Positions 1 to 64,000 of a stretch of 64,000 nt of DNA are shown here, piece after piece (within the stretch, counting starts at the first letter, position 1; each line of letters starts with the position of its first letter). The notes beneath the pieces were generated by a model. The model made no database searches, had not been told where the DNA came from, and was given only the letters and a program-made list of their open reading frames with translations. The DNA is taken from contig JAJRYV010000117.1 of the NCBI GenBank assembly GCA_024275575.1, positions 1 to 64,000 of the forward strand, in the 5' to 3' direction. This DNA comes from a bacterium. GTDB taxonomy: Bacteria > Zhuqueibacterota > Zhuqueibacteria > Zhuqueibacterales > Geothermadaptataceae. The translations under genes were made by a program, and so were the position numbers.

Positions 1-6
1 TACATC

Positions 7-59
7 GCACCTTCGGCGCTCGGGTTCCGTCCCCGGATTGCCCTATCCTCCGAAGGTGC
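7..59. repeat. 10-bp inverted repeat enclosing 33 bp
   Basis: The arms gcaccttcgg (7-16) and ccgaaggtgc (50-59) are perfectly complementary, so the segment can fold into a long-looped hairpin. It lies at the very edge of the window next to a truncated gene, so it could be the end of a repeat element whose remainder is outside. No poly-T tract follows on either strand, so it is not a good intrinsic terminator. Confidence 0.5.
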
Positions 60-293
60 ATTAAACTAATAAATCGAAGGAATACATGTCAAGGTGCTAA
101 GTTATGAATGTACCATTTCGTGTGAGGCAGAACACCCTGCAAAGTGCTACAGACTCTGGGGGCCAGCTCAAGTATCTAGTCGATTAGTTACCGCTGGTAC
201 CTATGTTTTTGCCATAGAACTCGAATCGGGAGCATATGCTACTCCTCCATCATAAAGAAGGTCACTTAATAAATAATCCGGCACAATGGGCGA
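60..293. other. Intergenic stretch beside a truncated gene
   Basis: No convincing gene is seen. A short plus-strand frame from a GTG at 94 to a TAA at 253-255 would encode about 53 residues with three cysteines in its first half, but it has no clear ribosome-binding site and no family I recognise. The sequence abuts the abrupt end of the glycosidase-like reading frame at 294 and may be DNA joined there by a rearrangement. Confidence 0.3.
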
Positions 294-611
294 TTATCCC
301 TGTAAGGTCTTATACTGAAACTGAAAAACAATTTTTTTACCGAAAGATCGGGCTATGGTCAAAACAGAATCGATCAGCGTAAAATCAAAAAGATCTTTTT
401 CGGGTTCTATCAATTTCCAATCCAGTTTTAATTGCATCCCCTCAATATCGGGGTTATCGGCGATTTTACTGATGCTATTATTTATATCCATGCACCAGGT
501 GAGGACGTAATGCTTCGGGCATTTTGTTAACGGTGTCTGTGCAGAAATTTGACACAAGCTGCACGCGACCAGAACAAATAACAAAATGAAATTTGTATAC
601 GAAGTCATCAT
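294..611 (-). pseudogene. Truncated secreted glycosidase-like protein (N-terminal fragment)
   Basis: The 105-residue frame starts with a signal peptide (hydrophobic residues about 6-22, then SAQ). It continues with 'IEGMQLKLDWKLIEPEKDLF' and a following helix-strand unit, which resembles the first beta/alpha units of GH42/beta-galactosidase-type TIM barrels, where a W..iEpe..~fd motif is typical. Such enzymes have several hundred residues, but here the frame stops at 294 soon after the strand KKIVFQFQ. I read it as the N-terminal remnant of an exported glycoside hydrolase; a short stand-alone protein cannot be excluded. No partner gene follows. Confidence 0.5.
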
Positions 612-671
612 CGTTGATTTGACCCTTTTAATAATACACGGTGACTACCAGGCTGGATTTAGTAAATCATT

Positions 672-1160
672 TTATGCATTTTTGTAGAAATACAATGTTG
701 CTGCTGAAAAAATGAGCAAACCCTGGAAAAAGAATATCGGAAACCATACCAGGCCATCGAGAACTGCTGATTGAAAAAGCATGAACACGAAAACCATAAC
801 CGGGATCGATAAAATCCAGGCGAACGCTGCGGCACTGGTCATGTTAAAAACTTGTTTTTCATCGATAGATTCTTTGCCACTATTAATTTTTCCGAGCAGC
901 AGCCAATACAAATAAACCAATGCAAATGGCACGGCAATCAACTCCCAGAGATGGTACTCGATGATTTTTTCCGGTTGTACCATCGTCATTGCCAAACCCG
1001 TCAGCCCACAGAGTATACCAATTAAATTGGTTAAGGTGAAGAGCGTCTCATGCATTTTTAACGATTTTGCAAAAGCAGTTTTCGGCAGCAGCCAGTAAAC
1101 AAGGATGGCGATAACGAAAATGAGCACCAGCACCAGCTTGATTAATTTTTCGATAAACAT
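672..1160 (-). CDS. Polytopic inner-membrane protein paired with XRE regulator
   Basis: The 162-residue product has about five hydrophobic helices and almost no soluble domain, so it sits in the cytoplasmic membrane. I do not recognise a named family; the size and pairing resemble small membrane proteins (DUF2975/DUF2178 style) that travel with a tiny HTH gene. The ATG at 1160 is preferred because GGAGG lies 5 nt upstream (1166-1170); a longer frame from a GTG at 1172 would place the start inside the Shine-Dalgarno region. It lies 27 bp downstream of the HTH gene on the same strand and is almost certainly co-transcribed. The function is unknown. Confidence 0.75.
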   Translation of the reverse strand: MFIEKLIKLVLVLIFVIAILVYWLLPKTAFAKSLKMHETLFTLTNLIGILCGLTGLAMTMVQPEKIIEYHLWELIAVPFALVYLYWLLLGKINSGKESIDEKQVFNMTSAAAFAWILSIPVMVFVFMLFQSAVLDGLVWFPIFFFQGLLIFSAATLYFYKNA

Positions 1161-1187
1161 TATAACCTCCACTTTTTGAGTTTGAAA

Positions 1188-1400
1188 TTATCGATTTTCT
1201 TCTCTGATAAAAAAAATCTGTTCCAACGGTTTTTCAAAAAATGCAGCCAGGCGTAATGCTAATAGCGTCGATGGTATAAAACGCCCTCTCTCAATGGAAA
1301 TGATCGTTTGTCGGCTGACGCCAACAGCATTCGCCAAAGCTTCCTGCGTTATGTTGTCCTTATCAAAGCGGCAACGCTTGAGATGATTACCAAGTAGCAT
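1188..1400 (-). CDS. XRE-family helix-turn-helix regulator, 70 aa
   Basis: A compact Cro/CI-type DNA-binding domain fills the whole protein. The recognition core reads TQEALANAVGVSRQTIISIE, with the ERGRFIPS turn and an LALRLAAFF helix after it, close to the YozG/YgzD class of 65-75 aa regulators. The ATG at 1400 has AGGAG five bases upstream. The gene heads a two-gene unit with the membrane protein at 672-1160. A perfect 26-bp palindrome at 1434-1459, just upstream, is a likely binding site for this dimeric regulator, implying autoregulation; that link is inference. Confidence 0.9.
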   Translation of the reverse strand: MLLGNHLKRCRFDKDNITQEALANAVGVSRQTIISIERGRFIPSTLLALRLAAFFEKPLEQIFFIREENR

Positions 1401-1433
1401 AAGTTTCTCCTGGATAAGGTAAGAGTATTTTAT

Positions 1434-1459
1434 TTTTTGTAAAGCATGCTTTACAAAAA
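1434..1459. promoter_or_regulatory. Perfect 26-bp palindrome, candidate operator of the XRE regulator
   Basis: Each 13-bp arm reads tttttgtaaagca, giving exact dyad symmetry around the 1446/1447 junction with core GTAAAGCATGCTTTAC. It starts 34 bp upstream of the regulator's ATG, where a promoter/operator would be expected. The core could also form a hairpin in RNA, but the size and position fit a homodimeric HTH protein better. Confidence 0.65.
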
Positions 1460-1708
1460 GATATCGAAATTAATATTAATGTCAAGTACTTTTTACATTT
1501 TATTTCAATTTGCGACAAAAGAATTGAATATTACGCTGAACCGCTCCTGTTTATTTTCCCGGGAATTCCCTTGCCGATGATGAAGATGACGGGAACATCC
1601 AATCTGCGGCGATACATATTCCAGTCAGAACCCACATCCCATTAATCGCTGTTCACACCGCTTGCTTTTGCCGAAACTCTAATAAAAAACTATCCTCAGG
1701 AAAATTCT
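1460..1708. other. Divergent intergenic region
   Basis: This AT-rich region lies between the minus-strand regulator pair and the plus-strand CotH-like gene and must contain promoters for both directions. I see no further gene. The sequence caggaaaattct precedes the ATG at 1709 and contains a weak Shine-Dalgarno (AGGA). Confidence 0.4.
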
Positions 1709-4348
1709 ATGTTTAAAGTTTTGAAAAAAATCATACCGGGTTTGCTCATTGCGAATTCACTGTCAGCGCAAGGCATTGTCATCGACAGTGTCAATTTGCC
1801 GGCACTGCCGGCTGATATGTCTTTTGACCGGTCGCCAGATAGCAGTGAGCATTGGCTTTATTTCCGGGATACCACCCCCGGTGAAATGAATGGCGCCACC
1901 AGGGTGAAAGCAATATTTTGGGATCTGCCGCAGTTTTCATTACCATGCGGATTGTATTCGGAAAGCTTCAGACTTGCATTATCAAGTGCTGTTGCTGATA
2001 AGATTTTTTACACTCTTGACGGCGCCATGCCGGATGAAAACTCCACGCTGTTCACCACGGAATTAATCCTTTCGGCACCTGCCGTTGTCCGCGCCCGTTC
2101 GATGCTCGATGGTGTTTTATCAGAGCGAACGGCGACCGCAAGCTATATTATCGATAAATCGACAAACCTGCCGGTGATATCGATCGTTGCCAAACCACAG
2201 GATTTGTGGGGGGACTCAACCGGAATTTATACCAATTGGCAAAGTGAGCGCGAGATTCCCGTCCATTTGGATTTTTTTGAAACTGATGGCGTGAACGGTT
2301 TCAGTCTTGATGCCGGGATGAAAATATTCGGCGGATGGAGCCGCAATTTCCCGCAAAAATCTCTCGCTATTTTTGCACGAAAAAAATATGGGGCATCAAA
2401 ATTAAAATATCAATTGTTCCCAGACTTGCAAATCGATGAGTTTGAAGCTTTTATTTTACGCAATGCCGGTGGCAATTTTGGTGCTTCTCACTACCGAGAC
2501 CCGTTGATGCATCGTCTCATCGCTGATTTGGATCTGGAAACACAAGCCTACCGGCCGGCCGTGCTTTATTTGAATGGCGTATATTGGGGAATTATGAACA
2601 TTCGCGAAAAAATCAATGAACATTATCTTGAATCTCATTTCGCTGTGGCAAGCGAGAGCCTCAATATGCTGGAAAATAATGCTGAAGTGATCGATGGCGA
2701 AAATACCAATTATCTCGCTTTACAGGCTTTCCTGCAATCGCAGGATATGGCACAGGTGCAAAATTATGATTATGTCAAATCGCAAATCGACATCGATAAC
2801 TATCTCGATTATCTCACCTCCGAAATTTATTTTGCCAATGTTGACTGGCCGGGCTGGAATCTGAAATATTGGCGGCCGCAAGCGCCCGGCGGCAAGTGGC
2901 GCTGGATCATTTTCGATCTCGATGATGGTTTCGGCTGGGGCAAACCACAGGATTACGGTTACCGGAATATGTTTGATTTTGTCACCACGAGCAGTGGTGA
3001 GGAATGGCCCAACCCGCCGTGGTCAACATCGATGCTGCGCGCGATACTGCAAAACGAGCGTTTCGTCGCCGATCTGCTCAATCGTTTTGCCGACCATTTG
3101 AACACCATCTGGCAGCCCCATATTGTTTTAGCGACGATCGATTCGATGCAAAACCACCTGTCTGCCGAAATGCCGCATCATATCAATCGCTGGAAAAATG
3201 AATTTACCGCACGACCAATGTCTATGGGAAACTGGCAAAACTTTATCGATGACTTGCGTGAATTCGGCCGGTCCCGCCCAGCTGAATTACGGCAAGTCAT
3301 TTTAGCGGAATTTAATCTCGATAAGTTAGTGGCATTAAAAGTAAAAATGGATCCGGTAGCCGGCAGTATCCGCATCAATCACGACATCGCCATTGCCGAC
3401 TCAAGCTGGCAGGGCTGGTATTTTAGCGGCCTGCCCGTCACCCTGACAGCCGAGCCGCAGCCGGGTTTTCTTTTTAAATCGTGGCAGGGCGATACGATCA
3501 GCACTGCAAACGAAATTGAATTGATTTTTTCCGACAGCGCAATCATTCTTGCGGAATTCACCACTGATAATTCAACCATCCCCGCGATTGTCATCAATGA
3601 GATCAATTATCATTCAGCAGCGGATTTTGCTTCCGGGGACTGGTTTGAATTATTTAATAATCAAACTGGTACGGTCGATCTCTCCGGCTGGATTTTTATA
3701 GACGAAAATGAGGCACATCGTTTTATTTTCCCCGCAGGAACGCAGCTATCGCCGGGAGATTATCTCGTCGTCTGCCGGGATACGCTGGCATTTTCCCGCT
3801 TCTTCCCGCAAATTCAGTTTGTCGAAGCGCAGTTGGATTTTGGATTGGCCAACAGCGGTGAAGTTTTGCGCCTTTATGACTTAAAGGGGCGGCGCGTCGA
3901 TTCGTTGTGCTATTCAGATGACCCTCCCTGGCCTCAGGCCGCTGATGGCGCCGGGCCAACACTCAGTTTAATAAGCCCCGGACTCGATAATTTACTCGCT
4001 GAAAACTGGCGGGCATTTGCAGGCCATGGCAGCCCGGGCTCTGCCAACGGCGGCCCCGATGCTGTTGCAGAAGTGATAAAAAATCAAGGATTTCAATTAC
4101 GGCAAAATTATCCAAATCCATTTAGGCATACGACGACAATTTGTTTTCGCTTGCCGGTGCCGGCAAAAGTAGACCTCATTATTTATAATGTGCTCGGGCA
4201 GAAAATCCTGTCGCTTGTGCATGGAAATCTGCAGACTGGAGAATACAAAGTGCATTGGCAACCCGCAGAATCGGTAGTACCGGGAATTTATCTCATGCGT
4301 CTGCAGGCTGGAAATTTCAATGCGGTGCGCAAGCTGATTTATTATTAA
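1709..4348 (+). CDS. Secreted CotH-domain protein with lamin-tail domain and type-9-like sorting tail
   Basis: The 879-residue product has a short signal peptide ending near residue 21 (SAQG). Domain order: a chitobiase/hexosaminidase C-terminal-like domain (about 80-150, with FYTLDGAMP), a CotH-type kinase-like domain (about 155-500, with GGWSRNFPQKS and IIFDLDDGFGWG), a lamin-tail domain (about 628-745, with VINEINYHS and DWFELFN) and a C-terminal sorting domain (about 800-879, starting LRQNYPNPF and ending in a Lys/Tyr-rich strand). CotH proteins are atypical protein kinases; whether this one phosphorylates is unknown. The tail predicts export and cell-surface attachment or release. It is transcribed alone, convergent with leuB 32 bp away. 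Confidence 0.88.
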   Translation: MFKVLKKIIPGLLIANSLSAQGIVIDSVNLPALPADMSFDRSPDSSEHWLYFRDTTPGEMNGATRVKAIFWDLPQFSLPCGLYSESFRLALSSAVADKIFYTLDGAMPDENSTLFTTELILSAPAVVRARSMLDGVLSERTATASYIIDKSTNLPVISIVAKPQDLWGDSTGIYTNWQSEREIPVHLDFFETDGVNGFSLDAGMKIFGGWSRNFPQKSLAIFARKKYGASKLKYQLFPDLQIDEFEAFILRNAGGNFGASHYRDPLMHRLIADLDLETQAYRPAVLYLNGVYWGIMNIREKINEHYLESHFAVASESLNMLENNAEVIDGENTNYLALQAFLQSQDMAQVQNYDYVKSQIDIDNYLDYLTSEIYFANVDWPGWNLKYWRPQAPGGKWRWIIFDLDDGFGWGKPQDYGYRNMFDFVTTSSGEEWPNPPWSTSMLRAILQNERFVADLLNRFADHLNTIWQPHIVLATIDSMQNHLSAEMPHHINRWKNEFTARPMSMGNWQNFIDDLREFGRSRPAELRQVILAEFNLDKLVALKVKMDPVAGSIRINHDIAIADSSWQGWYFSGLPVTLTAEPQPGFLFKSWQGDTISTANEIELIFSDSAIILAEFTTDNSTIPAIVINEINYHSAADFASGDWFELFNNQTGTVDLSGWIFIDENEAHRFIFPAGTQLSPGDYLVVCRDTLAFSRFFPQIQFVEAQLDFGLANSGEVLRLYDLKGRRVDSLCYSDDPPWPQAADGAGPTLSLISPGLDNLLAENWRAFAGHGSPGSANGGPDAVAEVIKNQGFQLRQNYPNPFRHTTTICFRLPVPAKVDLIIYNVLGQKILSLVHGNLQTGEYKVHWQPAESVVPGIYLMRLQAGNFNAVRKLIYY

Positions 4349-4380
4349 GTGAAATGATGGCTAAGCCTGGCAGGTTTTAT

Positions 4381-5463
4381 TTACAGACTTTTCAATACTT
4401 CTTCGATGATGCGTTCCCCCAGTTCGCCAGTGCCGACCAGTTTTCCCTCAATTTGAATATCACCGGTGTGAAAACCCTGCTGCAGCACATTCTCAACCGC
4501 CTGATTGATCGCCGCTGCTGCTTGTCCTTGCTCGAAAGAATAGTGCAGCATCATCGCAACCGAATTCATCATCGCGATGGGGTTGGCCTTATCCTGTCCG
4601 GCAATATCCGGCGCCGAACCATGCACCGGTTCGTAGAGTGGCGTGCCGTCGCCGAGGCTGGCCGAGGGCAACATGCCGATGGAACCGGTGAGCTGGCTGG
4701 CTTCGTCGCTGAGGATATCTCCGAACATGTTTTCCGTGAGAATGACGTCAAATTGTTTCGGATTTCGCACGAGTTGCATGGCGCAGTTATCGATGAGCAT
4801 ATGTTCGAGTTCGACCTCGGGAAAATCGGCGGCTGTTTCATTAACCACAGCACGCCATAATTGCGAGACCGCGAGCACGTTGGCTTTGTCGACGGAAGTC
4901 ACTTTGCCGCGGCGTTTTTGTGCCAGCTCAAAAGCTTTAATGGCGATACGCCTGATTTCTTGCTCACCGTAAGTCATCGTGCTGATGCCGAAACGGCCGC
5001 TTTCACGTTTTACGATACCGCTGGGCTCGCCGAAATATAATCCGCCGCAAAGCTCGCGCACCACCAGCAAATCGAGACCAGCGATGAATTCTTTTTTTAA
5101 TGGCGAGGCGTCGACGAGAATATCGTAAAGCTGGGCTGGACGCAAGTTGCAGAAAACACCCAGTTCCGCCCGCAAGCCGAGCAGAGCCTTTTCAGGGCGT
5201 AAATGCGTGGGATTATCATCGAATTCCGGTAAACCCACGGCTCCGAGCAGAACGGCATCGGCATTTTTACAGCGGCTGTAGGTTTTGTCGCGGATGGGTA
5301 CATTATATTCGTGCAGGCAGGCGCCACCAGCCAGATCTTCTGAAAATTCAAACGACATGTTCAGCGGTGCGGCCAGCGCCTGCAGTAGGGCGACACCCTG
5401 GGCCATCACTTCCGGGCCGATGCCGTCGCCGGGTAGGGTCATGATTTTTTTCAATTCAGACAT
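4381..5463 (-). CDS. leuB: 3-isopropylmalate dehydrogenase
   Basis: LeuB oxidatively decarboxylates 3-isopropylmalate to the leucine precursor 2-oxoisocaproate; with citramalate-derived substrate it also yields 2-oxobutyrate. The product shows the N-terminal LPGDGIGPEV motif, the catalytic Tyr/Lys region and the C-terminal NAD-binding segment HGSAPDIAGQDKANP. The ATG at 5463 (MSELKK, 360 aa) is chosen over an upstream one at 5499 because GGAGG sits 6 nt before it and the length then fits the family. It overlaps the end of leuD by 8 nt, so the two are translationally coupled. It is the last gene of the operon. Confidence 0.97.
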   Translation of the reverse strand: MSELKKIMTLPGDGIGPEVMAQGVALLQALAAPLNMSFEFSEDLAGGACLHEYNVPIRDKTYSRCKNADAVLLGAVGLPEFDDNPTHLRPEKALLGLRAELGVFCNLRPAQLYDILVDASPLKKEFIAGLDLLVVRELCGGLYFGEPSGIVKRESGRFGISTMTYGEQEIRRIAIKAFELAQKRRGKVTSVDKANVLAVSQLWRAVVNETAADFPEVELEHMLIDNCAMQLVRNPKQFDVILTENMFGDILSDEASQLTGSIGMLPSASLGDGTPLYEPVHGSAPDIAGQDKANPIAMMNSVAMMLHYSFEQGQAAAAINQAVENVLQQGFHTGDIQIEGKLVGTGELGERIIEEVLKSL

Positions 5464-6031
5464 CGGCAGCCTCCTGCAACATGCCGGTTTTTCGGGCATA
5501 GGCGAAAATTCCGCCTGCTTCGATGATACCGGCCACCTGCCCCAAATCTTTTATCGCAAAAGTTTGTCCGCTGCGCCGGTTGTGAACCTTTTTGTTGGCC
5601 AGGTCGAGCTCGACGATATCACCGGTATCGAAATACCCTGTCAGTGATTCCTGTGACTCGGCGGGGATGAGAAAGCCGCCATCGACAGCATTGCGGTAGA
5701 AAATTCGTGCATAACTTGGCGCGATCACCGCTTTCACGCCAGCGATTTGCAATGCCGCCGGTGCATGCTCCCTCGATGAACCGCAACCGAAATTTTTTGC
5801 TGCAATTATGATTGAAAATTGCGAAACAGCCTGGTCTTTTTTGATAAAAGGAATGTTGCCGGCGGGTAAACCGGCCTGCGCAGGCGGTACGCCGGAAAGA
5901 GCAAATTCGCCGTATTTTTTTCTCTCATTCGGATCATCCAGACTGTAAACGAGATGCACCGCCGGAATGATCTGGTCGGTATCGATGTCATCGCCGAGCA
6001 CGTATACCCGGCCGGTAATTTTGTTTTTCAT
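5456..6031 (-). CDS. leuD: 3-isopropylmalate dehydratase, small subunit
   Basis: This is the swivel subunit that pairs with LeuC to isomerise 2-isopropylmalate to 3-isopropylmalate, and citramalate to methylmalate in the isoleucine branch. Diagnostic features are DDIDTDQIIPA near the N-terminus and GCGSSREHAPAAL followed by APSYARIFYRNAVDGGF. At about 191 residues it is the short, archaeal-like type, matching the 432-residue LeuC. The ATG at 6031 is preferred over a GTG 12 bases upstream; no strong ribosome-binding site is visible, so it may depend on coupling with leuC, which ends 43 bp upstream. Confidence 0.95.
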   Translation of the reverse strand: MKNKITGRVYVLGDDIDTDQIIPAVHLVYSLDDPNERKKYGEFALSGVPPAQAGLPAGNIPFIKKDQAVSQFSIIIAAKNFGCGSSREHAPAALQIAGVKAVIAPSYARIFYRNAVDGGFLIPAESQESLTGYFDTGDIVELDLANKKVHNRRSGQTFAIKDLGQVAGIIEAGGIFAYARKTGMLQEAADV

Positions 6032-6074
6032 GGATTTTTTCACGTTAAAAGGTTACAGGTTTCACGTTCAAACG

Positions 6075-7373
6075 TCATACCAAAAACTCCCGCGGGTCGG
6101 TGATTTTTCCCGTTAACGCCGAAGCAGCGACGGTATAGGGCGAGGCCAGATAGACCTGCGAATTTTTCGAACCCATGCGCCCCGGAAAGTTGCGGTTGGT
6201 GGTGGAGATGCAAATTTCATCATCATGGGTGCGGCCGAAGGTATCTGCCGGGCCGCCGAGACAGGCGGCGCAGGAAGGCTTGCCGATTTGTACGCCGGCA
6301 TCCTCGAAAATCTGCACCAGATTGCGGCCATTAATTTTCGTCGCGCGCAGGTTGCGGTCGACCTCGGTTGTCGCCGGAACGATAAACGTATCGATTGCGA
6401 CTTGTTGCCCGTGCAAAATTTCAGCAGCAGCGACAAAATCGGAGAGTTTACCGCCGGTGCAGGAGCCGATATAAGCCCGCGTCACCTTTTCTCCCTGCAA
6501 TTCCCGTGCGCTCGCTTTGTTGTCGGGTGAGTGCGGTTTGGCCACCATCGGCAGCAGCTCCTCCGCTTTGTAAGTTCGCCTCGAATGAAATCGGGCATCA
6601 ATGTCGTTTCGATAAATAGTGTATGGCGCGTTGGTTCTGGCCAGGATGAATGTTTCGGTTTTTTTATCGGCCGCAACGATGCCGTTTTTGCTGCCGGCTT
6701 CGATGACCATATTGCACAACGTCATGCGTTCTTCCATCGTCATCGCTTCGATGGCGCTGCCGAAAAATTCCATTGTGCGGTAGGAAGCGCCATCGACGCC
6801 GATATCGCCGATGATTTGCAAGATGATGTCCTTCGCCATGATATACGGCGGAATTTTTCCATCGATGATAAAACGCATGGTCTCCGGGACTTTTACCCAG
6901 AGTTTGCCGGTGCCGAGGATAAACGCAGCATCGGTATTGCCGATGCCGGTAGCGAATTGCCCGAAAGCACCGGCGGTGCAGGTGTGGCTGTCGGTGCCGA
7001 AAAGCACCTCGCCCGGCCGTGTCCAGCCTTCTTCCGCCAGGGCAACGTGGCAAACGCCTTTGTAGCGTTCGCCGCCAACGTCGTAATAGTGGGGCAGGTT
7101 CTGCTCATCGGCAAAGGCTCGCAAAATGTCAATGTTGCGCCTGGCATGTTGATCAGCAGTGAAAATGTAGTGATCAGGAATGATGACGACTTTTTGTGCA
7201 TCAAAAACACGGGCTTTTTCGCCAAATTGCTGTTTAAAAATAGCGATCGTCGGCGGACCGCAAACGTCGTGCGTCATCAATACGTCGGTATCGATCCAGA
7301 TATTTTCACCGGGCGTAACCTGTTTGCGGCCTGCGTGTGCTGCCAGTATTTTTTCAGTGATGGTCATGGGCAT
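6075..7373 (-). CDS. leuC: 3-isopropylmalate dehydratase, large subunit
   Basis: This aconitase-superfamily catalytic subunit carries a [4Fe-4S] cluster. The cluster ligands are visible as the Cys in YIGSCTGG and the CxxC in PSCAACLGG. Other markers are TDVLMTHDVCGPP near the start, the FGTDSHTCTAG motif and the C-terminal NRNFPGRMGS. The 432-residue length matches the two-subunit LeuC/homoaconitase-like class rather than the longer proteobacterial form. Two in-frame ATGs lie at 7373 and 7367; AGGAAA upstream serves either. Without a neighbouring leuA it probably serves both the leucine and the citramalate branch. Confidence 0.96.
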   Translation of the reverse strand: MPMTITEKILAAHAGRKQVTPGENIWIDTDVLMTHDVCGPPTIAIFKQQFGEKARVFDAQKVVIIPDHYIFTADQHARRNIDILRAFADEQNLPHYYDVGGERYKGVCHVALAEEGWTRPGEVLFGTDSHTCTAGAFGQFATGIGNTDAAFILGTGKLWVKVPETMRFIIDGKIPPYIMAKDIILQIIGDIGVDGASYRTMEFFGSAIEAMTMEERMTLCNMVIEAGSKNGIVAADKKTETFILARTNAPYTIYRNDIDARFHSRRTYKAEELLPMVAKPHSPDNKASARELQGEKVTRAYIGSCTGGKLSDFVAAAEILHGQQVAIDTFIVPATTEVDRNLRATKINGRNLVQIFEDAGVQIGKPSCAACLGGPADTFGRTHDDEICISTTNRNFPGRMGSKNSQVYLASPYTVAASALTGKITDPREFLV

Positions 7374-7411
7374 GGGGAGAATTTCCTTTGTCGTTTATTG
7401 AAATTCGGTTG

Positions 7412-9019
7412 TCAGACGAGCGACAGAGCCTTCTTCTTTTTAATCGTTGGCGCCGGTGTTGAGTATTGTTTATAGAGAAAATAAGTGAAAGAATCAACCA
7501 GTGCTTCCCAGCTTGCTTCGATAATATTTTCGGAAACGCCGATGGTGCTCCAACGCTCTTCGCCGTTTTGCGATTCGATGAGCACACGCACTTTTGCGGC
7601 AGTACCGTCGCCTTCGGAAAGCACGCGCACTTTGTAGTCGATCAGGTGCATGCGGGCGATTTCGGGATAGAATCGCAGCAGGGCTTTGCGTAGCGCTTTG
7701 TCCAGCGCATTGACCGGGCCATCGCCTTCGGCGGCGGTATGTTCGACATGTTCGTTAACTTTCACTCGGATGCTGGCTTCCGAGCGCGGCAAGGGACTGC
7801 CGGCATCCCTTTCAACGCTGATGCGAAAACCCTGCAGATCGAAAAAAACAGGGATCTGCGCACGCAACCGCTGCACGAGCAGTTCAAAACTGGCCTCCGC
7901 CGCTTCAAAGAGATAACCCTGATTTTCCAGCGTTTTGATCTCCTGCACGATTTTGCTGCTCTCGGCATGATCGCCGCTTTGCAGGTTCAGTTCTTTGATT
8001 TTATAATTGACATTGCTGCGTCCGGAAAGATCGCTAACCAAAACCCGCCGCCGGTTGCCGACTTTTTCCGGCGAAATATGTTCGTAAGTTGCCGGGTCTT
8101 TCAACACAGCGCTGACGTGCACACCGCCTTTATGGGCAAAAGCGCTTTTGCCGATAAAAGCCGCCTCATCACGAGGATTGAGGTTCGCCAGTTCAAAAAT
8201 ATAATTGGCCAGTTCAGTTAAATGTTGCATTGCCGCCGGTGCGACGCATTGGTAACCCAGTTTAAGCTGCAAATTGGCGATCGCCGAAATGAGGTTGGTA
8301 TTGCCGCAACGCTCGCCGAAACCATTGACCGTGCCTTGAATGTGCCGCACCCCGGCGTGAACCGCGCTAATGGTATTGGCGACGGCCAGCTCGCTGTCAT
8401 TGTGCGCATGAATACCCAGCGCTCCGGAAAATTCCCACCGCACACAGGTGACGATTTCAGCAATTTCATCTGGTAGGGTGCCGCCATTGGTGTCGCACAG
8501 CGTCAGGATATCGGCGCCGGCTTGCTGCGCCGCCCGCAATGATTCCAGCGCGTAATGCGGGTCAGTTTTATAACCATCGAAAAAGTGCTCGGCGTCGTAA
8601 ATGACCTCGCGACCATTATCTTTTAACCAGGCGACGGATTCGTAAATTATCGCGCTGTTTTCTTCGCGCGAGATTTTGAGGGCTTTTTCGAGATGTTTGA
8701 TCCAGGTCTTGCCGAATATGGTGACAACCGGCGTTTCGGCCGCCAGCAGCATGTTGAGATTGCTGTCTTCCTCTGCCCGCACACCGGTCCGGCGCGTGCT
8801 GCCGAAGGCGCAAATTTTAGCGTGTTGCCAGCTTTGCGATTTGGCGGTTTCAAAAAACAGAGCGTCTTTGGGGTTGGAGCCCGGCCAGCCGCCTTCGATG
8901 TAATCGATGCCGAAATCATCCAGCTTGTGTGCGATGCGCAGTTTTTCATCGACCGAAAAATTGATTTTTTCGCCTTGTGTACCGTCGCGCAATGTCGTAT
9001 CGAATGTTTGTATTTTCAT
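7412..9019 (-). CDS. cimA: (R)-citramalate synthase
   Basis: CimA condenses pyruvate and acetyl-CoA to citramalate, the entry step of the threonine-independent isoleucine route. The N-terminal TIM barrel begins MKIQTFDTTLRDGTQGEKI and has the metal-binding HAHNDSELAVAN and the GNTNL region. A C-terminal LeuA-like allosteric dimer domain (about 400-520) is present. The DTTLRDGTQGE signature and length of 535 aa fit citramalate synthase (TIGR00977 type) rather than 2-isopropylmalate synthase. It sits between ilvC and leuC, so LeuCDB can carry its product on to 2-oxobutyrate and IlvBN/C/D to isoleucine. No leuA is seen in the window. Confidence 0.93.
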   Translation of the reverse strand: MKIQTFDTTLRDGTQGEKINFSVDEKLRIAHKLDDFGIDYIEGGWPGSNPKDALFFETAKSQSWQHAKICAFGSTRRTGVRAEEDSNLNMLLAAETPVVTIFGKTWIKHLEKALKISREENSAIIYESVAWLKDNGREVIYDAEHFFDGYKTDPHYALESLRAAQQAGADILTLCDTNGGTLPDEIAEIVTCVRWEFSGALGIHAHNDSELAVANTISAVHAGVRHIQGTVNGFGERCGNTNLISAIANLQLKLGYQCVAPAAMQHLTELANYIFELANLNPRDEAAFIGKSAFAHKGGVHVSAVLKDPATYEHISPEKVGNRRRVLVSDLSGRSNVNYKIKELNLQSGDHAESSKIVQEIKTLENQGYLFEAAEASFELLVQRLRAQIPVFFDLQGFRISVERDAGSPLPRSEASIRVKVNEHVEHTAAEGDGPVNALDKALRKALLRFYPEIARMHLIDYKVRVLSEGDGTAAKVRVLIESQNGEERWSTIGVSENIIEASWEALVDSFTYFLYKQYSTPAPTIKKKKALSLV

Positions 9020-9064
9020 GGGATTAGTGTTTCAGGTTTACAGGTAACAGGTTATCCGTGTAAC

Positions 9065-10054
9065 TTATTTCTTCAACCACCTCATCATTTCGCGCAGCTT
9101 ACGGCCGACGATTTCGATGGGGTGAGCCGCCAATTGGCGGCGGTATGAGCGCAATTTTGGTTGACTCGCGATATTTTCGAGAATCCATTCGTGGGCGAAG
9201 CTGCCGTCCTGAATATCAGCGAGAATTTTCTGCATGGTTTTTTTCGTGTCGGCATTGACCACTTTGGGACCGATAGCATAACCGCCGTATTCCGCTGTTT
9301 CGGAAACCGACCAGTACATCTGCTCGATACCACCTTCATAAATTAAATCAACGATTAATTTGAGTTCGTGCAAACATTCAAAATAGGCGATTTCGGGTTT
9401 GTAGCCGGCTTCCACCAGCGTCTCAAATCCGGTTTTAATCAACTCGGAAACACCGCCGCAGAGCACCGCCTGCTCACCGAACAAATCGGTTTCCGTCTCT
9501 TCATCAAAAGTCGTTTCGATGATGCCAGCGCGGGTGCCGCCGAGCCCATCGGCATAAGCCATAGCCATTTGGCGTGCTTTACCGCCAGCATCCTGATACA
9601 CCGCAAAAAGACAGGGCACGCCTTTCCCCTCGGTATAAACACGGCGCACGAGATGTCCCGGCCCTTTGGGCGCCACCATCCAGACGTCGACATCAGCGGG
9701 CGGTTTGATCTGGCCGTAGTGAATGTTAAAACCGTGGGCAAAAGCCAGGGTTTTGCCGGCGCTTAAATTTACTGCAACTTCGTTGTCGTAGAGCGCTTTT
9801 TGTGTTTGATCGGGCACGAGAAACATGATGATATCAGCGCTTTTTGTTGCCTCGGCAACCGACAACACCTTTAGCCCGGCTGCTTCGGCATCATTTTTTG
9901 ATTTGCTGCCAGCATAAAGCCCGACGACGACATCATAACCACTTTCTTTCAAGTTGTTTGCATGCGCATGTCCCTGGCTGCCGTAGCCGAGAATAGCGAT
10001 GGTTTTTCCGCTTAAAACATTTTTGTCCACATCTTTTTCATAAAAGAGCTGCAT
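9065..10054 (-). CDS. ilvC: Ketol-acid reductoisomerase, class I
   Basis: IlvC converts acetolactate and acetohydroxybutyrate to the dihydroxy acids using NAD(P)H and Mg2+. The Rossmann motif [13 protein letters not shown], the phosphate-loop segment YAGSKSKN, the [13 protein letters not shown] metal-binding region and the [13 protein letters not shown] segment are all present. At 329 residues it is the short class I enzyme. It lies 22 bp downstream of ilvN and 45 bp upstream of cimA; the latter gap holds one copy of a dispersed 'acctgtaac'-like repeat. Confidence 0.97.
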
Positions 10055-10076
10055 TTTTTCTCCTGTTTTATTTTGT

Positions 10077-10568
10077 TCAATTCACATTGCCCTGAAAATC
10101 GCGTTTTAGCGCAACCCTGCCGGTACGGGAAACCGTTTTCAAACCAAAAGGTCGCAGCATGGAAATGATGGCGTCCACTTTATCTTCCGAACCGGTGGCT
10201 TCAATGGTCAAAGCGCCGGGTGAAAGATCGATAATTTTCGCCCGGAAAACCTCGACGATTTGCATGATTTCCGGCCGTTCGGCTTGCGTGGCGTGGACTT
10301 TAATCAGCGCCAGCTCGCGGTGCACGAATGCTTCCTGCGTCAGGTCGGTAACTTTGATCACATTGATGCATTTATTGAGCTGTTTGTTGATCTGCTCGAT
10401 GATTTCATCATCACCGCGGGTGACGATAGTCATGCGCGACAGCCCTTCCTCTTCGCAGGCGCCGACGGAAATGCTGTCGATATTAAAACCGCGACCGCTG
10501 AACATACCGGCAATACGCAAAAGACTGCCGACATTATTTTCGACGAGCAAGTTGATCGTATGCTTCAT
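10077..10568 (-). CDS. ilvN: Acetolactate synthase, small regulatory subunit
   Basis: The protein has an N-terminal ACT domain beginning [20 protein letters not shown] and containing [12 protein letters not shown], which binds the feedback inhibitor valine, and a C-terminal IlvH-type domain with [14 protein letters not shown]. It activates and gives feedback sensitivity to the IlvB catalytic subunit. At 163 residues it has the standard length. Its ATG overlaps the ilvB stop in an ATGA arrangement, so the two subunits are translationally coupled. Confidence 0.96.
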
Positions 10569-12313
10569 ACCTCTCCTTCCAAAATGTCGCTAAAGCTGCC
10601 GTTTGCCGGAATCATCGGGAAAACATTTTCCTCGGGTGAAACCCAAACGTCCAAAACCACCGGGCGGTTATCGATAGCCAGCATTTGTTTGAATGCGCTG
10701 TGCAATTCATCGAGATTTTTAACCCGCAGGCTGAATGCGCCGTAGCTCTCGGCCAGTTTTTTAAAATCGGGATTCGAGGGGTTGAGATAGGTGTTTGAGT
10801 AGCGTTTATCAAAAAATATCTGCTGCCACTGGCGCACCATGCCGAGGTAGCCGTTGTTGATGATGATGTATTTCACCGGAATTTGGTAGCGCACGGCGGT
10901 AGCAATCTCCATCGAGGTCATCTGAAAGCCGCCGTCGCCGACGATGCCGACAACAGTGCGCCCGGGACAGCCGATTTTGGCGCCGAGCGCGGCCGGTACA
11001 CCGAACCCCATCGTACCGAGCCCGCCGGAAGAAAGATGGCTGCGAGGTTGGGTGAATTTGTACCATTGTGCAATCCACATCTGATGCTGGCCCACATCCG
11101 CCGCGATGATCGCTTCGCCGTTTGTGGCTTTGGACAGTTCTTCGATGACTTGCTGTGGTTTGAGACCGTCTGCTGTTTTCCGGTAGCGCAAGGGATGTTT
11201 TTTTTTCCACAAAGCAACCTGTTTTAACCAGATTTCACTATCACATTTTTCGATGAGTGTATTTAATTCAGCGAGAACCGATTTGACATCACCGACGATG
11301 GGCAGGTCTACCGGCACATTTTTGCCGATGCAACTCGGATCGATATCGATCTGCATCTTTTTCGAATTAGGGGAGAATTTTTCGAGATTGCCGGTTACCC
11401 GGTCATCGAAACGCGCGCCGATGGCGATGAGCAAATCGCATTCATCGACGGCTTTATTGGCATACCAGGTGCCGTGCATGCCGAGCATGCCCAGCGACAG
11501 ATCGTCGGTTTCCGGGAAAGCGCCGATGCCGAGCAAAGTCGTCGTCACTGGAGCGTTGAGTTCTCTGGCAAATTCAGTGACTTCTGCTGAAGCATTACTC
11601 AAAATAGCGCCGCCACCGATATAAATGACGGGTTTTTTCGCCTGTTGTAAAAAGTTGGCCGCATTGCGCAACTGCCGCAAACTGCCTCTGACGGTGGGTT
11701 TGTAACCGCGCAGGTCGACTTCACCGGCGGGAAAATAGGCGGTTCTCGCTGCCAGCATATCTTTCGGCAGGTCGATGAGCACAGGGCCGGGGCGGCCGGT
11801 CGTCGCGATGTGAAAAGCCTGACGAATCGTTTCCACCAGTTCATCAACCCGGCGAACGAGAAAACTGTGTTTGGTGATGGGGCGGGTGATGCCGAGAATG
11901 TCGGCTTCCTGAAAAGCATCGTTGCCGATCATGTTCGAGGGAACCTGACCGGTTAAAACGATAAGCGGGATGCTGTCCATAAATGCCGTCGCAATGCCGG
12001 TTACCGTATTTGTCGCTCCCGGCCCCGAAGTGACGAGCACGACGCCGGCTTTACCGGTGGCACGGGCATAGCCATCCGCTGCATGCGCTCCGCCCTGTTC
12101 GTGGGTAACGAGCAGATGCCGCAACTGCTTGTTTTTATAGAAACAATCGTAGAGCCCGATGAGCGCGCCGCCGGGGAATCCGAAAATGGTGTCCACGCCC
12201 TCCCTCAGCAAGGCTTCGATTAAAATTTCAGCACCGCTGAGCCTGGGGGCATGATCAAATTCTGCCTTTCGCAGGTTTGTCTTTTCAGTTGTGCGAGCGG
12301 CTGTTGCGAACAT
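10565..12313 (-). CDS. ilvB: Acetolactate synthase, large catalytic subunit
   Basis: This thiamine-diphosphate enzyme makes acetolactate or acetohydroxybutyrate. The N-terminal domain has FGFPGGALIGLYD and the catalytic Glu in LVTHEQGGAHAADGYAR; the C-terminal domain has the ThDP/Mg motif GDGGFQMTSMEIATAVR...NNGYLGMVRQWQ. At 582 residues it is full length. About 25 residues precede the conserved core, so the exact start is slightly uncertain. ilvD ends 2 bp upstream and ilvN overlaps by 4 nt downstream. Confidence 0.97.
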   Translation of the reverse strand: MFATAARTTEKTNLRKAEFDHAPRLSGAEILIEALLREGVDTIFGFPGGALIGLYDCFYKNKQLRHLLVTHEQGGAHAADGYARATGKAGVVLVTSGPGATNTVTGIATAFMDSIPLIVLTGQVPSNMIGNDAFQEADILGITRPITKHSFLVRRVDELVETIRQAFHIATTGRPGPVLIDLPKDMLAARTAYFPAGEVDLRGYKPTVRGSLRQLRNAANFLQQAKKPVIYIGGGAILSNASAEVTEFARELNAPVTTTLLGIGAFPETDDLSLGMLGMHGTWYANKAVDECDLLIAIGARFDDRVTGNLEKFSPNSKKMQIDIDPSCIGKNVPVDLPIVGDVKSVLAELNTLIEKCDSEIWLKQVALWKKKHPLRYRKTADGLKPQQVIEELSKATNGEAIIAADVGQHQMWIAQWYKFTQPRSHLSSGGLGTMGFGVPAALGAKIGCPGRTVVGIVGDGGFQMTSMEIATAVRYQIPVKYIIINNGYLGMVRQWQQIFFDKRYSNTYLNPSNPDFKKLAESYGAFSLRVKNLDELHSAFKQMLAIDNRPVVLDVWVSPEENVFPMIPANGSFSDILEGEV

Positions 12314-12315
12314 TT

Positions 12316-13998
12316 TTATTTCTCCTGTTGGTTTAATTTTAAAACGGCGCCGGTATTTGCCGAGGTAACCATCGCAGCATAGCGCTGCAACCAGCGGCTG
12401 CCGGTTTTCGTTGCTGTGGGTTGCCAGTTTTCTTTTCGTCGTTGCAATTCATCATCGCTGACTTCGAGCTGCAAGCGGTTCTCCGGAATATTCAGGCTGA
12501 TGAGGTCGCCGTTTTCAACGAGGCCGATGATGCCGCCTGCTGCAGCTTCCGGTGAAACATGCCCGATGCAGGCGCCGCGGGTGCCGCCGGAAAACCGACC
12601 GTCGGTAATCAGCACCACGCCGGTGCCCAAACCCATGCCCATGATGTTGGCCGTCGGTGCCAGCATTTCCTGCATGCCGGGGCCGCCTTTCGGGCCTTCA
12701 TAGCGAATTACGATGACATCACCTTCTTTGACTTTGCCTGCGAGAATGCCTTCGCAAGCCTGCTCCTGTGATTCGAAGACGACGGCCGGGCCGCGAAACA
12801 CCATCATTTCCGGGTGTACGGCGCCGGTTTTAACCACGGCGCCGTCTCGCGCCAAATTGCCGAATAAAATGGCAAGCCCGCCTTTTTCTGAATAAGGCTT
12901 TGCTAAGGGCAAGATGACTTCGGAATCTAAAATTTTTGCTGTGGTGATATTTTCGCCGAGGGTTTTGCCGGTAACGGTTTTTTGTTGCAAGTTTAAAACG
13001 CCGGGTTTTTTACTGATCTCTTTGATAATGGCGCTGATGCCGCCGGCACGATCGACGTCTTCCATATGCCAATTCGATGCCGGTGAAACTTTGCAGATTT
13101 GCGGTACGCATTCAGCAAGGGCATTCAGGTTTTGCAACGGATACTCAACACCGGCTTCATCGGCGATAGCGAGCGTGTGCAGCACGGTGTTGGTGCTGCC
13201 GCCCATGGCGAGATCGAGTGTGAAAGCATTGTCCAGGGCCTCTTTTGTGACGATATCCCGCGGTTTCAGGTCGTTTTCAATCATCACCATGACCTGTTTT
13301 GCCGCAGTTTTGAGTAAATTGCGCCGTTTTTCGGTGCTGGCGAGAAAAGTGCCGTTCCCCGGCAGCGCCAGGCCGATGGCTTCCATCAGGCAGTTCATGG
13401 AATTGGCGGTGAACATGCCGGAACAGGAACCGCAGCCCGGACAGGCATTGTCTTCCAGCTCTTTGAGTTCCGCCGCATCAATTTGGCCGCTTTGCAACTG
13501 TCCCACACCCTCGAAAACCGAGATGAGATCGATGGTGCGGCCATCGCTGGTTTTTCCGGCTGCCATCGGGCCGCCGGAAACGAAAATCGCCGGTATATTC
13601 ACCCGCAAAGCGCCCATCAGCATGCCGGGCACAATTTTATCGCAGTTGGGCAGACAAATCAGTCCGTCAAACTGGTGTGCGTTGACCACGGTTTCCAGCG
13701 AATCGGCGATGAGCTCGCGGCTCGGCAGCGAATATTTCATGCCCGCATGCCCCATGGCGATGCCGTCATCGACGCCGATAGTATTAAACTCGAAGGGCAC
13801 GCCGCCGGCTGCGCGCACCGCTGTTTTGACGATTTTGCCCAGCTCCTGCAAATGCACATGTCCGGGAATAATCTCGATGAAAGAATTGCAAACCCCGATA
13901 AACGGCTTGTTAAAGTCGCTATCTTGTACACCCGCTGCTTTCAGCAAACTGCGGTGAGGCGCTTTTTCAAAACCTTTTTTGATGATATCGCTGCGCAT
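12316..13998 (-). CDS. ilvD: Dihydroxy-acid dehydratase
   Basis: IlvD dehydrates dihydroxyisovalerate and dihydroxymethylvalerate to the 2-oxo acids, the last shared step before transamination. Conserved Fe-S cysteines appear in [11 protein letters not shown] and [18 protein letters not shown], and the C-terminal [12 protein letters not shown] and [16 protein letters not shown] motifs are present. At 560 residues it is full length. It is the first enzyme gene of the operon; AGGAG lies 5 nt before its ATG, and that region can be sequestered by the upstream leader RNA. Confidence 0.97.
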
Positions 13999-14135
13999 CG
14001 CTTCTCCTGTTTAAATGCCAGGTTGCCCCTGCAACCTGTAACCTGCAGATATACGTTTCTCTCAGAAGCGATTCCCGAATGAAGTTTTTAAGATTTTGAT
14101 TTGGAATTTTAAGAAAGTTTCAGGATTCGCTTCTG
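13997..14135 (-). promoter_or_regulatory. Candidate translational attenuator between leader ORF and ilvD
   Basis: On the minus-strand RNA three segments compete. Segment A, CAGAAGCGA (14127-14135), starts two bases after tandem stop codons of the leader ORF. Segment B, ATCGCTTCT (14064-14072), is complementary to A by 9 bp (14063-14071) plus 3 more after one mismatch. Segment C, AGAAGCGAT (13997-14005), repeats A and covers part of the ilvD Shine-Dalgarno and the AT of its ATG. A:B leaves ilvD accessible; B:C hides it. A ribosome at the leader stop would mask A and favour B:C. A separate hairpin, AGGTTGC/GCAACCT, lies at 14020-14037. No U-tract is seen, so control would be at translation, not termination. 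Confidence 0.6.
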
Positions 14136-14139
14136 GTTA

Positions 14140-14367
14140 TTAGCGGCTAATAATAATCACGCTAATGAGCAGAATCCCGAGAATGTGGAGCACCACAGGG
14201 CTGATAATAATGGCCACATCAATGAGCGTGGTGATATTTATTATCAGGCTGAAAATGAGGGATAATGAGAGGAGCAAAGATGCAAATGTGGTGAACGCGC
14301 GTACCTTGGCGCTGGCCGGGATGGGCCAAAGCAGTGCAGTCGCGGTTGTCACATTTGTCTGTTGCAT
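14140..14367 (-). CDS. Ile/Leu/Val-rich leader ORF of the ilv-leu operon
   Basis: The 75-codon frame ends with TAA TAA and its last 46 codons include 29 for Ile, Leu or Val, with runs such as VAIII, LHILGILL and SVIII. The composition resembles the ilvGMEDA-type leader peptide, and the ORF lies 141 bp upstream of ilvD in the same direction. The start is uncertain: the ATG at 14367 has no Shine-Dalgarno and lies immediately after a possible -10 box, so translation may begin at an internal GTG or TTG. A small hydrophobic membrane peptide is the alternative, but the pairing segments that follow favour a regulatory leader. Confidence 0.6.
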   Translation of the reverse strand: MQQTNVTTATALLWPIPASAKVRAFTTFASLLLSLSLIFSLIINITTLIDVAIIISPVVLHILGILLISVIIISR

Positions 14368-14368
14368 A

Positions 14369-14377
14369 ATTATACCA
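14369..14377 (-). promoter_or_regulatory. Extended -10 promoter element TGGTATAAT
   Basis: Read on the minus strand, the sequence is a TGn extension followed by a consensus TATAAT. No clear -35 box is at the right distance, as is common for extended -10 promoters. It would start transcription a few bases inside the longest leader frame, so the true leader start would be downstream of 14367. Confidence 0.45.
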
Positions 14378-14587
14378 TTTTTGATAAAAATATTAGGGGC
14401 TAAATATAATCATGTGCTGCAAAAATGCAAGAGATTTATTTTTATCAGCGAAAAAAATAATCTATTGCAGATAATTGGATATTTGAATCATATTGTTTTT
14501 GTTGGGATTAGATGGTTTTTTATTTCCTGGGTTTTTTATGGATATTATTGATGACTTTCAGGAATAAATTCTTTTCCGTCAAAATTA

Positions 14588-15925
14588 TTAATTATTATGA
14601 ACGATGAATTTATTTTTATGCAAGATAGCTTTCTGCATCTGAACCGGCTTTGTTAGATAGATATTCGCCAGTCCGCGACCGATTATAAATGCCCAGGCCG
14701 CCGCGGTAACGCCGGTAAAATCAAAGAATTGAACCAGCATGAAAATGATCGTGGCAATACTGCCTACTTCAATTGCAGTTGCCAGGGTGATTGGTTGTGT
14801 ATGCTGGCCGGCCACGAGTACGGAGCGTTGCCATGAAAGAAACACGGATAATGCCGGCAGTAAAATCAATATTTGTGTCGGAATGCGGGCAAATTCAGCC
14901 AGTTGGCTTGACAGGCCGGAGATGGTTACATACCAGATGGTGAAAAACGGTGGAATAGCGATGAGCAGCAAACCCGCTGAGGCGGCGATTCCCAGCCATA
15001 TTGCGAAACTGGAAACAGGCTTAATATTTTCATGGCCTGATGTCAGAAAGGTGATACCGGCTTCCTGAAATGATAATCCAAAAGCCCGAAAGACAAAAAC
15101 GATGGCATTGACCACCGGCAAAATCGCCAGCGACTCCAGCGCATGCCGGCCTTGCCCGATAAAAAAAATCACCAGCGGGTGAATGCCGAGCCCGAGCAAC
15201 GAGGTCATTGCAAGTGGATAATAAAACCGGTAAATTCCCCGGTAAGTCAAGTCTTTTGAACCGCTTCGGCGGCTGATTTTACGAATGTTTTTTGTCGCCT
15301 TGTTTGCCATAAATCTCGCCGCAACCGCTTCGAGAATGACGCCGGCACTCAAAGCGGCGGCGCCGATACAGGCGCCGGGAATATTAGACCAGGTATATAA
15401 AATCCCGGCGGTGAAAGTCATGCTGAACACACGTATTGCCGTGCCGTAGGCGACTTTTCTCGTCTCGTGGCTGCGAATCAAAATACCCTGGAAAAAACGA
15501 CGGTAGCCGATTGCGCCGGGCCAGGGCAACAAAATCAGCATGGTTAAGTATGTCAGCCTCGCCACTTCTTTTTCCAGACCGATCAGGTCAATGACGATAA
15601 AATTAAAAACCGGAGGGATGAGCACTACGAGCATGATGGCGGTGATAGCGATATTCAGGGCATAGGTGAAATTACGCAATTTCCGGAAGGATAAATCATC
15701 TTCGATCAGCGCGGTTGAGGCCGTCATGATCATGATCACCGGCGCTTCGATGATGAGTGCAAAAGAATAAGCGACACCGTAGGCGGCAAGGTTAAAAGTC
15801 GATGCAGCCAGGCGTGCGATGACGGCGGTCAGAAACGGCCCTTCGAAAGCCATCATTAACCATGTGAGCAGCAGGGGAAACCAGAATTTAAAGATGGTTT
15901 TGAGCGGTGTATTTTGCGGGTTCAT
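14588..15925 (-). CDS. Polytopic membrane protein of the MATE/ankylosis-like (MOP) type
   Basis: The 445-residue protein has about twelve hydrophobic segments and little else. The pattern of two six-helix halves, with the N-terminal GPFLTAVIARLAASTFNLAAYG segment and IMTASTALIEDD loop, resembles MOP-superfamily exporters related to MATE proteins or ANK-type transporters. The substrate cannot be inferred. It lies 71 bp downstream of the small membrane gene at 15997-16371 and could be the tail of the asd-lysC transcription unit; it ends 220 bp before the ilv leader on the same strand. Confidence 0.6.
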   Translation of the reverse strand: MNPQNTPLKTIFKFWFPLLLTWLMMAFEGPFLTAVIARLAASTFNLAAYGVAYSFALIIEAPVIMIMTASTALIEDDLSFRKLRNFTYALNIAITAIMLVVLIPPVFNFIVIDLIGLEKEVARLTYLTMLILLPWPGAIGYRRFFQGILIRSHETRKVAYGTAIRVFSMTFTAGILYTWSNIPGACIGAAALSAGVILEAVAARFMANKATKNIRKISRRSGSKDLTYRGIYRFYYPLAMTSLLGLGIHPLVIFFIGQGRHALESLAILPVVNAIVFVFRAFGLSFQEAGITFLTSGHENIKPVSSFAIWLGIAASAGLLLIAIPPFFTIWYVTISGLSSQLAEFARIPTQILILLPALSVFLSWQRSVLVAGQHTQPITLATAIEVGSIATIIFMLVQFFDFTGVTAAAWAFIIGRGLANIYLTKPVQMQKAILHKNKFIVHNN

Positions 15926-15996
15926 TTATTTACAGGCTTAAAAACGAAAACGAAAAATAAATTGGGGGAAAATAAGTGAAACGCCGCAATAATCCA

Positions 15997-16371
15997 TCAG
16001 AAAAGTTTAAACGAGAATAAATAAAATCCGGTCCCGATGAGTGAAATGAGTCCCAACACAATCAGATTCAGACGGTATTCATCGTTGCGACGGCGGTGCC
16101 GTTTTTTATTGATCCACAGGCCGACTATGCTTAAAACAATGCACAGCAGGAACCACATCAGGGAGAGGAAAGCATAGGTCTGATTCCAGTGATAGCGCAT
16201 TTGGATATGAAAAAGGCGGTCGAAAAATGTTTCGAAATCAGGTTTGGCCTCATCGAAAAGAATCAGCGAGATGGAAAAATTTATCCAGCCTGCGATAGCG
16301 AGCCAGCGGATCGATTTTATCAGCTTATCCGGCCCGCGCCGGCGGTCTTTTATTCTTTCTCCGGGTCGCAT
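15997..16371 (-). CDS. Small membrane protein, unknown function
   Basis: The 124-residue protein starts with a basic stretch (MRPGERIKDRRRGPDK) and has three hydrophobic helices at about 23-42, 65-88 and 100-122, separated by a basic loop (NKKRHRRRNDEYR). I recognise no family. It begins 22 bp after the end of lysC on the same strand and may be co-transcribed with asd-lysC by proximity only. Confidence 0.6.
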   Translation of the reverse strand: MRPGERIKDRRRGPDKLIKSIRWLAIAGWINFSISLILFDEAKPDFETFFDRLFHIQMRYHWNQTYAFLSLMWFLLCIVLSIVGLWINKKRHRRRNDEYRLNLIVLGLISLIGTGFYLFSFKLF

Positions 16372-16393
16372 CCTGCTTTTCCTTTTTCATGAT

Positions 16394-17851
16394 TCACACC
16401 GCGCTGCTATGACTATATTTGTCGTGCAACAGCAAATCGCTTGTACGGCTTGCGGACTGGCCGTTCTGCAGGTTTCCCGTGGATAAAATATCCTCATGAA
16501 TCGCAGAGACGGCACGGTGACATTCCGCTGCATCGACGATAAAATAGGCGGCAGCAGATGAGGCGCCGATAGAAACCAGTTTTAAATTGATATCGCGAAT
16601 GATGAAAGCACGCAAAACCTGGTTTGTCAGCTCCGGGCGGTCTGTAATGCCCTCGCCGACGAGTGCTATAAGTGAAATATCGTCCAGAATTGTGATCTGC
16701 TGGATGCTCGGCAGCCGCAAAGATGCGACGATTTCTTTACTTTTGTGGGCATTGCTATTGGAAACGAGCATATTAATGGAGGTCTGCGAGGTGTAAATCG
16801 ATTTAATATTCAACTCGTTTTTTGCAAATTTCCGGCTGATTTTATTGATGATACCGGGATTGATACCGATGCCGGGACCGGTCAATTTCAGCAATGCAAC
16901 ATCATTGGTATAGGTTACACTTTTGGCAAAACCGTTTGTTGAATTCTCGTTCGAATGAATGATGGATGGGGTACTGCTGGACCCATCGAAATCGTTGATG
17001 CTGAAAATCCGCACAGGGATATTGTGATCGACGAGCGGTTCAACAGTCATCGGATGCAGAATTTTGGCGCCGAAATAGGAGAGTTCGGCTGCCTCGCGAT
17101 AGGTCAGATTTTTGAGAAAGTGTGGTTTTTCGACGATTTTCGGATCAGCGCTTAAAAAGCCACTGACATCCTTCCACGTATCCAGGGAGGGGGCGCCGAT
17201 GCATCGAGCGATGGCTGCTGCGGTATAATCACTGCCGCCGCGTCCGAGCAAAGTGACGCGGCCGTCATCGCGGGAAACGCCGTAGAAACCGGGCACGATA
17301 TTCGTTAGCGTATTGTCGAGCCGTTTTTTAACCAGCGGCTGGGCTTGCTCAAAATCGATACGGGCATTGCCGAAACGGCCATCGGTGATCAAACCCATCT
17401 CTTCCGGTCTGACTTTCTCACAGGGGATACCGGCTGAAGTCAGAATGGACTCGAGCAACAGCGCCGAAAGTCTTTCGCCAAAACTGAGCACGAGGTCTTC
17501 GGTGAAATTCGGCGCTTCACCGAGATAATGCACACCTTTGAGATATTTCGCCAGCGTATCGACACGAATATTGATTTTGTTGACCGCTTTACGGCGTTCG
17601 CTTGGCAAATTGATGTATTGATGGATGATATCGTGTTTCAGGTTCATTAAATACTGGCTTAGTTCTGCAATAACAGATTGGTCATCGGCGGCTTTGGCGA
17701 TGGTATCCTGCAACCGGTCAGTCAGGCCGTACCACGCAGAGACGACAACCACCAATGGTTCGTTGTATGACCGGATGACGTCGATGATTTTTCCGAGGTC
17801 TTCTTTGCTTTTGAGATTTGATCCGCCAATTTTAATCACTCTTTTACTCAT
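16394..17851 (-). CDS. lysC: Aspartate kinase
   Basis: LysC phosphorylates aspartate, the first step toward lysine, methionine and threonine. The N-terminal kinase domain begins MSKRVIKIGGSNLKS and carries SFGERLSALLL, the GRGGSDYTAAAIARCIGA motif and DVSGFLSADPKIV. Two ACT domains follow (about 320-465), with TGPGIGINPGII and EGITDRPELTNQVL, so allosteric feedback by a pathway amino acid is expected. There is no homoserine dehydrogenase domain. The first motif has N where KFGGSS is usual. The ATG overlaps the asd stop (ATGA), indicating coupled translation behind the asd attenuator. Confidence 0.95.
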   Translation of the reverse strand: MSKRVIKIGGSNLKSKEDLGKIIDVIRSYNEPLVVVVSAWYGLTDRLQDTIAKAADDQSVIAELSQYLMNLKHDIIHQYINLPSERRKAVNKINIRVDTLAKYLKGVHYLGEAPNFTEDLVLSFGERLSALLLESILTSAGIPCEKVRPEEMGLITDGRFGNARIDFEQAQPLVKKRLDNTLTNIVPGFYGVSRDDGRVTLLGRGGSDYTAAAIARCIGAPSLDTWKDVSGFLSADPKIVEKPHFLKNLTYREAAELSYFGAKILHPMTVEPLVDHNIPVRIFSINDFDGSSSTPSIIHSNENSTNGFAKSVTYTNDVALLKLTGPGIGINPGIINKISRKFAKNELNIKSIYTSQTSINMLVSNSNAHKSKEIVASLRLPSIQQITILDDISLIALVGEGITDRPELTNQVLRAFIIRDINLKLVSIGASSAAAYFIVDAAECHRAVSAIHEDILSTGNLQNGQSASRTSDLLLHDKYSHSSAV

Positions 17852-18879
17852 GATTCTTGCCTCTGGTAATTTTGGATGAAAACCTCTGCGTTAATTATCG
17901 AGCCACCTGCCGCGCCACGCACGATATTGTTTGCCAGCAAAAAGAAACCGGTGAGCTTGTGCTGCTTTCGCAGGCGCCCGGTAAAAACCTGCATGCCCGG
18001 TGGCCGGCCTTCGAAGGCTTGTTTCGGCTGGGGGAATTTCTCTTCAGTCTGGTAGAGGACAGGCCGCTGCGGCGCCGTCGGCAGCGGCGGTTGATCATTG
18101 CCGAATTTCGCCCAGGCATTTAAAATATCTTCATTACTCACATCGTGTTCAAATTCGATCCATACCGATTCAAGATGACCGAATTTTACCGGGATACGCA
18201 CACATGCGGGGAAAATATCAGCCTCAATGCCGAGAATTTTCCGGCATTCGCGAATGATCTTTTCTTCTTCTCCATTGATGAAGGGGATAGCATTTCCCAT
18301 GATGTCGAGCGCGGACAGCCCCGGATATCCGGCGCCAGATATCGCCTGATAGGTCGAAACAAAGAGTTTTTGAATAGAAAATTGCCGCAACGGCGCCAGG
18401 GCGACGGCCAGCCCGGCAGTGGTGCAATTGGAATTGGTGACGATAAAACCTCGTTGCGGAAATCCCTGTGTTTCGATCAATCGCAGCGCTTCAGGGTTGA
18501 CTTCCGGGATGAGAATAGGCACGTTTTCTTCATGGCGAAAGGCGCCTGCATTGGAAAAAACCCAAAACCCTGCATCGCGTAATTCCGCTTCGGCCTCGCG
18601 GGCGATATCCGCGGGCAATGCACTGAAAATAATCTGTACGCCGGATTCTTTGAGCTGGTCTACTGCATATTTGTTAAAATTAAGCGCCGCCACTTCCGTG
18701 GGCATCGGCTGTGGCAATAGCCACGCTGTCGACGCAGCAACATTCTGCCCGCCGCGTTTATCTGAAGCGATGACACGGGTCAATTCAAACCAGGGATGGT
18801 TGGCGAGCATAGAGAGAAACACCTGGCCAACCATGCCGGTGGCGCCCAGTACTGCACATTTGATTTTATTTTCCATCAT
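17848..18879 (-). CDS. asd: Aspartate-semialdehyde dehydrogenase
   Basis: Asd reduces aspartyl phosphate to aspartate semialdehyde, the branch point for lysine, threonine and methionine. The N-terminal NADP motif AVLGATGMVGQVFL, the catalytic Cys in NSNCTTAGLA and the C-terminal His-bearing segment are present; this is the archaeal/fungal-like 340-residue type (343 aa). The ATG at 18879 is chosen because AAGGA lies about 5 nt upstream. A longer frame from 19002 reads through the terminator and is wrong. It is the first gene of asd-lysC and sits directly behind a Thr/Met/Lys leader attenuator. Confidence 0.95.
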   Translation of the reverse strand: MMENKIKCAVLGATGMVGQVFLSMLANHPWFELTRVIASDKRGGQNVAASTAWLLPQPMPTEVAALNFNKYAVDQLKESGVQIIFSALPADIAREAEAELRDAGFWVFSNAGAFRHEENVPILIPEVNPEALRLIETQGFPQRGFIVTNSNCTTAGLAVALAPLRQFSIQKLFVSTYQAISGAGYPGLSALDIMGNAIPFINGEEEKIIRECRKILGIEADIFPACVRIPVKFGHLESVWIEFEHDVSNEDILNAWAKFGNDQPPLPTAPQRPVLYQTEEKFPQPKQAFEGRPPGMQVFTGRLRKQHKLTGFFLLANNIVRGAAGGSIINAEVFIQNYQRQES

Positions 18880-18907
18880 CGATTTCCTTGTATTTTGATT
18901 TTTATGC

Positions 18908-18940
18908 AAAAAAAAAAGCCTTTCCAAAGGGAAAGGCTTT
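18908..18940 (-). terminator. Intrinsic terminator (attenuator) upstream of asd
   Basis: On the minus strand the RNA forms an 11-bp stem AAAGCCTTTCC/GGAAAGGCTTT with loop CTTT, followed by a run of U (A tract 18908-18914 on the plus strand). It lies between the leader ORF and asd in the direction of transcription, so it can only act as a conditional terminator of the asd-lysC message. Confidence 0.9.
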
Positions 18941-18991
18941 AAATAGTCTGTTTCAAAAACCGTCATCGTATAGACTATAATCCACCTTTCC
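18930..18991 (-). promoter_or_regulatory. Antiterminator arms overlapping the leader end
   Basis: GGAAAGG within leader codons 25-27 (18985-18991) is complementary to CCTTTCC, the 5' arm of the terminator (18930-18936). Nested inside, ATAGTCT (18972-18978, at the leader stop codon) pairs with AGACTAT (18943-18949). Together they form a long hairpin incompatible with the terminator. A ribosome at the leader stop would cover both upstream arms and allow termination; one stalled on earlier Thr, Met or Lys codons would leave them free and allow readthrough. Confidence 0.75.
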
Positions 18992-19064
18992 AAAAACCGC
19001 ATGTACAGGTCATGGTCTTCATCATGGTCATTTTCATGGTTTTTGTGGTGGATTTAATTTTCAT
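18975..19064 (-). CDS. Thr/Met/Lys-rich leader peptide of asd-lysC
   Basis: The 29-codon ORF starts MKIKSTTKTMKMTMM and then includes TMTCTCGFW. It has 7 Thr, 6 Met (with the start) and 6 Lys, the end products of the aspartate pathway that asd and lysC feed, all but one within the first 21 codons. It ends with TAG at 18975-18977, 35 bases before the terminator stem. No strong ribosome-binding site is visible (GAAGAG lies about 10 nt upstream). The composition, position and competing hairpins together make this a classical attenuation leader. Metal binding through its two Cys is a less likely alternative role. Confidence 0.85.
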   Translation of the reverse strand: MKIKSTTKTMKMTMMKTMTCTCGFWKGGL

Positions 19065-19317
19065 TTTGTCGAATACTCTTCAGTTTTAAATTTTTATAAG
19101 GCCTTAAGATAAATGAAATTGTTCAAATTCCAAGAGGAATTTTAATTTATACAAAAAAATGTAAATTTATTAGTTCGTTAATTTCGTTAAAAAATATTCT
19201 GCCAGTTATCGTCGTTTTGTTCACAATTTTCAATGATTTAAAATGTAACAATTGCAAATCGCTGCCGTAGGAGTGACTGTTTAAATTTCATTATATGCAT
19301 GTTGAAGGGAGTATTTA

Positions 19318-21066
19318 ATGAAACGCATTTTTTCACTTGCTATTCCATCGTTATTAATTATACCCGCACTGGTTTTTGCCGGGAAAAAAGAACTCGCAAA
19401 AATCGTTCGGATTTATCCACAGGAAGTTCAGGTACAAGGCTTTGAATTATCCCGTGACGGCCAGGTTAGGATCAGGGCTGCCGGCGCTATGCAGAAATCA
19501 CGTTCGAACCAAGTTGTTTTTGGTTACGGCTGGATCATCAACGCCAGAACACGCGAACTGGTCTGGGAGATGAAATCTGAACGTATCGGCTCCAGGCATA
19601 TCAAAGTGCGTGAACAACACGATGAGATATCGCTGGGAAAAGGGGCCTATGAAGTCTATTATTCATCATTCCCGTATTACCGTTCGCATAAAAACTGGCG
19701 CTACGACGATGATTATTCCCTCGGGCGATTCATCGTCGGAATTCTGAAGGGCTTCGATTTTGACGATTGGGATGAAAATGATTTCGATCGTGTCTGCGAA
19801 AAATTTCACATTATCGTCGTCGGAGAGGGCAAGCCGCTTTCAAAAGCAGATCTTGAAAAAATCGCAAGGGAAAACTCGCGGGATGATATCGTGCATCTTT
19901 TCGCAGATCGCGATGATGAATATCTTGAGCAGGGATTTGAACTCATACGGGATATGGAGGTGGAAATCCGGGGCACAGGTGAGATTCGCGAAGACGGACG
20001 CTTCGACTACGGCTGGATCATCGATGCGGATTCGAGAAAAAAAATCTGGCAGATGGATTTCCGCGGCACAGAACCCGCCGGCGGTTCTTTAAAAAATCGA
20101 TTCGTCAAAGAAACCATTCTTCTCGATAAAGGGCGCTACGCCGCAATTTATGTAACCGATGATTCCCACTCCGCTGAAGCATGGAATGCGCCGCCACCCT
20201 ACGATCCCACAGCCTGGGGGCTGACGATTCGTGCAACCCGGCAGGCAGATAAAAAATATGTGAAAAATTTTGATTACGCAAAAGAAGCAGCACAGCAAAC
20301 TGTCGTTGCTTTGACAAAGGTTCGTGATGACGAATACCTCGAACAGGCCTTCCGCCTGGAAAAATCGGGGGAATTCCGCATTTATGCCATCGGCGAGGGC
20401 CGGGCCGGCGACATGTTTGATTATGGCTGGATCATCGATGCGAAAAACCACCGGCGGGTCTGGGAAATGGAATATGATGAAACCGACCATGCCGGCGGTG
20501 CCCGGAAAAATCGTATCTTTGATGATGTCATCGAACTGGATGCTGGTGATTATGTCGCCTGTTACCAAACTGATGGTACGCACGCATATGGTAACTGGAA
20601 CGCAACGCGTCCATACGATAGCCGGGCCTGGGGCCTGACGATTTACATCGCTGATGAAAATTACGATAGCGGTAATATCAAAAAAATCGAAGTTGAAGAA
20701 GATCAGAATCTCATCGCAAAAATCTGGCGCGTCCGTGACCATGCGAACAAAAAAGTGGAATTTCATCTCCAGGGAAATAGCGAAATCCGGGTTTATGCTA
20801 TTGGCGAGGGCGATCGCGGCGATATGTTTGATTACGGCTGGATTGAAAAAGAAAACGGCCGGACCATCTGGGAAATGCGCTACCGCGACACCGAACACGC
20901 CGGCGGCGCATCAAAAAACCGCGTCTTCGATGATACGATTTATCTCAAAGCCGGAAATTATACGCTCTATTACGAATCCGATGGTTCTCACTCCTTTGCT
21001 GATTGGAACGATAGCCCGCCTCGAGATCGAACCCGTTGGGGGATCGCTCTTTATAAAGTTGATTGA
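19318..21066 (+). CDS. Secreted protein with four ~120-residue repeats
   Basis: A signal peptide (residues 1-20, ending VFAG) is followed by four related domains, about 35-165, 200-315, 335-450 and 465-580. The recurring core is FDYGWIIDA...W.M...AGG..KNR....I.L..G.Y...Y.TD.SH....WN...P.D..~WGL, spaced the same way in repeats 2-4; repeat 1 is more divergent. The beta-rich pattern suggests a chain of beta-sandwich modules. Repeat starts carry DDEYLEQ.F.L. I know no family name for it. It is exported, with no sorting domain or lipobox, and is transcribed alone, divergently from the asd leader. Confidence 0.8.
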   Translation: MKRIFSLAIPSLLIIPALVFAGKKELAKIVRIYPQEVQVQGFELSRDGQVRIRAAGAMQKSRSNQVVFGYGWIINARTRELVWEMKSERIGSRHIKVREQHDEISLGKGAYEVYYSSFPYYRSHKNWRYDDDYSLGRFIVGILKGFDFDDWDENDFDRVCEKFHIIVVGEGKPLSKADLEKIARENSRDDIVHLFADRDDEYLEQGFELIRDMEVEIRGTGEIREDGRFDYGWIIDADSRKKIWQMDFRGTEPAGGSLKNRFVKETILLDKGRYAAIYVTDDSHSAEAWNAPPPYDPTAWGLTIRATRQADKKYVKNFDYAKEAAQQTVVALTKVRDDEYLEQAFRLEKSGEFRIYAIGEGRAGDMFDYGWIIDAKNHRRVWEMEYDETDHAGGARKNRIFDDVIELDAGDYVACYQTDGTHAYGNWNATRPYDSRAWGLTIYIADENYDSGNIKKIEVEEDQNLIAKIWRVRDHANKKVEFHLQGNSEIRVYAIGEGDRGDMFDYGWIEKENGRTIWEMRYRDTEHAGGASKNRVFDDTIYLKAGNYTLYYESDGSHSFADWNDSPPRDRTRWGIALYKVD

Positions 21067-21076
21067 TGCAATTATG

Positions 21077-21104
21077 AAACGGTTCCGGTCGACCGGTTTT
21101 TTTT
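21077..21104 (+). terminator. Intrinsic terminator after the repeat protein
   Basis: AAACGGT (21077-21083) pairs with ACCgGTTT (21092-21099) with one bulged G and loop TCCGGTCG, followed by a run of T. It lies 11 bp after the stop codon at 21066. Confidence 0.65.
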
Positions 21105-21398
21105 GTGCTCTGAATGAATTGTTCCTTCCCGGCCAATTTCAAAAATGTCAGCGCGACTGTCCGCTGCTGTGTCAACCGGTTCGTTTTGTTTCCTGTCCCG
21201 ATGATCTCCATCACCGGGAAAACCCTGCCTGAAAGCTTTTGAAAATTGTGAAATCCTGTGTCATCTTTTCTGGCATTATATTTGTGTCGACGTGATCAAT
21301 ATTTACGGGAATGCGCTAAATGACTTCTCCCTTTTTCCTGCAAAAGTTATTAGAACGGATTCGTAGACTCGGCTCATCTCATCTGAGGAATTTCACCT
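21105..21398. other. Intergenic region before the kinase-like gene
   Basis: No gene is evident here on either strand. The region presumably holds the promoter of the gene at 21399; GAGG at 21385-21388 is a plausible ribosome-binding site for its GTG start. Confidence 0.4.
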
Positions 21399-22559
21399 GT
21401 GCGTCATACTTCATCAGTTATTAATGTTGATCAAAAAGTCAAATCGATTAAACATGAATTAATCAATGTTGCCATTGCCGGAAAGCAAAATAAAAACAGG
21501 CAGGGTCGGGTTCAACCGGCGCAGTTTAAAATTTTTGACCATTTGCAAGAGGGGATAGCGGTTCTCGATGAAAAATTTCGCATTCGCTACTGGAATGAGG
21601 CATTGGCTGAGCTGGTTGCCGTCCCGAGTTTTGCTGAATTCGGAGACGATCTCTTTGCTGTGCTGCCGCCGGCTTTTGAAAATTTTCTGTTGCCCGGATT
21701 GCAGGAGGCGTTCTCGCTGGGGGAACCGCAAAATAATATCTGCACTCTCGGCGCTTCATTTGCTGAAAGAAGAGCATTCCGCTATCGCATCATTCCGCAA
21801 AACTGCGGCAAAGCGACAAAACGTCTCATTTTGACTTTGACGGAAATTACCGAAAGCTACCGTCTTAACCGGGAAAAAGACCAGCGGGAATATCTCGAAA
21901 ACTGGGGGATTTTAAGCGTCGGCGTCACGCAGGAACTGACGCAGCCGCTCGATGAAATTTATCAATTGAGCCGACAGCTGCAAGGCCATAAAAAATTATG
22001 CGGTCAGCAGCGATTACGAAATCAGCTCAAACAAATTGAGAAAAAGGTCTATCAGATATCCTATCTCGTACACAACCTCGTCGGTTTATCACACAATACG
22101 GTGCCTCATTTCTCCCGCATCAGCATGCAATTGCTCGTTGATGAATTGCAGCAGGCATGGTATGCCTGTGATGATGGCCGCAGACAATTCATCTTCGGGG
22201 AAGTGAACGATATGCCAGCCATTCTCGGAAATCGTGTTTTGCTGAGCAGTGTGTTGCAAAATCTTATGCGCATCGTCAGCCGCCTGGCGGGACGGGAGGG
22301 CCGGCCACAGATGTGTTTTGCGGCAATCAGCAACGAACGCCAGGTACGGATTTCGATTTTTAACGGTAAACAGAGCCTTGCAGACGCTGAGATTTCACAA
22401 CTTCTGGATCTGTTTTATAACCGTTCCAAAATCAGTCCGGGCACCGGTTTGGCACTGTTCATTTCCAAGCGTGTCGTCGAACTGCATGGTTGTTCGCTGC
22501 AGATTCATAATGACGCAAAACAGGGTACCGTGTTTGAAATTTTTTTACAACAATTTTAA
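21399..22559 (+). CDS. PAS-domain protein with degenerate histidine-kinase module
   Basis: A PAS-like domain (about 45-155, with IRYWNEALAELV) is followed by a dimerisation helix pair and a GHKL-type ATPase domain (about 250-386). The usual H-box HExxxPL is QELTQPL here (about residue 182), so the phosphoacceptor His is replaced by Gln. The N-box retains LQNL but lacks the second Asn, and the G1 DxGxG is replaced by FNGKQ; only the G2 motif GTGLALFISK is well kept. It may be a pseudokinase or sensory scaffold. No signal peptide or membrane segment is seen, and no response regulator is adjacent. The GTG start is the only good candidate. Confidence 0.8.
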   Translation: MRHTSSVINVDQKVKSIKHELINVAIAGKQNKNRQGRVQPAQFKIFDHLQEGIAVLDEKFRIRYWNEALAELVAVPSFAEFGDDLFAVLPPAFENFLLPGLQEAFSLGEPQNNICTLGASFAERRAFRYRIIPQNCGKATKRLILTLTEITESYRLNREKDQREYLENWGILSVGVTQELTQPLDEIYQLSRQLQGHKKLCGQQRLRNQLKQIEKKVYQISYLVHNLVGLSHNTVPHFSRISMQLLVDELQQAWYACDDGRRQFIFGEVNDMPAILGNRVLLSSVLQNLMRIVSRLAGREGRPQMCFAAISNERQVRISIFNGKQSLADAEISQLLDLFYNRSKISPGTGLALFISKRVVELHGCSLQIHNDAKQGTVFEIFLQQF

Positions 22560-22840
22560 TCGACCGAGCAAATGGCAAAATCGCCGGTCGGCTGTCGTTT
22601 TTGATTTTCTGCGAACAAGATTAAAAGCAGGTAAATCTGAAAAGGCTCCTGAGGGCAAAGCCGACATTCCTGTTTCGATTTAAGTTTTCTTCAAATTTTT
22701 TTCATTCCGCTACCAATAATGAATTTTTGACAAAAAACCACAGATTTCAAAACTGAATACAGGAAAGAAATATAATTTTGACGATAACCAATGAATCGAT
22801 AGATATTTATCCTGACCAGTTGAATGCGAGGAGGCATTCC

Positions 22841-24046
22841 TTGGCCGTTAAACGCTTGAAATATACCATTCTGTTCTCTCTTTCAGTTTTCTTCGCCGCT
22901 GTGCCGGCAATAGCGCAGATCAATGGCAGTCGCGGGCTGATGAATGTTCGCTCAGCCTGGAATCTCGAACCCGGTTACCTTTTGATGTATACGCAGGCAC
23001 GCTTTTTCGGCCAGGTCGCAGAACAGATTAAAGCGAATGGCGATAAAAGTAATTACACGCTTTTCAATTCGCAGAGCACGCTCATTTTAAATTATGGAAT
23101 CAGCGAGCATCTGGAGCTGGCGCTCAGCCCCATACTCTATCAGGATACGAATCGCGGTATGAGCCAGTATAATTTTATCGATGATATTTATTTATTTGTC
23201 AAATTCGGTTCGCTGGGCGGCCACGGCAGTCATGTGAAAAGCGGGATCGACCTCGGTGTTCGCTTCCCGACCGGGGAGACGCATAATATCCTTTTTGAGC
23301 CTTATTCCACTGGTCGTATCGGTTTTGGCATCAGCACGAGATTCTCCTGGGCGGCGCGGCCATTTTATCCGGATGATGGATTGACACTGCATTTTAATGC
23401 CGGTTACTGGAATTATAATGATGTTGGAGAAAAACTCACCGACATACCCGGCAACGTCGATTTGGTGCGGGCGACAAAACCGACGACGGATTTTCTCTAT
23501 GGCGTCGGGTTGAATTATCCAACTTTGAAATTTGATTTTTCACTGGAATTTTATGGCAATATTTTTATCAGGCAACCGCCGGTGACAGCTTATAGTCGCG
23601 AAAATTCTGCTTTTATTTCACCGCGAATCCGCTACAAACCTTATCACTGGCTGAATTTTGATTTAGCCGGGGATATTCGCGTCATGTCTGTCGATGACGA
23701 AACCGATTTTACCTCACCGGGTGTTGAAGTCTATCCGGGCATGCCCAATTACCCACCCTGGCGTTTTAATATCGGGGCGCAATTCACCTTGCTTCCGCGT
23801 ACGACTTATACCGTGAGCGAACGTGATATTTTGATCCGCAAAGCTGGAGCGCGAAAAAATTTGTTCGAGCAGATTATTCGCGATAGAGATGAAACCGATG
23901 TGGCGCAAAAAGAAGTGGAGCGGATTAAACTGGAAAGACGTAAAGCCGAGCGGGAATTGCAACGATTGCAACAAATGATTTTGGAGAAATATAAACGTCA
24001 GCAGAAGAAAAAAGAGGATAACAAAGAGAGCGACAACGAGGGCTAA
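22841..24046 (+). CDS. Outer-membrane beta-barrel protein with C-terminal coiled coil
   Basis: A signal peptide (AVKRLKYTILFSLSVFF...AIAQ) leads into a beta-strand-rich region of about 290 residues with alternating aromatic strands, typical of outer-membrane barrels. The last 60 residues are a highly charged helix (ERIKLERRKAERELQRLQQ, then KKKEDNKE), likely a periplasmic or surface coiled coil. A TTG at 22841 is preferred as start because GAGGAGG lies 6 nt upstream and it gives a proper signal peptide; a TTG at 22778 would add 21 residues. No family name is recognised. Its function is unknown. Confidence 0.7.
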   Translation: MAVKRLKYTILFSLSVFFAAVPAIAQINGSRGLMNVRSAWNLEPGYLLMYTQARFFGQVAEQIKANGDKSNYTLFNSQSTLILNYGISEHLELALSPILYQDTNRGMSQYNFIDDIYLFVKFGSLGGHGSHVKSGIDLGVRFPTGETHNILFEPYSTGRIGFGISTRFSWAARPFYPDDGLTLHFNAGYWNYNDVGEKLTDIPGNVDLVRATKPTTDFLYGVGLNYPTLKFDFSLEFYGNIFIRQPPVTAYSRENSAFISPRIRYKPYHWLNFDLAGDIRVMSVDDETDFTSPGVEVYPGMPNYPPWRFNIGAQFTLLPRTTYTVSERDILIRKAGARKNLFEQIIRDRDETDVAQKEVERIKLERRKAERELQRLQQMILEKYKRQQKKKEDNKESDNEG

Positions 24047-24112
24047 CACCGTATCCTTTAGCAATGACAAACAGCTCGCATCACAACAATGCATTTTTCT
24101 ACTGCATGGCAG

Positions 24113-24141
24113 AAAGCCCGTCAAAATTGACGGGCTTTTTT
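24113..24141 (+). terminator. Intrinsic terminator after the barrel gene
   Basis: The stem AAAGCCCGTC/GACGGGCTTT is separated by the loop AAAATT and followed by a T run (24136-24141). It lies 67 bp after the stop codon. With flanking A and T tracts it may also serve minus-strand transcripts arriving from PorV. Confidence 0.9.
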
Positions 24142-24293
24142 ATAATTCAGCAAGTATAATTTGTACTCGCTGGGAATTTCAACCCCCTGTGCTGCCCCCA
24201 AATCAAGGAATCCTCAACGGAATCAATAGCGGGATTTTACGCTTGCCAGGCAAGAAGAAAATCCCGCCGAGCAGCCAAGTTGAACCGATACCA

Positions 24294-25328
24294 TCAAAAA
24301 CTCACAGCGAGAGAAAACCGGTTGATCGTCTGCAAACGGCCGAAATCGGCATAAGTATAATCCAGTTTCAGCAGTGTACTGGAATCCCACATGCGATAAT
24401 GAATACCGCCACCAATTGAAAATCCGCCTTCGGAATCCGCCTGGAATAGTGCATTATAACCGGTGCGCAGAAAAAGCATTTCGTTGAAGGCGAACTCAAC
24501 ACCACTGTTTATGCTCTCGGTATTATCGTTCGGATTCATAGAATCCAGCCCGAAAGTAATGCGTGTATTATCGGTTCTCATCAGTTCTCCCGCAATACCG
24601 ACACGAAAAAACATCGGCAGGGGAAAAGAATCCGTTTCATACAAGGCGTTGACAAATTCGACATTGCCCTGGCCGTTGGGATCGGGGTCGCGGCTGAAAC
24701 GCAGGTCGCGTCCGATAAGACGCATGTCGCCGCCGAAGTTTGAGATGCTGGCGCCGAGACGAATGCCTTTAAACGGGGTTTCAAACAGTGCGCCGATATC
24801 GATCGCAAAGGTCTGTGCTCTTTCGTGCCATATCGTTTGACGCACGTATTTCACATTGCCACCGAGGGAAAATTTATCTGTCAGTTGCCGCGCCAATGCC
24901 AGCGTTACGGCAAAATCGTTGGCTGAAAAGAGTTCGCCGGTGCCATCGGGCTGAATAATGGTACGGACTTTATCATCGGGAACACCAAGGTAGGTGATGC
25001 TGGCGCCCAAAACACCGATTCCAGGCAGCTCCATGCCAACAGCGAGAAAATTAAAATCCATATCTGCCAGCCACTGGTTGTGTACCGCGATCACCTGCAT
25101 GCCGGTGATGTTTCCGAGGCCTGCGGGATTCCAGTAAATCGAGCTGACATCACCGGCGATGCCGACGAACGCCCCACCCATAGCGGCTGCGCGGGCATCG
25201 ACACCAATTTTTAGAAATTGGGCCGCAGTTGTACCCGTCTTGGTGATGCTCTGCGTATTGTCAATCTGTGCCAGCGTCGGGGAAGCCGCAAACAGCAGAA
25301 TGAATATACCATAAATCAAGTTTTTCAT
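24294..25328 (-). CDS. PorV/PorQ-family outer-membrane protein
   Basis: The 344-residue protein has a signal peptide (1-20, ending LAQ) and the family's opening KTGTTAAQFLKIGVDARAAAMGGAFVG, followed by SSIYWNPAGLG and a FadL-like barrel to a C-terminal aromatic strand (RFSLAVSF). In Bacteroidota PorV is the type IX secretion shuttle; related UPF0164 proteins are widespread in FCB phyla. Its place directly after a large secreted protein and a TonB receptor suggests a role in export or assembly of the former. It ends 247 bp from the convergent barrel gene. Confidence 0.85.
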   Translation of the reverse strand: MKNLIYGIFILLFAASPTLAQIDNTQSITKTGTTAAQFLKIGVDARAAAMGGAFVGIAGDVSSIYWNPAGLGNITGMQVIAVHNQWLADMDFNFLAVGMELPGIGVLGASITYLGVPDDKVRTIIQPDGTGELFSANDFAVTLALARQLTDKFSLGGNVKYVRQTIWHERAQTFAIDIGALFETPFKGIRLGASISNFGGDMRLIGRDLRFSRDPDPNGQGNVEFVNALYETDSFPLPMFFRVGIAGELMRTDNTRITFGLDSMNPNDNTESINSGVEFAFNEMLFLRTGYNALFQADSEGGFSIGGGIHYRMWDSSTLLKLDYTYADFGRLQTINRFSLAVSF

Positions 25329-25468
25329 TTAGTTATCTCCCAAAGTCAGGTTGACTTGTTATTGATCAGTTGTCGGTAGTCAACTGCTCGTCGTCAGAGC
25401 GTGCTCTGAAAACATATGAGTGGCAGTCGGAACTTGTTCCGTCTGCCAATTCTTTGGATTCTATCTGC

Positions 25469-28400
25469 TTATTTAATCACTGCAAATCGGCCGATTTTTT
25501 CGCCCAGCGCTCCTGCATCCACATGATAGATGTAAATACCGTAAGCGATGGGGAAATTATCCTTGGTTGTCAAATTCCAATAAGCCTGACCGTCATCCAT
25601 CGCCGAACTGTGTTCAATCGTATCGACGAGCTCACCTGTTGTGGTAAAAATCCGAATGGTGCAAACCTGTGGCAGGTGCATGAAATACAAACGCCGCGCG
25701 CCGCGGTCAAATGGGTTTTGCCTGTCAACCGGTTCGATCACATTGGTGACAACATAAGGATTCGGCACCACGGCGATGTTGTCAAGATCGGATTTTGCCT
25801 GCGCGGCAACCACCTTCGAGGCACTTGTTTTAAAGCTGTAAACATCATCGGCGCCAAACGGCCGGTTGGTGGCGATATAGAAAACATCACCGGCGCCGGG
25901 CGCTATGGGCGCAACTTCTTCAGGAGCAAAGAATGTCAATTCCCAGATGCGTTTTACCGGGTCAGTATTCGTCTGCAGGATAATACGCTCGCCCGGTGAC
26001 CACAAGCTGTCCCGTGTCACTTCGTCGAGCATAATAAAGGTCAATTTTTCTGGAATCCTGCCGGGAGTCACATCCCAAACTTCGAAATTTGAACGGATAT
26101 GAGCAAAATTGGGATGCCCGGAATTGCTCACCAGTTCATCAAAAAAGCGAATTTCAAAATCACCGGGATATTTGTTGGAATTGATGTTGTTGAAAGGTTT
26201 GATGGGGCCGGCAATAAAATTCGTCTTGCTGCTTTCCGACCATTTGATACGCTCTTCATCTAATTTAAGTTTGGTATCCTGCACATAAATTGTCATGCCG
26301 TCAAAAATGGCATTGCCCTCTTCCTTTTTGAGCAATGTGCTCTCAAAAACCGGGAAATATGTATAAGCTGCCAGCAATGTATCCCGATCAGGAATCGCTC
26401 CATCAGGCAAGGCTTGCAAGAGGCCGTTTTCCGGCAGGAGCTCGAAATCCGTATCGCCGCTGTACACCTTGCCGCTCACCAAGCTGGTCAGCGCAAAGCT
26501 GCCGGCGTTGATATTCTTGTTTGGCAAACCGACATACTGTCCGCTTCGCGCCAGAATTTTGGCTTCGACCGGTTTGGTATCCTCAACAGTATAGCGCGTC
26601 GGGTTTTCCTGGAAAGTGATACGGAACTCATTATCATCCTCAAAACGCTGCGAATCGATGATGTCAATTTGAATATCTCCGGTTGCAATGCCGGATTCAT
26701 GTACGATGTTATTGCTCGTACCTGTATCCTGCAGATGTCCGTCTTCATAACCCGCAGAGGGCACCCGCGGAACCGCCTGGGCGGTATTGACATCAAAAAA
26801 TATCTCATTGGTCTCGGGATTTACCGTTATGGTTTTTGAACATTCGGATGGCGGCACGCCGAGACTGTCGCTACCGTGATCGTAGGAAACTACTGCGTAG
26901 TAATAAGTCTGCCCGTTACGCACATTATTTTCATCGACAAAGCTATGGCGTAAACCGGTATTATTTCCCAGGTTATAAGCGACGCCACGTCCTGGAAACG
27001 GAATATTGCTCAGGCCCATATACTCATTAATGAGGTCGAAACGCACCGGGGCGCCATTTTTATTTTTTAATGGTTCGAACAGGAAGCGCGAGCCATTGGC
27101 GTCGGTGATCACCTGCTGATCGAGAAAATTGGGATCGGTACTGCGGTAAAGAACATAACCCTCAAAATCTTCTTCCTCAGAGATGGGATCGAATGAACTT
27201 TCCGCTTTATCATCCCAGTACAGGGTTACCTTTTCATCGCCCGGCACGACGGTAACGATCGGTTTTCCCGGTGGTTTGGCAAATTGGTAATTGATTTCAT
27301 AGATTTGTTGTGCGGTTTTAGCATTCAGTGTCAAATCTTCGAAATCCTGCCCGACGATCAGCGCAATGGAAAAACGCCGTGATTCGCCGGCTTTCAGTAG
27401 GAACGTGCCTGAGCCATAGAGAAAAATATTGTCACCGGCCTGATCGATATTGGTGGTGTCAAAATTCCCGGTTCGCAAATAGTTATCAAACATATAGTCA
27501 TCGTTACGAATGGCGTTTTGTCCGCCGAAAGGCGGCCCGGCAAAACTGGTCAGGCCAATCTGGTCGGATTCATCGAGGTCGGTCCATTCAAAATTCGGTT
27601 CGCCCGGTTTGCGGATATCGAAAGGATCGCCTCCTGTGGGCACGCCGTCGTCTTCGCCTTCGTCACCGGTATTGGGTACACCGTCGATACCCACGTCATC
27701 TTTTTCAGGATCCCAGTCGCCGTCGTTATCGATCCCGTCTTCCATGCTTTCGTCGATCATGCCGTCGCCGTCATTATCGATGCCGTCGAACGGGTTGCCC
27801 GGGCTTTCGAGGAATTTATAACCGAAATATCCCGGTGTGATCGCAGAGTTATCAATGCTTTTTCCATCTTCATCCCAGGCATAAACCATGTTAATTTCAC
27901 GATCGAACAGCGCCAGGTCATCAGCCCAGTCGCTGGGGCCGCCAACGTGCGGATCGCCATACATGCCGAAGGTAACATCCTTGAGATCGTAATCACTCAC
28001 ATTGGTGACCTTGTAGATGAGAAAAATGATATCTTCCGCCATCGGGTTCGACCACTGGTAGTAGCGGTTTTCAATCTGGATACCGAGCCCGCGGCGGGTG
28101 GAATCATCTTTAAACGGATAATATTCAAATTCCCTGTTTGTGCGATCGTCGACCACAAAAAGCGATTCAAGGTCAGCATTGCTGGCGCCCTGGCGCAGTG
28201 CCCCCGGCCAGACGTATTGTTTGATTGCCGGATTGTACCAACCCTCCGGCCAACTGTCGGGTTTGCCGTCGCCGTCGCGGTCGATATCATTGGATGTTGG
28301 AATTTTATCACTTAAAGGATCACCGAAGGGAACTCCCTGATCACTGTAAGCCAGGGGTTGCCATGTCCAGAATTCACGCCCATCGAGAGAAATCTCGGCG

Positions 28401-28921
28401 CCGCTTGAAACCAGACCGTCGCTGATGACAACCGCAACCCAGACCGTATCGCCATCAGCAGTGGTGACGACGTTACCGTCCTTATCGCGTTTTGGTTTGA
28501 CATCGCGGTGGCTGCCTTTGGGCACTTCGACCTCGGCAACGATGAACGGGCCGAACTCATAACCGTAACCCAAACCTTCCCAGACGATGTCGGTAACGCG
28601 ATTTCCCGGGCGGGAAATGGAACCATAATTCCAGATTTCCGTGGTGATTTTATTGCCGTTGATAACGGCATTTTGCCGGCGCAGCAATTGTGGGTCGCTC
28701 TGGGCCCGTTTTGCCAGCATTTGCTGGCGCTCGGACCATTTGTAATAATCCCGATATTCAGCATCAGTCCAGGTTTTCTGCGGGCCTTTTAAATACCAGT
28801 CAAGCGTCCCGCGCTGTGGATTTTTCTCTTGCGAAAATCCTGCCTGAGCACAACAGAAACTGATAAAAATTGCGCTCAAAATCAGCATAATTGTATTAGA
28901 AAATTTTTGTCGAATTTTCAT
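25469..28921 (-). CDS. Large secreted protein with Ca-binding-like acidic repeats and sorting-like C-terminus
   Basis: The 1150-residue protein begins with a signal peptide (about 1-30). It contains a very acidic stretch (about 395-445) of DGIDNDGDGMIDE-type units, like thrombospondin type-3 calcium loops, and an Fn3-like module (VTLYWDDKAE...YVLYRSTDPNF). The C-terminus (about 1060-1150) has AVVPNPYVV, then a strand pattern ending GYIY/GIYIYHVDAG and RFAVIK, close to type-9-like sorting domains. It sits between a TonB receptor (47 bp upstream) and a PorV-like gene (140 bp downstream), a three-gene order that suggests a surface complex. I cannot name its specific ligand or activity. Confidence 0.8.
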   Translation of the reverse strand: MKIRQKFSNTIMLILSAIFISFCCAQAGFSQEKNPQRGTLDWYLKGPQKTWTDAEYRDYYKWSERQQMLAKRAQSDPQLLRRQNAVINGNKITTEIWNYGSISRPGNRVTDIVWEGLGYGYEFGPFIVAEVEVPKGSHRDVKPKRDKDGNVVTTADGDTVWVAVVISDGLVSSGAEISLDGREFWTWQPLAYSDQGVPFGDPLSDKIPTSNDIDRDGDGKPDSWPEGWYNPAIKQYVWPGALRQGASNADLESLFVVDDRTNREFEYYPFKDDSTRRGLGIQIENRYYQWSNPMAEDIIFLIYKVTNVSDYDLKDVTFGMYGDPHVGGPSDWADDLALFDREINMVYAWDEDGKSIDNSAITPGYFGYKFLESPGNPFDGIDNDGDGMIDESMEDGIDNDGDWDPEKDDVGIDGVPNTGDEGEDDGVPTGGDPFDIRKPGEPNFEWTDLDESDQIGLTSFAGPPFGGQNAIRNDDYMFDNYLRTGNFDTTNIDQAGDNIFLYGSGTFLLKAGESRRFSIALIVGQDFEDLTLNAKTAQQIYEINYQFAKPPGKPIVTVVPGDEKVTLYWDDKAESSFDPISEEEDFEGYVLYRSTDPNFLDQQVITDANGSRFLFEPLKNKNGAPVRFDLINEYMGLSNIPFPGRGVAYNLGNNTGLRHSFVDENNVRNGQTYYYAVVSYDHGSDSLGVPPSECSKTITVNPETNEIFFDVNTAQAVPRVPSAGYEDGHLQDTGTSNNIVHESGIATGDIQIDIIDSQRFEDDNEFRITFQENPTRYTVEDTKPVEAKILARSGQYVGLPNKNINAGSFALTSLVSGKVYSGDTDFELLPENGLLQALPDGAIPDRDTLLAAYTYFPVFESTLLKKEEGNAIFDGMTIYVQDTKLKLDEERIKWSESSKTNFIAGPIKPFNNINSNKYPGDFEIRFFDELVSNSGHPNFAHIRSNFEVWDVTPGRIPEKLTFIMLDEVTRDSLWSPGERIILQTNTDPVKRIWELTFFAPEEVAPIAPGAGDVFYIATNRPFGADDVYSFKTSASKVVAAQAKSDLDNIAVVPNPYVVTNVIEPVDRQNPFDRGARRLYFMHLPQVCTIRIFTTTGELVDTIEHSSAMDDGQAYWNLTTKDNFPIAYGIYIYHVDAGALGEKIGRFAVIK

Positions 28922-28968
28922 GAATTTCCTCTTCTACAAAAAAATATTAGTCGATTCTTTTTTCAATA

Positions 28969-31665
28969 CTAAAACTCCAGCGAAATTCCTGTCAACACCT
29001 GGCGCGGCGCCCGGTAATAACGCGGCCTCGTCTGATATTCTTCCCAGGTGTGAACGCCTGGTTCACCATAGTGGCTGATCAATTCCGCAGTTTCCTGAGA
29101 TGAACGGCGGGCGTAAGTATATCCCGACCGGCCGGTATCATCAAATACGTAACGTTCGTTGCGGGTGTCGAACAGATTGAAAACCTGGACGAAAAAAACA
29201 TAATCCATACCGTTGGTTTTAAAGGTCTTGTGAACGCGCACATCGACATTTTTCTGCCACGGTTTGCGACCGCTGTTGGCCTCGGGTATATAATTGGCGC
29301 TCAGGGTTTCAGGTGTATAAGGCCAGCCGCTCTGCAGCTTGGCAATAAAACTCACACCCCAGTTTCCGGGGTCGCTGATGCCGACGGTTGCATTGAGCAA
29401 ATGTGTCTGGTCCCAGTTCAACGGTACGATTTCTTTTTCTTCCTCGACGCCGGAAAGAGCGCTGACATAAAAAGCGCCGCTGCGTGTATCGTTGCCCTCG
29501 GCTTTCTGATAGGTGTAATCCAGCGAGGCTGAGAGTTTTGTTGCGGCATCGTAGCGTTTATTCAGACTGAATGTGAACCCTTTGATGGCGCCGTAATCTT
29601 TATTGAGATAAACCTGATAATTCGCGGGCCCGAACCTTGGGTGGTTATAACGAATGGTTTGCAGGGCCAGCAGATCGCGAATATCTTTGGAAAACAAGAC
29701 GGCTTCCAGCGCCAGAACATCGGTGAGCTGCTGCTGCAGGCCGAATTCGTAATTGACGGTTTTTTGTGGTTTGAGATTAGCGTAACCGATTCTTGGCGTC
29801 TGTCCGGCGCCGAAGATCGTGGTCTGATAGAGCCGTTTCATCGTTGGCAACTGGTAGAAATGGCCGTAGGAAAAATGCAGAATACCCCGGTCGGTGATGG
29901 GAAATGCTACCCCCAGCCGCGGTGCAACCATGTGTTTTGCATCAGCTGCTTTGAAGGCGGCACCCACATTGATATCGGGATCGAGCAGGTCGACAAAATA
30001 ATCGGCCTGCGGGTCAAAATAATCATAGCGCACGCCGGCGTTGACGATCATGTCTTTATATTCGATTTTATCCTGCAGATAGGTCGAAAAAAACCTGGCG
30101 TCACGGTCATAATATGAGTGGCTTGGTGATTCGTTGCGCGGCAGCACTGTCGGTTCACGATAGATAAAACCGTCATACAGGATGGTAAAAATTTCTTCCT
30201 GCAAATTATCCTGGCGGAAGCTGAGACCGGCTTTCACCTCGTGCTGTGGTGTCATCTGGCTGGTGATGTCGAATTTGCCGCCCAGTGTTTTGGAATCACG
30301 ATAAGTATGATTCATGCTCATACCGCCAAAAACAAAGGAAGGCGAAGCCGGGGTGCCGACGATGCGTTCGGTTGGCACATAGCGCGGGTCTGTGGGGTCT
30401 TTGTAAACGTAGGCGTCGAAGTTCGTCGTCGAATAATACAGATGCGCTTCGTAAAATGTTTTGGTGAAAGCATGGTTGAGTTTGAGTGAATAATTGGCAT
30501 TGCGACTGTATTCCGTCGGCCGTCCGTCAGGATTATAGCGGTAGCGGTGTGAAGCCGCGGTGTAGGGTTTCACTTTGCCATAATCATATAAGAGCTGCCC
30601 GGAAAGTTTAATTCTCGGACTGATGCGGTAAGTCAGTTTCGTCAGTGAATTATAACCACTGCGTGGATTCATCGGTACGAAAGCGCTATCGCCGCCCATT
30701 TCGATATACCATTCGTCGGAATTGGTGAAATTGGCGGAATCACCGGGTAAGTGCTCGCGCACACCGTACTGATAGCCCTCGTTATCATCATATTTACCAC
30801 TGATATTAAAGGTCAGTTTATCGCCGAGTCCGGGCACCGGGCCGGTAAACGTGCCTTCGAGTACGGTGCGGGAAAAAGGATTGAAATCATCAATATTGAT
30901 AAAGATATCATTGGCTTTGGAGACATAATCTCCGGTATAACCGGAAAAACTGCCGCGATATTTCGTCCCACCCTCTTTGATCTGAATGTTGACGATACCG
31001 CTCATGGCGTTGCCGTATTCGGCATTGAAAGCGCCGCTGACAACACGCAGTTCTTCCAGTGCTTTATTGGTGACGTTGATTGCCAGACTGTTGGTAAAAA
31101 ACGGGTTGGTCACTTCAACGCCATCGATGTAGTACGCCACTTCGTTGGAACGGCCGCCGCGAATGTGCAAGGCGCCGTCAGCGCCGCGGTTAACACCGGC
31201 TTGCGTTTCGATAACACCGCTAAAGGTGAGTACCGGCATGGCTTCGATTTCTGCCGCCGTGGTTGTCTTTTGGGTGGAAGTCAAGTCTTTCTGCACCATG
31301 GGGCGCTCGGCAACGACGACAACCTCCTCACCGGAAATGACTTCCGGAGACATGGCGAAATTCTGCTCGGTGGTGCTGCCAATGCTAATGCGCAGGTTTT
31401 GCACCCGCATGATGGAATAACCGATGAATGATGCCCGCAGCGTATAGAAGCCGGAGGGGATGTTGAGAATAACATATTCGCCGTTTAAATTGGTTGCAGC
31501 GCCGAGACTGGTGCCTTCGACTTGCACGTTGACCCCCGGAAGCGGCTCCCCTGTTTCTTTGTCGATCACTCTGCCGGTAAACTTTCCGGTATTCGCCAGC
31601 AATAGCGACGGGATTAAAACGCAGACCAATACGAGGGCCAGCCGTTTTAAATTGGGCAATGACAT
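28969..31665 (-). CDS. TonB-dependent outer-membrane receptor with carboxypeptidase-regulatory-like domain
   Basis: After a signal peptide (MSLPNLKRLALVLVCVLIPS) comes a CarboxypepD_reg-like domain (about 28-110, FTGRVIDKETGEPLPGVNV), then a plug domain (about 130-240, with GVNRGADGALHIRGGRSNEV and YYIDGVEVTNPF) and a 22-strand barrel to the C-terminal LTGISLEF. Such receptors import large or chelated substrates using TonB energy. The ATG at 31665 has GGAGG 6 nt upstream and replaces a longer frame from 31710; the product is 898 aa. It is the first gene of a likely operon with 25469-28921 and the PorV-like gene. The substrate is unknown. Confidence 0.93.
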   Translation of the reverse strand: MSLPNLKRLALVLVCVLIPSLLLANTGKFTGRVIDKETGEPLPGVNVQVEGTSLGAATNLNGEYVILNIPSGFYTLRASFIGYSIMRVQNLRISIGSTTEQNFAMSPEVISGEEVVVVAERPMVQKDLTSTQKTTTAAEIEAMPVLTFSGVIETQAGVNRGADGALHIRGGRSNEVAYYIDGVEVTNPFFTNSLAINVTNKALEELRVVSGAFNAEYGNAMSGIVNIQIKEGGTKYRGSFSGYTGDYVSKANDIFINIDDFNPFSRTVLEGTFTGPVPGLGDKLTFNISGKYDDNEGYQYGVREHLPGDSANFTNSDEWYIEMGGDSAFVPMNPRSGYNSLTKLTYRISPRIKLSGQLLYDYGKVKPYTAASHRYRYNPDGRPTEYSRNANYSLKLNHAFTKTFYEAHLYYSTTNFDAYVYKDPTDPRYVPTERIVGTPASPSFVFGGMSMNHTYRDSKTLGGKFDITSQMTPQHEVKAGLSFRQDNLQEEIFTILYDGFIYREPTVLPRNESPSHSYYDRDARFFSTYLQDKIEYKDMIVNAGVRYDYFDPQADYFVDLLDPDINVGAAFKAADAKHMVAPRLGVAFPITDRGILHFSYGHFYQLPTMKRLYQTTIFGAGQTPRIGYANLKPQKTVNYEFGLQQQLTDVLALEAVLFSKDIRDLLALQTIRYNHPRFGPANYQVYLNKDYGAIKGFTFSLNKRYDAATKLSASLDYTYQKAEGNDTRSGAFYVSALSGVEEEKEIVPLNWDQTHLLNATVGISDPGNWGVSFIAKLQSGWPYTPETLSANYIPEANSGRKPWQKNVDVRVHKTFKTNGMDYVFFVQVFNLFDTRNERYVFDDTGRSGYTYARRSSQETAELISHYGEPGVHTWEEYQTRPRYYRAPRQVLTGISLEF

Positions 31666-31680
31666 ACGATCCCTCCGTGT

Positions 31681-31745
31681 TTGTAAATGTTTCACGTTGT
31701 CAGGTTTCACGTTACACGTGTAGAAGTTAAGCTTTTCACGTTGAA
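31681..31745. repeat. Dispersed 'tttcacgtt' intergenic repeat, left of four-helix gene
   Basis: The block carries three to four near-copies of ttcacgtt with caggttt and ttacacgtg between them. Related sequences occur at 6045-6073, 9024-9062, 14020-14045 and 32160-32210. It overlaps the last bases of the four-helix-bundle gene. Confidence 0.55.
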
Positions 31746-32110
31746 CGATTTTTTGTTAAATATTTAATAAGTTTGAAAATTATACCACTAATTTTTCGGC
31801 ATTGATTAATCAGCGCACTGCTCTCATCATTTGGAATATAGTTTAAATCCCGGGCGATATAAAGTTGGCTGCGAATTTCTCCTGCGGATGCCCGGGCAAT
31901 GTATAAAAATCGAATAAATTCTTTATCAGTTTCTCGTTTAAATCCTTCAGCAATATTTGACTTTACTGAAATTGCAGTATGGCGAATTTGGTTTCTTAAC
32001 CCAAAATCACCAGTAAATGCTCCTTGTGCTGTATGTTTGTAAAGTTCATTTGCGAATACCCGTGCCTCCTGCCATGCTTTGATATCTTCAAATTCTTTAA
32101 ATCCAGCCAT
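31736..32110 (-). CDS. Four-helix-bundle protein (23S rRNA intervening-sequence/S23 family)
   Basis: The 124-residue protein begins MAGFKEFEDIKAWQEAR, the usual opening of the TIGR02436 four-helix family, and has SVKSNIAEGF in helix two and the ARASAGEIRSQLYIA signature in helix three. These proteins are often encoded inside rRNA intervening sequences or lie alone between repeats; their function is poorly known. The DGR accessory Avd is structurally related. The ATG at 32110 has GGGGAAG upstream. The gene is bracketed by short repeats at 31681-31745 and 32160-32210, suggesting a small mobile cassette. Confidence 0.9.
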   Translation of the reverse strand: MAGFKEFEDIKAWQEARVFANELYKHTAQGAFTGDFGLRNQIRHTAISVKSNIAEGFKRETDKEFIRFLYIARASAGEIRSQLYIARDLNYIPNDESSALINQCRKISGIIFKLIKYLTKNRST

Positions 32111-32159
32111 AATTCTTCCCCACAATTACTTATTCTACATTATTTTAACCCCGAAGAAA

Positions 32160-32210
32160 TTCAGCTTATAACCTGTGACCTGTAACCTTTTAACCTGAGA
32201 CTTGTACTAT
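32160..32210. repeat. Dispersed 'acctgtaacct' repeat, right of four-helix gene
   Basis: The sequence carries tandem-like imperfect units aacctgtg, acctgtaacc, tttaacctga. The same units, or their complement ggttacaggt, occur between genes of the ilv-leu operon (6050-6062, 9033-9052, 14033-14045). Confidence 0.6.
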
Positions 32211-32216
32211 AGATTT

Positions 32217-32249
32217 AAAAAAACCCCGGAAGATAATCTTCCACCGGGG
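32217..32249 (-). terminator. Intrinsic terminator after the VCBS-repeat gene
   Basis: The minus-strand RNA forms CCCC/GGGG and GGAAGA/TCTTCC stems with a small bulge, followed by seven U (A tract 32217-32223). It lies 70 bp after the stop codon at 32320. Confidence 0.85.
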
Positions 32250-32267
32250 CTCTTCCTGAAAACTTCA

Positions 32268-32320
32268 CGATGCCATCAATCAATGTGATGGCATCGCTAA
32301 AAAGCAGCGATTTTATCGCT
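32268..32320. repeat. Two hairpins at the 3' end of the VCBS-repeat gene
   Basis: CGATGCCATC (32268-32277) and GATGGCATCG (32287-32296) form a 10-bp stem with loop AATCAATGT. AGCGAT/ATCGCT (32306-32311/32315-32320) forms a second stem abutting the stop codon. Neither has its own U-tract; they may protect the mRNA 3' end or help the terminator at 32217-32249. Confidence 0.6.
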
Positions 32321-35300
32321 TATTTCAACAACGTCATGCGCTTGGATTTTTTAAAGTTACCAAACTCAAGCGAATAGATATAAACACCACTCGCAACACG
32401 AACGCCGTTTTTATTCAAACCGTTCCATGTGACTTCATGCAGACCGGCATCCTGAACCTGACCATTGACCAGCGTTTTGATGAGCTGACCGCGGATATTG
32501 TAGATTTTCAGCGATACTTTTTTCTGCAGCGGCAGTTTGTATTGGATTTTTGTGCTTGGGTTAAACGGGTTGGGGTAGTTCTGCGACAGTTGGTAATCAT
32601 CAGGAGTGATGAGTTCCAGGTCTGTTTTAACAGCAGTGCCAGTGCCACTGAATTCGAATACAGAAACAGTCCATGCTTTTTCGTTGGCAACTTTTGTTAC
32701 AACAGTACCCCACATAGATGTGGCTTCATTCCATGTGTAATTTGTTGTTGTGATACTGTCCGTAACACTTTGAAAGCTGGCAAGAACTTCATAGTTGCCA
32801 TCACCGTCAAAATCAAGGCCTTCACCCATATAGTGAGCTTGTACCTTCGAGGCAAAAGCACCCGTATTTTTGAATGTCGTGGTCATAACACCAGCGGAAT
32901 CTGTCACCACGATATCCCGCATGACATCAGATTCACCAGTATACATAACCGAAGTCAGATAATCAGCAGGGTTCTCAACATCTGTACCGATAAACTCTGT
33001 ATTCACAATAGTTTTTGGATAGGATGAACCTGTGAAAATATTAGCGGTACCATTTTGATCCACATCAAAAACGCTACAATGGAATACGCCAACACCTGAA
33101 GCAATTTTAACGACATTGTCAGCACTAATGGCAAGGACATCTTCTCCGGCACTGTAGTTGATGACATAGAGATCGCCAGTCGAATAGGTCGGAAAGTAAG
33201 CTTCGTCGTCTCCATCGCCATCGACGTCTGCGGCATCGCCACCAAAGAGAGCAACACGATCACCAGTGGTTGCTTTGAAATTTCTCGTTTCAGCAGCCGG
33301 GTCTGCAACAGCATAAGCATCCGTTCCAGTCACATCGATATTGTAGAAGTTGAAGTTATTCCATGTATGGTTAACCAACTCCATGGTCCCATCACCATCG
33401 AGATCAGCCGGTTGAGAATGATAGGGAGAGCCACCGCCATAACCACCACGGTCTACAAAGAACTCTACCACCCAGGTTTCGAAGCCGTTGCCGCCACCTT
33501 CAAAGGTGATATCGCCTTCAACATGGCTGATCAGCGTTCCGCGTTTACCGCCAGAGGAATTTCTGCGGATCATCGAGATGAATTCCTGCTGTCCGTCACC
33601 ATCGATATCAGCAATCGTTGTGCGTTCATGATCTGCACGGAATGCCGTGTAGTCCGAAAGACAACATGTGTCAATTTCAGTGGAAATGATGGAAGAATAG
33701 ATCGTACCATAGTTATCACTGCCTGTGACACCATCCCATTCGAACACATACCAGCCGGAAGGCTCGGAAGCCAGCGGGAAGACGATTTCACTTTTGCCAT
33801 CGCTATCGAGATCACCGACGCCAACTGTGCGTGGATTGGAAGTACGACGGTTGTTACCGCTTGAAGAATCTTCAGGAGAACTCCATACAAGTTCGAAAGC
33901 ACTGCCAGTAAATTCAAATACATTTACAGCGCGTGCACCATAGTTGGTAACGATAACTTCTTTTTTACCATCCTGATCCATATCCATACCGCCATAAACT
34001 GTGCGTGCACCGAGGGAAATGGCGCGATCTGGCGTCCATTGTGCATTGGCCGGATTATCCCAGTCCGTGGCAAGAACATCGGCACTGCCCGGATCATATT
34101 CCATGACGATGATAATCGGCTGACCGGCTTCTGAAGCATAAATGTTGGTTAAAACAACTTCTTTCAGTCCGTCGCCATCGAGATCAACCGGAGATATACG
34201 CGGTGGATAGTAGCGGTCTGTCGGATCACCGGAGCTGTCGAGAATAATCGACCAGGTGTAGGAAGTCGAATCGGCAGGATCACCGATTTCATTGTATTCG
34301 ATACGGGACACTTTTTCATTGCGGCCATGGGTTGCAACGATATCAGGCTTACCATCATTGTCAATATCACCCATGCTACCACCGCGGGAACGGCCACCAT
34401 CAGCAAATTGGCCAACAGCGACAAAATCGTCACCTGTAATTGTGGAAACATCATCGGTATCATCGAGAAAATAAAGGACACCATCGGTCATCGGGAACCA
34501 GCCTTCGAGGAAGCCGTCACCATCGATGTCGGCGAAGAGCAATTCATGGCTATTGAATGAACCGGGATCATTGCCCGGTTTAACGCCGTTTAAATCGACC
34601 TGGACAGCGTAGCTATCGGCTTGCACCGCTTCGAAAATAGTGAAACTGAAATTATCCCAGGTATTAAACCAGATTTCCAACAGGCCGTCACCATCGAAAT
34701 CGACAACATCGATATCGTAGGTACCGCCGCCGCCGAGCAAGTCTTCACCGGCTTCATATTCGATTTCAAATGCGGCAAATTCATCAAAGCTGTCACCCAC
34801 GAGCTGGGAAACGGTCATCTCCCGGAAACCGCCTTTGCGGGATTGGGTGATAAGTTCGATTTTTCCATCGTTATCAACATCGGCCAGAACATAACCGGCG
34901 GGACGAAAATCGATCCCCGGATCGCGGCCATGGTCGTAGGTCAGGGTCGGGGTAGCGGGGAAGGTGCCGTCGTCACCCTGTTCGAAGATAAACGTTTTCG
35001 GTGCTTCGTTGAGCGTCGGCACACCAAAATAAATTTCCCATTTTCCATCGCTATCGATATCGCCATAGGTCAGCGCAGGCAGGGAGTTTGTGCCGTTGGG
35101 CATGGTGTAATGCCAAACATGTTCGTACGTATCATTTCCAGTGGCTTCATAAAGGAAAACGTCGAGAAAACCGGGGTCCGGGCCGTTGGGTGCCAGGGTT
35201 TCATCTGTTGTGAACAGAATTTCCCGGCGGCCGTCACCGTCGAAATCCATGCCGACGAGTACGCTGCGCGCGCCAAATGCCGGGCCATGTGTAAATAAAT

Positions 35301-35439
35301 CCGCGTGATCGCGGGGGTCGAGTTGCCAGGAAATTTTCATCCCTGGCCCCGGATTGTACTGCGCCTGCACTTGCGTCACCTGAAAGGTGAAGCTCAGCAG
35401 AAAGGCAGTTGCACATGCGAGAGTCACAAGTTTCTTCAT
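32320..35439 (-). CDS. Secreted FG-GAP/VCBS-repeat protein with type-9-like sorting domain
   Basis: The 1039-residue protein has a signal peptide (1-26, ending VQAQ) and at least ten calcium-binding-like loops of the DxDGDG type spread over the body (for example MDFDGDGRREI, DVDNDGKIEL, DLDGDGLKEV, DIDGDGQQEF), the pattern of FG-GAP/VCBS beta-propellers. The last 90 residues form a sorting domain starting QNYPNPFNPSTKI, with VSLKIYNIRGQLIKTLV and ending SKRMTLLK. It is expected on the cell surface or released. No catalytic domain is seen. It is transcribed alone and ends at a strong terminator. Confidence 0.92.
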   Translation of the reverse strand: MKKLVTLACATAFLLSFTFQVTQVQAQYNPGPGMKISWQLDPRDHADLFTHGPAFGARSVLVGMDFDGDGRREILFTTDETLAPNGPDPGFLDVFLYEATGNDTYEHVWHYTMPNGTNSLPALTYGDIDSDGKWEIYFGVPTLNEAPKTFIFEQGDDGTFPATPTLTYDHGRDPGIDFRPAGYVLADVDNDGKIELITQSRKGGFREMTVSQLVGDSFDEFAAFEIEYEAGEDLLGGGGTYDIDVVDFDGDGLLEIWFNTWDNFSFTIFEAVQADSYAVQVDLNGVKPGNDPGSFNSHELLFADIDGDGFLEGWFPMTDGVLYFLDDTDDVSTITGDDFVAVGQFADGGRSRGGSMGDIDNDGKPDIVATHGRNEKVSRIEYNEIGDPADSTSYTWSIILDSSGDPTDRYYPPRISPVDLDGDGLKEVVLTNIYASEAGQPIIIVMEYDPGSADVLATDWDNPANAQWTPDRAISLGARTVYGGMDMDQDGKKEVIVTNYGARAVNVFEFTGSAFELVWSSPEDSSSGNNRRTSNPRTVGVGDLDSDGKSEIVFPLASEPSGWYVFEWDGVTGSDNYGTIYSSIISTEIDTCCLSDYTAFRADHERTTIADIDGDGQQEFISMIRRNSSGGKRGTLISHVEGDITFEGGGNGFETWVVEFFVDRGGYGGGSPYHSQPADLDGDGTMELVNHTWNNFNFYNIDVTGTDAYAVADPAAETRNFKATTGDRVALFGGDAADVDGDGDDEAYFPTYSTGDLYVINYSAGEDVLAISADNVVKIASGVGVFHCSVFDVDQNGTANIFTGSSYPKTIVNTEFIGTDVENPADYLTSVMYTGESDVMRDIVVTDSAGVMTTTFKNTGAFASKVQAHYMGEGLDFDGDGNYEVLASFQSVTDSITTTNYTWNEATSMWGTVVTKVANEKAWTVSVFEFSGTGTAVKTDLELITPDDYQLSQNYPNPFNPSTKIQYKLPLQKKVSLKIYNIRGQLIKTLVNGQVQDAGLHEVTWNGLNKNGVRVASGVYIYSLEFGNFKKSKRMTLLK

Positions 35440-35936
35440 GCAAATCCTCCATTGAATGTGATTGGGTAAGGTTAGTATTTTGATCGTTTATGGCATTGGG
35501 TGATAGATTAATTAATAGAATTAATAAACAAATTCAAAGGGAAAATTATCTTAGTTTAGAAAATGGCCTTAAATTGTTAAATTAATTTACTTCGGTTATC
35601 AAATCGTATAATCTATTTAGAGGTGAGGCGGCATTGAATTGATCATGATAAGGGATAATTTGAGAATATGCAAGGAATTTTTATCCGTGTTTTGCATCAA
35701 ATTCATTTAATTGTGCCAAATGCCCTATCATTTGACAACGCCCTGGACTGCGAACTCTGCAAAACAAACAAAAGTATCTGTTCAGCGTGTGCCAGAGAAA
35801 CCTTCCCTGAGCTTGCCGAAGCTCAGCGTCCGCCTGGCGCGCTGAACAGATACAAACAAGAGACTGCAAACGCGTGTGTAATTTGTAAAAAATGAATGTT
35901 GATCAAATCCTGCAGGGTGAGCCTGATAAAAAACTA
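35440..35936. other. Long AT-rich intergenic region with a REP-like element
   Basis: No gene is supported. A plus-strand frame at 35668-35895 reads through the palindromic element at 35774-35853 and looks like a chance frame. The left part presumably holds the promoter of the VCBS-repeat gene. Confidence 0.5.
35774..35853. repeat. REP-like nested palindrome
   Basis: The outer arms gtatctgttcagcg (35774-35787) and cgctgaacagatac (35840-35853) are exact complements of 14 bp. Inside lies a second hairpin, ctgagctt/aagctcag (35807-35814/35819-35826), containing the 'ctgagcttgccgaagctcag' type sequence that recurs as an intergenic palindrome in many bacterial genomes. Confidence 0.75.
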
Positions 35937-36995
35937 TCAGCGGCGTTCGTCGGTAAAAACCGGTTGCGCCCAAGCGTAAAATTCTTCGCTGCCGCCATTT
36001 TTATGAGCGCGGCGACAGATTGCTTTAACACGGAAATAGGATGAGCTTTCATCGAGTTTAAACCGGGCGGATTTACCGGCGATTGTTGTGATGATTTTCC
36101 CATTGTCCCCGATCAGTTCAATAAAAAAACCATCATCCTGTTTGGCAACTTTTTTACCAAAAATATCCGGCAACTGCAATTCAGCCATGGTTGCGGCCTC
36201 GTCGATTTCGACCGTATAGAAGTCATTTTGCGATTCGCATTTTTGCAGGAAAACTCCGTTGCTGGCATAAAACTCACCGTGGTTCATCGCTTCGGTGATG
36301 GCAGCCGGCGTGAGTTGCTGCGACCGTACCATCACCCAGCCGCGGCCGGGGTTTGATTCGTCGGGAGCAATTTTCTTAAAGTCGTGGGCGTCGTCGGAAG
36401 AAACACCATAAATTTTCATGCCTTTGGTGAGCAATTCATCCCACATTTTTTCCGTCGATATATGGTTTTCGTCGCCGTCGTTGTGCACCGATGGATGGCC
36501 GTTGAAAAGCTCGAACATGTATAAATCATGCACCGGCAAAATATCTTCCGAAGTGACTGCCCATTCAAAATTGGGATGGTTGAGAATGGTTTGCCCGCTG
36601 GCTGCGCGGGTGCCGTCGACCTGGTTTTGAATGATTTTCGCAACCTGTTCATGCTCGAAAGTCCAGTCGACCAGCGTGTCGATGTTCATTGCCGTGCTGT
36701 GCACTATTTTATGGCCAGTCACTTCCTCACCGGGAATCAGAATAAAATCCTGGCGCAGCGGTACAGGCATTTTCACCGAATCCGGATTGATGAAATGGTT
36801 ATGTTCGCTGAGAATAAGAAAATTGTAACCATGTTCGTGGTAGTATTTCGTTACCGCTTCCGGGGTTGAATCTGCGTGGCCGCAAATGACGGTGTGGGCG
36901 TGCGTATTGCCGCGGTACCAGCGGGTTTGAGGTTTTTCACTGGTGCAGCTCAAAAGCAGGGAGAGCGCTAAAATTAATAATTGTGAAAATCGCAT
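35937..36995 (-). CDS. PHP-domain-like metal-dependent phosphoesterase lipoprotein
   Basis: The 352-residue product has a lipoprotein signal (hydrophobic stretch ending LLLSC, lipobox LSC). The mature part begins WYRGNTHAHTVICGHADSTPEAV, a PHP-type HxH metal site, followed by FLILSEHNHF and later SSDDAHDF, all typical of PHP/TrpH-like phosphoesterases acting outside the cytoplasm. A C-terminal beta domain follows. The ATG at 36995 has AAGGA upstream and gives the lipobox at the right distance; a longer frame from 37061 does not. It ends a four-gene operon. The substrate is not known. Confidence 0.85.
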   Translation of the reverse strand: MRFSQLLILALSLLLSCTSEKPQTRWYRGNTHAHTVICGHADSTPEAVTKYYHEHGYNFLILSEHNHFINPDSVKMPVPLRQDFILIPGEEVTGHKIVHSTAMNIDTLVDWTFEHEQVAKIIQNQVDGTRAASGQTILNHPNFEWAVTSEDILPVHDLYMFELFNGHPSVHNDGDENHISTEKMWDELLTKGMKIYGVSSDDAHDFKKIAPDESNPGRGWVMVRSQQLTPAAITEAMNHGEFYASNGVFLQKCESQNDFYTVEIDEAATMAELQLPDIFGKKVAKQDDGFFIELIGDNGKIITTIAGKSARFKLDESSSYFRVKAICRRAHKNGGSEEFYAWAQPVFTDERR

Positions 36996-37011
36996 TTTGA
37001 TCCTTCCTCTT

Positions 37012-37791
37012 TTATTTTTCCAAACGCAATTTCGTGATCGCGCGAATGACTTCACTATCATCAGTCTGTCGCTTCAAACTGTGGTGGAATTCAGTATTTC
37101 CACCGATTTCTGCAGAGAAGCCGAGCAAGGTATCGGCGAGAAAGGCTTCCCCGCGGAATTCGATTTCAAGTTCCGGAACAGTGTTGCAGTTTTGCTGTTC
37201 CGGTGGCAGATTGTCCTGTAAAAGTGAGATGAACACCACATTGTTGACATGATTATTCATATCGATATCCTGCGCACGAATAGCAAAATTACCGGTTGGC
37301 TGCAGTTCCCCGGCGAGACGCATTTTTGCGAATGGATCAGCGAGTGCGCGCTGTGGCCGTTGCGGATGAATGTGCAAGATTTCCGGCGGAAACCGGCGCA
37401 GGGGGCGCCGCGTTTTTAAGTCGATGAGCACCCAGGCGCTGGTGGCAACACCGATTTCTTCGTTATTTAGCATAATACGAAAATCGCGCACCGCGTACAG
37501 GCGATCGATTTGCGACGGCCACGTTTCGATGATTATTTCATCCTGCCAGCCGGGCATTCGTTGCATTTTTACATGTAAACGGGCAAGCACCCAGGTGATA
37601 CCCTGCTCTTGTAATTGCGGCGAGGCAACATTCAGCGCATGCGCATGCAAAGCCGCAGCCTCTTGCAAATAGGTGCAAATACCGGCGAGAGTAGCACGCC
37701 CGCAGGGGGCGATTTCACAGGTGCGAATTTTAAAACTATATTTTTTTTGTGAGCATTGCCCGCTATTCTTTGGGTTCACATTTTTCTTCAT
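37012..37791 (-). CDS. Acyl-ACP thioesterase
   Basis: The 259-residue product has the tandem hot-dog fold of FatA/FatB-like thioesterases (PF01643), which release free fatty acids from acyl carrier protein. The N-terminal hot-dog has YSFKIRTCEIAPCGRATLAG and WVLARLHVKM; the C-terminal one carries the catalytic motif DIDMNNHVNNVVFI. The start at 37791 (MKKNVNP) lies within the end of the preceding lipoprotein gene, giving a 29-nt overlap in a different frame, hence tight coupling. The longer frame from 37929 is discarded because it runs further back into that gene. Confidence 0.9.
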   Translation of the reverse strand: MKKNVNPKNSGQCSQKKYSFKIRTCEIAPCGRATLAGICTYLQEAAALHAHALNVASPQLQEQGITWVLARLHVKMQRMPGWQDEIIIETWPSQIDRLYAVRDFRIMLNNEEIGVATSAWVLIDLKTRRPLRRFPPEILHIHPQRPQRALADPFAKMRLAGELQPTGNFAIRAQDIDMNNHVNNVVFISLLQDNLPPEQQNCNTVPELEIEFRGEAFLADTLLGFSAEIGGNTEFHHSLKRQTDDSEVIRAITKLRLEK

Positions 37792-38362
37792 TACCCGTCC
37801 AGTAAACCGGAACTTCGTCACACAGACTGTAATGCACGCTGATGCCGAGTTGAAATTCGAGATCGATGACGACAGGACTGTTGGAAAACGCCGTGAGCTC
37901 GATCGATGCGCTCTGCGTATTGTTTTCATCTTTTAAAATTTCAACCATCTGATTGGCGAGATCGTGAATATCTTCTGCGATGGTATTATTGATTGTTGTG
38001 AAAGTCAGACTGCTGAGGGGAATCGGTATCTGTGGGAAAAGTTTCTTTTTGCCGTCCGGTTTGATGAAGTAACCCTCGAGATTAACGAAATAAGCCTGGC
38101 TTTGTTCGACGTTTTCACTGACTTTGGCGGCAACGTGGGAAATGGTGACCTCGGTTATATCGGCATCGCGGGGGATGCTCAAACCGTCGAGCAGGTCGTC
38201 ACGTGTGATCGTCATTCGCGGCACATCTTCGCGGCCATTGACGGAAAGTGTATAGCTTTTATTGAAATTAAAGGTAACGATCGTTTTAAACAAACGGAAA
38301 TCTGTTTCGCATCCGGAGAGTATGAGAAACATGCCGCAGATGAGGAGAAGTCTTTTTTTCAT
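37763..38362 (-). CDS. Lipoprotein of unknown function
   Basis: The 199-residue product has a clean lipoprotein signal (MKKRLLLICGMFLILSGC). The mature region is beta-strand rich and has no recognised motif. It lies 29 bp downstream of a barrel-type protein and overlaps the thioesterase gene by 29 nt. A partnership with the barrel protein at the outer membrane is plausible but only inferred from gene order. Confidence 0.75.
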   Translation of the reverse strand: MKKRLLLICGMFLILSGCETDFRLFKTIVTFNFNKSYTLSVNGREDVPRMTITRDDLLDGLSIPRDADITEVTISHVAAKVSENVEQSQAYFVNLEGYFIKPDGKKKLFPQIPIPLSSLTFTTINNTIAEDIHDLANQMVEILKDENNTQSASIELTAFSNSPVVIDLEFQLGISVHYSLCDEVPVYWTGNEEKCEPKE

Positions 38363-38391
38363 GGTTTATCCTGTATTGTTTGGGGTGCAAT

Positions 38392-39285
38392 TTATAATTT
38401 CAGACCGGCGCCAATGCCGAATACGTTCGATTGGCCCATGGTGAAATCGGCGTGTAAATTGAAGAGCATCAGGTTGAAGCCGAGCCCGACAGTCAAGCGG
38501 TTTGATCCCTCGGAATCCAGCCCGAATGATATATTTTCAGGGCCGTCTGCACCCTCATAGTCGTAATTTACCTCGAGACTGGAGACGCCGTATCCGTAAC
38601 CGGCGTATAATTCGAGTATATTTTTACGAATACTGCCCTGTACGCCGAAATAAGTCGCGTTGGCTTCGACAATATCACCGAGTTTAAAACTTTGTCTGAA
38701 AAATGTCGCCGCAATATCGATCGGGAAGAGCGGCAAGTATTGGCTGATGCTGTGTCGCACACCATAACCCAGGATTTTCAATGAGCCGAGATCATCGCCG
38801 GTGTCGATTTTCATATAGCGTACGACCGCCTGTGTGCCCATGATCGAACCTATGGTCAATTGCGGCACGGCAACCGGAAAACGCTTTACATCGAAGCCGC
38901 CGGGGAAGGCATAAGCGGTGCCGCCGATTCCCGACACTGTGACCGGTGCGGATTCACCGAAAATCGTCGGCACTTCGACGCTTTGTACCGGTTCGAACAA
39001 ACCTTCCGTCGTTGCGGTAAATGTTTTCTGTTCGTCTTTGACCAGCGCCGTCGAGGTTTCGATGCTCAGCTCGATATTGATCCCGATGAAAGGTATCCTG
39101 GCGCTGTGGAAAAGTCCGCTGTTCAAATTGGCGCCGAATGTATCGGCGAGAGGCTGTAAATAGCCTTTGCCATTATCGCTTGTATAGCGTGAAACAAGAT
39201 CTTCGAATTCCTGTGCTTCTAACGGCAGCGAAAGGAAAGTCACGAGAAATAAAAGATAGGAAAAATTCACTATTCGTTTCGTCAT
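38392..39285 (-). CDS. Outer-membrane beta-barrel protein, DUF6588-like
   Basis: The 297-residue product has a signal peptide (about 1-24, ending EAQ) and a helical N-terminal segment (EDLVSRYTSDNGKGYLQPLADTFGANLNSG) typical of the DUF6588 family. It continues in alternating beta-strands to a barrel end (NVFGIGAGLKL). It is the first gene of a four-gene unit with the lipoprotein, thioesterase and PHP-like protein. The function is unknown; the family is found in FCB-group bacteria. Confidence 0.75.
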   Translation of the reverse strand: MTKRIVNFSYLLFLVTFLSLPLEAQEFEDLVSRYTSDNGKGYLQPLADTFGANLNSGLFHSARIPFIGINIELSIETSTALVKDEQKTFTATTEGLFEPVQSVEVPTIFGESAPVTVSGIGGTAYAFPGGFDVKRFPVAVPQLTIGSIMGTQAVVRYMKIDTGDDLGSLKILGYGVRHSISQYLPLFPIDIAATFFRQSFKLGDIVEANATYFGVQGSIRKNILELYAGYGYGVSSLEVNYDYEGADGPENISFGLDSEGSNRLTVGLGFNLMLFNLHADFTMGQSNVFGIGAGLKL

Positions 39286-39697
39286 ACTTACTCCTTATCA
39301 AATAGTTTTGTACCTGGGAGAAAAAATTAACTGGTTTATATCAAGAATTGTTATATTTTTTATTAAAATTAATACAATAATATCTAAACAAAAGGACTAT
39401 TCCAACGTCTGCCAGAATAGGGTGAAATGGTATGTCGTTTGACACGCTGGCGAGTTTTTCGTCAGAATGTCTTCCGGTCGTATGATAGCCGGTCGCAGTC
39501 ACTTCTGTTCAATATATTGTATTTGTTGATATTATAGTAGTCATTTTTTAAAAAACTGTTTTGGCACAATGGTTGATATTATCAAGTATCTTTGCCTCAC
39601 AGTCATTAGAACATTTACAGGTGAGAGGTTTTGTTTATTGCCGCGACAAAAAAAGCGGTTCAAAATCGATCACTGCTCATTTAAATATGGAGTAATT
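39286..39697. other. Divergent intergenic region
   Basis: The region separates the minus-strand barrel operon from the plus-strand sigma factor gene and must hold both promoters. A frame open from 39569 runs into the sigma gene but has no Shine-Dalgarno and no similarity; GGAG just before 39698 supports the downstream start. No other gene is seen. Confidence 0.45.
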
Positions 39698-40300
39698 ATG
39701 CTACACTTCCAAAAGAATGCTCACCATTTGAAAAAGAAGCAAAAAGATTTTGAGAAGCGCGCATTCCCATTGATGGACCAATTATTTCGTACAGCCCTCT
39801 ATCTCACTCAGGATGAAGTCGAAGCTGAAGACCTCACACAATTGACATATTTACGCGCCTGGAAATACTACGACCAATTCGATTCTGAAACCAATTTTCG
39901 CGCCTGGATTTTTCGCATTTTGCGCAATAATTTTATCAATGAATACCGCCGCACCAAGCGTCGTCCGCTGCGTGATGATTTTGACAAAGTAGCGCCATAT
40001 CTCGCAGCCGCAGAAGAAGCCGGTGGTTTGAAATTCGATGTCGAAGCGGAAAAATATGAACACATTTTCGACGACACCATTTCGGAAGCGCTGAAAAAAG
40101 TGCCCGAGCACTATCGCTCGGTCGTGCTTCTGTCCGACGTCAGCAATTTACCCTATAAAGAAATTGCCGAAGTTCTGCAATGCCCCATCGGTACGGTAAT
40201 GTCACGCCTGCACCGCGGTCGTACCATGTTGGCCCGCTCTCTCAAATCTTATGCGCAAACAAATGGTTATGTTGCAGTAGCGCCCTGTTTTTCCATGTAG
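39698..40300 (+). CDS. ECF-type RNA polymerase sigma factor
   Basis: The 200-residue product has sigma region 2 (about 20-95, with YLTQDEVEAEDLTQLTYLRAWKYYDQFDSE and ILRNNFINEYRR) and region 4 (about 140-185, with YRSVVLLSDVSNLPYKEIAEVLQCPIGTVMSRLHRGR). The ATG at 39698 has GGAG about 5 nt before it. No anti-sigma gene follows, which is unusual; a terminator lies 39 bp after the stop. The short C-terminal tail (SYAQTNGYVAVAPCFSM) with one Cys is not typical. Confidence 0.93.
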   Translation: MLHFQKNAHHLKKKQKDFEKRAFPLMDQLFRTALYLTQDEVEAEDLTQLTYLRAWKYYDQFDSETNFRAWIFRILRNNFINEYRRTKRRPLRDDFDKVAPYLAAAEEAGGLKFDVEAEKYEHIFDDTISEALKKVPEHYRSVVLLSDVSNLPYKEIAEVLQCPIGTVMSRLHRGRTMLARSLKSYAQTNGYVAVAPCFSM

Positions 40301-40338
40301 AATTGCTGCTCCTAAGCCTTGCTGTTAAAAGCGGATTT

Positions 40339-40391
40339 GCCCGCTATACATGCTGCGAGATTTGCATGGATGTATGGCGGGCTGTTTTTTT
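40339..40391 (+). terminator. Intrinsic terminator after the ECF sigma gene
   Basis: GCCCGC (40339-40344) and GCGGGC (40377-40382) form the base of a stem extended by TATACAT/ATGTATG, followed by a run of T to 40391. It lies 39 bp after the sigma stop codon. Confidence 0.85.
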
Positions 40392-40577
40392 CTTGCATTG
40401 ACGCTGCAACTTTGTTAACCTGTCAGCGGACAGTGGTTAACAATGCGGTCAGGCCTGGCTTGTCAAATATGCCCTCCGCAGACCAATGTTCAAGATCGAT
40501 TGCTATAATTCACTGAAAAATTTACTTCGAATCAGGCCAGGGCTGCAGTATTATTGCCCGGCAAAGGGTTAACCTGA

Positions 40578-41531
40578 ATGATCAGGATGATCAAATATTT
40601 TATCGCTATTAGCGTTGTTTTCATACCAATGATCGCTCTATTGTATATTCTCGCTCTTTTCCCTCAATTCGATGAAAATACTGATTCCAGTCTTATCGAA
40701 AATCCTGCTATCAACCAGGCCTCCGGCCTGGCCTCGAGCCTGAAAAACTCAGACATCCTGTGGACACATAATGATAAAACCTGGGGGAAAGTTCTCTTTG
40801 CGCTGGATACGCATGGAAAAAACCGGGGTGAATTTTATGTCGACAATGAATTTATTATCGATAGTGAGGATGTTGCAGTCGGCCCGGGCCCAGTGCCCGG
40901 CGAGAGCTATATCTACCTCGCAGACATCGGCGATAATGACCGCCGCCGCGATATCAAATCGATTATTCGTTTTCCCGAACCGGTGCTGATTCCGGGCGCC
41001 ACCGCCATCCGTGATACCATCCGGCATTTTGATGTTATCGATTTTGCCTTCCCTGACGGCCGCCGGGATGCTGAGACACTCATGCTTGATCCCCTGAGTC
41101 GCGATTTGTTCATTATCTCAAAAAGAGATGAGGATGCACGGGTTTACAAACTGCCTTTCCCGCAGAAAACAGATAAATTGAACATCGCTGTTTTCCTGTT
41201 GGAATTGCCGATGTCTCTGGTGGTCGCAGGCGATATTTCTGCTGATGGCAGCGGTATTCTCATCAAAACCTACGGTTCGGTTTATTACTGGCGCCGCCAC
41301 GACAACGAAGCGATTGAAAATGCGCTGCGACGCACAGGGGAAAAAACCAGCTATTATCTCGAACCGCAAGGTGAAGCCATCTGCTGGGCGCAAAATCAAC
41401 CCGGTTATTTTACCACGAGTGAGGAACTGCTCAAAATTCCCTGCCGACTGGTGTATTATAAAAATTATCGGCGCGACAGATTCAACAAATTGACCCACTT
41501 GGCACCGCTACAACGCCCGCTTGCAGAGTGA
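40578..41531 (+). CDS. Membrane-anchored or secreted beta-propeller-like protein
   Basis: The 317-residue product has an N-terminal hydrophobic segment (residues 5-28). The body contains ASGLASSLKNSDILWTHND, then DSEDVAVGPGP, YLADIGDNDRRR and DAETLMLDPLSRDLFIISKR, motifs shared by a class of uncharacterised bacterial proteins that appear to be beta-propellers. No enzymatic motif is seen. It is 186 bp after the sigma terminator, so it likely has its own promoter. Function unknown. Confidence 0.65.
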   Translation: MIRMIKYFIAISVVFIPMIALLYILALFPQFDENTDSSLIENPAINQASGLASSLKNSDILWTHNDKTWGKVLFALDTHGKNRGEFYVDNEFIIDSEDVAVGPGPVPGESYIYLADIGDNDRRRDIKSIIRFPEPVLIPGATAIRDTIRHFDVIDFAFPDGRRDAETLMLDPLSRDLFIISKRDEDARVYKLPFPQKTDKLNIAVFLLELPMSLVVAGDISADGSGILIKTYGSVYYWRRHDNEAIENALRRTGEKTSYYLEPQGEAICWAQNQPGYFTTSEELLKIPCRLVYYKNYRRDRFNKLTHLAPLQRPLAE

Positions 41532-41573
41532 GCTGCGGGGCCGTACCTTGCAGCCTGGCTCGTCAATCGCAGT

Positions 41574-43472
41574 TTATCGGCTGCTGTTTTCCCATTTCAA
41601 AATTCGATCGATGGCGCCGGATGCTAGCGGATGATACCCCGGGCGCGCTACCTTGTACACCCGCTTCGCAAAAGCCTTGCCTTCAGCGGTTTGCGCAAGA
41701 TTCCAGTAGAGCGGACCGATGAATTTCAGCCGTCCGACTCGTTTCAGGAAAGATTCCAGCACGAGAAAGGAAGGATAATATCGGTTTTTCACGCTGAGCA
41801 TGAGCCAACTGAAAAGAATTTCCGAATTACCGGTTTTGCTGAATTTAAAAGTTTTGTCGAGATCAGCCAATTGGCCGGCGCCGAGTTTTTGCGGCAGGTT
41901 TTTTACAAAATAGCGCCATTGCGGTGAATTCCAGCTGGCAGTTGCGAGTTCCTTTGCCGATCCTCCTGCGGCAAAGGCTTTGATCTCGTCTTGCACTTGC
42001 TGCAAGGCCGGTGCCTCAACGACGACGTGGTTGCCGGGCAGCCCCGGCTGATAAATCCAGTTTTCCAATTGCAGTTTCGCTGCCAGCCCTGCATTACCTT
42101 TGATTAAGTGACGGTTGAAATAAGCGATAAATTTCTCCGAGTCCATCGGTTGAAAGGCAAATTCGGCGAAATATTGTTTCAGAAATTCGTCCCATTTTTT
42201 ACGGCCGACAAGTGTTTCCATCGTGCGCAAAAAAAGATGTCCTTTATCGTAAATAATCGCTGAATTGGTATTGTCCGGATCGTCGCCCTCGAGTTTTTGC
42301 CGCAAAGCCGTTGCCGGGTTGGTGTCGCCCATGCGCTCTATGGTCTGTAATACATTGTCATATTCAAGCTTGGCGAACATCTCCTTGTAGTCAAATCCGT
42401 ACAAATCTTCCATGATCCGATGTTCAAAATAGGTCGTAAAACCTTCGTTGACCCAGATATCATTCCAGGTTGAATTGGTGACAAGATTACCCGACCATGA
42501 GTGTGCCAGTTCATGCGCGACAAGCGAAACCAGTGATTTATCGCCGGCAAGCACGGTTGGCGTGGCAAATGTCAGACGAGGATTTTCCATGCCGCCAAAG
42601 GGGAAGCTGGGCGGTAAAACGATGATATCGTAACGATCCCAACGATAGGGGCCGTATAATTTTTCAGCAGCAACGATCATTTTTTCAGTGTCCTCAAATT
42701 CTGCCGCAGCAGCAGGCAGCACCGAAGGCTCGGCATAAACTCCGGCACGATTGCTGATCGCTTTAAAAGAAATATCGCCGACAGCGAGTGCGATGAGGTA
42801 GGAGGGAATGGCCTGCGGCATCTCGAAATGATAACGTCCATCAGCGGATTTCTGTTGTACATTTGAAGCACTCATCACAGCCATCAATTCTTTCGGCACG
42901 GTGATATCGGCAGTGTAAGTCATGCGCACACCGGGGCTGTCCTGGCAGGGAATCCAGGTGCGGGCAAAAACCGGCTGATTTTGGGTGAAGAGGAAAGGAT
43001 GTTTTTTACCGGCAGTTTGCGTTGGCGCCAGCCATTGCAGGGCGCCGGCGCCGGGATTGGTGCTGTAATATATATTGACCTGCCGGCTCAAGCTTTTAAT
43101 AGCGATAAAAAGAGGCGTGCCTTTGAAATCCTCAGCTTTTCCCAGCCGGAATGATGTGGTTCGCTCATTAGCTCCGAGCGTAATGCGTTCAATATTCAAA
43201 TCTTTGCTGTCGAGAATCAGTGTATCCACCCCGGCTTTGTTGTTGATTCGAAGGCGGGCGACGCCGGAAAGCTGTTTTGCCGCGAAATCCACATCAAGCT
43301 CCAGCTCCAGGTGCTGCACCATAACGTCCTGTGGGTTCGACCATGAATGCGGGTCTTTGGCGATTTTAAAAAATTGCTGTTGCTGCCGGCAACCGGCGAG
43401 CGCAACAAAACTGAAACAGATAATAATTTTTGTGACTGATTTCAAACGACCGTTGAGAAATTTAAAATTCAT
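41574..43472 (-). CDS. M1-family metallopeptidase, lipoprotein
   Basis: The 632-residue product is a zinc aminopeptidase of the M1 (leukotriene A4 hydrolase-like) family. Visible are the exopeptidase motif FGGMENP, the zinc motif HELAHSW and the downstream third ligand in WVNEGFTTYFE, plus a LTA4H-type C-terminal helical domain. A lipobox (ALAGC) predicts anchoring in the envelope, where it would trim peptides for uptake. The ATG at 43472 has GGAGG 4 nt before it; a longer frame from 43529 is discarded. A terminator-like hairpin lies about 90 bp upstream in its 5' region. Confidence 0.95.
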   Translation of the reverse strand: MNFKFLNGRLKSVTKIIICFSFVALAGCRQQQQFFKIAKDPHSWSNPQDVMVQHLELELDVDFAAKQLSGVARLRINNKAGVDTLILDSKDLNIERITLGANERTTSFRLGKAEDFKGTPLFIAIKSLSRQVNIYYSTNPGAGALQWLAPTQTAGKKHPFLFTQNQPVFARTWIPCQDSPGVRMTYTADITVPKELMAVMSASNVQQKSADGRYHFEMPQAIPSYLIALAVGDISFKAISNRAGVYAEPSVLPAAAAEFEDTEKMIVAAEKLYGPYRWDRYDIIVLPPSFPFGGMENPRLTFATPTVLAGDKSLVSLVAHELAHSWSGNLVTNSTWNDIWVNEGFTTYFEHRIMEDLYGFDYKEMFAKLEYDNVLQTIERMGDTNPATALRQKLEGDDPDNTNSAIIYDKGHLFLRTMETLVGRKKWDEFLKQYFAEFAFQPMDSEKFIAYFNRHLIKGNAGLAAKLQLENWIYQPGLPGNHVVVEAPALQQVQDEIKAFAAGGSAKELATASWNSPQWRYFVKNLPQKLGAGQLADLDKTFKFSKTGNSEILFSWLMLSVKNRYYPSFLVLESFLKRVGRLKFIGPLYWNLAQTAEGKAFAKRVYKVARPGYHPLASGAIDRILKWENSSR

Positions 43473-43559
43473 TTTGCCTCCATACAGAATAATCAGGACG
43501 TGAGCGACTTCGAGCAAGCGGCTCTCCACTGGTTTTGGTTTTTATACACAGTGACCGCG

Positions 43560-43603
43560 AAAAAAAATGACAGTTGCCGGAAGCCTGTCAGGGTTCCGGC
43601 AAC
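43560..43603 (-). terminator. Terminator-like hairpin upstream of the M1 peptidase
   Basis: GTTGCCGGAA and TTCCGGCAAC form a 10-bp stem extended by CCTG/CAGG inside; in minus-strand RNA it is followed by TGTCA and eight U. There is no minus-strand gene upstream to terminate, so it may regulate the peptidase mRNA or end a short RNA. Confidence 0.6.
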
Positions 43604-43703
43604 TCCAACTGTATAAAATCCGGGATTTCTCCGGAACTAATTTAAAAACATCTTGTTATCATCAAAACAATTTCACCTGTTATTTACAGGATGAACTGTA
43701 AAC

Positions 43704-43765
43704 GTTTGTTCCTGGTCTCTGACTGGGAACGAGCCTGCAGGCTCAGCGCCCATTTGGTGTGCTGA
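43704..43765. repeat. REP-like palindromic element
   Basis: The element contains gttcc.ggtc/gac.gggaac and a perfect 14-bp palindrome gagcctgcaggctc (43731-43744). It shares 'gggaacgag' and a gcctgc(a)ggc core with the element at 62161-62274, and 'gctgaac' with that at 35774-35853. Confidence 0.65.
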
Positions 43766-43885
43766 ACGGTTACTCTTAAAGAACTGGCGTGATAATTGAC
43801 TTTTATTGAAACCATCCATAAATTGAGGTATTGCATTAGCAGGTCGTGTTCGAATCTGTTCATCCCCAAAAGGCGAAGTTTTTTT

Positions 43886-44464
43886 ATGCTGTCCCAGGCG
43901 AAAAAAAAATCTCTTTCACAGAACCGGGAACGAGAGTTGGTACGGGCGGCGCAAGCTGATCCCGGCGAATTTCACCATTTGTTCAATCATTATCATGACA
44001 TGATTTTCAATTATATCTTGCGCCGCACGCTCGATGCCTTCAAAACGCAGGATATCACTTCGAATACCTTTTTAAAAGCGCTGGATAATTTGCCGAAGTT
44101 TAAGTGGAAAGGGGTTTCTTTTTCTGCCTGGCTTTATCGTATTGCGACGAATGAAATCAACCAGAGTTATCGCCGGCAGTATCGCACTGTACCGCTTTCG
44201 CAGGAGGTCATCGGTAAAACTCAGGCGGGTGGAGCAGCTGATGATGAACTGCTGTGGGCAGAAGAAGAGATGGCGCGCAATAAGAAATTTCGCCGCATGC
44301 ACCTTGCTTTATCACAGCTCGATATCAAATATCAAAGCGTTTTAAGCCTGAAATATTTCGAAGAAAAATCGACAAAAGAAATCGCCGAAATTCTCAATCT
44401 TTCCGAGAATACGGTAAAAACCCATACCCGGCGGGGTTTGATGAAGCTGAGGAAAGTGTTATGA
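43886..44464 (+). CDS. ECF-type RNA polymerase sigma factor
   Basis: The 192-residue product has region 2 (FHHLFNHYHDMIFNYILRRT...TSNTFLKALDNLPKFKWKG and FSAWLYRIATNEINQSYRR) and region 4 (QSVLSLKYFEEKSTKEIAEILNLSENTVKTHTRRGLMKLRKVL). It differs in sequence from the sigma at 39698-40300. The ATG at 43886 is the first in the conserved frame; AAGGCGAAG lies upstream. Its stop overlaps the ATG of a small membrane protein gene, so the two are coupled, as is usual for a sigma and its regulator. Confidence 0.93.
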   Translation: MLSQAKKKSLSQNRERELVRAAQADPGEFHHLFNHYHDMIFNYILRRTLDAFKTQDITSNTFLKALDNLPKFKWKGVSFSAWLYRIATNEINQSYRRQYRTVPLSQEVIGKTQAGGAADDELLWAEEEMARNKKFRRMHLALSQLDIKYQSVLSLKYFEEKSTKEIAEILNLSENTVKTHTRRGLMKLRKVL

Positions 44465-44691
44465 AAAAAGAACTGCAGGAAATTGAAGACCTGTTACGCG
44501 ACAGCCGCCCGCCGGATGGCGATTTTTCAAAATCCCGCTACGAGACCTGGCAGCGGCTTACCAAAGCACAGCGCCAACGCCGCAAACCTAAATCTTTCTT
44601 TTTTCTTAATTCCTGGGTCTGGACTTTCGCCTCGCTTATCCTGCTCGGACTGGCTGTCGTCCTCATGTTCTATCTCGCTTCTATTATTTGA
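44461..44691 (+). CDS. Small single-pass membrane protein, candidate anti-sigma partner
   Basis: The 76-residue product has a charged cytoplasmic N-terminus (KKELQEIEDLLRDSRPPDGDF, then KAQRQRRKPK) and one transmembrane helix at about 50-74. Its ATG overlaps the stop of the ECF sigma gene (ATGA). The size is small for an anti-sigma, and no zinc motif is present, but position and topology suggest it holds or modulates that sigma factor. That role is inference. Confidence 0.7.
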   Translation: MKKELQEIEDLLRDSRPPDGDFSKSRYETWQRLTKAQRQRRKPKSFFFLNSWVWTFASLILLGLAVVLMFYLASII

Positions 44692-44913
44692 GACTGGCAA
44701 AAAAATCTCACTGCAGATTAAAATTTATCCTGATCTATTCATTAATTGATGGAAAGCTTTTCGGCCTGTTATGATTGACAGAGTTACGGTACTGGATCGA
44801 TGGATTAGTGGTGGTATGTTTTTCCCACCGATCCAGATATCCTATCCATTGTTTTCAATTCAGATACATCTGTTTGCGTTCATTCAGGTGATGCATCTGG
44901 TGCATTAACCAGG

Positions 44914-46260
44914 TTATGAGCTCGTTTTTGGAGCGGCCAATTTTTCAATTCTCTCGGAAAACGCAATGCCGCATTTTTTTAATTCTGCCAGCACCGGTGT
45001 GTAAATTTCCGGCAAAACCGGAATATGAACGCCGGTGAGTTTTATTTTGCCTGCAAGAAAAACATGCGCTGCGATTGCCGCAGGGAAAGCTACGGTGCGT
45101 GCCATCGCCGAGGAAGCGCCCGGCTGGCCGTATTCGATCAAAGTACTCAAATGATTGTATGCCTCGCCTTCTTTTTCATAAACAAAATCGTGGTGCAGCA
45201 CGATCATATCGCGCTCATTTTCTGCAAATGACATTTTGTCGATCATCAGATTGACGAGAAAATCGAGAGCCGATTGGTGCTGTGGCGGATTTTCACCGAT
45301 TGCCTCATCAAACAAACCCAGCCAGGTGAAACGATCCTCGTTTGCCGCTGTCCAGAAGCGCCCTGCCCTTTTTTTAATTTCCCCCTTCAAGCTCTGCCCG
45401 GCGGGAATTTGCAGCAATGCATGCAATAATTCAGGCCGCGTGTGGTATTGACTGGTCGAAAATGGGGTTGTGTTAAAAAAGCCGACTTGGCGCAGCGCTG
45501 CCATCGAACTGATCCAGCCGGGAAAACGCAGGGTGCAGCGCACAAGTGTTTCGATGCCGGCAAGCCCATAACGCTTGATGTAAGCGAGCGAATCGCGGTT
45601 AGGGTAGGCTTCGAGATCAAATGTGCCGATTTGCAGCGGCCAGGTGTGCTGCGGCATTTCACTGTTTTCGATCACGATCATTTGATTGCCCCGGCGATAT
45701 TTGGCGCTGCTTTGTGCAGCCTGCAAAACCCCGCGCGGACTCCAGGAAAATTTATAGTGCCAGGGATTTGTGTTGGCTTCCGGCGCCGCCAGACCACCGC
45801 AATAGGATTTAAAACTGCGAATACGGCCACCCGAACTTTTAATATCATCGATGATCTGCATGGCAGACATGTGGTCGATTCCCGGGTCCAGACCCATCTC
45901 CTTGAGAATCAATATACCATTTTTTTTCGCCTCGGCATCGAGTGCACGGATATCTTCTGTGGCATAAGAAGCCGTAATCAGCGTAGTTTTTGATTCCAGG
46001 CATGCTGTGGCAATTTGATAATGAAAGACATGCGGTAGAAGGCTAACGGTTAAATTGCTATCATCGATTAATTGCCGCACTTTTTCCTCTTCGCGAATGT
46101 CTAATGCGCAAGCCGTTGTCCGCGCCCGGCCGGCGGTGACGCGTTGCGCCTGTTGCAGCAGAACATCGGCAACAGTGAGCTCAAAATCAGTGTTTTCCAG
46201 CAGATAATCGACGAGCGGGCGAGCAACATATCCGGCGCCGAGTACGAGAATTTTTTTCAT
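44914..46260 (-). CDS. Saccharopine dehydrogenase (glutamate-forming type)
   Basis: The 448-residue product begins MKKILVLGAGYVARPLVDYL, a Rossmann NAD(P) site. It contains EMGLDPGIDHMSAMQIIDDI and FKSYCGGLAAPEANTNPWHYKFSWSPRGVL, hallmark motifs of LYS9-type saccharopine oxidoreductases. With the lysine-ketoglutarate-reductase-like gene 121 bp upstream it forms the saccharopine route between lysine and aminoadipate semialdehyde plus glutamate. The ATG at 46260 is preceded by GGAGAG; a longer frame from 46284 is discarded. Degradative use is more likely because lysC/asd indicate normal lysine synthesis. Confidence 0.93.
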   Translation of the reverse strand: MKKILVLGAGYVARPLVDYLLENTDFELTVADVLLQQAQRVTAGRARTTACALDIREEEKVRQLIDDSNLTVSLLPHVFHYQIATACLESKTTLITASYATEDIRALDAEAKKNGILILKEMGLDPGIDHMSAMQIIDDIKSSGGRIRSFKSYCGGLAAPEANTNPWHYKFSWSPRGVLQAAQSSAKYRRGNQMIVIENSEMPQHTWPLQIGTFDLEAYPNRDSLAYIKRYGLAGIETLVRCTLRFPGWISSMAALRQVGFFNTTPFSTSQYHTRPELLHALLQIPAGQSLKGEIKKRAGRFWTAANEDRFTWLGLFDEAIGENPPQHQSALDFLVNLMIDKMSFAENERDMIVLHHDFVYEKEGEAYNHLSTLIEYGQPGASSAMARTVAFPAAIAAHVFLAGKIKLTGVHIPVLPEIYTPVLAELKKCGIAFSERIEKLAAPKTSS

Positions 46261-46381
46261 TTTACTCTCCGAAAACCAGACCAACCATAACTTTCACGCA
46301 GCCGTGCGGGAAAGCTTTCGATTTAGTGAATTCAATTTAAACCGTGGAAATGTGATAAAAGTCCACTCGTAACCTGAATTG

Positions 46382-47695
46382 TTACGGTAGATAATCCTGC
46401 AGATACGCGAACTTTGGCGTTAGTTTGCCCTGGTGAGTGATGACGGCGTTTTTTATCGGCATCGGCAAATCCAGCTTAGCAAAAGGCCTGCTGAAATCAC
46501 AATGAGCCATGGCGGGCACGAAGGGCAACAGGGCGTCGCCGAAGATGGCTGCGGCCTCGCGCGGAATTTCGCTCGGCAGTTTATCCACAGCGAGCACAAC
46601 CGGGCCAGGTCCCTGCACACCGAAGGAAATGTCATCTTTTTGCGGCAAATAGACATAAACCGGATTGTCCGATTTTGTCGCCTGTAAATTAAACTCCACC
46701 GAGCCTTCGATATCGCAGGAAATATCACCGACGACACGCAACCGGGGTTGGGTAGAGCGGGCGTATAAATTTTTAATGAACGCTTTTGTCATGATTTTTG
46801 GCAAACCGGGCGCCCAGAAATTGCCGTTGACGATAATCGTGAGCTGCGGTACAAATTCTGCAAAAAAAGAAACATAATCTGTTGGAGCGGCAAAATATTC
46901 TTTTTCGACAAATTCGCGACTCTCATGCTTGTGTCTGAGCCAGTCTTGCAGATAAAAAACGACTTTCTGCACCCGGTTGCGCGAAAAATTCTCGCCCGCG
47001 TTTTCGAGCAGCAATTGTTCCGGCGTAATGTTTTGATTGGGCAGCAGATCGGCGATGGCGATGGCGCCCTGCGTCACATTGCCCTCACCGAGAAGTGCGA
47101 TGACAACCGGTGGATGATTTTCCGGCAGGCCATGTGTTTCTATTTTCCTGCCGGCTGCAGAAATCGCCGCCTGGGCCGCTGCCAGGCTGTCGTATTTATT
47201 GGCTTGCTTTATTTTTGAAAAAGGTGAATCGATGCTCTCGGCAAGCATGCGTTGGCCAAAAGCCCACAGGGAATTGATCATGCCCGCATAACCGGCGAAT
47301 TTGCCGAAGAATATCAGCCGGCGGCCCTGCTCATCGACGATAGGTTCATAATCGATGAGGGTGACTTTTTGGTTTAAAATTTCTTTCAGCAAGGGCATAT
47401 TGTAATCCTGCCCTTTGATGGTGTGGGAGAAAAAGATGTGCGCTTTGCCGGGGCAGAGGTCTTCTTTCGGCACCTCTTTAACACCGAAAATGATATTACA
47501 CGCGCTCAGGTCATCCCTGCTTTCGGCGCCCGCTTTTTCGTAGTTTTCCTGCTGAAAAATGCGGTACGGCGAAGGCTGCACATGTACTTGCAGTGCGTCG
47601 TTTCCGACGAGTTTGCGCACATGATCCGGAGTCAAGGCGGCACGTTTTTCGGTGCTGTCTTTGGTCTCGCTGCGAATGCCGATAATCCCTTTCAT
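46382..47695 (-). CDS. Lysine-ketoglutarate reductase-like / AlaDH-PNT-type oxidoreductase
   Basis: The 437-residue product begins IIGIRSETKDSTEKRAALTPDHV, the start of the alanine dehydrogenase/PNT N-terminal fold also found in saccharopine-forming LKR. It has GYAGMINSLWAFGQRM and the C-terminal DISCDIEGSVEF motif of the LKR/Lys1 group. As a stand-alone domain it would condense lysine and 2-oxoglutarate to saccharopine; animals and plants fuse it to the LYS9-like part, encoded here next door. GGAGG lies 9 nt before the ATG. Specificity is inferred from neighbourhood. Confidence 0.9.
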   Translation of the reverse strand: MKGIIGIRSETKDSTEKRAALTPDHVRKLVGNDALQVHVQPSPYRIFQQENYEKAGAESRDDLSACNIIFGVKEVPKEDLCPGKAHIFFSHTIKGQDYNMPLLKEILNQKVTLIDYEPIVDEQGRRLIFFGKFAGYAGMINSLWAFGQRMLAESIDSPFSKIKQANKYDSLAAAQAAISAAGRKIETHGLPENHPPVVIALLGEGNVTQGAIAIADLLPNQNITPEQLLLENAGENFSRNRVQKVVFYLQDWLRHKHESREFVEKEYFAAPTDYVSFFAEFVPQLTIIVNGNFWAPGLPKIMTKAFIKNLYARSTQPRLRVVGDISCDIEGSVEFNLQATKSDNPVYVYLPQKDDISFGVQGPGPVVLAVDKLPSEIPREAAAIFGDALLPFVPAMAHCDFSRPFAKLDLPMPIKNAVITHQGKLTPKFAYLQDYLP

Positions 47696-47942
47696 CTAAT
47701 CGATCCTCCGTTGTTCAAATTGAATTCAGGTAGAAAACATGGCCGGAAACGACTGCCTGTCCACGTCAATTTTTCAAAATGCGGTTGCTAATATAATAAA
47801 TCGAACCCCCGGAGTCGAGTAAAATAATGGGAAAATTCAGGCAGTTAATTTATTGTTGTCAGCGACTGAAAAGAACTGTGTTTTTGAGGCCGTAACACTG
47901 AAATTCGTAAAGAAATGAAGGCTGTTTTACGTTGGATGCCGA

Positions 47943-49148
47943 TCACCACTGCACCGCGTCGTTTTTTCTGATTGCATAGCCGGGTAGTGGGTTCTCGGCT
48001 GAGAATACGAATAGCTTTTCTTTTTCTTCGACGGTAATTCCCGATTCGTCGATACTGCCCTCGGCAGTCGAAATGCGGCTGATGTCGAGACCAAGATGTT
48101 TGGCTAAAAAGCGATAGGCCGCGATCCGTTTGTTGAATCCATAATCGTGTTTTTCATTGGCGAGGTGCACATTTTCCAGCAGATTTTTTTTACCGAAGAG
48201 CCCATATATTTCCTGAATGTAGGGGAACTCAATCTGCGGCGTATTTTTTGTCCAGTCGCCGCCGTCGGAAATGAGCAACATCGGTCGTGGCGCTGCCAGC
48301 GCTGCAATTTCCACATTGTTGGTCTGGTGGTCGGCGCTGCGGTGGATTGGCATGCCGGATTCACAGACACACCCGCCGAAGAAATGCGCCGAAACCATCA
48401 CCACCGGCACGGAGACGGTTATGCGTCGATCCACTGCTGTGAGTAAAAATGTCTGTGTTCCGCCTCCCGAGGCGCCGGTCATGCCGATGCGTTTTTCATC
48501 AGCGCCCAGCGACAAGACAAAATCGAGCGCCCGGATGCTGTTCCAGAGCTGCAGTTTTAACGTTTGGGGGTGTTTGTGTTGCCAGCCTGCGCGGGCGAGT
48601 TCGCCATAACCGACCATGTCGTAGGCAAGAACGACGGCGCCCATACGCGCCAGGGAGGCGAAACGTTTTTGGGCGTTGGGGCGAAAGCGGCCGTAATTAT
48701 CCGGCTTGCCCCAATGCCCGTGTGGCGAGAGAATGGCGGCAAACGGTTGCTCGGCTTTTTCCGGGCGGTAAAGACTGCCGGTGACAAAAACCCCGGGCAG
48801 GCTTTCAAAGGCGACATTTTCGACTGTATAGCCATCAAAAATGCGTTTTGCGCGGAAGACGGGTTGCAGCGCTGTTTTTTTGGGAAATGGCAAAAGCTCC
48901 GCGCCTTGCAGGATGCCGCGGCGTATGCGCTCAGCCCGTTTTTGCCATTCCGCCAGATCATCGAATTGGCGGCGAAAATAGCGCAATTGTATCCGTGCTT
49001 CAGCCTCTGTTTGAAAATGCCCCTGGCATAACAGTGTTTGTGCAGAGGTTTTTCGTTTCTGTGCAAACAGCATCCTGGGTGGCAATGAGATGATTAAAAT
49101 GGTAAAAAATAAAAAAATACAGTGATTGGCAAATTTTTTAGTTTCCAT
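47943..49148 (-). CDS. Secreted alpha/beta-hydrolase, acetyl-xylan-esterase-like
   Basis: The 401-residue product has a signal peptide (about 1-30, ending LFAQ). It is an alpha/beta-hydrolase with nucleophile elbow GASGGGTQ, an oxyanion region at SPHGHWG, and a C-terminal HDYG catalytic His, as in acetyl-xylan-esterase/abhydrolase_7-like enzymes. Length and architecture fit the family. It is transcribed alone, and the real substrate (acetylated sugar, ester or peptide) is unknown. Confidence 0.85.
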
Positions 49149-49262
49149 CGGCGCTTTACCCTGAATTATTCACAAATTTTTTAAAGATGTTTGATAAATA
49201 ATTGATTTCATTGTAGTTCTTCTAAAGCTATAGTTGGAAACTTAATTTTTTTATTAAAAAAA

Positions 49263-49350
49263 TCATCTCGCCGAGTCGCTGAGACGCAGAGTTTTGCTTT
49301 TAAATATTTTATACTGTTTTTCTCTACGCCACTGCGTCTCTGCGAGAATA
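49263..49350. repeat. Imperfect palindromic intergenic element of the 'gacgcagag' type
   Basis: The left part tctcgccgagtcgctgagac, continuing gcagag, is largely complementary to the right part ctctacgccactgcgtctct, continuing gcgaga. Similar 'ctgcgtctctgcg' elements occur between genes in many unrelated bacteria, which suggests a widespread miniature repeat. Confidence 0.6.
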
Positions 49351-49399
49351 ATAAAGGCTACAGTTTTGCATTTAAAGGCAAATGGCTGACCATGCCCGG

Positions 49400-52384
49400 T
49401 TACTCGAACGATATTTTACCGGTATTTTTCCTGCCGTTAATTTCGATGTTCAACGATTTTGTCAACCTGATATGTCGTACAAATTCTGCTTTGTTTTGCA
49501 CTGGTTGTGTTTTCAGCCATCCCCAGTTGAGAAAGTGTTCCTTTTTAAGCGGGTTGATGGTGAAATAACCGATTTTGAATGAGCTGACATTTTGAAAAAA
49601 ATGGGAAGCTTGCGACGGCTCGATGATCATTTCGCGAATACCACTTTCGATAATGGCTTTGACGCCGGCGATTTCTTCCCAATGCACCGGCACGCCCAAC
49701 CAGGGGTCATTGCTGCCAAGCCGCCCCAGGGTGATCAGGAGATAGGCGAGTTTTTTCTTGCGCAACAGTTTATTCATCTGCATGATTTCTTCAGCGATTT
49801 GCCGCGTTTTCGAGCGGTCAAAGGTATCTCTGTCGACGACGATAATATTCTTTATTTTTTTGATTCTGCCATTGCCGAGAACCTGATTGCTGTAACACAG
49901 GGTCGAAGATTTTTGCGATGGGTTAAACTCGACCCGCAAGTCATCGTTCTTTTTGGCGATGGGGCGCATTTGCAAAAGGCAAAACTCATCCGGTTCACCT
50001 TTTATCCTGGAAAAACGGACTGCAAATTCGATTTCCACATCGTTGCCCATGCCTTCTTTGCCGATTTTGAGTATTTTCGACAATATTTGCGGTAATGGGA
50101 AAATTTCCTGTTTGAGCACTGGCGCCAGCGTGATCAGGCGCTGGCCGAAGCGCGAGATACCGTCGTAAATCGCTTCATTTTCATAGGAATATGTCGATGC
50201 GGTGAAACGCAGGGAGCCATCTTTTTCCGCTTCGCTGAGGGGATATTTTTTTGTTTGGTCAATCCCCTGTGTCGGTGAACTGCTGAGATCGATCGCCTGA
50301 AACCCCGTTTGATTATTATACAAAGCCTGGTCGATAGATGCAAGCTGCTGAATATGCTTGGGATAGGCCGGGCAGAACGTCAGGCAGTTTTCACCTTCAA
50401 CCACGGTTTTTCCCATGCCCAGTGCTGCTGATACGATGCCGTCATCGGATTGCTGCGGCGGCACTGTGTAATAATTATATGATTTTGCCACGCCGGCAAT
50501 TTCAGGATAAAAGCGGTCGCCGTAAAAATTGCCAACCAGACTTTGAATAATGATCGCCATGCGTTCTTCTTCATTGCGAAAAGAAGTATACTGAAAGTAA
50601 TTGCGTGCCCTTTTGCAATATGTTGAGGCATAAACCGTTTTGATCGCCTGCAAAAGTTGCCGTAAACGGTCGTCGGCATTTTCGCTGTTGTTCGCCAGCA
50701 TGATCGTGCTGTAAACACCGGCAAACGGAAAATACTGAGAATCTTCCAGCAGACTCGAAGAGCGAATTGCAATCGGGTGATGGACAATTTCAAGATAATC
50801 CCGTAATTGCTCTGTAATATCAGCGGGGAATTCGGCAGTTAAAAATGTTTCCAACAGGTACATATCGTTTTGGATATCGAGGGCTGAATTATACAAATCG
50901 TTTTCAATCATAAACTGATCGAAAACATTGGTGCCGAGAATCAACGCAGCCGGAACGCGAATGCGGACATTTTTAAATTTATAGTAGAGCTCGTGGATGT
51001 TGACCAGCAGGTTTAAAAAACTTAAACCGCGCGCTTTACCGCCAATCGATCCGGCGCCGATGCGGGCGAAGCCGTAAACCGGATCAAAATGTTTTTTGTT
51101 GAAGTCGGTGAGAATGCCGCGCGATTGCCTGGTGGTGTAGAGTTTGAGTGAAGAAACCAGGTCTTGCCGCAAATCTTCCACACTGTCGTAATCCGAGATT
51201 TTGCGTGGCCGCAGTTTGTAAGCCAGCCAGAATTCCCGCCGCGCTTTCAGCCAGTTGGAAAAATGGTTGCGATCGGCATGATATTTCACACTTTCAACAG
51301 GGATTTTTGCCAGCATTTCCTGCAAACTGGTGAGATCATCTGCGCGACCGACTTCTTCACCGGATTCGGTACGAAAAATGAAATCACCGAAGCCAAGATT
51401 TTCGAAGGCAAATTCCCGGATACCCCGCAGCAAGTGTTTCGATCCCTTGTTCAAAAAAGAAGCGCCGAGCTTGTAGGCTTTCTTTTCGTTCCGTTTATCG
51501 TGCGATTGCAGTAAAATAGGAATATCACTTTTATGCTCCTTAATCCTTTCCACAAAACGCAGACCGGCTTCCTCATCGCGCTGGCCATCACGCATGTAAT
51601 TGACGTCGGAAATCACACCGAGAATATACTCTTCATATTGCTCGAAGTAATTGCACGCTTCTTCATAGTTTGTTGCCAGTAATATTTTCGGCCGCGCCCG
51701 CATACGCAAAAATTTATGTTGCAGGCTGATGCCCTGGTCCATCAGTCTCTGCGATTGGCGCAAGAGTTCGGAATAGAGCAGTGGCAGATAAGAAGAATAG
51801 AAGCGGATGTTATCTTCGACTAAGAGGATGACCTGCACACCTGCTTTCGCAACATCGCGAGCAACGTTGCGTGAATCCTCGATCAGTTTGATGATGGCGA
51901 TGATGATGCGAAAATCACCGGTCCAGGTAAAAATACGATCGAAGGGATTTTGTGTGCTGCTCACTAAGCGCGGGTTGAATTCACTGGTATCGAAAACCAG
52001 ATGCACGATGGGTATATTCTGGTTGATTTTTTTAACCTTGCGTGCGAAAGCGCTGACTTGCATATCAGCATTGTGCGCAGTTGTGATAATCAGGTCGAAG
52101 CGGTTTTCATCTTTTAATAATTCCAGCGCTTTGTGACCACTGGAAACGCGTACGATTTCCGGAGTATGCGTCAGGTTGAGCTGATAATACTCCTTGCGCA
52201 GGAATTCATACATATGCCCGTCTTCTTCGAGCAAAAACAGGTTATACTGACTGGAAACGAGCAGAATTTCACGGGTGCGAAAATGCATTAAATCCTGAAA
52301 GACTTTGAACCGGTCGCCGGTTGGGAAATCGGTTTTAAAAGTGTGGGTAACTCTGCCGTCCCCCGGGGTTGATTTATTGTCCAT
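49400..52384 (-). CDS. PEP/pyruvate-binding-domain protein with N-terminal receiver-like domains
   Basis: The 994-residue cytoplasmic protein has two receiver-like folds. The first (about 35-165) has lost the acceptor Asp; the second (about 185-320) begins VQVILLVEDN and has the probable phosphoacceptor in GVISDVNY. From about 440-800 it contains a PPDK N-terminal-like ATP-binding domain, with GGKARGLSFL, AIRSSSLLEDSQYFPFAG and ALGMGKTVVEGE. The swivelling phospho-His domain and PEP-synthase C-domain are absent. It may be a signal-controlled phosphotransferase; substrate unknown. It is transcribed alone and ends 250 bp before the esterase. Confidence 0.85.
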   Translation of the reverse strand: MDNKSTPGDGRVTHTFKTDFPTGDRFKVFQDLMHFRTREILLVSSQYNLFLLEEDGHMYEFLRKEYYQLNLTHTPEIVRVSSGHKALELLKDENRFDLIITTAHNADMQVSAFARKVKKINQNIPIVHLVFDTSEFNPRLVSSTQNPFDRIFTWTGDFRIIIAIIKLIEDSRNVARDVAKAGVQVILLVEDNIRFYSSYLPLLYSELLRQSQRLMDQGISLQHKFLRMRARPKILLATNYEEACNYFEQYEEYILGVISDVNYMRDGQRDEEAGLRFVERIKEHKSDIPILLQSHDKRNEKKAYKLGASFLNKGSKHLLRGIREFAFENLGFGDFIFRTESGEEVGRADDLTSLQEMLAKIPVESVKYHADRNHFSNWLKARREFWLAYKLRPRKISDYDSVEDLRQDLVSSLKLYTTRQSRGILTDFNKKHFDPVYGFARIGAGSIGGKARGLSFLNLLVNIHELYYKFKNVRIRVPAALILGTNVFDQFMIENDLYNSALDIQNDMYLLETFLTAEFPADITEQLRDYLEIVHHPIAIRSSSLLEDSQYFPFAGVYSTIMLANNSENADDRLRQLLQAIKTVYASTYCKRARNYFQYTSFRNEEERMAIIIQSLVGNFYGDRFYPEIAGVAKSYNYYTVPPQQSDDGIVSAALGMGKTVVEGENCLTFCPAYPKHIQQLASIDQALYNNQTGFQAIDLSSSPTQGIDQTKKYPLSEAEKDGSLRFTASTYSYENEAIYDGISRFGQRLITLAPVLKQEIFPLPQILSKILKIGKEGMGNDVEIEFAVRFSRIKGEPDEFCLLQMRPIAKKNDDLRVEFNPSQKSSTLCYSNQVLGNGRIKKIKNIIVVDRDTFDRSKTRQIAEEIMQMNKLLRKKKLAYLLITLGRLGSNDPWLGVPVHWEEIAGVKAIIESGIREMIIEPSQASHFFQNVSSFKIGYFTINPLKKEHFLNWGWLKTQPVQNKAEFVRHIRLTKSLNIEINGRKNTGKISFE

Positions 52385-52483
52385 CGTTTTTCCAGGTCAA
52401 AATAAATTATCGATAAATCTGCCGATGTTTTGTTCCCCCGCGAACAGGAAATAGCTGCAGACGTTACAAAAAGAGCCAAAGTT

Positions 52484-52515
52484 AAAAATCCCCCGGAGAA
52501 ATCCGGGGGATTTTT
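52484..52515. terminator. Strong intrinsic terminator after gdhA
   Basis: A 14-bp perfect stem AAAAATCCCCCGGA/TCCGGGGGATTTTT with loop GAAA lies 66 bp downstream of gdhA. The flanking A and T tracts let it work on both strands. Confidence 0.95.
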
Positions 52516-52580
52516 AATCTAACAGTTTTTTTTACAAAATGCAGTCAAAATTTGTGTGATATTTAACGCTTACATAAAAA

Positions 52581-53942
52581 TCAGACAACTCCCTGATCGA
52601 GCATGCTGTTCGCAACTTTCAGGAATCCACCGATATTGGCGCCGACGACATAGTTGCCGGCAGCATCAAAACGTTCGGCTGTTTCGACGCAGGTTGTGTG
52701 AATGTTTTTCATGATTTCCTGCAGACGGCGGTCAACTTCCTCGCGTGACCACGGTAAACGCATGCTGTTTTGCGACATTTCGAGACCGGAAACAGCAACA
52801 CCGCCGGCGTTGGCGGCTTTGCCGGGGCCGTAGAGGATTTTTTCCTGCAAATAAATATTGATACCGTCGATGCTCGTCGGCATGTTGGCGCCTTCGCTCA
52901 CGACATAAACACCGTTGTTGATGAGATTCTGGGCGTCTTTGCCGTTGATTTCATTTTGTGTTGCACTCGGGAAAGCACAATCGGCTCTGTGGTTCCAGAG
53001 CGGATTGTAATCGAGGCCCGAGTCGATTGCCGTAAAAGTCACACCATCATATTTTTCAGCATATTCTTTGATACGGCCACGACGGATGTTTTTCAGGTCC
53101 ATGACAAAAGCCAGTTTGTCGGCATCGATTCCGGCCGGATCATAAATATAACCTGACGAATCGGAAAGTGTAACCGCTTTTCCACCGAGATCGTTGATCT
53201 TTTCCACCGTGTATTGGGCAACATTACCACTGCCGGAAACGATGCACGTTTTGCCTTCGAGGGTTTTCCCGCGGGTATTCAGCATTTCTGCGGCAAAATA
53301 AACAGCGCCATAACCGGTGGCTTCCGGGCGAATGAGGGAGCCGCCCCAGTTCAGGCCTTTGCCGGTAAGAATACCGGTGAATTCGTTGCGGATTTTTTTG
53401 TACTGACCAAAGAGAAAACCGATTTCACGGCCGCCGACACCGATATCACCTGCGGGAATATCTGTGTTCGGACCGATGTGGCGCTGTAGTTCGGTCATAA
53501 AAGATTGACAGAAGCGCATGACTTCATTGTCACTCTTGCCTTTGGGATCGAAGTCGGAACCGCCTTTTCCACCACCCATGGGCAGTGTCGTCAGGCTGTT
53601 TTTAAAAACCTGTTCAAAAGCGAGGAATTTCAGAATGCCGAGATTAACCGACGGATGGAAACGTAAACCGCCTTTGTAAGGGCCGATTGCAGAATTCATT
53701 TCAATGCGGAAACCTCGGTTGACTTGAATTTCGCCCTGATCATCGAGCCAGGGAACGCGAAACATGATGACGCGTTCGGGTTCAACGAGACGCTCGAGAA
53801 CTCTCGCCTTGCGATATTCCGGATGCCGTTCGAAAACCACACCAATCGTCTCGGCAACTTCTTCAACGGCCTGATGAAATTCAGGTTCGCTGGGGTTTTT
53901 TGCAACCACCTCTTCCAATAGCGATTTAATATATTCGCTCAC
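52581..53942 (-). CDS. gdhA: Glutamate dehydrogenase (NADP-type)
   Basis: GdhA reversibly aminates 2-oxoglutarate to glutamate. The 453-residue product shows NRGFRIEMNSAIGPYKGGLRFHPSV with the catalytic Lys in LPMGGGKGGSDFDPKGKS and a Rossmann motif in SGSGNVAQYTVEKI. It resembles the hexameric E. coli GdhA type. A GTG at 53942 is chosen as start because GGAGG lies 5 nt upstream and the N-terminus (SEYIKSLLEEVVAKNPSEPEF) aligns with known GdhA; an ATG at 53954 would be inside the Shine-Dalgarno. It also supplies the glutamate that saccharopine chemistry exchanges with lysine. Confidence 0.96.
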   Translation of the reverse strand: MSEYIKSLLEEVVAKNPSEPEFHQAVEEVAETIGVVFERHPEYRKARVLERLVEPERVIMFRVPWLDDQGEIQVNRGFRIEMNSAIGPYKGGLRFHPSVNLGILKFLAFEQVFKNSLTTLPMGGGKGGSDFDPKGKSDNEVMRFCQSFMTELQRHIGPNTDIPAGDIGVGGREIGFLFGQYKKIRNEFTGILTGKGLNWGGSLIRPEATGYGAVYFAAEMLNTRGKTLEGKTCIVSGSGNVAQYTVEKINDLGGKAVTLSDSSGYIYDPAGIDADKLAFVMDLKNIRRGRIKEYAEKYDGVTFTAIDSGLDYNPLWNHRADCAFPSATQNEINGKDAQNLINNGVYVVSEGANMPTSIDGINIYLQEKILYGPGKAANAGGVAVSGLEMSQNSMRLPWSREEVDRRLQEIMKNIHTTCVETAERFDAAGNYVVGANIGGFLKVANSMLDQGVV

Positions 53943-54699
53943 GACAACCTCCATAGGTGTTTTTGTGATACGTATTAAGTGAAAAGCCACCTGCACAAAG
54001 CAGGAAAAATTGAATTATTATGTTAAATGATACTTTTTATTCCATATCGCCGGTATCGTCGTGAAAAGAATAAAGCTAACATAAAAACAACCTTGCCAAA
54101 CGCAACCAAATTATACCGAAGATACTATTTTTTTTCATCGCTGCAATTGCCTTGAAAAGGCGTTTTTTTCTTTCAAAAAATGTACCAGTCAACAACAACC
54201 TAAATGCGTTAACAAAATGCAATTAAATCTTAATTTAATAAATGATTATAGCTACCTCGCCTTAGTTGATAACTATCCGCCGCATCGTGAATTTCTTAAA
54301 ACCCGTAATGCATTGAGAAATTTCGCAGGATTGCAAATTTGAACGGGTGGTACCAATCGGGCATGGAAATACGCACTATATACGAATTAACACTTGTAAC
54401 GAGCTATAATTAATGAATTAAAGGAGATGCAAAGAGCGCTGCGGGAATGATGAAAAAAATGTTAAAATAGAGAGAAACACGATCTCTCGTTTTACGAGGT
54501 GCAGCATGCTTTTACTGATAAATAGCGCCTGACCGAAAATTTATGCGCGCGTATCATTTTACTGCATGTTGGCTGAAAAGTACAATTGCATTGCCGGCCT
54601 TCGGTTCTGAATGATTTTATCGAGGTTAGAACGATTGATTTCGATTAAGAATTATTTCTAATTCTCGATCAAACAGAAACAAATACCAGGGATTGAACT
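53943..54699. other. Long AT-rich intergenic region before the DGR
   Basis: About 750 bp without a gene I can support. It must hold the gdhA promoter on the minus strand and any promoter for the DGR target on the plus strand. A short frame after aaggagatg at 54421-54429 has no clear coding character. The ATG at 54700 is preceded by AGGG about 8 nt upstream. Confidence 0.5.
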
Positions 54700-56955
54700 A
54701 TGCCTGATGTCACTGCAGCGATTATCAAAACACTGCCCGGCCTGGCAAAATGGGGTTATAAAAAATACCAGCAAAGCCATACTGATTTTACAAACATCGC
54801 CAGGGCAACCCTCACGACTGTTCTCATAAAACGTAATGAGAATTTTCATATCGTCCAATAAGCAGTCGATAGCCTGTTCACCGACCCCGATATGCAAGAA
54901 TGGCTCAATGGCGCGCAACTGCCGGTGGATTTGACCTTCGAAAAACTTGCCGGCCGCGTGAAACTCGATCCCTGGGTGGTGCGGGAATTTCTCGAATCTT
55001 TTACTCGCGAAATCACCACTCATCCGACCCTGCGCGAGGACTTGAATCTGCGGCGTTCGGGTGAGCTTGTTGAAACCAGCCGCAAGCATCTCAAATTGAA
55101 AGAACAGGAGCTTGCCGGCCCTGCACGGGAACGCCAACAGGCCTTCGCCGAATACCGCATGAAAGTGCGCGAAACATTCTCCAGCATCATGCTTTTCGGT
55201 GAACGTTCTCCCGGCGGTGAAGAAAATGTATTCGAGCGTATGTCTGACATCCGGCGCGGTTTTGTCCCCCTGAACCTGAAACCCTGGCCGAATGAAGAGG
55301 TGCACCAACAGCCATCCTCACTTGGAATCGATGACCTGTTTTTCAACAAGCGGCCGCGATTAATGCTCATTCGGGGGCTGCCGGGCGGCGGAAAAACCAC
55401 CTTGCTGCGCTATCTCGCCTGGCGTTTTACTGCGGCTGACAGCACTATGCTGCCGGTCTACATCCGTCTGAAATTTCTGGACCTGAGCACGGAATCCCTG
55501 CTCGATTTCATCCATAGAGAAGTCAGCGCCTTGTGGACAAATCCAGCCATTGACGACGCTTTGCGCCACAAGGATTGCTTTCTCGAAAAACCAATGCTCA
55601 TGCTGCTCGATGGTATCGATGAAATCAAGAGCGCTTCAAGCCATGCAAAGTTTGCCGAAGCATCAAATACGCTGGCTTGCAGGGAAAAAAACGGTGCCAA
55701 ATTATCGTTACCTCGCGCCCTATTGAACTCAAAAAGGAAGATTACCCGGAATTCGAAGCATTTGACCTCGATAAACTCACAAAGCCGCTGATCGCCGACT
55801 ATGTACAAAAATGGTTTGGCGCCGGGCAGGACAAAATTGATCTGCTATGCTTTCAGCGCCGATGGTGACGCTGCATTCATCAATCGCCGTAGCGCCCTTT
55901 ATGAAGCCTGTACACAGCGTTTATTGGCACGCATGTACCGGCTTGATGATGAAATGCCGGTGAAAATGAAAAAAACCACAAACCCTTGCCATGCTCAAAG
56001 ATCTGGCCCTGTGCTTTTTTCTCTGGCAGGAACCGGAGTTTCCGGCAGATCAGGTCAACGTGCTCGGTCGGCGTGTGCTCTCCGCCGACGCCCTGAACAT
56101 CGCCTCTGAAACGCTGGACGACTGTGCAGCGCACGACCGGACTGATTCAGTGCGCACAGGAGGGTTACACCTTTGTTCATCGCTCATTATGGGAATACTT
56201 TACCGCCAACGCTTTGCATACAAAAACGAAAGATGATGCGAAATTCATCATCAAACATGCGGCTAATCCGGATTGGGAAGAGGTGGTGCGCCTCTATGCC
56301 GGTTTGCTGCAAAACGAAGACGAGGTGAAAAAACTGATCGTCGGTTTATGGCAAATAAACAAACCGCTGGCACTGCGTGTTTCCACCGAAGTGGTTATGG
56401 ATACGGCAAGCTTGCTCCAACCCTTGCTTGATAACGAAAGCGGCGGTAACCAGGATATGTTGTTGCTCATCGATTTTATCGCTCAATCCCTGCCGCTGGT
56501 GCTGGGTGAAGAAGCACGCAACAAACTGGTTGCTGAAACCCTGCGCATTCTGTTTTTTGATTGCGCCGTAACCGATTGCGAAGTGCTCTACCATGCCCAG
56601 ATGCTGTTGGAAAAACAGGGCATGCAGCCACTCGAACCCGGCGGGTTCATATACAATCTGCTTAAATTGGACCATGCTGTCGAACGCCAGCGTAACCTGC
56701 TCGCCGATCCACAAAATCTCTTTGAATGGATCGAGGTGCCAGGCGGCGACCCAGGCGGAAAATCTCAACCAATTGGGGCTGGCAAATATGCTGGGCAACG
56801 TCTGGGACTGGTGCTATGATTGGTTTGGTGATTCTAAAATATCGGAAACCGTGCAGGAAAATCCAACCGGTACAAAATACGGCCGTAACCGTGTTTTGCG
56901 GGGTGGCGCGTGTAACATCAATGCATATAATCTGCGATGCGCCGTTCGCCACTAA
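54700..56955 (+). pseudogene. DGR target gene: NACHT/STAND ATPase with C-terminal FGE-fold variable domain, disrupted
   Basis: Pieces in one order but several frames encode an N-terminal helical region, a NACHT ATPase with Walker A GLPGGGKTTLLRYLAW and Walker B MLMLLDGIDEI, IIVTSRPIELK, a helical part with EGYTFVHRSLWEYFTANAL, and a C-terminal formylglycine-enzyme-like fold (MLGNVWDWCYDWFGD, RVLRGGACN). It is broken by a TAA at 54859-54861 (CAA-TAA context), by frame changes near 55690, 55860, 55965, 56120 and 56760, and by a loss of roughly 130 residues of the FGE fold. The ATG at 54700 has AGGG upstream. The final exon-like part contains the variable repeat. Such targets are putative antigen-sensing conflict proteins. 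Confidence 0.85.
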
Positions 56956-57003
56956 AACACACCCACGCTTCGAAACCTCAATGTGGGTTTTCGTAGTGTT
57001 CAG
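56889..57003 (+). repeat. DGR variable repeat (VR)
   Basis: This 115-bp segment at the 3' end of the target aligns without gaps to the TR at 58490-58604 (offset +1601). There are 12 differences; 11 are at TR adenines (for example TR A at 58511, 58513, 58519, 58527, 58551, 58554, 58568-58570, 58578, 58579). One is G to A (58556). Coding effects include N to I, N to Y, N to H and N to L. The AAG codon became TAA, ending the target frame at 56955. The last 24 bp match the TR exactly and would be the initiation-of-mutagenic-homing region. Confidence 0.95.
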
Positions 57004-57049
57004 GACGGCTCTGTCACGCTTTGCGTCCTTTTTACTCTTTTTAACTTGT

Positions 57050-57076
57050 TCCCGCGCAGCGGGATAATTTTTTTTT
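57050..57076 (+). terminator. Terminator-like hairpin downstream of the VR
   Basis: TCCCGC/GCGGGA (57050-57055/57059-57064) forms a 6-bp stem with loop GCA, followed by TAA and a long T run. It lies 47 bp after the VR and immediately before avd. It can act as a terminator or, like hairpins near the VR in other DGRs, help target recognition. Confidence 0.75.
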
Positions 57077-57080
57077 AAAA

Positions 57081-57425
57081 ATGGCACATTCTGAAAATAT
57101 TCTTACATTAATGTACGATTTTTTGCTTTATCTTTTCCCTGAGCTATCCAGATTCCCTCGTGATCACAAGTTTGTCTTGGGTGACCGCGTTCAAAAATTA
57201 GCGTTGGATATCCTGGATGATTTTATCGTAGCTTACTATTCGAGAAATAAATTGGACAGGCTACGGGAAGCAAATTTGAAACTGGAGCAACTACGCTTTC
57301 TCATCCGCCTGAGTCACGACCTTAAATGCTTGAGTCATAAAAAATACGGTATCATTTCGAGTAAGATCAATGAAATTGGCGGCACTATCGGAAACTGGAT
57401 CAAGTCAATAAACAAAGAGCGATGA
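57081..57425 (+). CDS. avd: DGR accessory variability determinant, Avd-like four-helix protein
   Basis: The 114-residue product is all-helical with the Avd pattern: hydrophobic first helix (LTLMYDFLLYLFPELSRFPRDHKFVLG), DRVQKLALDILDDFIVAYYS, then LKLEQLRFLIRLSHDLKCLSHKKYG. Avd proteins form basic pentamers that bind the DGR RT and TR RNA. Its stop overlaps the RT ATG in an ATGA arrangement. Unlike its neighbours it is intact. No Shine-Dalgarno is evident behind the terminator hairpin, so its translation is unclear. Confidence 0.92.
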   Translation: MAHSENILTLMYDFLLYLFPELSRFPRDHKFVLGDRVQKLALDILDDFIVAYYSRNKLDRLREANLKLEQLRFLIRLSHDLKCLSHKKYGIISSKINEIGGTIGNWIKSINKER

Positions 57426-58516
57426 AAACCTATAATAACCTGTTTTCGCAAATTTACTCGTTCGAAAATTTACTGCATGCCGCAAGAAAAGCACGTTTGG
57501 GCAAGCGGTTCCAGCACTATGCCGGACGATTTTATGCTAATCTGGAGTATGAGCTTATCGCGCTACAAAACGAGCTGCAACAGAAGAGCTATCAGCCAGG
57601 AGAATACCGGACCTTCACAATTTTTGAGCCAAAACAACGCATGATTTCCGCTGCACCGTTTCGTGACCGGGTGATGCATCATGCCTTATGCAATGTCATC
57701 GATTCATTATTCGAGAAGAAATTTATTTTCGATAGTTATGCCAATCGTAAAAACAAGGGTGCTCACAAAGCTGTGTTGCGCTATCAGCACTTCTGCCGTA
57801 AAAACAAATACGTCTTGAAATGTGATCTTCGAAAATACTTTCCATCTATCGGCTAAGAAATTCTCAAGCAACAAACCCGACGAACGATAAACTGTCGTGA
57901 GACACTGTGGCTGATTGATCGCATTATTGACGGAAGCAATCCGCAAGAGCCAGTTTTGGAATATTTTGCCGGGGACGATCTCTATACGCCGTTGATACGC
58001 CAACGTGGCTTGCCCATTGGCAATTTGACCAGCCAGTTTTTTGCGAATGTGTACCTAAACCCCTTTGACCATTTTATCAAGGAGCAGCTCGGTATTCGCT
58101 ACTATCTGCGTTATGTTGATGATTTCGTTATTTTAGGGCAGGATAAACGCCGGTTACACTATATCAAATGTGAAATTGAGGAATATTTGGATTTTCTTCG
58201 CTTACGTTTGCATGAGCATAAAAGCCAGGTTCGCCAAACGGCACAAGGCGTGACATTTCTTGGATTTCGTGTTTTTCCAAGATTCCGACTTTTACCACGA
58301 AAAAATATCAACCGTGCCCGTCGGCGCTTGAAGCACTTGCAAAAGAAATACAGTATGGGCGAAATTGATCTGCAAGTTGTCAGTCGCGCAGTAAATGGCT
58401 GGAACGGACACGCTGATTTTGCAAATAGTTATCGCCTGCGGCAAAAAATTTTCGCGGAATATACTTTTAAAAGGTTTAATTCCGAAGCTCCGTGTTTTGC
58501 GGGGTGGCGCATATAA
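57422..58516 (+). pseudogene. DGR reverse transcriptase, interrupted by one in-frame TAA
   Basis: The frame is open from 57422 to 58516 (365 codons) except for a TAA at 57854-57856 (codon 145). The sequence is a DGR-type RT: KCDLRKYFPSI with the first catalytic Asp, [18 protein letters not shown] (the DGR form of motif 4) and YVDDFVILG (codons 231-234), then a thumb region with GFRVFPR. The stop follows KYFPSIG, where relatives have a conserved acidic residue, so the 144-residue product would lack YVDD. Its C-terminus overlaps the first 27 bp of the TR. Whether the TAA is real or an assembly error is open. Confidence 0.9.
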
Positions 58517-58604
58517 CAACAATGCAAATAATCTGCGATGCGCCGTTCGCAACAAGAACACACCCACAAATCGAAACAACAATGTGGGTTTTCGTAGTGT
58601 TCAG
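58490..58604 (+). repeat. DGR template repeat (TR)
   Basis: This 115-bp segment lies at the 3' end of the RT gene and overlaps its last codons. It contains 35 adenines, of which 11 differ in the VR; its remaining positions differ at only one. Read in the target frame it encodes an Asn-rich stretch ([17 protein letters not shown] and so on), mostly AAY codons, which give no stop codon on A mutation, with a single exposed AAG at 58554-58556. Confidence 0.95.
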
Positions 58605-59066
58605 TACGCCGCAAATGGATGCCAGAATCCAGGCGCTCACGGCCTCCCGGAGTGTGCATGCCGACGTCCAGGAAATTAGACCTGTCTTGTTTTCCGCTTC
58701 ATCGAAACGGGACGAACATATAAACCGCACAGGCACGGCTAGTAGGCTGTCGAACGTCGTGTCTGTTTTATTTATTAAATTGTTCTGCCGTGCAAAGCAA
58801 TCGGCTCTATTCAGTAGGCAAATTGCAGTGAGAACCACATCGTTTATTGGATAGCAACATGCAATGATTTACCCAAAGCACCTGTATATTTGTGTAGAGT
58901 CGATAATCGAATGTCTTCAGTATGATTTTCAATCCGAGAAAATGCAGATTTTTGGTCTCGCAGTTGTGAATTTGGCAAGCTTCGACAAGTAGGCGATTCG
59001 GCTTGTAGCTGAGGAAGAAAATTTGCATTTTACCGATACATTCCTGTATTGTAATATCAAAGTAAC
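58605..59066. other. Region after the TR without a recognisable gene
   Basis: A plus-strand frame continues the target-like reading of the TR to about 58679 but has no start of its own. Beyond it there is AT-rich sequence without a supported gene up to the toxin-like remnant. Confidence 0.4.
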
Positions 59067-59182
59067 TACAGAATCAGGAAAGCATAAAAATGGACTATCG
59101 AATAATTTATGACATCTCTGATAAAGTTAAAGTTGTCACTATAATCGCACTCGGACTTCGAAGAGATATCTACAGACCCTGA
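59067..59182 (+). pseudogene. RelE/ParE-type toxin remnant
   Basis: The frame from the ATG at 59090 to the TGA at 59180-59182 encodes DYRIIYDISDKVKVVTIIAL followed by GLRRDIYR, the C-terminal strand pair and tail of RelE/ParE toxins. The preceding bases encode YRIRKA (59067-59084) in another frame, matching the usual YRlR.G segment, so a frameshift lies between them. The N-terminal helices are missing. No antitoxin gene is seen. It overlaps the end of wecB, which is convergent. Confidence 0.65.
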
Positions 59183-60288
59183 TTTATACTTTCCCTCTCC
59201 CATAAAATCTTCACAATCCTCTCTGCCGCTTTGCCGTCCCACAATTCCGGCACTTCGCCTTTTTTGCCTTTGCCGGCCAGAATTTTGTTGGCCTCTGCCA
59301 ATAATTTCTGTGAATCACGGCCAACGATAATATTGGTACCGACTTCAGCGGTGATCGGGCGCTCGGTATTTTCCCGCGCGGTGATGCAGGGCACGCCCAG
59401 TACCGTGGTTTCTTCCTGAATGCCACCGCTGTCGGTGAGCACAAATGAGGCGTTGTCCATGCATTTGAGAAAATCGAGATAACCCAGCGGCTCCACCAAA
59501 CGCATGTTGGCATGTTTTTTAATGAGTGTATCCAGTCCGAAAACACCCATCTGCTTGCGCGTGCGTGGGTGCGCGGGAAACACCACCGGCAGTGATTTGG
59601 AGATGGTGCACAGCGTTTGCATCAGGCTGGTGCAGACCTCGCGGTTGTCGACATTGGCCGGGCGGTGCAGGGTGACGAGGGCGAAATTCCCCGCTTCGAT
59701 CTCCAGCTCCTGCAAAATCTCTTGCCCCGCCGCTTTCTCGCGGTGTTTGAGCAGCGAATCGATCATCACGTTGCCGACAAAATGAGCCTTCGCCGTATCG
59801 ATGCCTTCGTTTTCTAGATTTTTAAAAGCCGATTTCTCTGTGAGGAAAAGATAATCGGAAATCTGATCGGTGAGAATGCGGTTGATCTCTTCCGGCATGC
59901 TGCGGTCGAAGGAACGCAGACCGGCTTCCACATGCACCAGTTTGGCGCCCAGTTTCACCGCATCCAGTCCACAGGCGATGGTGGAATTGACGTCGCCGAC
60001 GACGAGCACGATATCCGGCTTTTCTTGCAGTAAAACTTTCTCAAATTCGATCATCACTTTGCCGGTCATCGTGCCGTGACCGCCGGAGCCGATGCCGAGG
60101 TAGCAGTTGGGTTTCGGCAGGCCGAGATTGTTAAAAAACAGGTCAGACATTTTATGGTCATAATGCTGCCCGGTGTGCAGCAAATATTGCTCGATGCCCT
60201 CGTATTTGCGGATTTCTTCGACGATGGGTGCTATTTTCATAAAATTGGGGCGGGCGCCGACGACGTTGATTATCTTCAGTTTACTCAT
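59170..60288 (-). CDS. wecB: UDP-N-acetylglucosamine 2-epimerase, non-hydrolysing
   Basis: WecB interconverts UDP-GlcNAc and UDP-ManNAc for surface polysaccharides. The 372-residue product begins KIINVVGARPNFMKIAPIVEEI and has HTGQHYDHKMSDLFF, HVEAGLRSFDRSMPEEINR, the TLHRPANVDN segment and a DSGGIQEE nucleotide site. The length is standard. No other polysaccharide gene flanks it in the window. It overlaps the RelE-like remnant by 13 bp at its 3' end. Confidence 0.95.
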   Translation of the reverse strand: MSKLKIINVVGARPNFMKIAPIVEEIRKYEGIEQYLLHTGQHYDHKMSDLFFNNLGLPKPNCYLGIGSGGHGTMTGKVMIEFEKVLLQEKPDIVLVVGDVNSTIACGLDAVKLGAKLVHVEAGLRSFDRSMPEEINRILTDQISDYLFLTEKSAFKNLENEGIDTAKAHFVGNVMIDSLLKHREKAAGQEILQELEIEAGNFALVTLHRPANVDNREVCTSLMQTLCTISKSLPVVFPAHPRTRKQMGVFGLDTLIKKHANMRLVEPLGYLDFLKCMDNASFVLTDSGGIQEETTVLGVPCITARENTERPITAEVGTNIIVGRDSQKLLAEANKILAGKGKKGEVPELWDGKAAERIVKILWERESINQGL

Positions 60289-60452
60289 TCAATCCTCAAA
60301 CTATTCTCAATTAAGTCCTGTAATTCCAATTTATTATTTTCCATGCAGCATTTTTAAAAAACCGCGTACAATCATTGCTTAGCGTCTGATAATCAACGAA
60401 TTGTCCCTTTAGAAATAATTGATCGCGGCGCCCAACTTTTAGAAAGTATTTA

Positions 60453-60530
60453 TTTTAGCCACTGATATGCACGGATTAAACACTGATTTAAATGTATCTG
60501 TGTCTAATCGGTGTGAATCCGTGGCTAAAA
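60453..60530. repeat. Long imperfect palindrome of the 'ttttagccac...' type
   Basis: Arms ttttagcca/tggctaaaa (9 bp), cggatt/aatccg and cactgatt/aatcggtg (one wobble) nest around a central 20-bp loop. Elements of this kind recur between genes of many bacteria. It lies between wecB and the ligase gene and has no coding role. Confidence 0.65.
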
Positions 60531-60564
60531 TTTGGCGCGGATTTGTTTGCTTCGAAACAACCCG

Positions 60565-62097
60565 CTACTGATAACGCTTGCGTAACGCTTCTTTCATCAA
60601 CTTGCCGGATGCATTTTTCGGCAAAGTTTTTTCCACTATAATTTTCCGCGGCACTTTAAATTCCGGCATTTTTTCGCGGCAAAAAGATAGCACTTTTTTT
60701 TCGTCCAAACCATCGCTGTTTTTCAAAACCACAAAAGCATGAATAGCTTCACCCAATATTTCATCGGCCACACCGATGACGGCGCTTTCGAGAATGTCCG
60801 GATATTCGCACAATATTTCTTCCACTTCTTTGGCGCTCACCCGGTTGGCGCCCGATTTGATCATATCCCGTTTGCGGCCGACGACGTAGAGAAATCCCTC
60901 GTCGTCACGCTTGCCGAGGTCGCCGGTGTGAAAGCCGTGTTCGCTTAAAACCTTGGCTGTTTCTTCTGCTGCATTCCAGTAGCCCTGCATGATGTTTTCA
61001 CCGCGGGCAACGATTTCACCGGTCTCGCCGGCCTCGGCTTCCGAACCGTCATCACGCAAAATACGCAGCTCGACGCCGGGGATGGCTTTGCCGATAGAGC
61101 CGATTTTTTGCGGCAGCTTTTCGGGATCGAGATAGCTCAATCGCGCGCTGGCTTCGGTGGCGCCATACATAATGAATATCTGCTGCCGTTTGAAAACCTG
61201 CATCACTTCGCGGATGAGCTGCGGCGCCATCGCCCCACCGGCCTGGGTGATATAGCGCAGGTGCGGGAATTCCATTTCTGCAACTGAGGTTTTGTGCAAA
61301 AGAATGGCAAAAGTCGAAGGCACACCGCTGAAACCTGTGGCCTGTGTTTCCTGCATGGTTTTGAGCGCCACGCCGGGAAAAAGAAAGCGGTTTTCCAGCG
61401 CCACCGAGCCGCCGACGCTGAAATGCGTATTGAGCAACGAAGCGCCGTAAACATAGGGAAACGGTAAAATCACCAGTACACGGTCATCTTTTGTCAGTTT
61501 TAAATAGCTGACGATGGATCGTGTATTGGCAACGATATTTTTATGCGTCAGCATAGCGCCGCGGGCATCGCCGGTACTGCCGGATGTGTAGATTATCGAC
61601 GCGATATCATCTGCGGAAATATTTCGTGCCGGTTTTGTATCCGGCATTTCAACAAGTTCATTTTCGGTGCAGATATTTCTTTTTAAGCCCTCATCGATTT
61701 TGCCTTTTCCCAGCGCGATGACACTGTGCAAGTCAGGAATCTGTCCGTTGAGCTGGGCTAATATTTTCGTTGCTGATTTTTGTGTGATGACGGCTTTGAC
61801 CTGGCAATCGTTGAAAATGTAACGCAGCGTGCGCTCTGTCGCTGTTTTATATATGGCGACAGTAACAGCACCGGCTTTGAGAATGCCGTAATAGGCCGCG
61901 ATGTAATCGATGGAATTATCGAGATACAGCACCACCCGATCACCCTTTTGCACACCCATTTGAATAAGCGCGTTGGCGAAACGATTGGCCTGTTTATCCA
62001 GAGCAGTATAGTTTATTTCGCCGTCAACCTGCATGCAGGCGATGTGCTCGGGTAATGTCTGCGCGTGCTGTTCGAGAAAGTGGTGGATGAGGTGCAT
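60565..62097 (-). CDS. Acyl-CoA/acyl-ACP synthetase-like AMP-dependent ligase
   Basis: The 510-residue product is a class I adenylate-forming enzyme. Visible are the P-loop-like YTSGSTGDARGAMLTHKNI, the A5-type MYGATEAS, the A7/A8 region FHTGDLGKRDDEGFLYVVGRKRDMIKSGANRVS and the catalytic Lys in LPKNASGKLMKEAL. It would activate a carboxylate as AMP ester and load it on CoA or a carrier protein. An ACP gene on the same strand 1.5 kb upstream and a LarA-like gene between them suggest loading onto that ACP. Substrate unknown. Confidence 0.88.
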   Translation of the reverse strand: MHLIHHFLEQHAQTLPEHIACMQVDGEINYTALDKQANRFANALIQMGVQKGDRVVLYLDNSIDYIAAYYGILKAGAVTVAIYKTATERTLRYIFNDCQVKAVITQKSATKILAQLNGQIPDLHSVIALGKGKIDEGLKRNICTENELVEMPDTKPARNISADDIASIIYTSGSTGDARGAMLTHKNIVANTRSIVSYLKLTKDDRVLVILPFPYVYGASLLNTHFSVGGSVALENRFLFPGVALKTMQETQATGFSGVPSTFAILLHKTSVAEMEFPHLRYITQAGGAMAPQLIREVMQVFKRQQIFIMYGATEASARLSYLDPEKLPQKIGSIGKAIPGVELRILRDDGSEAEAGETGEIVARGENIMQGYWNAAEETAKVLSEHGFHTGDLGKRDDEGFLYVVGRKRDMIKSGANRVSAKEVEEILCEYPDILESAVIGVADEILGEAIHAFVVLKNSDGLDEKKVLSFCREKMPEFKVPRKIIVEKTLPKNASGKLMKEALRKRYQ

Positions 62098-62160
62098 TTA
62101 AAACCTTTTGCGTTTGAATGTCGAAATATTGAGACGTTAAAACGTTGAAAAACAAAAACT

Positions 62161-62274
62161 CATTACCAGGCTCTGCCTGGTAATGTCTTGCCGGATGCTT
62201 AGCCTCCAGTGCCTGAAACTGCGTACTTTGCAGGCAGAGCCTGCGGGACTGCATTCCCGGCGAGAGACCGGGAA
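62161..62274. repeat. Cluster of three REP-like hairpins
   Basis: Stems are cattaccaggc/gcctggtaatg (62161-62171/62175-62185), gcaggc/gcctgc (62230-62235/62239-62244) and ttcccgg/ccgggaa (62254-62260/62268-62274). The third and the 'gggaacgag' next to it match the element at 43704-43765. The cluster fills the gap between the ligase and LarA-like genes. Confidence 0.75.
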
Positions 62275-62359
62275 CGAGATGAAATCGCTCGGCGAGGACG
62301 CCTTCGCTCTATTTTCCTGTGGGTATCTCAAAACAAAGGACTTTCAAACATTCACACGT

Positions 62360-63595
62360 TCAAACATTTATCTGAATACTTGCGTGTGGAAAAACCCCGA
62401 CTTCACACCCACCCGGATGCCATTTATTTATTTTATCCACGACCGTTTCCCAATTTTTCGCGTAGTGATACCCTTCCCAGTAAATCTGATAAAACTCTTC
62501 TTCGCTGACGCCGGGAACGAAAAAAAGCACATTGCGGTTTTTCAGAAAACGTTTGGGCATGGGTTTGCGGTAGAGCACGCCGGAACCGGGCTCGAAAAGG
62601 CCGTGTTTACCCAAACCTTCGGAGCAGGCTGCGGTGATGACGATAGTGCCGTTTTCCCGCACCAGCTTTTCACCAACAGTGTGCATATACATAAAAGCAT
62701 TTTCCGATTGTAGCAATTCGGTATCTTTGGGATAGGCATTAAAAATCGCCACATCGAGATTTTCTGCAGCTTCGGTGGCATAAATTTCTTTGGCAAACTT
62801 TGCTGCTTTGCTGTGGGCTTCGATCAAATCTCCGGCAAAAAAACCAGCCACCTGGCGTTGCGAATTGACCACCACATTCAAACAAAAATCGATGCCCACG
62901 TGGCGGGCGATCCGTTCGAACTCAGCACGAAAGCGGTTGTTTTCCAGCGTACCCGGTTTGCTGCGCAGGCCCATCATCACAGCCTTGTGCGTCCAGACGA
63001 TGGAATCGAGATTGGACAGGCCGGGCAGCACCATTTTGGCGCCGCCGCTGAAACCGGCAAAATGGTGCGGCACGACGCTGCCGATCAAAATACGAAAATC
63101 GGCTTCGAGAAATTCTTTGTTGAGCAGCACTTCCATCTTGCCGACCATCACGCCGGCCGGCGCCAGATTTTCACAGCAATCGTGGTTGATTACCCGCAGG
63201 TTGTCGACGATTTCCCTGCCCAGTTTTTTATAAAGCTGTGCTTTGCCGAGTTCCGTGTGCGTTCCCAGGCTCACGATTACGGTGATGGCATCGGCCGGTA
63301 CGCCGGCATAATCGAGCTCGGTGAGCAGTACTTCGAGCAGAAGCTGTGTCGGCGTTGGCCGGCTCAGGTCGTCGACAGCGATGACGATCCTTGTTTTATC
63401 TGCTACCAGTCCGGCCAGATTTTTCGTACCGACAGGTTCTTCGATGGCGGCGACGACTTCATCGTCCGTTAGCGCTATTGCATCCGCCATGGGAAAAGGT
63501 TTTACCTGCCAGCCGGGTCCTATCGACAGATGCAGCTCGCGATCACCATTCCACGCCGCCCACGGCAGCATGATGCCGTCATTTTCTGCGCTCAC
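62360..63595 (-). CDS. LarA-like protein (DUF2088, lactate-racemase family)
   Basis: The 411-residue product has the LarA N-terminal domain with DDLSRPTP and the core segment SVVPHHFAGFSGGAKMVLPG, which in LarA forms part of the nickel-pincer cofactor site. True lactate racemases need larB/C/E for the cofactor; none is seen here, so it may act on another hydroxy acid or be carrier-linked. It starts with GTG directly after the stop of the ACP gene. An ATG nine codons in is an alternative start. Confidence 0.8.
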   Translation of the reverse strand: MSAENDGIMLPWAAWNGDRELHLSIGPGWQVKPFPMADAIALTDDEVVAAIEEPVGTKNLAGLVADKTRIVIAVDDLSRPTPTQLLLEVLLTELDYAGVPADAITVIVSLGTHTELGKAQLYKKLGREIVDNLRVINHDCCENLAPAGVMVGKMEVLLNKEFLEADFRILIGSVVPHHFAGFSGGAKMVLPGLSNLDSIVWTHKAVMMGLRSKPGTLENNRFRAEFERIARHVGIDFCLNVVVNSQRQVAGFFAGDLIEAHSKAAKFAKEIYATEAAENLDVAIFNAYPKDTELLQSENAFMYMHTVGEKLVRENGTIVITAACSEGLGKHGLFEPGSGVLYRKPMPKRFLKNRNVLFFVPGVSEEEFYQIYWEGYHYAKNWETVVDKINKWHPGGCEVGVFPHASIQINV

Positions 63596-63832
63596 CTATG
63601 CCGCTTTCTTTTCACGAATAAAAGTACTGATGGCATCGATCGAGTCGAAATTTTCCGGCATAAGTTCGTCATCATCGATTTTAACTTCGAATTCTTTTTC
63701 GAGATAACCGATCAAATCCATCATTTTCAATGAATCGATGATGCCCGCCAGCAGCAGACTGTCGTCATCTTCAACACCGTTATTTTCCAGTTCCGGCTCG
63801 AAAAAAGATCGTATTAATTCTTTGTTGCTCAT
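63596..63832 (-). CDS. Acyl carrier protein
   Basis: The 78-residue protein carries the phosphopantetheine Ser in GIIDSLKMMDLIGYLEKEF, with flanking acidic helices typical of a carrier protein. The ATG at 63832 (MSNKELIRS) has GGAG 6 nt upstream; a longer frame from 63844 is discarded. It adjoins a LarA-like gene and, further on, an AMP ligase, so it is probably a dedicated carrier for an unknown pathway rather than the fatty-acid ACP. The operon probably continues beyond the window. Confidence 0.92.
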   Translation of the reverse strand: MSNKELIRSFFEPELENNGVEDDDSLLLAGIIDSLKMMDLIGYLEKEFEVKIDDDELMPENFDSIDAISTFIREKKAA

Positions 63833-63914
63833 CAAGTTCTCCAAATATTTCGTTAAAACTATAAAATTGTGCTATCAATTTGTCGGTTAATTGTAATGTC
63901 TGTCCCCTCGATAT

Positions 63915-63933
63915 GCAGGCAAAAAATGCCTGC
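63915..63933. repeat. Short REP-like hairpin
   Basis: GCAGGCA (63915-63921) pairs with TGCCTGC (63927-63933) around an A-rich loop. It resembles the stems at 62230-62244. Confidence 0.6.
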
Positions 63934-64000
63934 TACCCGGAATGCTATTTGTTGTTTTTCTGCAAGCCAACCAGATTGAATAATAATTTTAACCTGCAAC

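Follow-up and report, generated by a model that had tools for sequence, protein, structure and literature searches.

What controls the asd-lysC gene pair in a bacterium of candidate division KSB1, and to which amino acids does that control respond? The division is Candidatus Zhuqueibacterota, of the FCB group, in current NCBI naming, and its genomes fall in the class of the source genome studied here (G000; 4.96 Mb, 144 contigs). We analyzed one 64-kb stretch of this genome, called the window below. The original prediction was that a short reading frame rich in Thr, Met and Lys codons, placed before asd, is the leader peptide of an attenuator that senses these three end products. We examined the locus itself, its counterparts in two genomes of the same genus (G001 and G002), and the regions upstream of asd across the class.

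The asd-lysC locus and its leader

The genes, the putative promoter and the leader are arranged as follows.

14588..15925, minus strand: gene for a 445-aa protein without a family match, in a conserved gene run, with a counterpart in G001 and G002
15997..16371, minus strand: gene for a 124-aa protein without a Pfam match above cut-off, in the same conserved run, with a counterpart in G001 and G002
16394..17851, minus strand: lysC, aspartate kinase, 485 aa, overlapping asd by 4 bases
17848..18879, minus strand: asd, aspartate-semialdehyde dehydrogenase, 343 aa, ATG at 18879
18975..19064, minus strand: leader peptide ORF MKIKSTTKTMKMTMMKTMTCTCGFWKGGL, 29 codons and TAG (29 codons in the G001 counterpart, 27 in that of G002)
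19002..19049, minus strand: control codons 6-21 of the leader (7 Thr, 5 Met, 3 Lys, 1 Cys), where a modelled stall leaves the antiterminator free
19106..19111, minus strand: putative -10 hexamer TATCTT, read directly from the sequence
19128..19133, minus strand: putative -35 hexamer TTGGAA, read directly from the sequence

Curated models identify both enzymes: asd scores 353.5 bits with TIGR00978 (cut-off 301.2) and lysC 286.2 bits with TIGR00657 (cut-off 208.7). This asd is the sole match found in G000. The order leader, asd, lysC and two further genes is common to G000, G001 and G002. The 124-aa and 445-aa proteins have no Pfam match above cut-off; in each of the three genus genomes, their genes come after asd-lysC.

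On its other side, the leader is flanked by a gene (19318-21066, plus strand) that is divergent from asd; therefore, the terminator in the asd leader does not serve to end another gene, and the idea that it belongs to a neighboring gene was rejected. Only 35 nt separate this terminator from asd, so that there is no room for a promoter between them. A putative promoter TTGrAw, 16 nt, TATyTT, recognized by eye, precedes the leader in all three genomes; a strict promoter scan did not pick it up. Judging from these hexamers, the transcript would start near 19099, about 35 nt 5' of the leader ATG.

The predicted 29-codon ORF was found on the minus strand with its full complement of 7 Thr, 6 Met and 6 Lys, and its codons 8-19 are exclusively Thr, Met and Lys. 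A Shine-Dalgarno-like GAAGAG, a poor match, lies 11 nt 5' of the ATG. When the 350-nt upstream region was dinucleotide-shuffled 3000 times, no ORF of 15-50 aa contained 19 Thr, Met and Lys residues, and 7 Thr were reached in 22 shuffles. A scan of both strands of the window for an ORF combined with a terminator and an antiterminator returned two matches, the asd leader and one other with 6 Thr, Met or Lys among 49.

Predicted alternative RNA structures

The leader RNA contains the following predicted elements.

19038..19054, minus strand: segment 1, AATCCACCACAAAAACC, predicted to form 16 pairs with segment 2
18979..18998, minus strand: segment 2, GGTTTTTGGAAAGGTGGATT, codons 23-29, pairing with segment 1 or, through GGAAAGG (18991-18985), with segment 3
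18972..18978, minus strand: ATAGTCT, inner antiterminator helix, containing the stop codon and pairing with AGACTAT
18943..18949, minus strand: AGACTAT, the predicted partner of ATAGTCT
18930..18940, minus strand: segment 3, the 5' terminator arm, AAAGCCTTTCC, whose CCTTTCC also pairs with segment 2
18915..18925, minus strand: segment 4, the 3' terminator arm, GGAAAGGCTTT, from the terminator prediction
18908..18917, minus strand: tract of 10 T, overlapping the stem end

The 186-nt leader RNA has a predicted folding energy of -44.1 kcal/mol (z = -3.5; 1 of 200 shuffles as good). Its 11-bp terminator, AAAGCCTTTCC-CTTT-GGAAAGGCTTT, was located at 18940-18915 with the T tract extending to 18908, as had been described; at a predicted -15.4 kcal/mol, it is the strongest terminator-like site among those listed for 14000-22000. 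The proposed pairing of GGAAAGG, in codons 25-27, with CCTTTCC of the 5' terminator arm is borne out by prediction, and so is the nested helix of ATAGTCT (18978-18972) with AGACTAT (18949-18943). Together, the two helices form an antiterminator of -19.2 kcal/mol, against -15.4 for the terminator. The gain from 2:3 pairing is -12.5 kcal/mol, which none of 500 dinucleotide shuffles equaled.

An element absent from the original prediction is a 1:2 hairpin, in which codons 4-9 (AATCCACC and CAAAAACC) are predicted to form 16 pairs with codons 23-29 (GGTTTTTG and GGTGGATT). In the modelled folds, this hairpin completes the four-segment layout of a trp/thr-type attenuator.

Ribosome stalling was modelled with the ribosome edge assumed to lie 14 nt from the first base of the A-site codon. 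Under this assumption, the antiterminator stays free when the A site is at codon 21 or earlier and is disrupted from codon 22, and the Thr/Met/Lys run (codons 6-21) ends where the window for productive stalling closes. This agrees with the earlier proposal that a ribosome held at Thr, Met or Lys codons leaves the antiterminator free. It should be noted that the equilibrium fold favors the terminator even with a stalled ribosome (probability 0.91-1.00); hence, the order of synthesis must decide, and the antiterminator must form first. The order of RNA synthesis decides the outcome in known attenuators.

Instead of a ribosome sensor, the leader could be a ligand-binding riboswitch or a protein-bound RNA. 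Weak sub-threshold Rfam matches are all that can be adduced for this reading, which we regard as extremely unlikely, because nowhere in the 64-kb window does any Rfam family attain its gathering score, which rules out a known riboswitch, and because the signal lies in codons.

Conservation within the genus

The leaders of G001 (MNLITTSKTTMCTTIITMTCNICFWRGGL) and G002 (MIKSIIKTTKTTMMTTTCKCRFRKGGL) likewise precede asd-lysC; in G001, the listed ORF opens at an upstream TTG, and the ATG aligned with that of G000 was used instead. Conservation of leader and hairpins in relatives, on which the original prediction had been made to depend, was found in 3 of 3 genus genomes: the leader, the terminator word, the position of the stop codon and both alternative pairings are kept. 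Predicted antiterminator energies are -16.4 and -12.8 kcal/mol in G001 and G002, and those of the terminator -17.9 and -16.9. With the 14-nt edge assumed, the stall window closes after codons 21, 20 and 19 in G000, G001 and G002, respectively. In the same order, the gain from pairing the terminator arm with upstream RNA was equaled by 0, 6 and 29 of 500 dinucleotide shuffles, the leader fold by 3, 4 and 39 of 300 shuffles, and the 1:2 hairpin has 16, 16 and 8 pairs, being reduced in G002. Thus, in the G002 models neither the 2:3 gain nor the leader fold is striking.

The pairing arms themselves are kept, as expected, whereas the anticipated covariation is weak, because the differences among the three genomes are mostly one-sided. 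For example, G001 has a mismatch in GGCGAGG/CCTTTCC; in G001 and G002, as read from the alignment, TTATAG/CTATAA can pair where G000 has ATAGTCT/AGACTAT. The MAFFT alignment of the three leaders places the terminator arms of G002 off by one column, and three rows say little.

Within the peptide, Thr at codons 9, 13, 17 and 19, Lys at codon 8 and Cys at codon 20 are invariant in the three leaders, and the remaining positions of the run mostly exchange Thr, Met, Lys and Ile, often through ACG/ATG changes. Exact matches to the conserved AAAGGTGGATTATAG in G000-G002 occur in the asd leaders of G000 and G002 only; no second copy was found in these genomes, and weaker matches were about as frequent as in a reversed control.

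These data bear on another view, in which the hairpin would terminate constitutively or act as a spacer, and the ORF would be either a chance frame or a gene for a small functional protein. In its favor, the 29-aa peptide has no family match. Against this view, there is no upstream gene to end; the leader is kept in all three genomes with a fixed stop codon and competing pairings, and shuffled sequences do not yield such an ORF; and the peptide drifts except for some Thr, Lys8, Cys20 and its paired end. We consider this explanation very improbable.

Proposed mechanism

The leader is very probably a ribosome-mediated transcription attenuator of the trp/thr type that controls asd-lysC, as judged from the modelled structures, and this control probably also covers the two genes after lysC. 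Attenuation at this locus, the core of the original prediction, is well supported by the leader, terminator and competing pairings common to the three genomes, by the position of the terminator, which has a divergent gene on one side and asd on the other and leaves no space for a further promoter, and by the closing of the modelled stall window at the end of the Thr/Met/Lys run. The promoter, the translation of the leader and the regulation itself we infer from sequence.

RNA polymerase would start near 19099, and a ribosome would translate the 29-codon leader behind it. When charged tRNA-Thr (and tRNA-Met, perhaps tRNA-Lys) is plentiful, the ribosome would reach the stop codon and cover segment 2, whereupon segments 3 and 4 would form the terminator and transcription would stop before asd. 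With charged tRNA-Thr (or tRNA-Met) scarce, the ribosome would stall within codons 6-21, segment 1 being masked or left behind; the free segment 2, together with ATAGTCT/AGACTAT, would then capture segment 3 before segment 4 is made, so that the terminator is prevented and transcription continues into asd-lysC. Without translation of the leader, the 1:2 hairpin would form and the terminator would follow.

Distribution across the class

A match to asd at E 1e-50 was found in 38 of the 63 genomes of the class, and all 38 upstream regions were examined, those of G006 (cut within the gene) and G061 (158 nt) being of limited use. Leaders of attenuator design precede nine of these asd genes: the three of the genus and six (G036, G042, G045, G047, G049 and G058) of the eight asd loci in another family of the class, f8. 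The other two f8 loci, G023 and G061, have no leader of this design, nor has any of six further loci in the family and order of G000 (G003, G004, G006, G008, G013 and G014; G006 is cut within the gene). Among 80 asd loci from other genome contigs, none was found to be preceded by a leader.

The f8 leaders are unlike those of the genus in sequence and follow the same plan, mostly with AAGCCC and GGGCTT words. Between G047 and G058, which belong to one genus, GGGCTC/GAGCCC replaces GGGCTT/AAGCCC in the antiterminator, both sides being changed (compared by eye). In G042, the 2:3 gain is no better than in shuffles (134 of 500 as good).

The leaders of G000, G001, G002 and G049 came from a scan favoring Thr, Met and Lys; those of G045, G058, G042, G036 and G047 were first recognized by eye, and a scan blind to the amino acids then retrieved them along with those of G000 and G049. 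Start codons of G042 and G047 were placed by hand inside longer scan ORFs. Applied to 118 upstream regions, the blind scan returned seven of the nine leaders and one false match inside a coding sequence (L030); it needed an exact 6-base complement and missed G001 and G002, so that it under-counts.

In the asd tree, the genus clusters not with f8 but with three MAGs whose titles read Spirochaetaceae, Acidobacteriota and Aminicenantes, and leader presence needs four changes, at least three by the starred branches. On this tree, the distribution fits two origins, or a single origin with losses. Compared with its congener G042 (L013), G061 (L111 1-158) keeps promoter-like sequence and a terminator before asd and has no leader ORF between them, which may reflect either a natural deletion or an assembly fault.

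Amino acids probably sensed

Codon counts ran from codon 2 of each leader through the codon at which its stall window closes, which gives 130 codons over the nine leaders; they were compared with two expectations, one from local upstream base composition and one from each leader's own composition. Against local composition, with Poisson P values that ignore kinship among leaders, we found 38 Thr versus 8.2 expected (P 4e-14), 16 Met versus 2.5 (P 1e-8) and 29 Lys versus 10.4 (P 2e-6); these are the three most enriched residues, followed by Cys (4 versus 3.3). Against the leaders' own composition, the counts are 16 versus 1.3 for Met, 38 versus 13.7 for Thr, 4 versus 1.1 for Cys (P 0.02) and 29 versus 20.5 for Lys (P 0.045). 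The other two forward frames contain 3 and 1 Thr, 1 and 0 Met, and 16 and 11 Lys. The excess over composition and over the other frames indicates that Thr and Met are signals and that Lys may be one, most of all in f8.

In the genus leaders, there are 22 Thr versus 3.8 expected (P 1e-10) and 9 Met versus 1.1 (P 2e-6), and, against own composition, 10 Lys versus 6.8 (P 0.15). Sensing of all three products, as originally proposed, is thus upheld in part. Thr, with its four invariant codons, is on solid sequence grounds the constant signal in the genus; Met is likely the second, although it swaps with Thr through ACG/ATG changes; any Lys signal in the genus is weak (6, 1 and 5 per leader). Hence, the codons argue that the asd-lysC attenuator senses Thr, and probably Met.

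Within the attenuator reading, a credible alternative, if somewhat short of probable, is that threonine alone is sensed (with isoleucine, which is made from Thr), the Met and Lys codons being by-products of an A-rich, structure-poor sequence and of ACG/ATG drift. It would account for constant Thr at codons 9, 13, 17 and 19 beside Met counts of 6, 3 and 3 and the varying Lys, for Ile-Ile within the control run of G001, and for genus Lys that does not exceed own composition. The lysine branch of G000 also has its own lysine riboswitch (RF00168; C116:37953-38132, L160 254-433), which precedes dapE-like, dapB and dapA genes, named from reading their translations; thus, the lysine branch and the trunk each have their own sensor. 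Threonine alone does not explain why Met is enriched in both leader sets under both backgrounds (P 8e-4 or less), or why codons 8-19 of G000 are only Thr, Met and Lys.

Conversely, shortage of any one of Thr, Met and Lys, the three end products that branch from the asd-lysC trunk, might suffice to trigger readthrough, which would make the leader a genuine OR-gate; we advance this only tentatively. Consistent with it are the top ranking of the three residues over nine leaders against local composition, and a trait common to two unlike leader sets whose asd genes are not sisters in the tree. Lys enrichment fades, however, against own composition, the G001 leader has one Lys, and Met near the starts of f8 leaders may partly reflect the choice of start codon. 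That such a gate on trunk genes was reached on two separate lines of one class, the genus and f8, is likewise conceivable rather than probable. If so, asd supply would answer whichever product runs short first, and the lysine riboswitch would handle the lysine branch. With a reporter, this leader would lend itself to testing whether a single leader can respond to more than one end product of a branched pathway.

Other aspartate-family genes

Elsewhere, G000 has a second aspartate kinase and two homoserine dehydrogenases. Scans found no leaders upstream of the homoserine dehydrogenase genes or the second aspartate kinase gene in the genus, nor before the monofunctional aspartate kinase genes of G049, G045 and G047, and no convincing leader precedes the fused kinase-dehydrogenases of G049 and G045. 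The lysine riboswitch occurs in 18 of the 63 genomes of the class, G000 included; a SAM riboswitch was found in none of the nine leader-bearing genomes.

Relation to known systems

In the accessible portions of the sources, the E. coli thrL leader is described as 21 aa long and rich in Thr codons (PMC7041290), with ACC runs and a competing antiterminator and terminator (PMC4132733). The asd leader resembles this attenuator of thrABC (RF00506, Thr_leader) in its Thr-rich peptide, its competing structures and its aspartate-family target. It differs in that the target is the asd-lysC trunk and not thrABC and in having Met and Lys where thrL has Ile; a sequence relationship is not seen (RF00506 19.5 bits versus a gathering score of 55). 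With the trp- and ilv-type attenuators of Proteobacteria and Actinobacteria it has in common the four-segment layout, a leader ORF ending in segment 2 and a U-tract terminator, and it differs in amino acids and phylum. Several amino acids in one leader are known for ilv leaders. By analogy, the mechanism proposed here is that of thrL and trpL. The lysine riboswitch is alike as RNA control of the same pathway; it differs as a metabolite-binding aptamer located elsewhere in the genome, with no match in the window.

A 2010 survey, in its accessible part, names Proteobacteria and Actinobacteria as the only groups in which its authors knew leader-peptide systems to have been demonstrated, and it added Firmicutes (PMC2965389); the accessible part of an actinobacterial survey reports that operons for Thr, Lys or Met showed no conserved RNA structures (PMC1262725). 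The literature found, partial in coverage and thin in subscription papers, describes no leader-peptide attenuator upstream of asd or lysC, nor any that combines Thr, Met and Lys, which fits the earlier remark that such a system is little described. Within that partial coverage, the target, the codon mix and the phylum do not appear. The asd leader would bring a candidate phylum of the FCB group into the range of leader-peptide attenuation and predicts, at codon level, what governs the single asd gene found in G000.

A branched-chain leader candidate in the window

A 75-codon ORF at 14367-14140 (minus strand) precedes ilvD (13998-12316), and the genes that follow read as ilvD, ilvB, ilvN, ilvC, isopropylmalate/citramalate synthase, leuC and leuD. 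Over its full length it encodes 15 Ile, 13 Leu and 6 Val, and Ile, Leu, Ser and Val make up most of its final two thirds. A counterpart of 75 codons is present in G001 (L158 712-939), and in both genomes a conserved hairpin without an obvious T tract, CCAGAAGCGAATCC...GGGAATCGCTTCTG, comes after the ORF. From its composition and position, this ORF looks like an unusually long branched-chain leader.

Follow-up and report, generated by a model that had tools for sequence, protein, structure and literature searches.

The locus at positions 54,700–58,604 of the window, by which we mean the whole analysed stretch of 64,000 nucleotides, is very probably a degenerate, pseudogenised diversity-generating retroelement (DGR) whose target was formerly a NACHT-FGE protein. 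In DGRs, the reverse transcriptase (RT) and Avd copy the RNA of a template repeat (TR) with errors at adenines, and the resulting cDNA replaces a variable repeat (VR). A sequence-only reading of this DNA had proposed a complete element, with target gene, avd, RT and TR in the order expected for a DGR. All these parts are found on the forward strand, and the order is the same as in an intact orthologue of the same family. It is the completeness that does not hold, because both the target and the RT gene are broken.

The repeat pair carries a genuine adenine-specific signature. Direct alignment of the VR (56889–57003) with the TR (58490–58604, sharing 27 bp with the 3' end of the RT gene) reproduces what had been read from the letters, that is, a gapless match of 115 bp with 12 differences, 11 of them at TR adenines. 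The adenine share, given before as about 30%, was counted as 35 of 115 bases, so that at least 11 differences at adenines would be expected by chance with a probability of 1.8e-5 (binomial) or 5.5e-6 (hypergeometric). The twelfth difference is a G to A change, the only one among the 80 non-adenine sites. Such a low count suggests that the last retrohoming was recent, and possibly the decay too; dating the decay by these differences was dropped, since one change in 80 sites is too few for this purpose.

The two genes for the machinery are recognizable as well, as had been claimed. The avd gene (57081–57425) is an intact open reading frame of 114 aa that matches NF033474 over its cut-off (E 2.2e-31) and PF22296 (E 1.8e-23). 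A short hairpin, TCCCGC-GCA-GCGGGA, is predicted by folding in the interval between target and avd (57048–57062), and a comparable one lies at the same place in the orthologue. The RT gene (57422–58516) overlaps avd by 4 bp and its RVT_1 matches are real. It retains the IGNLTSQ and YVDD motifs, and its identity of 44–69% to RTs adjoining adenine-specific TR/VR pairs places it in the DGR clade. The upper value is that of the orthologous RT over 351 aa, and the changes relative to it fall mostly at third codon positions. The gene is interrupted by an in-frame TAA (57854–57856) located between motif A and YVDD, where the window reads PSIG-stop-EIL and the orthologue and other relatives read PSIDHEIL (IG*E against IDHE). 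Therefore, the product of the RT gene would end before both IGNLTSQ and YVDD. The region of the stop holds four changes in six bases with respect to the orthologue (GATCAT to GGCTAA).

The damage to the target gene (54700–57078) is more extensive. No open reading frame covering the whole target was found in three-frame translation, and a tblastn search with the intact 925-aa orthologue (L031:2261-5035) matched it only piecewise, in three frames, over the segments ~54700–55676, ~55677–55850, ~55861–55974, ~55979–56119, ~56124–56750 and 56758–57078. The remnants of a NACHT STAND ATPase and of a C-terminal FGE/C-type-lectin domain are still matched by Pfam (NACHT, E 1.5e-7; FGE-sulfatase, E 1e-12), so the earlier assignment of both domains is probably right for the former protein, but they now stand on separate, broken reading frames. 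The lesions of the target comprise two in-frame stops, a deletion in the FGE core and frame changes at five places. The first stop is a TAA in the N-terminal part (54859–54861), recognized by three-frame translation and alignment with the orthologue, and the second lies within the VR (56953–56955). Four of the frame changes are clustered at 55670–56125 (near 55676, 55850–55861, 55975 and 56122), and about 24 aa are missing near 55850–55861 in comparison with the orthologue. The fifth, at about 56755, coincides with the junction of the internal deletion (56750–56760), where the tblastn segments for orthologue residues 493–707 and 830–925 abut in different frames. Residues ~708–829, about 122 aa or 366 bp comprising most of the FGE domain, are thus absent.

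The orthologue that permits this comparison comes from candidate division KSB1 bacterium S139_20, of the same family, and is found on a 5.7-kb contig, WFTM01000260.1 (L031; with L068 for the same DGR). Its target is a continuous protein of 925 aa in which NACHT (E 1.6e-17) and FGE (E 2.8e-45) are united in a single chain, and its 124-bp TR/VR pair has all 18 differences at adenines. As in the window, the arrangement is target, avd, RT and TR, with NACHT and FGE sequence in the target and the TR located 3' of the RT gene, and avd is 79% identical between the two loci. In contrast to the window copy, which is broken in both genes, target and RT are uninterrupted. Judged by this sequence comparison, the intact orthologue shows the state from which the window locus would have decayed.

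In its working form, the element would have used its RT and Avd to make, from the TR RNA, a cDNA with adenine-specific errors. This cDNA would have been substituted for the VR, where the C-terminus of a NACHT-FGE sensor was encoded, in such a way that the present VR may be considered a record of past retrohoming. Later pseudogenisation would have shifted the frame of the target, cut it within the lectin-like domain and closed it by stops, and would have ended the RT before YVDD. With both genes in this condition, the locus would no longer be expected to display a variable protein or to carry out any more mutagenesis. The intact avd and the otherwise well conserved RT are a counterpoint to decay. 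They could be taken, together with the fragmentation of the draft assembly into 144 contigs, as signs that the DGR is intact and active and that its stops and frame changes arose by error during sequencing or assembly. We think that this is highly improbable. The rest of the 64-kb window is packed with full-length open reading frames and the lesions are restricted to the DGR island. Besides, the loss of about 366 bp of the FGE core and of about 24 codons elsewhere in the target does not resemble base-calling noise, nor does an RT stop placed inside such a dense cluster of substitutions. Sequencing error was thus rejected as the main cause, given the full length of the neighbouring genes and the presence of two deletions among the lesions.

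Remote VRs are known in some DGRs, and the TR of the window is intact, so RT and TR might persist for diversifying a target elsewhere in the genome. We give this hardly any credence. The RT is interrupted, and a search of the whole genome with the TR returned only this TR and its own VR, the next best match being of 16 bp. Searches with PF00078 and with the TR found neither another DGR RT nor a second VR in this genome, which, together with the full-length neighbours, argues for a decayed DGR rather than for noisy sequence. The only other PF00078 RT of the genome (L001:1-2313, on contig G000:C21) is a 771-aa RT-Cas1 fusion at a contig edge, with RVT_1, GIIM and Cas_Cas1 matches, a group II maturase-type region and the character of a CRISPR adaptation RT. 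It was rejected as a supplier in trans because it is not a DGR RT.

The decayed DGR also offers some hints on how it died. The TAA within the VR corresponds to the TR codon AAG, the sole codon in the TR frame that adenine mutagenesis can convert into a stop. Its first base differs from the TR by A to T, consistent with such mutagenesis, and its third base is the lone non-adenine difference of the pair, G to A. For the A-to-T change in this stop codon, the simplest explanation would be that the mutagenesis of the element itself produced it. In the reconstituted BPP-1 DGR, conversion of AAG into a stop occurs at ~1% (PMC12875486), and natural TRs prefer AAY codons, which avoids stop conversion (PMC4159848). 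Before its RT was lost, either the element wrote its own stop at AAG or it continued to rewrite a target that was dead already; we consider it rather unlikely that events went in one of these two ways, although, if true, the locus would be a snapshot of the death of a cellular DGR. A proposal on the order of decay, which refines the reading as a decayed DGR and does not compete with it, is that the target died first, the RT wrote into the dead VR and was interrupted afterwards. The target bears about 8 lesions in 2.3 kb, compared with 1 in the 1.4 kb of avd and RT (P of about 0.08 if evenly spread), and TR and VR show that single non-adenine difference. The excess of lesions is not significant, and such small numbers are also compatible with simultaneous decay, so this order can be held just tentatively, somewhat short of an even chance.

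Regarding the genomic site, no DGR stands at the corresponding gdhA-epimerase junction of the congener G001, whose epimerase is 93% identical. The junction (L063:2935-4947) holds instead an oxidoreductase gene together with a small antitoxin/PIN-like pair, as named from their open reading frames. Therefore, the site seems to be variable, and the DGR was either gained in the lineage of the window or lost in G001. Another congener, G002, was rejected as an intermediate. Its junction contigs have no DGR homology, although they do not span the site, and the only relevant RT piece of this genome is a DGR-type fragment of ~80 aa in another gene context (L050:3687-3926), which counts as another decayed DGR of the genus, at a different place. 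A phage origin was also discarded, for no match was found in phage records and the RTs of viral contigs reach at most 43% identity. PADLOC made no defence-system call on the window piece and gave only weak matches for the orthologue. Downstream, between the epimerase and an AMP-ligase-like gene, there is a 36-nt imperfect inverted repeat (60452–60531) that is 81% complementary, with arms 8 nt apart.

The RT of this kind is present in 19 of 82 genomes of the phylum. As 26 of the 29 RT matches are free of stops (the window's is among the three that are not), an interrupted RT is the exception. Among 100 RT-bearing loci, the majority have adenine-specific TR/VR pairs inside open targets. The intact targets of the phylum that were scanned (n = 11) combine NACHT with FGE in seven cases, CHAT with FGE in one and PEGA with FGE in one, and two have FGE alone. 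A relative (L047, on G034:C67) has an apparently intact multi-target DGR, with one TR, one DGR RT and two VRs in separate large targets of 1109 and 1159 aa.

The suggestion that this type of locus may be undescribed has to be withdrawn, given these seven targets and the published record. NACHT proteins fused to a DGR-diversified CLec domain, of which FGE is a subtype, have been described as putative antigen sensors (Doré et al. 2024, PMC10907252), and a survey of conflict systems (eLife 2020, PMC7159879) reports their association with FGS domains and DGRs. DGR 3 (NACHT-CLec targets) and the clade 5D STAND-CLec DGRs of Thiohalocapsa PB-PSB1 and others resemble the window locus in the STAND/NACHT ATPase joined to a C-terminal diversified CLec/FGE domain, a probable former fusion in the window; this set includes complete loci with observed population variation, whereas the window has one pseudogenised copy (PMC10907252). 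Loci comparable to ours, in which DGR machinery is pseudogenised or absent, are already described as 'degenerate' in Thiohalocapsa PB-PSB1 (Doré et al. 2024, PMC10907252). One complete locus of every class is retained there alongside them, unlike in the genome of the window, which has no other DGR RT. Among the papers searched, we found none describing the NACHT-FGE class of DGRs in KSB1, but the novelty of the host is by itself modest and the locus represents an established type in a defunct state.

In our opinion, the locus by itself is of little importance, beyond illustrating that the DGR signature can outlive the working element. It follows that catalogues which go by an RT match and a TR/VR pair will include dead loci as if they were live. 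Intact NACHT-FGE DGRs are common among the relatives of this organism in candidate division KSB1, and these constitute a good set for the study of diversified immune-like sensors.

Follow-up and report, generated by a model that had tools for sequence, protein, structure and literature searches.

A dead DGR carries a probably DGR-made stop codon in the variable repeat of its NACHT-FGE target pseudogene

The window, a 64,000-nucleotide stretch of a bacterial contig, contains a DGR whose parts lie in the order target with variable repeat (VR), avd, reverse transcriptase (RT) and template repeat (TR) (Table 1). Judged from its sequence, the element is a dead DGR and not a working one. The initial annotation had placed a TAA of the VR opposite an AAG codon of the TR, and the VR/TR register confirmed this pairing. 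It is quite likely that this is a cellular DGR that died recently, the VR stop having probably been made by the DGR itself and then left unpurged and unrewritten.

Table 1. Features of the decayed DGR, in window coordinates
Feature	Coordinates	Strand	Evidence
Target pseudogene: NACHT NTPase and C-terminal FGE-sulfatase/C-type-lectin domain	54664..57021	+	frameshift-aware alignment, tblastn, Pfam
VR	56889..57007	+	direct repeat with A-specific differences
TAA stop in VR, opposite TR AAG	56953..56955	+	VR/TR alignment
6-bp hairpin TCCCGC-GCA-GCGGGA, then T run	57050..57064	+	fold; downstream of VR
bAvd accessory protein, frame intact	57081..57425	+	Pfam bAvd 1.8e-23; PHROG 'Avd protein of DGR' 1.1e-27; 78% identity to G004
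DGR reverse transcriptase, dead	57422..58516	+	tblastn, alignment to DGR RTs, PHROG
TR	58490..58608	+	direct repeat; 85% identity to G004 TR
AAG, sole stop-capable TR codon	58554..58556	+	codon enumeration in VR frame

Direct-repeat comparison of VR and TR (offset 1601) showed 89% identity over 119 nt, with differences almost only at TR adenines. Eleven of the 13 mismatches were at adenines (5 A>T, 3 A>G and 3 A>C), giving a mismatch rate of 11/36 A sites vs 2/83 non-A sites (Fisher p 2.8e-5), and the two non-A mismatches were a G>A at TR position 58556 (VR 56955) and a T>G at the 3' edge (58605/57004). Since just 2 non-A differences were found in 119 nt, compared with 5 in 104 nt in the decayed pair L097, the last homing appears to have been fairly recent. 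L097 itself (G007:C2, VR/TR at 5836-5939/6560-6663) differs at 14 A and 5 non-A positions and has just a fragment of an RT match nearby, and it is likely another decayed DGR. No further TR or VR was found in the window's own genome (stated completeness 97.7%), which has one TR and one VR only, and the TR used as a DNA query across the order detected homologues in G004, G007 and G012 only.

The RT adjoining the TR is of the DGR type, its two halves matching PHROG 1423 (8.4e-54 and 6.2e-58), and an Avd, the accessory protein of those DGRs that have one, is encoded beside it. A DGR from a genome of the window's own family, G004:C260, has the same part order, a homologous target and similar Avd, RT and TR (78%, 69% and 85% identical, respectively), but it differs in that its 925-aa target is intact, its RT is intact and contains FPSIDH, and both its TR codon and its VR codon are AGA. 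A hairpin similar to that downstream of the VR is found at the equivalent position in G004, and it may act as a DGR target-site hairpin or as a terminator.

Alignment with other DGR RTs showed that the RT is not catalytically competent. The catalytic Asp of motif A is changed to Gly (GGC, 57851-57853, codon 144) and the following codon is a stop (TAA, 57854-57856, codon 145), so that the motif reads FPSIG and then ends, whereas related DGR RTs contain Asp followed mostly by His (FPSIDH). Among the alignment columns that are invariant in the 22 other DGR RTs, the window RT deviates only by this change from Asp to Gly, suggesting that the RT died recently. The clustered base changes at motif A may represent a single complex mutation. 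An RT-family search of the window's own genome (stated completeness 97.7%) detected no second DGR RT and thus no candidate for action in trans, since the sole other RT-family match is an RT-Cas1-like ORF beside RAMP-type ORFs. This 784-codon open frame (L069, on the 7697-bp contig G000:C21) contains an RT and a Cas1-like C-terminal part and, as assigned by eye from its translation, is probably a type III CRISPR RT-Cas1.

The target is broken at many places. Its lesions were called by frameshift-aware alignment against the intact homologue of G004:C260, an alignment that is weak at the N-terminal end (before about 54760). An in-frame TAA was detected at 54859, frameshifts near 55675, 55969 and 56120, and two losses of codons accompanied by a change of frame, one of ~24 codons near 55839 and the other of ~120 codons near 56757, which removed most of the FGE core. 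Pfam matched NACHT to the first piece and its FGE-sulfatase model (positions 169-236 of 255) to the last piece; the VR thus lies in an FGE-sulfatase remnant with a broken frame, and not in the C-type-lectin/FGE domain of an intact target. By this alignment, about seven independent lesions affect the target, and it would be wrong to say that the VR stop, one among them, ends it. The initial annotation had ended the target at 56955, but a TAA at 56569 terminates the same frame before the VR stop is reached, and several breaks in the gene precede the VR. At the end of the target, window positions 57022-57024 are TGC where the G004 target has its natural TGA stop, and a frame without the VR stop would continue to a TAA near 57076.

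When the 22 TR codons that contain an A were enumerated in the VR frame, AAG proved, as stated earlier, to be the only one from which a stop can be reached by A changes alone. The mutable codons listed previously (AAY, ACA and GCA) are indeed present, but the list was incomplete, as TAT and CGA also occur. A-only mutagenesis of AAG produces TAG as the sole stop, and not TAA; TAA therefore needs one extra event, either a G>A in the VR or an A>G in the TR after the last homing. The third-position difference (G vs A) is not of the DGR type, and its direction is ambiguous with a single VR. Thus, of the A to T plus G to A origin proposed initially, the A>T is plausibly a product of mutagenic homing, given the mismatch rates at A and non-A sites, but the G>A is a separate event that cannot be credited to the DGR or assigned to either repeat. 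From the sequence of the two repeats, the template codon at the last homing may have been AAA, AAG or AGA.

We compared the codon aligned to the AAG among related TRs. It is AGA in the three nearest TRs (L052, L021 and L097), AGG in nine TRs (L009, L010, L013, L014, L054, L062, L066, L067 and L068) and AAC, AAT or TAT in the remaining relatives. No relative examined has AAG at the homologous TR position, and across the paired TR/VR set no stop was found in the VRs at a sense codon of the TR. The initial annotation had looked to related strains for AAG repeatedly turning into a stop, a pattern for which these relatives provide neither the codon nor the outcome. Other TRs do contain lysine codons, for example AAA in L010 and L079. 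Near the 3' ends of the TRs in L007, L013, L014, L064 and L065, a lysine AAA repeatedly stands opposite AGA in the VR, or opposite GGA in the case of one of the two VRs of L007. This may be a fixed difference at the TR end from which homing begins.

Where the AAG-equivalent position holds AGR, its first A was kept in 10 of 12 VRs (L010, L013, two of L014, L021, L052, L062, two of L066, and L097) and changed in L068 (GGG) and L054 (TGG). The first position of AAC was changed in 181 of 269 cases in relatives, a difference from the 2/12 of AGR with a Fisher p of 0.0006, which is rough because the VRs of related elements are not independent. By context, adenines in CAG were changed in 4/28 cases (14%) and those in CAA in 180/280 (64%). 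The low change at the first A of AGR would reflect either sequence context or selection on arginine. Sorted by the next base, the TR adenines of the relatives differed in 14/57 cases before G, 270/442 before A, 176/351 before C and 56/174 before T, a distribution in which context and selection are not separated.

We propose that this DGR formerly acted on a NACHT STAND protein, whose C-terminal FGE/C-type-lectin domain it diversified. The TR codon opposite the stop probably once encoded arginine (AGA or AGG), by comparison with the nearest relatives, before drifting to a lysine-type codon that is now AAG; mutagenic homing, and not ordinary decay, then probably wrote the A>T into the VR. The stop could have been reached as AAA to TAA, as AGA to TGA and later TAA, or as AAG to TAG followed by a G>A point change. 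Starting from AGA, the TR would have changed to AAA, homing would have turned AAA into TAA in the VR, and the TR would then have changed from AAA to AAG; starting from AGG, the TR would have changed to AAG, homing would have produced TAG, and the VR would have changed from TAG to TAA. Each of these two routes takes two changes outside homing, and routes without homing need at least three, a hand parsimony count that does not pick one route. With the target already a pseudogene or about to become one, selection would not have purged the stop, and an RT without its catalytic Asp and with a stop of its own would not have rewritten it.

Six independent lesions were counted in the target (VR stop excluded) vs one in RT and avd together. 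Under equal age, a split at least this uneven has a probability of 0.17, so the count no more than hints at an earlier death of the target than of the RT. Any order in which the target and the RT died and the VR stop arose goes beyond what these lesion counts show.

That the stop arose by ordinary pseudogene decay after RT death, through A>T plus G>A or through A>T alone from AAA, is unlikely. The locus is decaying, and one of the two changed bases in the stop codon is a non-A difference, both of which fit such an origin, but the scarcity of non-A mismatches relative to A mismatches makes a decay A>T at exactly this codon much less likely than one made by homing. It is very unlikely that the AAG or the TAA codon stems from a misassembly or a sequencing error. 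The data are a single assembly without reads, so errors are possible at single lesions, and one target frameshift adjoins a run of seven A; against this, many long ORFs elsewhere in the window, the longest of 1154 codons, are intact, and several lesions are concentrated in the DGR.

The initial annotation had presented the stop as self-inactivation of the target by a single badly chosen TR codon, in which case an active DGR would have turned the risky codon into a stop in a working target, function would have been lost and the locus would then have decayed. The sole stop-capable codon of the TR is exactly the one that became a stop, and the first A of AAG is in the CAA context, which is changed far more often in relatives than the CAG context of their arginine codons. 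In a live DGR, however, the VR is copied anew from the TR at the following homing event, and a VR stop is not permanent; at the present locus it would likewise have been reversible while the RT worked. The target also carries six other independent lesions, namely the earlier in-frame stop, the three frameshifts and the two frame-changing deletions, among them the deletion of the greater part of the FGE core; motif A of the RT lacks its catalytic Asp and is interrupted by a stop, and nothing dates the VR stop as the earliest lesion. We therefore regard self-inactivation as the first event as very unlikely. An extended version, which we likewise regard as very unlikely, is that TR drift from AGR to AAR opened the path to a stop and moved the adenine from CAG to CAA context, upon which the DGR knocked out its target and thereby set off the decay of the entire element.

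The risk of stop codons in TRs has been considered before, and AAY codons are a standard stop-avoiding choice (PMC6328139, PMC4159848). The idea of selection on TR codon choice against stops, raised by the initial annotation, has already been published there. In a reconstituted BPP-1 DGR, measured in 2026, AAA and AAG were converted to stops at ~1%, vs 6.36% and 7.08% expected, and codon choice was discussed (PMC12875486). That work quantified the same AAG-to-stop risk, but it did so with a phage RT in E. coli read as cDNA, whereas the present case is a natural decayed locus. The degenerate DGR loci of Thiohalocapsa PB-PSB1 (PMC10907252) similarly have key machinery missing or pseudogenized and have NACHT or other STAND targets with C-type-lectin/FGE domains; there, however, each class keeps one complete locus, whereas no other DGR RT was found in the window's genome. 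The DGRs of Treponema denticola (PMC4891356) also have FGE-type targets, hypervaried lysine TR codons and reported truncated targets, but they have up to seven target genes per TR and complete systems in nine isolates. The locus is a further decayed case of an already described kind, and the idea of stop risk is already in the literature.

Because the gene is wrecked elsewhere and the RT has lost its catalytic residue, the VR stop is a remnant of the decay and does not show that the element destroyed itself. Before a stop in a VR is taken as a sign of self-inactivation, the remainder of the target and the RT need to be checked. A step from AGR to AAR in a TR would replace a rarely changed adenine by a strongly changed one and open a path to a stop. 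With an RT lesion in the catalytic motif and a heavily decayed target, the locus clearly illustrates how a cellular NACHT-FGE DGR dies in nature.
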